Below, one piece after another: positions 1 to 21,586 of a stretch of DNA of 21,586 bases. A program made the translations under genes and the position numbers. Under the pieces are notes generated by a model. It saw only the letters and a program-made list of their open reading frames with translations, did not search any database and was not told where the DNA came from. Position 1 is the stretch's first letter; each line of letters starts with the position of its first letter. This stretch comes from a virus. Location of the stretch: positions 64,001 through 85,586 of the IMG/VR virus record IMGVR_UViG_3300032080_000003. One strand, 5' to 3'.

Positions 1-297
1 AAGATGCATCTTGTAGATGAAGGGTTCCCTAATGCCATGATGGAGCTTGGTAAGATGATGGGATGGGCTGAGGAACATAAGGGATATAAGCCTAATGACT
101 TCAAGAACCTCCCCAATGCTGAAGTAGAATTCTCAGCAGCAGCTACACGCCACCGTCTGAAAGGATTTATTCAGAAAGCTGAAGGTGTGCCTGCAATTGA
201 GCGTGTGGATGAAGAAAGCGGTATTAGTCATCTGTGCCATGCAGCGTTTAATTGTTTGGCGGAACTTGAGCTTGTATTGACGGGTAAAATTAAATGA
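1..297 (+). CDS. DUF5664-type dATP/dGTP diphosphohydrolase-like protein, 5' end cut by window edge
   Basis: The reading frame is open through base 1, so the gene probably starts left of the window; the first ATG inside is at 4. The visible part ends with an Arg-His-Arg-Leu segment followed by EESGISHLCHAAFN and a leucine-rich helix. This matches my memory of the C-terminal half of DUF5664 (Pfam dATP/dGTP diphosphohydrolase N-terminal family), where an acidic Glu-Ser-Gly-x-x-His-x-x-His signature follows a RHxxA/L helix. The family is all-alpha and MazG-like, and some phage members (MazZ) hydrolyse dATP/dGTP. Here it opens a nucleotide-metabolism operon, and its stop overlaps the next start as ATGA, so the two are likely translationally coupled. 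The substrate cannot be read from sequence. No purZ or datZ gene is visible, so a Z-DNA genome is not supported. Confidence 0.75.
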   Translation, partial: KMHLVDEGFPNAMMELGKMMGWAEEHKGYKPNDFKNLPNAEVEFSAAATRHRLKGFIQKAEGVPAIERVDEESGISHLCHAAFNCLAELELVLTGKIK

Positions 298-830
298 GAA
301 TTCTACTGGTAGATGTTGATCTAGTGGTGGCACCTTCAGACGTTTTTTGGAGGGAAGTGCTGGCTGAGAAGTATGGGTATGTAAAGTGTGCGATGACTAA
401 ATACAATTTCGCTCAGTATTACCCCCATGCAAAAGATGCCTACGAATTCTGGAAAAATCTAGACTACTTTGATATGCAGCCGCTAGAACATTCAGTGTCA
501 AAGCTTGAACAACTTTCAAAATACTTTTCCATTGTATTTGTAAGTGCTGAGAAATGTGGGTATAATTCAAAGAACAAAAAGAGCTGGCTAAAAGAGCACT
601 ATAAATTCTTAACTGGTTATGTTTGCACAGAAGAGAAATATTTATTGAACAGTGACAAAGTAGTTGCTATGATTGATGACCGGCTCGACAACCTTGAAGG
701 ATTTGATCATCATAAGCGTGTACACTTCAAGACTGTATATGAGCAGTCATCAAATTGCGGTGTGGGTTATGTAATTGATGACTGGGAAAGCTTTAGTGTT
801 GCAGACTTCTGTAAACAATATTTGAACTAA
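294..830 (+). CDS. HAD-superfamily 5'(3')-deoxyribonucleotidase-like protein
   Basis: A 178-aa protein with the haloacid dehalogenase layout. Motif I is LLVDVDLVV (nucleophile Asp7, acid/base Asp9), a motif II-like VFVSAEK carries Ser84 at the end of a beta strand, and motif IV is MIDDRLDNLEGF (Asp128, Asp129), with Lys residues between for motif III. Size and the MIDDR signature fit the small phage and bacterial 5'-nucleotidase (NT5C-like) group that dephosphorylates deoxynucleoside monophosphates. It starts in an ATGA overlap with the upstream DUF5664 gene. In this operon a role in dNMP pool adjustment is inferred; a different phosphatase substrate (a polynucleotide 3' end, for instance) cannot be excluded, but no kinase domain is fused. 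Confidence 0.75.
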   Translation: MRILLVDVDLVVAPSDVFWREVLAEKYGYVKCAMTKYNFAQYYPHAKDAYEFWKNLDYFDMQPLEHSVSKLEQLSKYFSIVFVSAEKCGYNSKNKKSWLKEHYKFLTGYVCTEEKYLLNSDKVVAMIDDRLDNLEGFDHHKRVHFKTVYEQSSNCGVGYVIDDWESFSVADFCKQYLN

Positions 831-840
831 GGAGAAAGAA

Positions 841-999
841 ATGAAATATGACCAAGATGATCTGTACCTTATTGTTGATTTCCTTGAACAATATTTAGAA
901 GATCATTATAGTATGTACGTTGCAGATGTTGAACAAGAAAGGGAAATGCTTGTAAAAACAACTGAAGTAATTAAATCGCTAATTAAGGAATCCAAGTGA
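841..999 (+). CDS. small acidic protein of unknown function (52 aa)
   Basis: An ATG at 841 follows an AAGGAG-type ribosome binding site (831-836) and opens a 52-codon frame. It is rich in Asp and Glu in its first half and likely helical throughout (EQYLEDHYSMYV, then EQEREMLVKTTEVIKSLIK). Its stop TGA overlaps the GTG start of dut as GTGA, so translation is likely coupled. I do not recognise a family. The good ribosome binding site, snug fit between two genes and exact overlap are the reasons to believe it is real. Confidence 0.7.
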   Translation: MKYDQDDLYLIVDFLEQYLEDHYSMYVADVEQEREMLVKTTEVIKSLIKESK

Positions 1000-1445
1000 A
1001 AGTTTCACAAGAGTTGTGTGTCAAAGTAAAACGTCTGTACGAAGCTGCTAAGCTACCAACATATGCAACTGACGGTAGTGGTTGTTTTGACATCTACACA
1101 ATGCTAAATGGCGACACAGACTATAATGAACCTCATACTTATTCTACTGGGCTAGCCTTTGAAATCCCTGAAGATCATGTTATGCTAATCTTCAGTCGTA
1201 GTGGTCATGGATTTAAGAATGATGTACGGCTTAGTAACTGTGTTGGTGTGATTGACTCAGATTACCGCGGCGAACTTAAAGTAAAGCTTTCTTGTGACAA
1301 GATTGGTTGGGGTTTGGAAGTGAATGCTGGGGATCGAATTGCACAAGGATTGGTTATTCCTTACAACAAGGTGCAGTTTGAAGAGGTGAAAGAGCTGGGT
1401 GAAACAGCTCGTGGTGTTGGCGGTATGGGGAGTACTGGGAAATGA
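996..1445 (+). CDS. dut: dUTP diphosphatase (trimeric dUTPase)
   Basis: Hydrolyses dUTP to dUMP and pyrophosphate, keeping uracil out of phage DNA and giving substrate to the adjacent thymidylate synthase. All five motifs of the trimeric dUTPase family are visible in 149 aa: I, ATDGSGCFDIY (24-34, metal-binding Asp); II, RSGHGFKND (68-76); III, NCVGVIDSDYRGELKV (81-96, catalytic Asp and uracil pocket); IV, GDRIAQGLV (112-120); V, RGVGGMGSTG (139-148), the flexible P-loop-like C-terminal arm, with Met where Phe is usual. The start is GTG at 996, supported by AAGGA about 8 bases upstream and the GTGA overlap with the preceding gene. The stop overlaps the thyX start as ATGA. Confidence 0.96.
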   Translation: MKVSQELCVKVKRLYEAAKLPTYATDGSGCFDIYTMLNGDTDYNEPHTYSTGLAFEIPEDHVMLIFSRSGHGFKNDVRLSNCVGVIDSDYRGELKVKLSCDKIGWGLEVNAGDRIAQGLVIPYNKVQFEEVKELGETARGVGGMGSTGK

Positions 1446-2137
1446 GTCAGATCAAAGTAGAATACATTGGACACTACGGAACAGACTTGTCAGTGGTAGA
1501 TGCTGCACGGTGTAGCTTTGACAAGAAAAGTCAATGGGCGGCTGTAGAGGGTGAAGATTGTTCCCTTAGCTTTTCTGATGCCAAACTCATTAAATACCTT
1601 GCAACTCACAAGCATTATTCCCCGTTCAATCACAGCTTCATTAGTGTTCGTGTGAAGGCTCCAGTGTTTGTTGCACGGCAACTTGTAAAGCATAAATTCA
1701 TGCCTTGGAATGAAGTTAGTCGTCGCTATGTAAAAGGTGAAGTTGAATTTTATGATACAAACTATTGGCGTAAGGCGGCAGAGAATGTAAAACAGGGCAG
1801 CTCATCAGAAGATGCTAATCCAGACTCGCTATGGCAATTTGACAGTTGGCAAGAAGAGATGAGCAGTTTCAATGAAGATTGTCTGAGTTATTACAATCAT
1901 CTACTTGATCAAAACGTCTGTGCCGAACAAGCCAGACAAGTTCTTCCACAATCAATGATGACGACATGGATTTGGAGTGGTACATTGGGCGCTTTCTGTG
2001 ATATGCTTGTTCTTCGTCTTGATAGCCACACACAATACGAAACACGATTAGTTGCACAACAAGTAGCTGAGATTGTCAAAGAGTTGTTTCCAGTTTCTTA
2101 TAAAGCACTAGTGGAGAAAACCCATGAAACAAGTTGA
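1442..2137 (+). CDS. thyX: flavin-dependent thymidylate synthase ThyX
   Basis: Converts dUMP to dTMP using FAD, NADPH and methylene-tetrahydrofolate. The 231-aa protein has an early ARCSF segment, THKHYSPFNHSF (55-66, the HxxPFxH-type region), the ThyX signature around RQLVKHKFMPWNEVSRRY (79-96), and a C-terminal ARQVLP segment (about 164-169) and RLDSHTQYETR (about 192-202) lining the dUMP/FAD site. The classical signature is RHRxxSxNExSxRY; here it reads KHK with the NEVSRRY half intact, which from memory also occurs in other phage ThyX. It is coupled to dut by an ATGA overlap, and the pairing makes metabolic sense because dUTPase yields dUMP. The next small gene begins 14 bases before this stop. 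Confidence 0.94.
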   Translation: MSQIKVEYIGHYGTDLSVVDAARCSFDKKSQWAAVEGEDCSLSFSDAKLIKYLATHKHYSPFNHSFISVRVKAPVFVARQLVKHKFMPWNEVSRRYVKGEVEFYDTNYWRKAAENVKQGSSSEDANPDSLWQFDSWQEEMSSFNEDCLSYYNHLLDQNVCAEQARQVLPQSMMTTWIWSGTLGAFCDMLVLRLDSHTQYETRLVAQQVAEIVKELFPVSYKALVEKTHETS

Positions 2138-2306
2138 CTATTCATTCTGCGACTACATGAATGACCTCTGGAATCTGTATCAAGTTCGGGGAATGATGAG
2201 TAGTGCAAATGCTGCAAGACGTATCCTTGATACACGCGAAGAAATTTATCTGGCTTGGCTTGCTGATGAATCTGTACAAGATTATTTTATGAATGATGAG
2301 GAGTAA
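2124..2306 (+). CDS. small unknown protein (60 aa)
   Basis: Starts at ATG 2124 inside the end of thyX, with a GGAG ribosome binding site (2112-2115) encoded in the thyX coding sequence. The 60-aa product has aromatic residues near the start (YSFCDYMNDLWNLYQV) and an acidic end (QDYFMNDEE). The middle (NAARRILDTREEIYLAWLADESVQDYF) looks helical. No family recognised. Its place inside a nucleotide-metabolism operon with consistent spacing suggests it is expressed with thyX and nrdB, but nothing in the sequence gives a function. Confidence 0.65.
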   Translation: MKQVDYSFCDYMNDLWNLYQVRGMMSSANAARRILDTREEIYLAWLADESVQDYFMNDEE

Positions 2307-2309
2307 GAT

Positions 2310-2672
2310 ATGGTCGGACACACACTCTCAATTAGCGATTTGCTCCTGATTGATAATTTCAAGCAAGCTTTTGGTTCAGAAGATAAGCAAGCAATTGAAA
2401 CTATTCTGTTTGAAAATGGTATGGATGTAAGAGAACCTTATAGTCTTGAATTCTCTAAGCATCGAAATCTTCGTGGTAATATTGTAAGTTGTCAGCGTTA
2501 TGTTGGGGAAGAGAGGCAGGATCAGAAATGGATTAAAGGTGGTGCAGCGTCATGGGAGGCTGTAGTAGAGTCCTGTGACCTAGACTTGCGTATTGCACTA
2601 AAGACTATGAGTCAGCAAAGTAACAATACTGGCAAGATTTGTGCTGAACTTGAACGACATGCTGGTAATTAA
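2310..2672 (+). CDS. unknown protein (120 aa) upstream of nrdB
   Basis: ATG at 2310 follows GAGGAG with 6 bases of spacing; the gene lies 3 bases after the previous stop and 9 before nrdB. The 120-aa product has a helical N-terminal half (SISDLLLIDNFKQAFG, then an acidic stretch) and a middle part with RGNIVSCQRYVGEERQDQKW. It has no signal peptide or membrane segment and no motif I can assign. Position suggests co-expression with ribonucleotide reductase. A role with that enzyme is only a guess from location. Confidence 0.7.
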   Translation: MVGHTLSISDLLLIDNFKQAFGSEDKQAIETILFENGMDVREPYSLEFSKHRNLRGNIVSCQRYVGEERQDQKWIKGGAASWEAVVESCDLDLRIALKTMSQQSNNTGKICAELERHAGN

Positions 2673-2681
2673 GGAGCTTTC

Positions 2682-3686
2682 GTGACAATTGATTTTGATA
2701 AGAAAACGCAGATTCAAACACCAACACTAAGCTATACACGGCATTACCCAAAACTTGTTGAGATGGCTAATAAGCAATTAGAAGAGCAACTTTGGTTTAG
2801 TTCCGAGATGACTGTAGAACTTGATAAAATGCAGCTTCTTTATGAGCTGAGTCCTGACCAACTGCATGCCGTTAAGACTGTACTTCAATTGTTTCTGCGA
2901 TACGAACTTATTGTTGGTGAAGAGTTTTGGAACTCTCTTGTCATTAAAGAGTTTCCACGGCCTGAAGTGAAGCTTGCTGCTAGTGTAGTTGGTATGACCG
3001 AATTGGCGATACATAGTGAGTTTTATAATCAAATTAATGTTCAACTGGACCTAGATAAAGACGAAGACTACCTAGCCTACACAAATGATCCTGAACTTAA
3101 AGCTCGTGTTGATTGGCTTGATGAAGTGTTGAGTGGTGAAGATAAGCTGCTTGCAACTATTATCTTTGGTATGACTGAAACTGCTTTGTTGTTCTCAAGC
3201 TTTGCTATCCTTAAGAGTTTCCAATCTAACGGGTATAACTTGATTCCGGTTATTGCACGAGGAACCAATCAGTCGGCCATTGACGAAGATTTGCATGGGC
3301 AGATAGCCGCAGAGATTATCAATACACGTTATGCTGAGTTAGGTAGTGAGTTGAGATTTGATACTGAGCGAGTTAAAAAGATTTATGAAGCTGTAGATTA
3401 TGCATTTGAACATGAATGTCGGATTATTGATTTGGCTATCTTGAAAGATACATTCAACGGCCAGAGTAAGGAAGATTATAAAATCTTTGTTCAACGTCGA
3501 TTGAATATCTTTCTTGAACGCTTAGGTCTCGATCCTGCGTTCCCTGATCTAACATCTAAGATTGCAGATTGGTTTGAACAAAATACATATGCCTATAAAG
3601 TTATTGACTTCTTCTCTGCTGGCTTGGGGATGGAATATGAAAGTGGTTGGAACGAAAAGAAATTTACATCGGCTTGGGAGGGCTAA
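2682..3686 (+). CDS. nrdB: class I ribonucleotide reductase, beta (small) subunit
   Basis: The 334-aa ferritin-like subunit makes the radical passed to NrdA for reduction of ribonucleotides. The start is GTG at 2682 with AAGGAG 5 bases upstream. Seen in order: a helix with candidate first ligand RYE75 (or Glu80/81), TELAIHSEFY (Glu107, His111, candidate radical Tyr115), MTETALLFSSFA (Glu166) and AIDEDLHG (Glu202, His205). The last two match the usual Glu and Glu-x-x-His of helices E and F. The first pair is Glu-x-x-x-His, one residue longer than the Glu-x-x-His of E. coli NrdB. His-to-Tyr spacing of four is standard. The C-terminus ends in SAWEG rather than the acidic, aromatic tail usual for docking on NrdA. 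The stop overlaps nrdA by one base (TAATG). Confidence 0.92.
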   Translation: MTIDFDKKTQIQTPTLSYTRHYPKLVEMANKQLEEQLWFSSEMTVELDKMQLLYELSPDQLHAVKTVLQLFLRYELIVGEEFWNSLVIKEFPRPEVKLAASVVGMTELAIHSEFYNQINVQLDLDKDEDYLAYTNDPELKARVDWLDEVLSGEDKLLATIIFGMTETALLFSSFAILKSFQSNGYNLIPVIARGTNQSAIDEDLHGQIAAEIINTRYAELGSELRFDTERVKKIYEAVDYAFEHECRIIDLAILKDTFNGQSKEDYKIFVQRRLNIFLERLGLDPAFPDLTSKIADWFEQNTYAYKVIDFFSAGLGMEYESGWNEKKFTSAWEG

Positions 3687-5419
3687 TGATTAATTACTCA
3701 GAAATGCGAAAGACACAACAAGCTGAAGGTGAAGTGCCGGAATGGTTTACTACCGGTGGTTTGCAACTGTTTCACAATAAATATGCTTATAAAGGTGAAT
3801 CGGTTAAGAGTCGTTTTAAAGCTGTAGCTAAAGCAATGGCTCAACACGCCCCTAAAGTATACCCTGAGTGGTGGTCTACGGACCCGTACACTGTAGGTAA
3901 GACTTGGGAAGATGCCTTCTTTAGTACAATGTGGGATGGATTCATTAGTTGTTCTACACCACTACTGGCTAATGGTGGCTTGCGTAAACGAGGTACTACG
4001 GTTAGTTGTGCGGGTGGTTACGTTGGTAATAACTTGTTTGATCGCTACAATGCAATAACTGAAGCTGCTATTTTGACTAAACACAGCCACGGTACAAGCT
4101 ACTCTATTGACCACTGGCCCCATGAAGGTGCTGAACTTCGACGCGGTGGACGTAGTTTAGGCGTTATGCCGGTGATTCGGGACTTCATTGCTGTAATGGA
4201 AGAGGTGACACAGGGAAGCCGTCGAGGGAGTTTGGCGTATAGTATTCGCCCTCAACATGAAGACTTTGATGAGGTTGTAAAGTACCTTTATGCACGAACT
4301 GAGTCAAATAACGTGGGATGGTTAATCGATGATGACTTTCTTCGTTTGATGGATGATCAAGATGAAGAGGCACACCGTAAGTTCCAGCGTATGCTTGGTG
4401 TAAAACTTCCTCGTGGTAAAGGCTATTTCACTTTCATTTCTAAAATGAACAGGCATTTGGCTGAAGCTTTTCGACGTAAAGGTATGACTGTTAAGGCTTC
4501 AAATTTGTGCCAAGAGACTTGTTTACCATCGGATGAGAATTATACATTCAGTTGTGTTATCTTGAATTATAATCTTGAACTCTACCGTGAATGGCCTGAA
4601 CACTTGGTATTCATTGGGCAGGTTATGAGTGACTGCAATATTAGTGAATACCTTGAAGCTATGGATGACATGACTGAACTTGACAAGCAAGCAATGTCTA
4701 AAATCTATCGATTCACCAAGGAGTTTCGTTCGTTGGGTAGCGGCGTTTTAGGCTGGCACACTCTGATGCAAAAGGAACGGCTGAGTGTTAGTAGCTTGGA
4801 ATGTATGTTCCTCAACACTAAAATCTTTAAAGGTTTGGATGAGGAGTCTAAGAAAGCAACTCAATGGTTGGCTGGTGTTCTCGGTGAACCTCTTGGTTGT
4901 ACTGGGCTTGGTATTCGCAATGCTACACGCCTAATGATGCCTCCAACAAAATCCTCGGCAGAGATTATGGCAGGAGCTTCTGAGGGTATTGGTCTTGATA
5001 CAGCAATGGCATTTACTAAACAGTCTGCTGGTGGTGAGTTCTTTAGGTTGAATAAAGTTCTTCTTGAGCTTATGAAGGAGAAAGGAATCTACAATGATGA
5101 GACTGTACAACAAATCATCGATGCAAAAGGTAGTGTGCAAACTGTTGAGTGGTTGACAGACGAAGAAAAAGCAGTGTTCCGTACAGGGTTTGAAATCCCA
5201 ATGGAAGACTATCTACGACTTTGCTCTCAACGTCAGAAGTACATCGATCAGGCTCAATCAATTAATTTGTACTTCACGTCAAATGACAGTGAAAACTACA
5301 TCAGTGATATTCACAAAATGGCTATGGAGGACGAGGGTATTCTCTCTCTGTACTATATTTACTCAATGCGAGGTGCTGGTGATATTTCTCGTGTAGAGGT
5401 TTGTGAAATGTGCACCTAA
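3686..5419 (+). CDS. nrdA: class I ribonucleotide reductase, alpha (large) subunit
   Basis: Catalytic subunit reducing ribonucleoside diphosphates. I choose ATG 3686 (577 aa) because it forms a TAATG overlap with nrdB and follows GGGAGGG; a longer frame from 3647 would run 40 bases into nrdB. Key residues: VSC108 and SC290 (redox pair), NLCQE (Asn273, thiyl-radical Cys275, Glu277), PTKSS (420-424, substrate phosphate binding), LYY (Tyr556-557, radical path to NrdB), and a C-terminal CEMC (573-576) for re-reduction by thioredoxin or glutaredoxin. It is much shorter than E. coli NrdA (761 aa) and starts close to the catalytic core, so the N-terminal ATP cone appears to be absent. No NrdH or glutaredoxin gene is in the window. 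A terminator follows directly. Confidence 0.96.
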   Translation: MINYSEMRKTQQAEGEVPEWFTTGGLQLFHNKYAYKGESVKSRFKAVAKAMAQHAPKVYPEWWSTDPYTVGKTWEDAFFSTMWDGFISCSTPLLANGGLRKRGTTVSCAGGYVGNNLFDRYNAITEAAILTKHSHGTSYSIDHWPHEGAELRRGGRSLGVMPVIRDFIAVMEEVTQGSRRGSLAYSIRPQHEDFDEVVKYLYARTESNNVGWLIDDDFLRLMDDQDEEAHRKFQRMLGVKLPRGKGYFTFISKMNRHLAEAFRRKGMTVKASNLCQETCLPSDENYTFSCVILNYNLELYREWPEHLVFIGQVMSDCNISEYLEAMDDMTELDKQAMSKIYRFTKEFRSLGSGVLGWHTLMQKERLSVSSLECMFLNTKIFKGLDEESKKATQWLAGVLGEPLGCTGLGIRNATRLMMPPTKSSAEIMAGASEGIGLDTAMAFTKQSAGGEFFRLNKVLLELMKEKGIYNDETVQQIIDAKGSVQTVEWLTDEEKAVFRTGFEIPMEDYLRLCSQRQKYIDQAQSINLYFTSNDSENYISDIHKMAMEDEGILSLYYIYSMRGAGDISRVEVCEMCT

Positions 5420-5429
5420 CAATTAATAA

Positions 5430-5454
5430 CCCCGCTTCGGCGGGGTATCTTTAT
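5430..5454 (+). terminator. intrinsic terminator after nrdA
   Basis: A perfect 6-bp stem CCCCGC/GCGGGG (5430-5435 and 5440-5445) is closed by a TTCG tetraloop with the stabilising C(UUCG)G context. It is followed by TATCTTTAT. It lies 10 bases after the nrdA stop and ends the nucleotide-metabolism operon. The tract after the stem is only moderately T-rich, so termination may be partial. Confidence 0.85.
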
Positions 5455-5464
5455 AAAGGATAAC

Positions 5465-5938
5465 ATGAAAACTATTTTAGAAAGATTCGAAGAAAAGTAT
5501 GAAGCTGTTACAGAGAGTGGTTGCTGGATTTGGACCGCAGCTTTGTGGATGGGAGGTAGGTATGGTTCATTTTGGGTAGATAAAGCGTTCAATAACGGGG
5601 CAATGTCTGGTGCTCATAGAGTTTCACTATATTTGTATAAAGGACTTAAACTAAGCACAGAAGAACACGCTTGTCATAAATGCGACAATACTTTATGTGT
5701 CAATCCAGAACATCTTTTTGTTGGTAGTCACTCTGACAATATGCAAGACATGTTGGATAAAGGTAGGTACGTAGCGCATAAACAAGTTTTATTTGAAGAT
5801 GATGTAGTAAAAGCTAAAGAACTGCGCTCGAAAGGTCAGAGTGTACGTAGTATTGCAAAAGAGTTTAATATCTCTGAAAGCCATATGAGTAGACTTCTGA
5901 GAGATGTGTACAACAGACATGATGCAAGAAAAGCTTGA
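5465..5938 (+). CDS. HNH homing endonuclease with C-terminal helix-turn-helix
   Basis: A 157-aa protein with the phage HNH_3-type layout. The order is GCWIWTAA near the start, a glycine/tyrosine-rich strand pair (GGRYG), GAHRVSLYLYKG (first His of the motif, 49-60), then HACHKCDNTLCVNPEHLFVGSHSDN in two parts (His68/Cys70/His71/Cys73/Cys78, then Asn80, His83) and MQDMLDKGR. Residues about 117-146 form a likely helix-turn-helix (SVRSIAKEFNISESHMSRLL), a DNA-recognition module often found in these enzymes. It lies between the nrdA terminator and the next promoter, so it looks inserted at an operon boundary. nrdA is intact, so this is a free-standing gene, not one in an intron splitting nrdA. 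Selfish spread to related phages is the known role of this family. Confidence 0.9.
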   Translation: MKTILERFEEKYEAVTESGCWIWTAALWMGGRYGSFWVDKAFNNGAMSGAHRVSLYLYKGLKLSTEEHACHKCDNTLCVNPEHLFVGSHSDNMQDMLDKGRYVAHKQVLFEDDVVKAKELRSKGQSVRSIAKEFNISESHMSRLLRDVYNRHDARKA

Positions 5939-5963
5939 CACCCACCTGAAACAAGCCCATAAT
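5935..5963 (+). promoter_or_regulatory. sigma70-type promoter overlapping the HNH stop
   Basis: TTGACA at 5935-5940 (perfect -35) is followed after 17 bases by CATAAT at 5958-5963 (5 of 6 to TATAAT). The expected transcription start is about 5969-5971. The -35 box overlaps the TGA stop of the HNH gene (5936-5938), and the first downstream gene starts at 6016. It is the best promoter match found in the window and probably drives the small-gene operon to 8096. Recognition by host RNA polymerase is inferred. Confidence 0.8.
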
Positions 5964-5964
5964 G

Positions 5965-6000
5965 ATCCGCATCGGTCCAAAGCCCTTGCGGATTTTCTTT
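5965..6000 (+). terminator. terminator-like hairpin interleaved with the promoter
   Basis: Inverted repeat ATCCGCA (5965-5971) and TGCGGAT (5987-5993) with a 15-base loop, followed by TTTCTTT (5994-6000). It could end transcripts reading through from the HNH gene. Transcripts starting at the promoter just upstream (about 5970) would lack most of the left arm and so escape it. The stem is short and the loop fairly long, so its strength is uncertain. Confidence 0.55.
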
Positions 6001-6015
6001 TATCTGGAGAAATTA

Positions 6016-6195
6016 ATGGAAAAGGTATTGTATTACACAGGGTTTGATGTAGAATCTGAACGTAAGAAGTTCGAGAAGGTCATCCAGTACAGAGAATTCT
6101 GTAAGCGTCACAAGGATGGCACATATAAGTTAGGATGGGTAGAAGGTCGCTGGCAGGGTTGGCTTCTTTTCCTTATGCACAGAGGTGGTGAATGA
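6016..6195 (+). CDS. small basic unknown protein (59 aa)
   Basis: ATG 6016 is chosen because GGAG (6006-6009) lies 6 bases upstream. A longer frame from 5962 would begin inside the promoter and hairpin and has no ribosome binding site. The product has a Lys/Arg-rich middle (ERKKFEKVIQYREFCKRHKDG) and a Trp-rich end (YKLGWVEGRWQGWLLFLMHR). That end could be a small beta/alpha fold; I do not call it a membrane segment. First gene after the promoter; its stop overlaps the next start as ATGA. Family unknown. Confidence 0.7.
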   Translation: MEKVLYYTGFDVESERKKFEKVIQYREFCKRHKDGTYKLGWVEGRWQGWLLFLMHRGGE

Positions 6196-6608
6196 AACAG
6201 GTGACTCTCTATAGCACAACAAAGCAATCGGTGATGTCTTATGACATGCATACTATTAGGCAAGCTTGTTACTCTCCTAATTTTAGTGTTACACCTTGTA
6301 GAAACTCAGACACACTCTTCAATACACAGGAAGTTCAAATTAACAACCTACCAATTGAAAGGTTTTGTTGGCAAGATGATTGTGGAGGTTATCGAGAAGT
6401 GTATGCTGCATTTGATCAAGAACTGAGAGAGTTGATTGGGTGCTCTCAGGAAAAGTTTAAAAGGGATGTGGACTCTTCTGTTCAATTGCGAATGAAGAAG
6501 GAACATGCTGCGCTGATGAAAGATTCAAAAGAACTTAATAATATTCTTAATATGACTTTCTGGAAAAAGATTGTTTGGGTGTTAAAGTCATTGGGGAGTA
6601 ATAAATGA
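6192..6608 (+). CDS. unknown protein (138 aa)
   Basis: Begins in an ATGA overlap with the upstream small gene and ends in another with the downstream one, so it sits in a translationally coupled chain. The N-terminal half is rich in Ser, Thr and Asn (TLYSTTKQSVMSYD; FSVTPCRNSDTLFN), with several Cys (27, 36, 59, 64, 84). The C-terminal half is a charged helix (RMKKEHAALMKDSKELNN) ending in an amphipathic FWKKIVWVLKSLG. That end might touch a membrane or a partner, but this is weak. No family recognised. Confidence 0.7.
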   Translation: MKQVTLYSTTKQSVMSYDMHTIRQACYSPNFSVTPCRNSDTLFNTQEVQINNLPIERFCWQDDCGGYREVYAAFDQELRELIGCSQEKFKRDVDSSVQLRMKKEHAALMKDSKELNNILNMTFWKKIVWVLKSLGSNK

Positions 6609-6838
6609 CCCACACACAACTCCTACAATTCATCCAAGACAATATCACTCACATCTCACAGACACGAGATGTGAACACAATGAATGAACGCTATCACTAT
6701 GTCATTGGACAGATCACTCTTGCATATTGCCTTGAGCTAATATCCTTGCAAGAGAGTGATAAATTCATTGATGAATGTGATGAAGCTGTGGCAATATTTG
6801 AGGCTAGAACATGGATAATGAATTCAACAGAGCAGTAG
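6605..6838 (+). CDS. small unknown protein (77 aa)
   Basis: Coupled to the preceding gene by ATGA at 6605-6608. The product looks all-helical (THTQLLQFIQDNITHISQ, RYHYVIGQITLAYCLELISLQ) and ends with an acidic stretch (DKFIDECDEAVAIFEART). No cleavable signal peptide and no motif I can assign. Its last 28 bases are shared with the next gene in another frame. Confidence 0.68.
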   Translation: MTHTQLLQFIQDNITHISQTRDVNTMNERYHYVIGQITLAYCLELISLQESDKFIDECDEAVAIFEARTWIMNSTEQ

Positions 6839-7011
6839 TAGGCATATGCATCATTGTCATTCTATGCTGCTTATTTATCGCTATGAAGTATGAGAATAGA
6901 GGGGGGTTTGTGGGGAGAGTGTCAGGTAAAGAAATTCCTTTGCAATTGCCTGTGAAAGAGAGTAAGCTTAGATACAAGAGTTTTGAAGAAGTTGTAAAAC
7001 ACACTAATTAA
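6811..7011 (+). CDS. small single-pass membrane protein (66 aa)
   Basis: ATG 6811 follows GAGG (6800-6803) within the end of the preceding gene. Residues about 8-25 (AVVGICIIVILCCLFIAM) form one clear membrane segment. It is followed by basic YENRGGFVGR and a charged cytoplasmic or periplasmic tail (KESKLRYKSFEEVVKH). No cleavable signal peptide or lipobox is apparent. Small membrane proteins in early or middle phage operons are sometimes superinfection-exclusion or host-takeover factors, but no direct evidence supports that here. Confidence 0.7.
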   Translation: MDNEFNRAVVGICIIVILCCLFIAMKYENRGGFVGRVSGKEIPLQLPVKESKLRYKSFEEVVKHTN

Positions 7012-7024
7012 TTGGAGAATTAAA

Positions 7025-7348
7025 ATGCCTGAAGTTAAAATTGATTCAAAACGTTTGATGGAACTTGAACGTAACACCCGTATGCTTGAAGCATTGCAAC
7101 AAGGTGGTGTTGATAACTGGGAATGGTATGGGGAATCTCTCAAGGAGTTTCGTAAGGAGGAAGAGCTTGATGATTTGCTTGAACGATACACTAATGAAAT
7201 CTTAGAAGTATGTTCTCTGGAAGCAGATGTTGAGTATCCAGCAGGGCGTGAATGTGGTCACAATATCCTTTTTAATTCTGATGCAGAAAGTTCTGTACAA
7301 AGGCTGCTTCATAAGTTTATGAAAGAAGTTTTGGAGAGTGTAGAATAA
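7025..7348 (+). CDS. unknown acidic protein (107 aa)
   Basis: ATG 7025 follows TTGGAG with about 8 bases of spacing. The protein opens PEVKIDSKRLMELERN and continues as a charged helix with an LQQGGVDNWEWYGESL turn, a pattern I associate with many short phage proteins of unknown role. A second part includes EYPAGRECGHN and ends in a helix (VQRLLHKFMKEVLESVE). No membrane segment. The stop overlaps the next start by one base (TAATG). Family not named. Confidence 0.72.
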   Translation: MPEVKIDSKRLMELERNTRMLEALQQGGVDNWEWYGESLKEFRKEEELDDLLERYTNEILEVCSLEADVEYPAGRECGHNILFNSDAESSVQRLLHKFMKEVLESVE

Positions 7349-7503
7349 TGCTAAATCTATATGCACACCAACACAACGGAATCACTTACTACGTCGAACA
7401 AGGTATCACTGTAAAACTCTTTGATGAAGATGCTATTATGATTAAAGAGTTTCCTAATAAACTTGCAATGCTTATGTGGTTTGAGCTTGAGGAGAATAAC
7501 TGA
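7348..7503 (+). CDS. small unknown protein (51 aa)
   Basis: A 51-codon frame starts at ATG 7348 in a TAATG overlap with the upstream stop and ends in a TGATG overlap with the next start, so reinitiation is likely at both ends. The product reads as short strands (NGITYYVEQGITVKLFDED) then a helix (FPNKLAMLMWFELEEN). No family recognised. The two exact overlaps and in-frame fit are the main evidence that it is real. Confidence 0.68.
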   Translation: MLNLYAHQHNGITYYVEQGITVKLFDEDAIMIKEFPNKLAMLMWFELEENN

Positions 7504-8096
7504 TGAAGTTCCATCGTAAAACACGCATGACCTATTGGAGCCATTCAAAGCTATTTTCTTGGATGATGCCTGAAGAAACTAAACAGCCTTTTACTTTTGA
7601 GATGTTGAAAGAACAAATTGCAACGGGTATTGATAAAACACCCAAGATTGAGCGTATTGTTGACTTCATTCAAAACACTGTAATGTTCCCATCAGACTTG
7701 ATTTATTCTGTACACATTCACTTTAAGAATATCAGAGGTAATACTCATGTTCTTGAGGGAGGTCTGAATAAGGGTCAGTGGTATGATTTGACATACCGAA
7801 TCCCACAGTGCTTATTCTATGAACTGGAGAAGTTTATTGAGAAGGAGAAAGGTTTGGAGACACATGAGTGGGAGAAAACCATTATCTATAATGAAGACTA
7901 CGGATTGACCTCTGGAGATGAAGACTACGGTGTGCCCACTCCTCAAGCCCTTGCAGCTATAGAGCAAGATGAGATTTATACTTGGTGGAAAAGGAATAAA
8001 GATAAAACTGACAGGTTTGATGGTGGGAAGTATAAAGAGGAAGAAACAGAGATGTTGATTCGCCTGATTAAGATTCGTGACAGTCTTTGGACTTGA
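7503..8096 (+). CDS. unknown protein (197 aa)
   Basis: Last gene of the small-gene operon, starting in a TGATG overlap. It opens MKFHRKTRMTYWSHSKLFSWM, then has a helical region and a strand-rich middle (IYSVHIHFKNIRGNTHVLEGGLN; QWYDLTYRIPQCLFYELEKFI), and a charged, Trp-containing C-terminal half (IYTWWKRNKDKTDRFDGGKY). Proteins with this MKxHR/YWSxS opening occur, from memory, in other large phages without known function. I see no catalytic motif. A promoter-like sequence begins 7 bases after the stop. Confidence 0.75.
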   Translation: MKFHRKTRMTYWSHSKLFSWMMPEETKQPFTFEMLKEQIATGIDKTPKIERIVDFIQNTVMFPSDLIYSVHIHFKNIRGNTHVLEGGLNKGQWYDLTYRIPQCLFYELEKFIEKEKGLETHEWEKTIIYNEDYGLTSGDEDYGVPTPQALAAIEQDEIYTWWKRNKDKTDRFDGGKYKEEETEMLIRLIKIRDSLWT

Positions 8097-8103
8097 ATAA
8101 AGC

Positions 8104-8132
8104 TTGCACACTAGCCCCAATAGGAGTATTCT
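8104..8132 (+). promoter_or_regulatory. probable promoter upstream of the second endonuclease-like gene
   Basis: TTGCAC at 8104-8109 and TATTCT at 8127-8132 with 17 bases between; each matches consensus at 4 of 6 positions. The -35 region lies in AAAGCTTG (8099-8106), the same octamer that carries the -35 of the 5935 promoter (5930-5937). In both cases the promoter sits directly at the end of the preceding gene. It is weaker than the first promoter and would drive the gene at 8197. Confidence 0.45.
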
Positions 8133-8138
8133 TGTTGG

Positions 8139-8182
8139 GATTTTAAAATCAAAAGCTCACATTTGGTGGGCTCGTTTTCGTT
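8139..8182 (+). promoter_or_regulatory. structured leader: 12-bp palindrome and hairpin with T tract
   Basis: GATTTTAAAATC (8139-8150) is a perfect 12-bp palindrome. It is followed by AGCTCAC (8154-8160), a 5-base loop, and GTGGGCT (8166-8172), a 7-bp stem with one G-T pair, then CGTTTTCGTT. The hairpin could terminate readthrough from the upstream operon or attenuate transcription into the gene at 8197. It lies inside any transcript from the 8104 promoter. Confidence 0.5.
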
Positions 8183-8196
8183 GGGAGATTTAAAAA

Positions 8197-8802
8197 TTGA
8201 AGCCTTACAACTCAAAAGCCCGAAAGTCAGATGGTTGGCCTAGATTCAACAGTGAAACTAAGAAAGGATTACCTGAAAGTAATGCTTGGAATACTATGCA
8301 TCAAAGATGTAATAACGTTCAAATAAAATTGAATACCAAGAATACAGCTTACTTAAGGGAGAATGCCAATGTATGTGATGAATGGTTCGACTACCAGAAT
8401 TTTGCACAATGGTGGAATTCTATAGAATATCGTGGAGATGACGGATGGTGTCTTGACAAAGACATTTTGGTAAAAGGAAACAAATTGTACTCGCCAGAGA
8501 CTTGCTGCTTTGTTCCAAGAGAGGTCAACATATTATTCATAAATAATCGTATTAACCGAGGAGAGTACCCTCTGGGTGTCTATATGCATCCTGTTAATAA
8601 GAATTATGTAGCCTCTCTTAGACGTGGAGACAGAAAAATAAGTCAACACCTAGGTTCTTTTAGTACAGTAGAAGAAGCTTTTTCTGTTTACAAAAGAGAA
8701 AAAGAAATCTTTATTAGAGAAAGAGCTGATAAATGGAAAGATCAATTAGATCCGCTTGTATACCAAGCAATGTTAAATTGGAAGGTGGAAATTACTGACT
8801 AG
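8197..8802 (+). CDS. HNH/AP2-type homing-endonuclease-like protein
   Basis: A 201-aa protein beginning at TTG 8197, with GGGAG 9 bases upstream. It contains WNTMHQRC (31-38), VCDEWFDYQNFAQWW (59-73), then GWCLDKDILVKGNKLYSPETC (84-103, in full match to the common phage HNH-like segment LDKDilvkgNkxYSPetCcFVP) and EVNIL. A C-terminal GVYMHPVNKNYVASLRRGDRK...LGSFSTVEEAFSVYKREKE (127-170) matches an AP2-type DNA-binding fold. The classical His-Asn-His ligand set is not obvious, so nuclease activity is less certain than for the gene at 5465. It is the last rightward gene before the convergent terminator, a typical insertion place for such mobile genes. Confidence 0.82.
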   Translation: MKPYNSKARKSDGWPRFNSETKKGLPESNAWNTMHQRCNNVQIKLNTKNTAYLRENANVCDEWFDYQNFAQWWNSIEYRGDDGWCLDKDILVKGNKLYSPETCCFVPREVNILFINNRINRGEYPLGVYMHPVNKNYVASLRRGDRKISQHLGSFSTVEEAFSVYKREKEIFIRERADKWKDQLDPLVYQAMLNWKVEITD

Positions 8803-8823
8803 CTTTATTTTTACCATAAAAAT

Positions 8824-8850
8824 AGCCCGCCTAATGGCGGGCTTAATTAT
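8824..8850. terminator. bidirectional intrinsic terminator at the convergent junction
   Basis: A perfect 8-bp stem AGCCCGCC (8824-8831) and GGCGGGCT (8836-8843) with TAAT loop. On the plus strand it is followed by TAATTATT. On the minus strand it is followed by ATTTTTATGG, the better U tract. It stands between the rightward gene ending at 8802 and the leftward lysis genes ending at 8909, and serves both. Two weaker inverted repeats lie just right of it (8856-8873 and 8879-8890). Confidence 0.9.
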
Positions 8851-8908
8851 TGAGAAAGGATATGGCGATCCTTAATTTGGTCTAGGGACCTTCTTATTCT
8901 TGTAATTC

Positions 8909-9274
8909 TTATGGGATTGGGATTCCGTTACTATTCCCTTGCGTCCATGTATTCACGTTCGTGTTTATTACACGACTACTCTTTTTATCTTCAGCCTCTA
9001 ATTTCATAACTTTAGCTTCAAGTATTGAAAGCTTAGAGCTTGTTGTATTCTGGTAATTGTCTTGGGTTTCAGAAAGACGGTTGATCCTGCCTTCTAGCAT
9101 ATCAATATTCTTTGCCCTAACTCTACCAACTTCTTGCTTGAAATCTTCTAGCTGCAAGCTAAAATTACTTCTTTCATCACTTGATTTGTTATTACTAAAA
9201 ACTATAGTAATCATCAAAATCAATAGGACCAAGGTCGTAAGATGAACACATCTTTCAATAATCACCCAGACCAT
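8909..9274 (-). CDS. membrane-anchored coiled-coil protein at the end of the lysis module
   Basis: A 121-aa protein. I choose ATG at 9274 since AAGGGG lies about 8 bases upstream; a TTG at 9280 would sit too close to it. The N-terminal membrane segment (about residues 9-27, VHLTTLVLLILMITIVFSN) is followed by a long charged coiled coil (QLEDFKQEVGRVRAKNIDML; LSILEAKVMKLEAEDKK) and a Gly/Asn/Pro-rich end. It has the architecture of an inner-membrane spanin or antiholin-like protein but no recognised family. Another protein with the same layout lies directly upstream, after Rz1. It is the final gene of the leftward operon. Confidence 0.75.
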   Translation of the reverse strand: MVWVIIERCVHLTTLVLLILMITIVFSNNKSSDERSNFSLQLEDFKQEVGRVRAKNIDMLEGRINRLSETQDNYQNTTSSKLSILEAKVMKLEAEDKKSSRVINTNVNTWTQGNSNGIPIP

Positions 9275-9286
9275 ATCCAATTCCCC

Positions 9287-9610
9287 TTATCGACCACTCT
9301 TAGCTTTGTCAAAGTAGAATTGAAACTGACGAAGGATATCTTGTTGGTTACTGTCAACTCGTTGAGCTAGGCTTGAGAAGCCCGCATCCATTCTTCCATT
9401 AGTGCGAATCTCCATTTCTCTGAGGTCTTCCTTATTCACCTTGTTCATTTGCAATAAAACAATCTTATCATTAGCATCCTTAACATCTTTAGCGATACCT
9501 TGATAACTCATGAACATTATTGAAACAAACAAACCGAGAAGGGCAATACATGCCCTCTCAATTAGTTGACTCAAACGGGCATTTGGATCATTTGGGTTTG
9601 GTGTTGGCAT
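9287..9610 (-). CDS. membrane-anchored coiled-coil protein after Rz1
   Basis: A 107-aa protein starting at ATG 9610, inside the end of the Rz1 gene, with GGAA 8 bases upstream. A Pro/Asn-rich hydrophilic start (MPTPNPNDPNARL) is followed by one membrane segment (about 19-36, ERACIALLGLFVSIMFMSY) and a heptad-like helix (IAKDVKDANDKIVLLQMNKVN...), ending in QQDILRQFQFYFDK. The topology is probably N-in with the helix in the periplasm. Position suggests a lysis accessory: antiholin, second i-spanin-like protein, or holin regulator. No family is assigned. Its similarity in layout to the downstream gene is of architecture; I cannot show sequence homology. Confidence 0.75.
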   Translation of the reverse strand: MPTPNPNDPNARLSQLIERACIALLGLFVSIMFMSYQGIAKDVKDANDKIVLLQMNKVNKEDLREMEIRTNGRMDAGFSSLAQRVDSNQQDILRQFQFYFDKAKSGR

Positions 9611-9881
9611 TGTAAATTTCCATTTGCTGTTGCTTGTTCTTCTTAATCTTATCCATCTGCTTTTGCCACATGGATATGCATGCTGTATTCTTGCTATAAG
9701 CTACAGCCAAGTCCATCACACTTTCACCTGATGGGACTGCTTTGCAAGGGTAGATCAGAAGCGCGGCTGGTGGACCCACATACACTTGATTGGGGCTCTG
9801 CAAGACAGTAGGCTTCGTCGAGCAGGCTACGCAAATCAGTAGACAGCAACTCAGGCCCACGTATTGTAATAGATTCAACAT
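9588..9881 (-). CDS. Rz1: Rz1-like outer-membrane lipoprotein spanin (o-spanin)
   Basis: The frame is open from 9929, but ATG 9881 gives a proper signal peptide and has GAGG 9 bases upstream. The product (97 aa) begins MLNLLQYVGLSCCLLICVAC, with lipidation expected at Cys20. The lipobox CVAC has Cys at -3 where Leu is usual. The mature part has CSTKPT, a proline pair (GPPAALLIYPC), and then a helix with a Cys (NTACISMWQKQMDKIKK), the pattern of Rz1 proteins of tailed phages of Gram-negative hosts. The gene starts within Rz in another frame and runs past its end. With Rz it would fuse inner and outer membranes after endolysin action. Confidence 0.85.
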   Translation of the reverse strand: MLNLLQYVGLSCCLLICVACSTKPTVLQSPNQVYVGPPAALLIYPCKAVPSGESVMDLAVAYSKNTACISMWQKQMDKIKKNKQQQMEIYNANTKPK

Positions 9882-10191
9882 TCTTTGATGCCTCGGATAT
9901 TCCTGTTTTAAGGTTGGTGATCTTTTCAACTAGGTTATCAATCTTATCCCTTACTTCACCATTCTCAGCAACAAGCTCAACAACAGATGTGTCATTAACA
10001 TCACAACTCATCTTCTGCAAGTTAGCGGCTTTTACCATCTCTGTATTGGCGTCAATGGCTACCACTAGTGCTGACTCAGCTTCAACCTTACCTCGATAGA
10101 GTTTAACACTTATTGTGCTAACAACTGCCAATAGAATCGATAAAGTGAGGATGATGTAGAAGGATATACTAGAAGGGAGGAAATTAAGCAT
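9724..10191 (-). CDS. Rz: Rz-like inner-membrane spanin (i-spanin)
   Basis: A 155-aa protein with one N-terminal membrane segment (about 9-30, ISFYIILTLSILLAVVSTISV), then KLYRGKVEAESAL and a long helical periplasmic part (NGEVRDKIDNLVEKITNLKTGISEASK), the layout of i-spanins. The C-terminal part (DLRSLLDEAYCLAEPQSSVC) shares DNA with the Rz1 gene in another frame. ATG 10191 follows AGAGGA and overlaps the holin stop by 8 bases. Pairs with Rz1 to span the periplasm in the last step of lysis. The primary sequence of these proteins is poorly conserved, so the call rests on topology and gene overlap. Confidence 0.85.
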   Translation of the reverse strand: MLNFLPSSISFYIILTLSILLAVVSTISVKLYRGKVEAESALVVAIDANTEMVKAANLQKMSCDVNDTSVVELVAENGEVRDKIDNLVEKITNLKTGISEASKNVESITIRGPELLSTDLRSLLDEAYCLAEPQSSVCGSTSRASDLPLQSSPIR

Positions 10192-10528
10192 CTGGCTTAT
10201 CCTCTGGCTGCCACAACTTGTGCTGCTTTATAAGCCTGAAAACAGCAGCTGATACGTTAAGTGTGAACATACAAGCACCATAGGTCGCCACAGACATTGT
10301 TGGCTCAAGTAACGAGAAGAATGGAAGGATTACTTCAACCAAACTTAGTAGTGCAGATACCACCATAATCCAGAATGAGTAAGTTCGGAGCACCTTCGAC
10401 CAATTAGGAACTATGGTCAGCTTGGTTGGTGTGGACGACAGAGTTGAGGTGATAGTTGCTTCAACAGATGTATCTTTCGTAAGAGGTATTGCTACCGGAG
10501 TTTCTTCATTCTTTACTGAATCTGTCAT
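10184..10528 (-). CDS. holin with two membrane segments
   Basis: A 114-aa protein with a Thr/Ser-rich hydrophilic start (1-40), NWSKVLRTYSFW, a first membrane segment (about 51-72, SFWIMVVSALLSLVEVILPFF), a second (about 80-97, VATYGACMFTLNVSAAVF), and a charged end (RLIKQHKLWQPEDKPDA). The RTYSFW start and the AAxxRLIKQ end fit a common family of phage holins with two segments. It lies between endolysin and Rz and overlaps both. The upstream ribosome binding site is weak (GAAG), so translation may depend on coupling to the endolysin gene, whose end it overlaps by 23 bases. Forms the inner-membrane lesion that releases endolysin. Confidence 0.8.
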   Translation of the reverse strand: MTDSVKNEETPVAIPLTKDTSVEATITSTLSSTPTKLTIVPNWSKVLRTYSFWIMVVSALLSLVEVILPFFSLLEPTMSVATYGACMFTLNVSAAVFRLIKQHKLWQPEDKPDA

Positions 10529-11087
10529 AAGATTGCTTCATCTTAACATCATAAGAATTCTTAGCATAGGCAGGTCCATTGAAGATACGTGCAAAGCTAA
10601 CCCAGTCTTTGTCCTTCAGAGCTTTGACAAGACGATTATCAGCTTGAATGAATTTGATAAAACCATTCAACTGACCTTGCTCTGTATACATGTCATTTAC
10701 AAAGGCTTGAACAGATGCATAACCAAGAGTGGACCAATGGTATCCCATTAATTGCATTGCCCCCCAAGAGGCACTCTCCAACGCTGTCTTCCTGTCAATT
10801 ACTACGGCTCTGTCAAGACGCTCGTGCTCAGCCATTCCACCTTTGTAGCCACCAGATACTGAGTTAACAATATCTGGATACTTAGCCATAAGCTCAGCAG
10901 ACTTGAGGGGAGTGTAGTCACGAAGACGTTTGAAGAAAACGTGTCGCTCAAAGAGGATTTTAGGTACATGTTTACCAGACTCAGGGTCTAGGATAAATCC
11001 ATCGCCACTACTTTCTACCGAAGCTACAGCTTTGATAGCAGCGTCTTCTACACCAAGAGTTTGTGCAGCTTTTTTATAGTCAATCAT
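10506..11087 (-). CDS. N-acetylmuramidase-type endolysin (DUF3380 family)
   Basis: A peptidoglycan-degrading enzyme of 193 aa from ATG 11087 (AGGA about 10 bases upstream). An upstream extension to 11144 would overlap the tailspike end and is not needed. Conserved parts: IKAVASVESSG (18-28, candidate catalytic Glu25), KILFERHVFFKRL (43-55), GMAEHERLDRAVVIDRKTAL (84-103), SASWGAMQLMGYHW (105-118), QLNGFIKFI, and DWVSFARIFNGPAYAKNSYD (161-180). These match the N-acetylmuramidase family common in phages of Gram-negative bacteria. It has no signal peptide, so export depends on the holin, and no separate cell-wall-binding domain at its N-terminus. First gene of the lysis set in transcription order. 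Confidence 0.93.
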   Translation of the reverse strand: MIDYKKAAQTLGVEDAAIKAVASVESSGDGFILDPESGKHVPKILFERHVFFKRLRDYTPLKSAELMAKYPDIVNSVSGGYKGGMAEHERLDRAVVIDRKTALESASWGAMQLMGYHWSTLGYASVQAFVNDMYTEQGQLNGFIKFIQADNRLVKALKDKDWVSFARIFNGPAYAKNSYDVKMKQSYDRFSKE

Positions 11088-11130
11088 TTCTTCAATTCCT
11101 ATAATGAAAGCACATCCTTGTGCTTTTAAA

Positions 11131-12918
11131 TTATCTCTTAACATTCACACCAAATCTAATATTACCTCCGAGGATGTTTCCACTTCTTGGATACACAGTA
11201 AAACTAAGTGTAGAGGTATTGGAAGATGCAACATTATATGTGTAAAGCAGCGGCTCGTTTCCAGATTGTACACTAAGCTCAGCTATAGTAGGGGTTGTAG
11301 CAAATCTACCTGCGGGAAGGTTTACTGTAAATGCAAAAGAAGGGCCGCCCGCTGTTACACTTACAACTGATGAAGTTACAAACTCATCTGCACTGGTGTA
11401 GATTGTACTGCTATAGAGAGATGCACCAGCAACACCATTTTGCCTATTGTTAGCAACTTGAGAGTCAGACAGGTTAGTGCAATCCATAGCCCTGACTGTT
11501 TGTACAGTAAATTGGTTGTTTGTGATAATCCAACCAGAGCAGCCACTACCCCCAGTATTGAAGGTAATACCTTGTGTGCCAGAGAAGATATTGTTATCTA
11601 TGAAGCTGCTGTACCTGTTAGACTCAAATGTTGCAGAAACACCACTGCTGGAGAATGTATTACCCGCAACCCTGTTTCTGTCCCCATAACGGATAATAAT
11701 GGGGCCACCGCCACTAATCCAGTTATTAGATATTTGTACGCAACTTGCCTGATCGGTGTAAATTGGATTAAACGCAGCAGGTGTAAGGTCAATCATATTC
11801 GCATCAACACTAAAATACAAACCCGCAAGAGCTGTAAAATGTGTTTTATTTGCAATCAGAATATTATCCTCTACAAAAATACCCTCACAAACATTACCAT
11901 TAACAGGATTTGTTGTAGCTGTGCAAATAATAGCATTCTGACAGCACCCAATAGTATTACCGTAAATGCTATTATTGACAGAGTAACTCAGTTGGATACC
12001 GTTACCATTAAAATCTGTATTAACTCGCCCATTATAAATAAAGTTATTGTAGATTTTACTATACCACATACTGTTGCAATCTAGAACAGTAGAGAAGTAA
12101 TCCGTACCTGTGTTTGACTGAACAATGTTGTCATGGAATGATGACCCGTGGTTATCGCTAATTGTACCCGTTTTAACAGCAAAAGGTACAATACCTTTAG
12201 GATTAAAAGTTATACCTCCAACTTCCCAACCTTTACCACTGACTAAAAATCCCCCATTCCCTTGTAAAGTGATAATAGAATCGTTGCCACCATCACCTTG
12301 CCAGACAATGCCCTTTCCATCTGTCAACGATCCGATCTGCTGAGTGATTAAGAAGTTATAACCTCCGGGAACCCTTACTCTTTGATTAGCCGCGTAAGCT
12401 AACTGAAATGCGGCACTGTCATCTGTTACACCATCACCGACAGCACCATACATCCTGACGTTAGGAAGTAACTCTTTCAGCACAGCATTACTGATTGGTT
12501 TATTAGCATCTGAAGTGTTATCAACATTACTAAGACCCACATCGGATTTACTTAAAATAACATCCCCTACCCTCCCAGCTACACTTTTTACAAGTGAATT
12601 TGGGCTTGGGAGCAATACCAACGCTGTACCATTAAATTGATAAGTGGTTCCGTTAGATTTTAAGTTTAGAACAAACCATTTAGGAATAGGAGTAGAATAG
12701 TAAACTGATCCCACTACAAAATAAACCCTGTTATCTGTAGTAAGAAAATAAGATGAACCGCTAACTGCTGCTGGGAGGCTACTGACAATAGCATCAATAT
12801 TCTTATCAAAAAGAAAAGAGAATTTTAAAAGATTCTCATCCATTCCTGAGTTCCAGCCACTCTCACCAAAAGCCCAACCATATTTACCTTCGACAAAAGG
12901 TGAAGTTAATTGTGTCAT
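11131..12918 (-). CDS. tailspike protein with pectate-lyase-type beta-helix
   Basis: A 595-aa protein from ATG 12918 (AAAGGA upstream). N-terminal adaptor (1-110) carries PFVEGKYGWAFGESGWNSGMD and ENLLKFSFLFD, a particle-binding module I recall from tailspikes of enterobacterial myophages. Residues 112-142 hold a tail-fibre linker (VAGRVGDVILSKSDVGLSNV, then DNTSDANKPIS). The pectate-lyase-3 start VRMYGAVGDGVTDDSAAFQLA (154-174) follows, then a parallel beta-helix rich in Asn/Gly turns (NNFIYNG, NNSIYGN, NNWISGG, NNNIFSG, NNQF) to about 500, and a C-terminal strand-rich domain. It would bind and probably cut a surface polysaccharide; catalytic residues cannot be named. Likely a host-range determinant subject to exchange. 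Confidence 0.9.
   Translation of the reverse strand: MTQLTSPFVEGKYGWAFGESGWNSGMDENLLKFSFLFDKNIDAIVSSLPAAVSGSSYFLTTDNRVYFVVGSVYYSTPIPKWFVLNLKSNGTTYQFNGTALVLLPSPNSLVKSVAGRVGDVILSKSDVGLSNVDNTSDANKPISNAVLKELLPNVRMYGAVGDGVTDDSAAFQLAYAANQRVRVPGGYNFLITQQIGSLTDGKGIVWQGDGGNDSIITLQGNGGFLVSGKGWEVGGITFNPKGIVPFAVKTGTISDNHGSSFHDNIVQSNTGTDYFSTVLDCNSMWYSKIYNNFIYNGRVNTDFNGNGIQLSYSVNNSIYGNTIGCCQNAIICTATTNPVNGNVCEGIFVEDNILIANKTHFTALAGLYFSVDANMIDLTPAAFNPIYTDQASCVQISNNWISGGGPIIIRYGDRNRVAGNTFSSSGVSATFESNRYSSFIDNNIFSGTQGITFNTGGSGCSGWIITNNQFTVQTVRAMDCTNLSDSQVANNRQNGVAGASLYSSTIYTSADEFVTSSVVSVTAGGPSFAFTVNLPAGRFATTPTIAELSVQSGNEPLLYTYNVASSNTSTLSFTVYPRSGNILGGNIRFGVNVKR
12500..12528. repeat. 29-bp near-identical repeat, copy in the tailspike gene
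   Basis: This segment matches 14419-14447 with only two mismatches in 29 bases. It encodes the NVDNTSDANK part of the VGLxNVDNTSDxNKPIS linker, shared with the fibre gene at 13704. It could be a point for homologous exchange between receptor-binding genes. Confidence 0.8.
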
Positions 12919-12934
12919 ATTTATAATATTCCTT

Positions 12935-13687
12935 TTAGTAACCAACAGCAAAAACAACATTAGCGCCAATTGTACCCCATGTTGAGGCTGGGTAGGCGTT
13001 GCAGAATATATTAGCCCCTTGACTGGTCTTATTTACAACTGAGACTTGAAATACACTAGTTGCGCTAGTGTCAGGAGTAAAATTTGCAGATATCACATCA
13101 TTTGGGAAAGGGGTTGGCCATACAATGGGGGTTGTTGAACCCGATGATGTCAATGAATTGAGGTTGAAGGAAACCCATTGAAGTATAAGCCCCCCGGGTA
13201 ATTTTTGAGTTCCTTGACCCTCACCAATAGTTTGATTTGTTCCGGTAAAAGCATTGGCTAGTTGTAAAGGACTTAGGAAAACATTATTAGCAGTGAGTGC
13301 GCGTGATTGTGCAGCAGTAGACACTTGTGTAGCATCTGACTGGCTTACAAATGCAGGCTCCCAGTAATTATTAGAAGTGTCGAGAACAGGGTTTTGATTT
13401 GTATTCGTCTGTTTAGCACGGTACACTACACCATTTGAACCCATGACCAGAGACTTACCACCACTGTTAGCAAATTGATACTCTGTTACAGGATCCCATA
13501 ACGCTACACCGTATTGATTTATGTGAGCGATAGACTTATCTTGCTTATTATCAATATAATTGAAATACTGTCGAGGTGGGATTTCAACTGCCCAACCCTG
13601 TGATATTTTTGTATCTGAGGGTGCTAGAATGTCTCCAGCTGCTGACCAAATTTTATTGATATCTACTGGTTTCGTAATTACAGGCAT
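12935..13687 (-). CDS. tail fibre protein with gp53-like C-terminal domain
   Basis: A 250-aa protein from ATG 13687 (AAGGAA upstream). Its N-terminal part, KIWSAAGDILAPSDTKISQGW then EIPPRQYFNYIDNKQDKSIAHINQYGVALWD (12-66), is a recurring particle-attachment domain of phage tail fibres. Residues 80-115 (LVMGSNGVVYRAK, then QNPVLDT) are a carbohydrate-binding-like insert. The C-terminal part from LPGGLILQWVSF (163-174) through VWPTPFPND to the final FAVGY resembles the gp53-like fibre tip domain (LPNGxIxQWG...FPxxF). Probably a short receptor-binding fibre. It is located 16 bases from each neighbouring fibre gene. Confidence 0.85.
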   Translation of the reverse strand: MPVITKPVDINKIWSAAGDILAPSDTKISQGWAVEIPPRQYFNYIDNKQDKSIAHINQYGVALWDPVTEYQFANSGGKSLVMGSNGVVYRAKQTNTNQNPVLDTSNNYWEPAFVSQSDATQVSTAAQSRALTANNVFLSPLQLANAFTGTNQTIGEGQGTQKLPGGLILQWVSFNLNSLTSSGSTTPIVWPTPFPNDVISANFTPDTSATSVFQVSVVNKTSQGANIFCNAYPASTWGTIGANVVFAVGY

Positions 13688-13703
13688 TTATTGATTTCCT
13701 TGT

Positions 13704-14720
13704 TTAGGCAAGTGGGTAATGCCCATTTATATAAAGAATGTTACCATCTGCAACTCCAATATCTCCACCTACATAGTCGATAGCCTGAGTTGCGGTAAGA
13801 GTAGATAAGATGCGTGCCAATCCTAGTTTATTTAAACTTCCCCTCTCATACACAGAGAGTGTATGACCTACACTTAAAGATGCGGCTGGAAGTGGAAGTG
13901 TTATTTGAGGTAGTGTTCCTGTACCCTTTGTTGTGATAGTTACTTCAATTTGTACATGACACATGCCAAATATAGATAGATACCTACCTGTGGCAGATAC
14001 ACTTGTGTATGAGTTCGTGGTGGCTGTAACTGTAGGCGTGAATGTTGTCCATGATCTTTTATTTGCAATCTCAGCTTGGACCATTGCTGAAGTGGCAAAC
14101 TGTGTTGTATTTGTACCTACAACAGGTGTCGGACCAGCCGGGACACCTGTAAATGTCGGTGAAGATAAAGAAGCCCTTGTGGTATCTGTGGGGTGAATGT
14201 GATCTTGTCTAGAAAATCTAGAACTGGAGCCTGCATTAGCAGATCCATTTATAATAGGGAGAGTAGATCCCGTCTGGCCCAGAACAAAAGCTGTAGTAGC
14301 AACTTGTGTTGTACTAGTGTCTTGGGCGGCAGTGGGTGCCAAAGGCACACCCGTGAATGTGGGACTAGACAGGTTAGCTTTTAAATTCAAGGCTGATTGT
14401 ACAGAACTTGAAATAGGCTTATTAACATCTGAAGTGTTGTCAACATTGGGTAGACCAACCATCTGTTTCGTAATACCTGAAACAGTCCCTGTAAATGTTG
14501 GTGAATTCAGGGGAGCTTTTAAATCTAGTTCAGAATCCGATAGATCAACCTTTTCTTTCAGGTATGCAGTTCTATTTGCTAGTTGTTGAACTGAAGCATT
14601 TAAGTAGCCGTATGTCACCGCACCCGATGAAAAAGCAGCTTGACCCCCTTGCAGAGGATCTTCTGTTGCAAGTTGGTAGATTGTAGGTTCATACACTACT
14701 GTTTCTGTTATATTAGTCAT
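13704..14720 (-). CDS. tail fibre protein with SPTFTG repeats
   Basis: A 338-aa fibre from ATG 14720 (GAGG upstream). It starts with an attachment domain (EPTIYQLATEDPLQGGQAAFSSG) and a short coiled coil (QQLANRTAYLKEKVD). The shaft holds three SPTFTG repeats (73-78, 119-124, 187-192), two of them followed by a TTQxATxAxV unit (137-146 and 205-214). It also has VGLPNVDNTSDVNKPIS (88-104) and a DHIHPTDTTRA element (173-183), all standard blocks of phage tail fibres. The C-terminal 120 residues (WTTFTPTVTAT... to INGHYPLA) are strand-rich and likely the receptor-binding tip. The VGLxNVDNTSD block is shared at DNA level with the tailspike. Confidence 0.87.
   Translation of the reverse strand: MTNITETVVYEPTIYQLATEDPLQGGQAAFSSGAVTYGYLNASVQQLANRTAYLKEKVDLSDSELDLKAPLNSPTFTGTVSGITKQMVGLPNVDNTSDVNKPISSSVQSALNLKANLSSPTFTGVPLAPTAAQDTSTTQVATTAFVLGQTGSTLPIINGSANAGSSSRFSRQDHIHPTDTTRASLSSPTFTGVPAGPTPVVGTNTTQFATSAMVQAEIANKRSWTTFTPTVTATTNSYTSVSATGRYLSIFGMCHVQIEVTITTKGTGTLPQITLPLPAASLSVGHTLSVYERGSLNKLGLARILSTLTATQAIDYVGGDIGVADGNILYINGHYPLA
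14419..14447. repeat. 29-bp near-identical repeat, copy in the fibre gene
   Basis: Partner of 12500-12528, about 1.9 kb away in the same orientation, with 27 of 29 bases identical. It encodes the NVDNTSDVNK part of the fibre shaft linker. Confidence 0.8.
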
Positions 14721-14727
14721 CTATACC

Positions 14728-15612
14728 TCAATATAATGTTGCAAATACACCGCCTGTGTTTACAAAGCCGGGGTAGGTCGCTGTTGGGTTTGCGCTAAGG
14801 CTGCCATCTGCCAAATAACTACCGTCTGCTATGTAGGACCAAACAGGTGTACCCATACCATAATTGGAATCTCCGTAGTAAAGACCATAGCCTAGACCAT
14901 ATCCATAAGTACCTGAGTAGTCACCAAAACCTTTTGCCCCTTCCATGCCCTCAAACCCGAAAAAATTCCCGGCTTGATATTCTCCATACCCAATCCCCAC
15001 TCCTACAGTTTTAGGAATAAGTCTTGATGGGTAGCCATCTGTTGAATTTATATACTGAAGTAAGCCTTTCTCAATATCTGTAAGCGGTCTACTAAAGAAT
15101 ACTGTAACGTTAGCGTTACCATTCTCACTGAGGAATGTGCCAGTTGTCCCAAAGATTAGGTTAACTACTTCAATGAATTCTTCTGGTGTAGAGTCTGTAG
15201 TATTCTTATAAATCTTAGCTCTGATGAACAGTCTGTAAGTCTCATCATCGAGCGTAATGTTGCCACCAATTGGACTACCAAAATCTAGAAACCTACTTCC
15301 AACAAGATTATTGCCCACTTCACCAAAGGAGCCAGCTTTCAATGCACCAACAAAACCAAAGAAAGTGTAAAGATCAGCATTAATCAATACTCGATCTTGA
15401 CCAACAATACGCCCAATTACATCGAGTTGAGCACCTGTAGCAGTGTCCAAGTCACGCATCTGTAGAAGTTGCTTGAATACTTCCTGAAGCTCTGTTTGTG
15501 CGTATATCAGAAGTTGCAAATACTTGTCGAAAATAATCTTATCTTTGAATTGTTCAGTCACCCTGCTGCGTGCAACTTCAAGATACTGTTGTTCCTCAAA
15601 CGGGATTAACAT
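14728..15612 (-). CDS. baseplate protein, DUF2612 type, with Gly/Tyr-rich tail
   Basis: A 294-aa protein from ATG 15612 (GAGGGG upstream). The N-terminal part has MRDLDTATGAQLDVIGRIVG and QDR (52-74), the hallmark LDxxTGxQLDxIGRIVGQxR of this tail/baseplate family, followed by LDDETYRLFIRAKIYKNTTDS (121-141) and EEFIEVVNLIF. Such proteins follow baseplate J in myophage baseplates and form the wedge periphery that holds fibres, which fits its place between baseplate J and the fibre genes. Residues about 204-255 are very rich in Gly and Tyr (GVGIGYGEYQAGNFFGFEGM; GTYGYGLGYGLYYGDSNYGM), then a YIADGSYLADGS duplication. The tail may be a fibre-docking or collar extension; that is inference. Confidence 0.85.
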   Translation of the reverse strand: MLIPFEEQQYLEVARSRVTEQFKDKIIFDKYLQLLIYAQTELQEVFKQLLQMRDLDTATGAQLDVIGRIVGQDRVLINADLYTFFGFVGALKAGSFGEVGNNLVGSRFLDFGSPIGGNITLDDETYRLFIRAKIYKNTTDSTPEEFIEVVNLIFGTTGTFLSENGNANVTVFFSRPLTDIEKGLLQYINSTDGYPSRLIPKTVGVGIGYGEYQAGNFFGFEGMEGAKGFGDYSGTYGYGLGYGLYYGDSNYGMGTPVWSYIADGSYLADGSLSANPTATYPGFVNTGGVFATLY

Positions 15613-15626
15613 GGCATTTACCCCTC

Positions 15627-17069
15627 TTAAGTATTTACAATAATATTAGCACTTGAGATGTTTGCAATCTGATCAAAGTCAATTACAATATTTCCTGTCC
15701 CTGTTGGACTAGGGCTTGTACCAATGAACAGAGAATCTACTTGATGACCCTGAACGGTGTTGATTGGTGTGTACAACCTACTATAGATAACATCATCTCC
15801 AATACCGAGATTGTCTGCAAAGTATTGAATAAGTGCTGTCTTAATAGTATCAGGTCCAGTCGCAGGAAAATCTGTATCCGTTGTAAGATTGATAGTGATA
15901 TAGATATTTACAGGATCAGGCCTTTCAAATCCAATACTATGAGCAAATCCTTGGCTATCAAAAATCACTACAGTGCTATCACCAAAGCTTCTAATCCCCA
16001 TTGGTTTATTTTCCCATATTCTGTTAGCAATATCTGAGCTTAGGCCACCAACAATAATAGGCATAAAGCTATGAGGTGGAACACCAAATTCATTTACAAC
16101 ATCAGTGTCATTCTCATAAATTCTAACTTCTTCAACACCATTTAGGTTAATCAAAGCGGAGTAAAGAGCTTCAATAATGTTACTAGCCCTTTCAAACTTG
16201 GTATCTCGAAATCTTAGGCGTAGCTCTTCATCAGTTTCACGACTACGACCTTCTGTAGCGGGTGTGATGTTAGTTACACTGTCCCAACCAAGCTGCGGTG
16301 TACTAATAGTTGTTAATGTTCCCGGTTCAGCACTTACAGGGCCAGCCACAGAGGAAACCACTTCACCAATCTTCTGAACTTTGGTAATGCCGAGGTTGGC
16401 TGTAGTTGAGAATGTGACAATAGCAAATTCATCTGTACGAACAACCATCAAGCTTGTACCAACAATTTGCGACATCAAAGTTGGATGACTTGCTGTGATG
16501 ACAGAGTTAAGACCAGCAAGGATAGATGCTTGTGTTGCACCAACTCCACTTGTATAATTGACGGAGTTGCTCGTAGAAATAGAGGAGTAAGTGATTGTGT
16601 ACAGTGTATTATCTGCCACCAAAAGGGGCGTTACAGTGATACCGGTGGCTGAGCTAGGGGATAAAGCTACAGGACTAATCAGCGTCCATTGTGAGCCATT
16701 TGTGGTGCTTGAAATAGTAAGACCAGAGGCTACAAGAGTGTTGTTGTCCCCTGTAAGAATAACTTGTGCTGTAGAGAATGTTTGCTCTTGTCTTGTGATA
16801 CCACCAAGAGCCACAAGATTATCAAGTGCAATACCTGTTGCAGAGTTAGGGTCAAAAGCTGCATAGTCTGCTTGAGCAACTTCCCACAGATCCGTGAGGC
16901 TAGGTGCAGTCAAGGCAATCAACCTGCCCAGTGCACTAGAATCACTTGTGTCTACTACGTCACCCGGTACCACTTGGTCTTGAAAGAGCGTTACTGCCTC
17001 TGCCCGTAAATCAGACAGGATTTCTGTCATTCTTTTTATAGCAAAGCCTTGGTCAGAAATACCCGCCAT
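15627..17069 (-). CDS. baseplate J-like wedge protein
   Basis: A 480-aa protein from ATG 17069 (AAAGGA upstream). It shows the Baseplate_J order: an N-terminal helical part ending SATGIALDNLVALGGITRQ (76-94), a strand-rich insert (100-230), then ITPATEGRSRETDEELRLRF (268-287) and NGVEEVRIYEN (310-320), followed by PHSFMPIIVGG and a C-terminal beta domain (PDPVNIYITINL). The family corresponds to P2 gpJ and T4 gp6, which form the wedge ring around the hub and drive sheath contraction. It is flanked by the gp25-like and DUF2612 wedge genes, as in other contractile baseplates. Confidence 0.93.
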   Translation of the reverse strand: MAGISDQGFAIKRMTEILSDLRAEAVTLFQDQVVPGDVVDTSDSSALGRLIALTAPSLTDLWEVAQADYAAFDPNSATGIALDNLVALGGITRQEQTFSTAQVILTGDNNTLVASGLTISSTTNGSQWTLISPVALSPSSATGITVTPLLVADNTLYTITYSSISTSNSVNYTSGVGATQASILAGLNSVITASHPTLMSQIVGTSLMVVRTDEFAIVTFSTTANLGITKVQKIGEVVSSVAGPVSAEPGTLTTISTPQLGWDSVTNITPATEGRSRETDEELRLRFRDTKFERASNIIEALYSALINLNGVEEVRIYENDTDVVNEFGVPPHSFMPIIVGGLSSDIANRIWENKPMGIRSFGDSTVVIFDSQGFAHSIGFERPDPVNIYITINLTTDTDFPATGPDTIKTALIQYFADNLGIGDDVIYSRLYTPINTVQGHQVDSLFIGTSPSPTGTGNIVIDFDQIANISSANIIVNT

Positions 17070-17079
17070 TTTATTTCCT

Positions 17080-17451
17080 TTAATTTACTGGGTTTATTGA
17101 GATGGGGGATGTAACCTCACCATTAACAACTTTAACTTTAAAGACAAGAGAGTATTGTCTATTCTGGAAAGTAGATTCAAAACTAACAATCTCCTTGACT
17201 CCAGTTTCTTCTAATATTTTTTGTTGGAATATTAAATCAATTCCAGACTTGGAAGCTTGTTTCTGTCCAAGCAACCTTTGCATGTATGGAACACCATATG
17301 TGGTGTCCATGAACCATTCCTCTTGAAATGTGAGGAGGCGAATCTTTAACCTTTGAGCTACTGTCTGTGTGAACGGCTGAGTAGTGTATTCTTTAGTTAA
17401 GGTTCCATTGTTCCACACTATATCGTGCTGATTACTCAGTAGAAAATCTAT
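17080..17451 (-). CDS. gp25-like baseplate wedge protein, probable AUA start
   Basis: The conserved body includes QTVAQRLKIRLLTF and EEWFMDTTYGVPYMQRLLG (about 48-66), typical of gp25/W and DUF2634-like wedge proteins. The first standard start codon is GTG at 17418, which gives 112 aa but has no ribosome binding site and cuts off part of the conserved N-terminus. The frame stays open upstream and reads DFLLSNQHDIVWNNG before the body, matching the family's usual xxDIxxxNGxL opening. AGGAAGG at 17464-17458 lies 6 bases before an ATA codon at 17451; starting there gives 123 aa. No ATG, GTG or TTG occurs in that frame between the spike stop and 17418; a CTG at 17439 lacks a ribosome binding site. 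Function in the wedge with baseplate J is well supported; the start is inferred. Confidence 0.85.
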   Translation of the reverse strand: MDFLLSNQHDIVWNNGTLTKEYTTQPFTQTVAQRLKIRLLTFQEEWFMDTTYGVPYMQRLLGQKQASKSGIDLIFQQKILEETGVKEIVSFESTFQNRQYSLVFKVKVVNGEVTSPISINPVN

Positions 17452-17457
17452 GATACA

Positions 17458-17464
17458 CCTTCCT
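17458..17464 (-). promoter_or_regulatory. strong ribosome binding site for the gp25-like gene
   Basis: AGGAAGG on the minus strand lies just after the stop of the spike gene (TAA at 17468-17466) and 6 bases before ATA 17451. ATC at 17454 is only 3 bases away. The GTG overlapping its end is out of frame and soon meets a stop. The site decides the start choice and points to a non-standard start codon. Confidence 0.65.
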
Positions 17465-17465
17465 A

Positions 17466-18200
17466 TTAATTACTTGGCGGTGGTGATTGACCGTGCTTGT
17501 GTGTGCTGAAGATAACTCCGTTGAAGGTTTGTACTCCAACCCCTGTATAATTACCCTGATGCGTAATCCCACCAATCCACAAAGTGTTCGCTACATCAAC
17601 AGTCATCTGCGGGCTGTTAAGATTGATGGCCTGACTTGCATTCACAGTAGCATTGGAACAGTTGATAGTGATAGGTTGATTGCTTGTATTAAGCTCAATA
17701 CTTCCATCAGCTTTAAGCCTTACTTCAACCTCTGTAGCTCCTAGATTAGCAAACATAACTGTGTCATTTGTATTGTGCGGAAGTACATGTTTCGCAGGAT
17801 TGTTTACAGCACTGCCGGGAGGTTGAATACCGGGATAAAATACGGCATCACCTTTATCCATCTTGGCAAAGTTTGTAGGCGTAGCTGGCCTACCGTTACC
17901 AGACTTCCAAGCTGTCATATCTCGCATAGAGAATACAGCCATCCCTGTGTCACCAGCTTTTATGGGGAAAGTCATGCCTGCTGTAGAGGACACAGGGAAA
18001 GCTACTGGAACACCAAGAATAGGAGGTCTTTCAGCTACAGTACCATCGGGAGTTTTTTGATTAATAGTGGGTTGAATATCCACCATTTGACCGGATAGAT
18101 TATCTCTTACAGCTACAACAATGCAAGGCATAGACGTATATAGATTATTCGCCTTGTCATCAAATACAGCACCTAGTAGTTCTTGAATATCAGCACTCAT
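17466..18200 (-). CDS. baseplate central spike, Gp138-type
   Basis: A 244-aa protein from ATG 18200, in an ATGA overlap with the hub gene. The N-terminal half (about 20-125: SMPCIVVAVRD, MVDIQPTINQKTPDG, PPILGVPVAFPVSS, FPIKAGDTGMAVFSMRDM) is the Gp138 N-terminal OB-fold domain known from phage phi92. Residues 135-232 are a strand-rich stalk (VEVRLKADGSIEL, ITINCSNATVNASQAINLNS). The tip reads FSTHKHGQSPPP with His234-x-His236, the motif that coordinates a metal ion at the point of phage and type VI spikes. It trimerises on the hub and pierces the outer membrane during contraction. Confidence 0.92.
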   Translation of the reverse strand: MSADIQELLGAVFDDKANNLYTSMPCIVVAVRDNLSGQMVDIQPTINQKTPDGTVAERPPILGVPVAFPVSSTAGMTFPIKAGDTGMAVFSMRDMTAWKSGNGRPATPTNFAKMDKGDAVFYPGIQPPGSAVNNPAKHVLPHNTNDTVMFANLGATEVEVRLKADGSIELNTSNQPITINCSNATVNASQAINLNSPQMTVDVANTLWIGGITHQGNYTGVGVQTFNGVIFSTHKHGQSPPPSN

Positions 18201-19087
18201 GACTTAACAACCTTCTCTATAGCAGAGCCTGTACACTCGGTATACCATGTGTTTTCTCTCCACCCACCAAAGTGCTTAAGCTTATCTACTTTGAAATACC
18301 CCTGAATCAAGGTGTCTTCAAGCTTTACAATGTCTCCAGCTTTAATATCAGGATTCAATAAAGACTTCCATATAACCCCCGGCTTTTTGGCTTTATCTTT
18401 TTTGGACTTTCTAACTTTAGCTGTTTCTCTGTAAGCTGTTTCAACTAAACCAGTTTCCTCAGATATTACGTATGCCGACTGAAAGTTTTCGGTGTTAGCT
18501 CTATCATTAGCATGTACATAAAGTACATCATCCTCGATCTGCCAGTCATATCCGTATTTACTACAAAACTCATCCAGAGATTCTTTAGGTGTCCCGCTCA
18601 TTGAATACCCGTAGAGAAGAGCTTGTTGTTTTTCTGGGATATTGAAAACTCCCCGCTCCGCTCCAAGTGTTGTAACAAACTCTTGTAAAGCGTCTTCTCT
18701 TGACTTCCCCGGGGCCACTAATTTGCTGACAAGGGTGTGATTTAACTGTGTATACTTACTACCCATCTGTAGCTGGGTGATAATATCAGTACCACTTTTC
18801 CTTGTTACAATATTAGTAACTTGTCCTTTGAATATCTGTTGAAATGTGCCTGTATCCTCATAACCCACAGAGAAGGAAGTGGTTGGGTAATCAGTATCAA
18901 GCAATGCAAGTGTTTGTGGATCTAGATTATAGATAGCAATGGCTGCTGAATTTGTACGATCCTTGTTATTACTACTCTTACTTATGTCAAAACTAACTTG
19001 AAGATCTTCGATCAGAACACCTTCACCAGTTTTGTAGTCGCCTACAATAAGCTGAAATATCCTATTTCTTTGTAGGCCAGTAATCAT
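18197..19087 (-). CDS. baseplate hub protein (gp27/gpD/gp44-like)
   Basis: A 296-aa protein from ATG 19087 (GGAG 8 bases upstream). The N-terminal half has strand-rich repeats (LIVGDYKTGEGVLIEDLQVSFD; AAIAIYNLDPQTLALL; IFKGQVTNIVTRKSG) typical of hub proteins. The middle ISP/EKQQALLYGYSMSGTPKESLDEFCSKYGYDWQIEDDVLYV region (about 150-192) is the folded domain common in late-control-type hub proteins (GxSxxxxLDxxxxxxGxxWxxxxxxLxV). The C-terminal part (NPDIKAGDIVKLED, GGWRENTWYTECTG) is conserved in this group. It forms the trimeric hub between tape measure/Dit-like protein and spike, and is coupled to the spike gene by an ATGA overlap. Confidence 0.88.
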   Translation of the reverse strand: MITGLQRNRIFQLIVGDYKTGEGVLIEDLQVSFDISKSSNNKDRTNSAAIAIYNLDPQTLALLDTDYPTTSFSVGYEDTGTFQQIFKGQVTNIVTRKSGTDIITQLQMGSKYTQLNHTLVSKLVAPGKSREDALQEFVTTLGAERGVFNIPEKQQALLYGYSMSGTPKESLDEFCSKYGYDWQIEDDVLYVHANDRANTENFQSAYVISEETGLVETAYRETAKVRKSKKDKAKKPGVIWKSLLNPDIKAGDIVKLEDTLIQGYFKVDKLKHFGGWRENTWYTECTGSAIEKVVKS

Positions 19088-19089
19088 AA

Positions 19090-19425
19090 TTAAACTCCAT
19101 CATCATATACATAGTACATTCTGTAATACTGATTTATTTTATCTGGGTATAAAGTATACGCATCAATAGTCTGAATCTCTGGGATATTTTCCATCCATAT
19201 CCAACCCGTTAGAGGGAAAAGAGCATAATCTTTAAACATTGGATAGTTAGGAACTAACCTTTCACCGAGAATAATTGGATTTCTTTCTGCATCATAAAGA
19301 GAGATGAAGTAGCCTTCGGCTCTTTCTACATAATAGAATTCTAAAATGTAAGAGGTTCCTTGGAGTGCTGTAGAGTATTCGTAATTAGCATCATCAAAAA
19401 GAGGTAGTTCAATATACTTTAACAT
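19090..19425 (-). CDS. baseplate plug protein, DUF6983/Pam3 gp18-like
   Basis: A 111-aa strand-rich protein beginning MLKYIELPLFDDANYEYSTA, then LQGTSYILEFYYVERAEGYFISLYDAERNPIILGERLVPNYPMF. This follows the xLPxxPxxxxxxxLxGxxYxLxxxYNxRxxxWxLxLxDxxGxxIxxG pattern of the small plug or cyanophage Pam3 baseplate protein family. In known baseplates the protein sits between hub and Dit-like protein, as its gene does here. It starts in a TAATG overlap with the Dit-like gene and ends 2 bases before the hub start. Confidence 0.82.
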   Translation of the reverse strand: MLKYIELPLFDDANYEYSTALQGTSYILEFYYVERAEGYFISLYDAERNPIILGERLVPNYPMFKDYALFPLTGWIWMENIPEIQTIDAYTLYPDKINQYYRMYYVYDDGV

Positions 19426-20213
19426 TATCTTGACAACTCCTCGGCGACATCTCTTTGTTTGTCAAGAGAGGGGCCTTTTTCTTCTGACACTTCATTTACT
19501 TCGGCAGGTTGTTTACCCTTAGAGACTTTACTTTCAGCTTTTTTCTTTAGTGATTGTGTAATCTGTTTCGGAATTAATACTTTCTTCAGGTAGGCAAAAG
19601 TAACCTGTTCAAAAGTAAGATCACAATAAAGACCTTCACCACTATTAGTATCTTCTTTGAAAACCATACTGGTAATTACAAGGTTATTTGTGATCCTTTT
19701 AAGAAGAGTCTTGTCATATTCAAAAAGACGGACGGTTTGAATATTAGGTACGGACTTTTGTTTTGCATCACTGTAAATAACACCAGACATGAGATTAATC
19801 ATGTAGTATTTTACAGTGCTCAACACTTGAAGTCTCTGACTGTCCATCACAACTTCAGGAGAAGTGTCTGCCAGAAACTGACCAATGCTGTCTGGAATAA
19901 ACTTTGTAAGAACGCTTTGGTCAGTGGAGTTTACCTGAACAGCATTAGGTGCTTCATTCACATTGTAAGGTGAGTTACCCACCAAGTCTTGGATAAGGTA
20001 ACTACCTTGAGAGATGTCAAAACCTGTTATAACAACAGATAGAGTGATGGTGGGGTTCTCACGAATGAAATGGTCTGATACAGATCCACCATTGGCAATG
20101 GGATGCTTTGTCACTTGACCCCTATAAGATTCAACGCTAGCCAACACTGCGTCAAACCAAATAAAACCACCACCATCTTCTGTATCTTCACCCCAGCGAA
20201 GTCCGAACGACAT
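19425..20213 (-). CDS. Dit-like tail protein
   Basis: A 262-aa protein from ATG 20213 (AAGGAG 7 bases upstream). The opening SFGLRWGEDTEDGGGFIWFDAVLASVESYRGQVTKHPIANGG, then HFIRENPTITLSVVITG, resembles the N-terminal domain of Dit-like proteins of myophages (two-layer beta sandwich making a ring at the tail-tube end). FCDLTFEQV-type strand VTSMVFKEDTNSGEGLYCDL, then TFEQVTFAYLKKV (about 190-220), ends the fold. The last 45 residues are a Lys/Glu-rich disordered tail (QSLKKKAESKVSKGKQPAEV). Located between tape measure and plug/hub, as expected for the tube-to-baseplate connector. Confidence 0.85.
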   Translation of the reverse strand: MSFGLRWGEDTEDGGGFIWFDAVLASVESYRGQVTKHPIANGGSVSDHFIRENPTITLSVVITGFDISQGSYLIQDLVGNSPYNVNEAPNAVQVNSTDQSVLTKFIPDSIGQFLADTSPEVVMDSQRLQVLSTVKYYMINLMSGVIYSDAKQKSVPNIQTVRLFEYDKTLLKRITNNLVITSMVFKEDTNSGEGLYCDLTFEQVTFAYLKKVLIPKQITQSLKKKAESKVSKGKQPAEVNEVSEEKGPSLDKQRDVAEELSR

Positions 20214-20228
20214 ACTAAACTCCTTGAG

Positions 20229-21586
20229 TTATTTTTCAGAATATTTATCTAGGGTTTGTCTTACAACATCACTAAGACTTGCTTCAAACTTGTTCTTAAA
20301 GTCTTCTGGTGTAGCAGCGTCAATCTTAACACTAATATCTAGTTTAACATCTGCTTTAGGTGCTGCCATTACACCAGTTGTTGTAGCGCTTGCCTCAGGC
20401 ATAGGCGTTTTGGACATAGGGAATATACCCATAGGCCCGTTAAACCCATCCCTTCGTCTGTTAGCAAAAGCCTGTTCTTGCTGATCTTTTGCTTGCCTTT
20501 GATAATCAAAAAGAGAGTTTGTATTATCAAATGGTTTATCTATTTGCCAAGGTGTTACATCACTCATGCTCTGTGATGGGTCTATTGCAGCAACACCATA
20601 AGTTACAGCATCACTAACAAGGTTTACACCTGCACGTCCGGGGGCTGTAATGGCATTTGCGTACCTCTTACCTGCACTTTGAATAGAATCTACAGCACCA
20701 GAATAGTCACCCTTAGTCAGTTTATTTGCAGCATTTATACCGTTTGCAATGATGTCAATCTGTTCTTTGAACTTGGCAAGGGGGCCTGTTCCCATAAGAG
20801 CACTTAACTCTTTCCAACCCTGTAGGGATGTTTGGCCTAGAGTTACAATCTCACTCATAAGACTTTTGTAAGAGTTTAGAAAGCCAAAGGCTGTATTGCG
20901 GGACTCTTCGTCAGGGAAAAATTTATCGCCAAGATAACTGTCTTTGCCATCAAAGAATCTTTGAAGAGATTGCACAGACAATAAGGCAAAAGACACATAC
21001 TTAGAGACGTTATCAAAGCCTCTAGCCAATGACTCAACCATTGGTCCAGACTCTTTTAAACCTTCATTTAATGCCCTAAATAACCTTGCAAATCCTGACT
21101 CAAGCCCTGCGTTGGAAGCAACTACAGCAAGATCGTTTAGGGAGTTTTGTGCCCTAGCTTGTTCTGCTTGAGAAGCTTTTGATGCAGCAGCCAATCCCGG
21201 TGCTGCTTGTTGACTTGCAATATCACCAGCGTAAGTAAGGATATCCCCCTTGACTTGTCCCTTCTTCATTGCTGCAAGAAGTTCGGTAATAGCAGCTTGC
21301 CCTTCCTTTCCTCCACCTTTGCCCTCAGCAGATAACTGACTCTGATAAGCTCTGGCAAAGATACTTACAGCCCCCGGTAAACTCTCTGCCAACTGACCAG
21401 TTAATTCCTCAGATTGTAACTTGTTCTTGCCGGCAATTTGACTCAAAGCCCTATAAACACGTTGTTGCTGCACACGGTCAAGTTTATTTACACGAGATAA
21501 TTCAGAAAAACCCTTAAATATATTCTGAGATTGTTTTATACTCATTCCTGCACCCGTCAAGCCGGATGTCAGTTTATTGTAATCAG
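20229..21586 (-). CDS. tail tape measure protein, C-terminal part (cut by window edge)
   Basis: The frame is open to the right edge; 451 residues are visible. The TTG at 21560 is an internal codon, not a real start, since DYNKLTSGLTGAGM reads on in frame upstream. The segment QSQNIFKGFSELSRVNKLDRVQQQRVYRALSQIAGKNKLQSEELTGQLAESLPGAVSIFARA (read in parts) matches the tape_meas_nterm/TP901-type core: a helical domain with a conserved ELxxQLxxxxPGA turn. It is followed by an Ala-rich region, long helices, and an acidic C-terminus (DISVKIDAATPEDFKNKFEA). The protein fixes tail length and is released through the tube on infection. It lies directly upstream of the Dit-like gene, 15 bases apart. Confidence 0.9.
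   Translation of the reverse strand, partial: DYNKLTSGLTGAGMSIKQSQNIFKGFSELSRVNKLDRVQQQRVYRALSQIAGKNKLQSEELTGQLAESLPGAVSIFARAYQSQLSAEGKGGGKEGQAAITELLAAMKKGQVKGDILTYAGDIASQQAAPGLAAASKASQAEQARAQNSLNDLAVVASNAGLESGFARLFRALNEGLKESGPMVESLARGFDNVSKYVSFALLSVQSLQRFFDGKDSYLGDKFFPDEESRNTAFGFLNSYKSLMSEIVTLGQTSLQGWKELSALMGTGPLAKFKEQIDIIANGINAANKLTKGDYSGAVDSIQSAGKRYANAITAPGRAGVNLVSDAVTYGVAAIDPSQSMSDVTPWQIDKPFDNTNSLFDYQRQAKDQQEQAFANRRRDGFNGPMGIFPMSKTPMPEASATTTGVMAAPKADVKLDISVKIDAATPEDFKNKFEASLSDVVRQTLDKYSEK

What the first reader, a model, noticed from the sequence alone, without database searches (positions are those of the whole stretch)
17416..17468. gp25-like wedge gene appears to start at a non-standard codon, probably AUA
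The frame upstream of the first standard start (GTG 17418) stays open and encodes DFLLSNQHDIVWNNG, which looks like the conserved opening of gp25-like proteins. A strong AGGAAGG sits 6 bases before an ATA codon at 17451, while GTG 17418 has no ribosome binding site. No ATG, GTG or TTG occurs in that frame between the upstream stop and 17418. AUA starts are very rare. If real, low initiation could hold this essential wedge protein at a set ratio to the abundant spike and baseplate J.
Basis: partly seen in the sequence, partly recalled or inferred. Interest (0 to 1): 0.55.

Follow-up and report, generated by a model that had tools for sequence, protein, structure and literature searches.

The report
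Phage gene starting at AUA
A phage tail-baseplate gene very probably starts at the unusual codon AUA, and relatives repeatedly use AUA, AUU or AUC at the same place together with an unusually strong ribosome-binding site, which suggests a balanced weak start that standard gene finders miss.

Summary
Observation confirmed; the AUA start is very likely real. The gene (minus strand 17451-17080) is a gp25-like sheath initiator. In 65 loci at >=50% identity (window included) the codon at this residue is ATG 28, TTG 13, GTG 8, ATA 8, ATT 5, ATC 3, and a solved relative begins at that residue. The 16 AUA/AUU/AUC ("AUH") loci share an extended Shine-Dalgarno: GGAGGTG in 15 of 16 against 0 of 49 others, at one fixed spacing. 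AUH and strong SD change together in 8 of 8 independent tree pairs at a cut-off chosen after seeing the data (median cut-off: 4 same, 0 opposite, 4 ties). The predicted SD helix crosses one bulged U and reaches the start codon in 13 of 16. Later additions: one more AUH locus fits; one GTG locus has a stronger SD than the window. The same signal precedes two unrelated phage gene families. Closest known: staphylococcal infC, cvfC1 and ccpN.

The parts
17080..17451 (-). gp25-like sheath initiator / baseplate wedge gene, 123 codons from ATA, stop at 17082-17080
   Evidence: PHROG phrog_120 baseplate wedge subunit E 1.6e-25 over residues 2-115; PDB 9zd7_K gp87 E 1.1e-28, profile position 1 = chain residue 1
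17449..17451 (-). ATA start codon
   Evidence: homologous start residue in 65 loci; AUH in 16
17452..17464 (-). Shine-Dalgarno AGGAAGG plus GTG and spacer TATC; predicted duplex with the 16S tail has one bulged A and one bulged U and reaches the start codon
17416..17418 (-). GTG, the first standard start in frame; rejected as the start
   Evidence: it lies 11 codons inside the conserved N-terminus and is not conserved
17466..18200 (-). upstream baseplate spike gene; stop codon 14 bases before ATA
   Evidence: the order hub, spike, gp25-like, wedge is annotated in Pseudomonas phage Bitten
15627..17069 (-). downstream baseplate J-like wedge gene, ATG start
   Evidence: its homologues served as a control

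Best explanation
Translation of the gp25-like gene starts at the AUA codon 17451 (read as fMet by initiator tRNA). The codon is a poor match to the anticodon, and an extended, start-proximal Shine-Dalgarno helix compensates for it; together with re-initiation after the spike stop 14 bases upstream this gives a moderate rather than high initiation rate. Shown by computation: the start residue, the AUH codons in relatives, the extended SD at fixed spacing, their joint change on the tree. Inferred: fMet decoding, helix formation in the ribosome, compensation, lowered rate. Unknown: any regulation through IF3.
For: Start codons at the homologous residue in 65 loci: ATG 28, TTG 13, GTG 8, ATA 8, ATT 5, ATC 3. 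Invariant D2 and L4 upstream of GTG 17418. In 13 distinct AUH 5' ends, codons 2-5 differ mostly synonymously: 146 synonymous against 62 other pairwise codon differences. L020 has stop, one codon, then ATT, no ATG in the gene, first TTG at codon 39; L004/L010 have a stop four codons before ATT. SD energy: 16 AUH -11.7 to -17.5, 49 others -3.7 to -11.5. GGAGGTG in 15 of 16 AUH against 0 of 49; aligned spacing 5 in all 16, -3 to 17 in the others. AUH needs 11 changes on the gp25 tree, at least 8 forced by well-supported branches; 8 of 8 independent pairs go the same way. PDB 9zd7_K starts at this residue. Extended SD with AUA/AUU gives about 10% of AUG in S. aureus reporters, up to 30% for ccpN in rich medium (PMC13009471, passages).
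Against: No peptide or ribosome data exist. All AUH gp25 loci are metagenomic; 12 isolate relatives looked at have ATG (11) or GTG (1), none AUH. The SD cut-off of -11.6 was chosen after the data; with the median as cut-off the pairs give 4 same, 0 opposite, 4 ties. Among 21 newly found loci one GTG locus (L205, -12.1) has a stronger SD than the window. L002 has an in-frame ATG six codons upstream of ATT, without an evident SD. The window's own SD is imperfect and partly paired in its predicted fold.
Confidence: 0.85

Rival explanations
1. The gene starts at GTG 17418 and the upstream frame is open by chance.
For: GTG is the first standard start in frame.
Against: It removes 11 residues with invariant D2, L4 and D10; GTG is not at that place in the other AUH loci, whose first standard start lies at codons 4 to 48; no SD by eye; the solved relative includes these residues.
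Confidence: 0.04
2. The ATA is a sequencing or assembly error for ATG.
For: One base difference; metagenomic record.
Against: 15 further AUH loci with three different third bases, from 13 IMG dataset numbers, including identical gp25 proteins in different datasets (L004/L010, L048/L050).
Confidence: 0.03
3. A T4-gene-25-like split ribosome-binding site: the SD serves GTG 17418, 39 bases away, through a hairpin.
For: T4 gene 25 has such a site: spacing 27 reduced to 11 by a hairpin (PMC3014915, passages).
Against: No common hairpin in seven AUH leaders folded; the distance to the next standard start varies from codon 4 to 48; it would lose the conserved N-terminus.
Confidence: 0.02
4. AUH is the start, but start codon and SD merely drift together at constant output; there is no selection for weak initiation.
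For: AUH is scattered on the tree, 11 changes against a shuffled mean of 12.7, and the SD follows each change: what compensatory drift would give.
Against: In the GGAGGTG context no locus has ATG, GTG or TTG (0 of 49), and no gp25 hit came from the DTG version of the pattern; one would expect some if drift were free.
Confidence: 0.35
5. AUH makes the gene an IF3-sensed switch, as proposed for infC and sigR.
For: IF3 represses non-canonical starts (PMC5472188, passages).
Against: No evidence here on IF3 or timing; sister phages with AUG/GUG/UUG evidently do without it.
Confidence: 0.15

Closest known systems
S. aureus infC (AUA), cvfC1 (AUU), ccpN (AUA) start sites with extended SD (PMC13009471, passages)
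   Same: AUA/AUU start, long start-proximal SD, conserved in relatives
   Different: Bacterial genes; the start codon class is conserved there, whereas in phage gp25 it flips repeatedly to ATG/GTG/TTG together with the SD; AUC also used
E. coli infC and pcnB (AUU) and Streptomyces sigR (GUC) (PMC5472188 passages; pcnB from a reference list in PMC13009471)
   Same: Non-canonical start limits translation
   Different: Regulatory or processing genes; IF3 control shown there, untested here
Bacteriophage T4 gene 25 split ribosome-binding site (PMC3014915, passages)
   Same: Same functional gene (gp25), unusual initiation region, conserved among close relatives only
   Different: T4 uses AUG with a hairpin-shortened spacer; here AUH with an extended SD at normal spacing and no common hairpin
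T4 gene 26 internal AUU start (recalled, not found in the library)
   Same: Non-AUG start in a phage baseplate gene
   Different: Internal start making a shorter product; here the main start

Membership tests
gp25-like sheath initiator / baseplate wedge | sequence match to the family | tested here: met
   phrog_120 E 1.6e-25; PDB sheath initiators. Pfam and NCBIfam gave no match at E 0.01
gp25-like sheath initiator / baseplate wedge | gene lies between spike and J-like wedge | tested here: met
non-canonical (AUH) start with extended SD | AUA/AUU/AUC at the homologous start residue | tested here: met
   16 of 65 loci
non-canonical (AUH) start with extended SD | extended SD | tested here: met
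   15 of 16 GGAGGTG; the window itself has GGAAGGTG, paired with one bulged A
non-canonical (AUH) start with extended SD | initiation shown at the codon, output below AUG | not testable with these tools
   needs reporter or ribosome profiling
IF3-regulated non-canonical start (infC type) | output depends on IF3 | not testable with these tools
   none
T4 gene 25 split ribosome-binding site | hairpin between SD and start | tested here: not met
   no common hairpin in seven single-sequence folds

The most novel reading that the evidence does not exclude
UAAGGAGGUG-U-RUY followed directly by AUH is a distinct phage initiation signal: the 16S tail pairs right up to the start codon across one bulged base and the helix stands in for codon-anticodon strength. 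It arose independently in unrelated phage genes (gp25, a PHROG phrog_32327 membrane-type protein, a tail-type protein) as a dosage dimmer, and gene finders truncate or miss such genes.
Probability: 0.4. Interest if true: 0.75.

Novelty: new variant of a known kind. Interest (0 to 1): 0.6.

Why it matters
Known AUU/AUA/AUC starts are few and mostly bacterial. Here a virion gene switches between standard and non-standard starts many times, and SD strength changes with it, so natural sister leaders form a ready-made series for measuring how SD pairing offsets a weak start codon. It also shows a systematic error: standard gene finding would begin these genes 4 to 48 codons too late.

Tried and rejected
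GTG within the SD (GGTG) as a start: it is out of frame, and in L055 the next codon is TGA (by eye). Readthrough or frameshift from the spike gene: the two frames differ between loci, and stops intervene. CTG 17439: other AUH loci have CTA, TTA, CTT, AAA, AAG or AAT-type codons there. AUC 17454: that codon is GTC, ATT, GTT, GAA, CTT or ACC elsewhere. Genome-wide use of AUH starts by this phage: the pattern GGAGGN{4,8}ATH gave 24 matches in its genome against 18 for the reversed control, so no sign of it. Neighbour genes as a control: 388 homologue rows of seven neighbouring genes; a standard start lies within eight codons of the aligned start in all but 4 rows (L003, L001, L075, L076: locus edge, broken or distant alignment); nine rows had AUH at the extrapolated codon but ATG next to it. 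This control is loose. Genome contigs gave only two distant hits. DTG version of the SD pattern: 18 stretches, no gp25. L093 from the first pattern is not gp25. In the validation set three loci (L195, L196, L199) were misaligned by the script; by eye their start is a GTG four codons upstream; their SD values were dropped. Two second-family loci (L286, L287) had no DP motif and L230 duplicates L108's contig; these were dropped. Literature: searches found no report of AUA/AUU/AUC starts for phage gp25 or for the other two genes; several were capped listings, and the library lacks most subscription papers.

Full report
What is there. The gene on the minus strand is a gp25-like sheath initiator: PHROG phrog_120 'baseplate wedge subunit', E 1.6e-25, and sheath initiators among solved structures, best 9zd7_K gp87, E 1.1e-28. 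Its neighbours are the spike (18200-17466) and a J-like wedge gene (17069-15627), the order annotated in Pseudomonas phage Bitten. The record is a virus contig of 85,586 bases.

Where the protein starts. tblastn relatives in IMG/VR share the opening [M/I]-D-F/L/I-x-L. In 65 loci of at least 50% identity, window included, the codon before that D is ATG 28, TTG 13, ATA 8, GTG 8, ATT 5, ATC 3. D2, L4 and D10 are invariant in the first 11 sequences aligned. A profile of these aligns position 1 with residue 1 (Met) of the solved gp87 chain. Twelve isolate relatives have ATG (11) or GTG (1) at or next to this residue. So 17451 is the homologous start, and GTG 17418 is not.

Why AUH is itself the start codon. 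The 15 AUH relatives bear 13 different IMG dataset numbers. In L020 the order is stop, CTT, ATT; the gene has no ATG, and the first TTG is codon 39. In L004/L010 a stop lies four codons before the second ATT. In L045, L046, L048, L050 and L052 the first ATG is codon 100. The third base is A, C or T but not G, while the flanking codons -1 and +2 onward vary as spacer or synonymous codons. L002 is the one AUH locus with a standard start upstream in frame (ATG, six codons, no evident SD).

The Shine-Dalgarno changes with the codon. Duplex energies with the 16S tail: AUH -11.7 to -17.5 (mean -15.7), ATG mean -8.6, TTG -8.7, GTG -7.5; the two groups do not overlap (U = 0, p 2e-9, not corrected for kinship). 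GGAGGTG occurs in 15 of 16 AUH and 0 of 49 other leaders; aligned spacing is 5 in all 16 and -3 to 17 in the others. On a tree of 57 distinct rows AUH needs 11 changes, at least 8 on starred branches, and is scattered almost as if shuffled (80 of 500 shuffles as low). In independent pairs that differ in codon class SD strength goes the same way in 8 of 8 (p 0.008) at a cut-off of -11.6 chosen after the data, 9 of 9 on a tree without the first 30 columns; with the median as cut-off 4 same, 0 opposite, 4 ties. A second scan gave 21 further contigs: one AUH (L192, ATC, -16.1) and 20 others, 17 with usable energies, of which L205 (GTG, -12.1) passes the cut-off. So the separation is near-complete, and the window, the weakest AUH locus, lies in the overlap.

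Anatomy of the signal. The commonest AUH leader is TAAGGAGGTG-T-RTY-ATH-GAY. In 13 of 16 the predicted duplex continues past one bulged U through RTY to the base before the start codon; RTY is at -3..-1 in 14 of 16 AUH and 7 of 49 others. Inference: the 16S tail pairs right up to the start codon, like the 'start codon proximal' extended SD seen by cryo-EM in S. aureus (PMC13009471, abstract and passages). Whether this fits sterically was not tested.

Beyond gp25. The pattern AAGGAGGTGTRTYATHGAY hit 19 stretches in IMG/VR: 9 gp25; 3 of another gene whose relatives begin MDPLT/MDPVT (phrog_32327, unknown function, hydrophobic C-terminus by eye); one possible (L118); six before short frames. In that second family 10 of 80 contigs have ATA at the homologous start, with stronger SDs on average (-11.9 against -5.2, p 6e-5, uncorrected); six of the ten are one close group, four have ordinary SDs, and ATG locus L228 has a strong one (-13.3). 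The exact string TAAGGAGGTGTATCATA hit 9 stretches: 4 gp25, 3 second family, 2 (L306, L307) a third gene with weak matches to tail proteins. For the third gene no homologous N-terminus was found, so its start rests on the SD and frame alone.

How it most likely works. Shown by computation: start residue, AUH codons, extended SD, covariation. Inferred: initiator tRNA reads AUH as fMet; the long SD helix offsets the weak codon; output is moderate. In S. aureus reporters AUA/AUU with extended SD gave about 10% of AUG, up to 30% for ccpN in rich medium (PMC13009471, passages). Whether output is selected to be low or merely held constant by compensatory drift is open; the lack of ATG/GTG/TTG in the GGAGGTG context (0 of 49) leans to the former, weakly. 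IF3 control (PMC5472188, passages; PMC10158994, passages) is possible and untested.

Known and new. AUH starts with extended SD are known in bacteria. T4 gene 25 itself has an unusual initiation region, a split site with a hairpin (PMC3014915, passages), but of another kind. I found no report of this in phage gp25 in searches of an incomplete library. I file it as a new variant of a known kind.

Noticed in passing
L001 1951-2925 (-), L002 2073-3005 (+), L015 2067-3017 (+), L044 2289-3017 (+), L055 2372-2983 (-) and the loci L019, L029, L030, L034, L058: The spike-gp25 junction carries 625-1046 extra bases in 10 of 65 loci (gap unknown for L061), mostly ORFs of 183-350 aa on either strand. Of five scanned, L001 passes the Pfam cut-off for CapR, L015 for DUF4379, MUG113 and T5orf172, L055 for HNH_3; L002 is sub-threshold, L044 has none. 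L019 shows only a 66-aa ORF. Looks like a homing-endonuclease hotspot.
   Followed up: partly
L108 8222, L111 1905, L117 12178, L226, L227, L229, L237, L256, L264, L278: Second phage gene family (phrog_32327) with ATA at the homologous start in 10 of 80 contigs; isolates such as Roseobacter phages CRP-9 and CRP-1 have ATG, CRP-2, CRP-4 and CRP-603 have GTG.
   Followed up: partly
L306 1398-370 (-), L307 821-3 (-): Third gene, tail-type protein, with TAAGGAGGTGTATC before ATA; start not confirmed by homology, and L306 has an in-frame TTG upstream.
   Followed up: partly
window 17451-17376 against L001: The gp25 proteins are 91% identical overall but differ in the first 25 or so codons and in the leader, where L001 carries an inserted ORF: a likely recombination or conversion tract.
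   Followed up: no
window 5465-5938 (+) and 8197-8802 (+): An HNH endonuclease gene directly after the ribonucleotide-reductase-like ORF, and a second ORF that looks like a homing endonuclease by eye but has no Pfam match.
   Followed up: partly
L101 and L100 (named phages): The annotated gp25 start in phage Boevelstad lies 12 codons upstream of the homologous ATG, and a Barbavirus record (barba_12-7I) has no gene annotated at this place.
   Followed up: no
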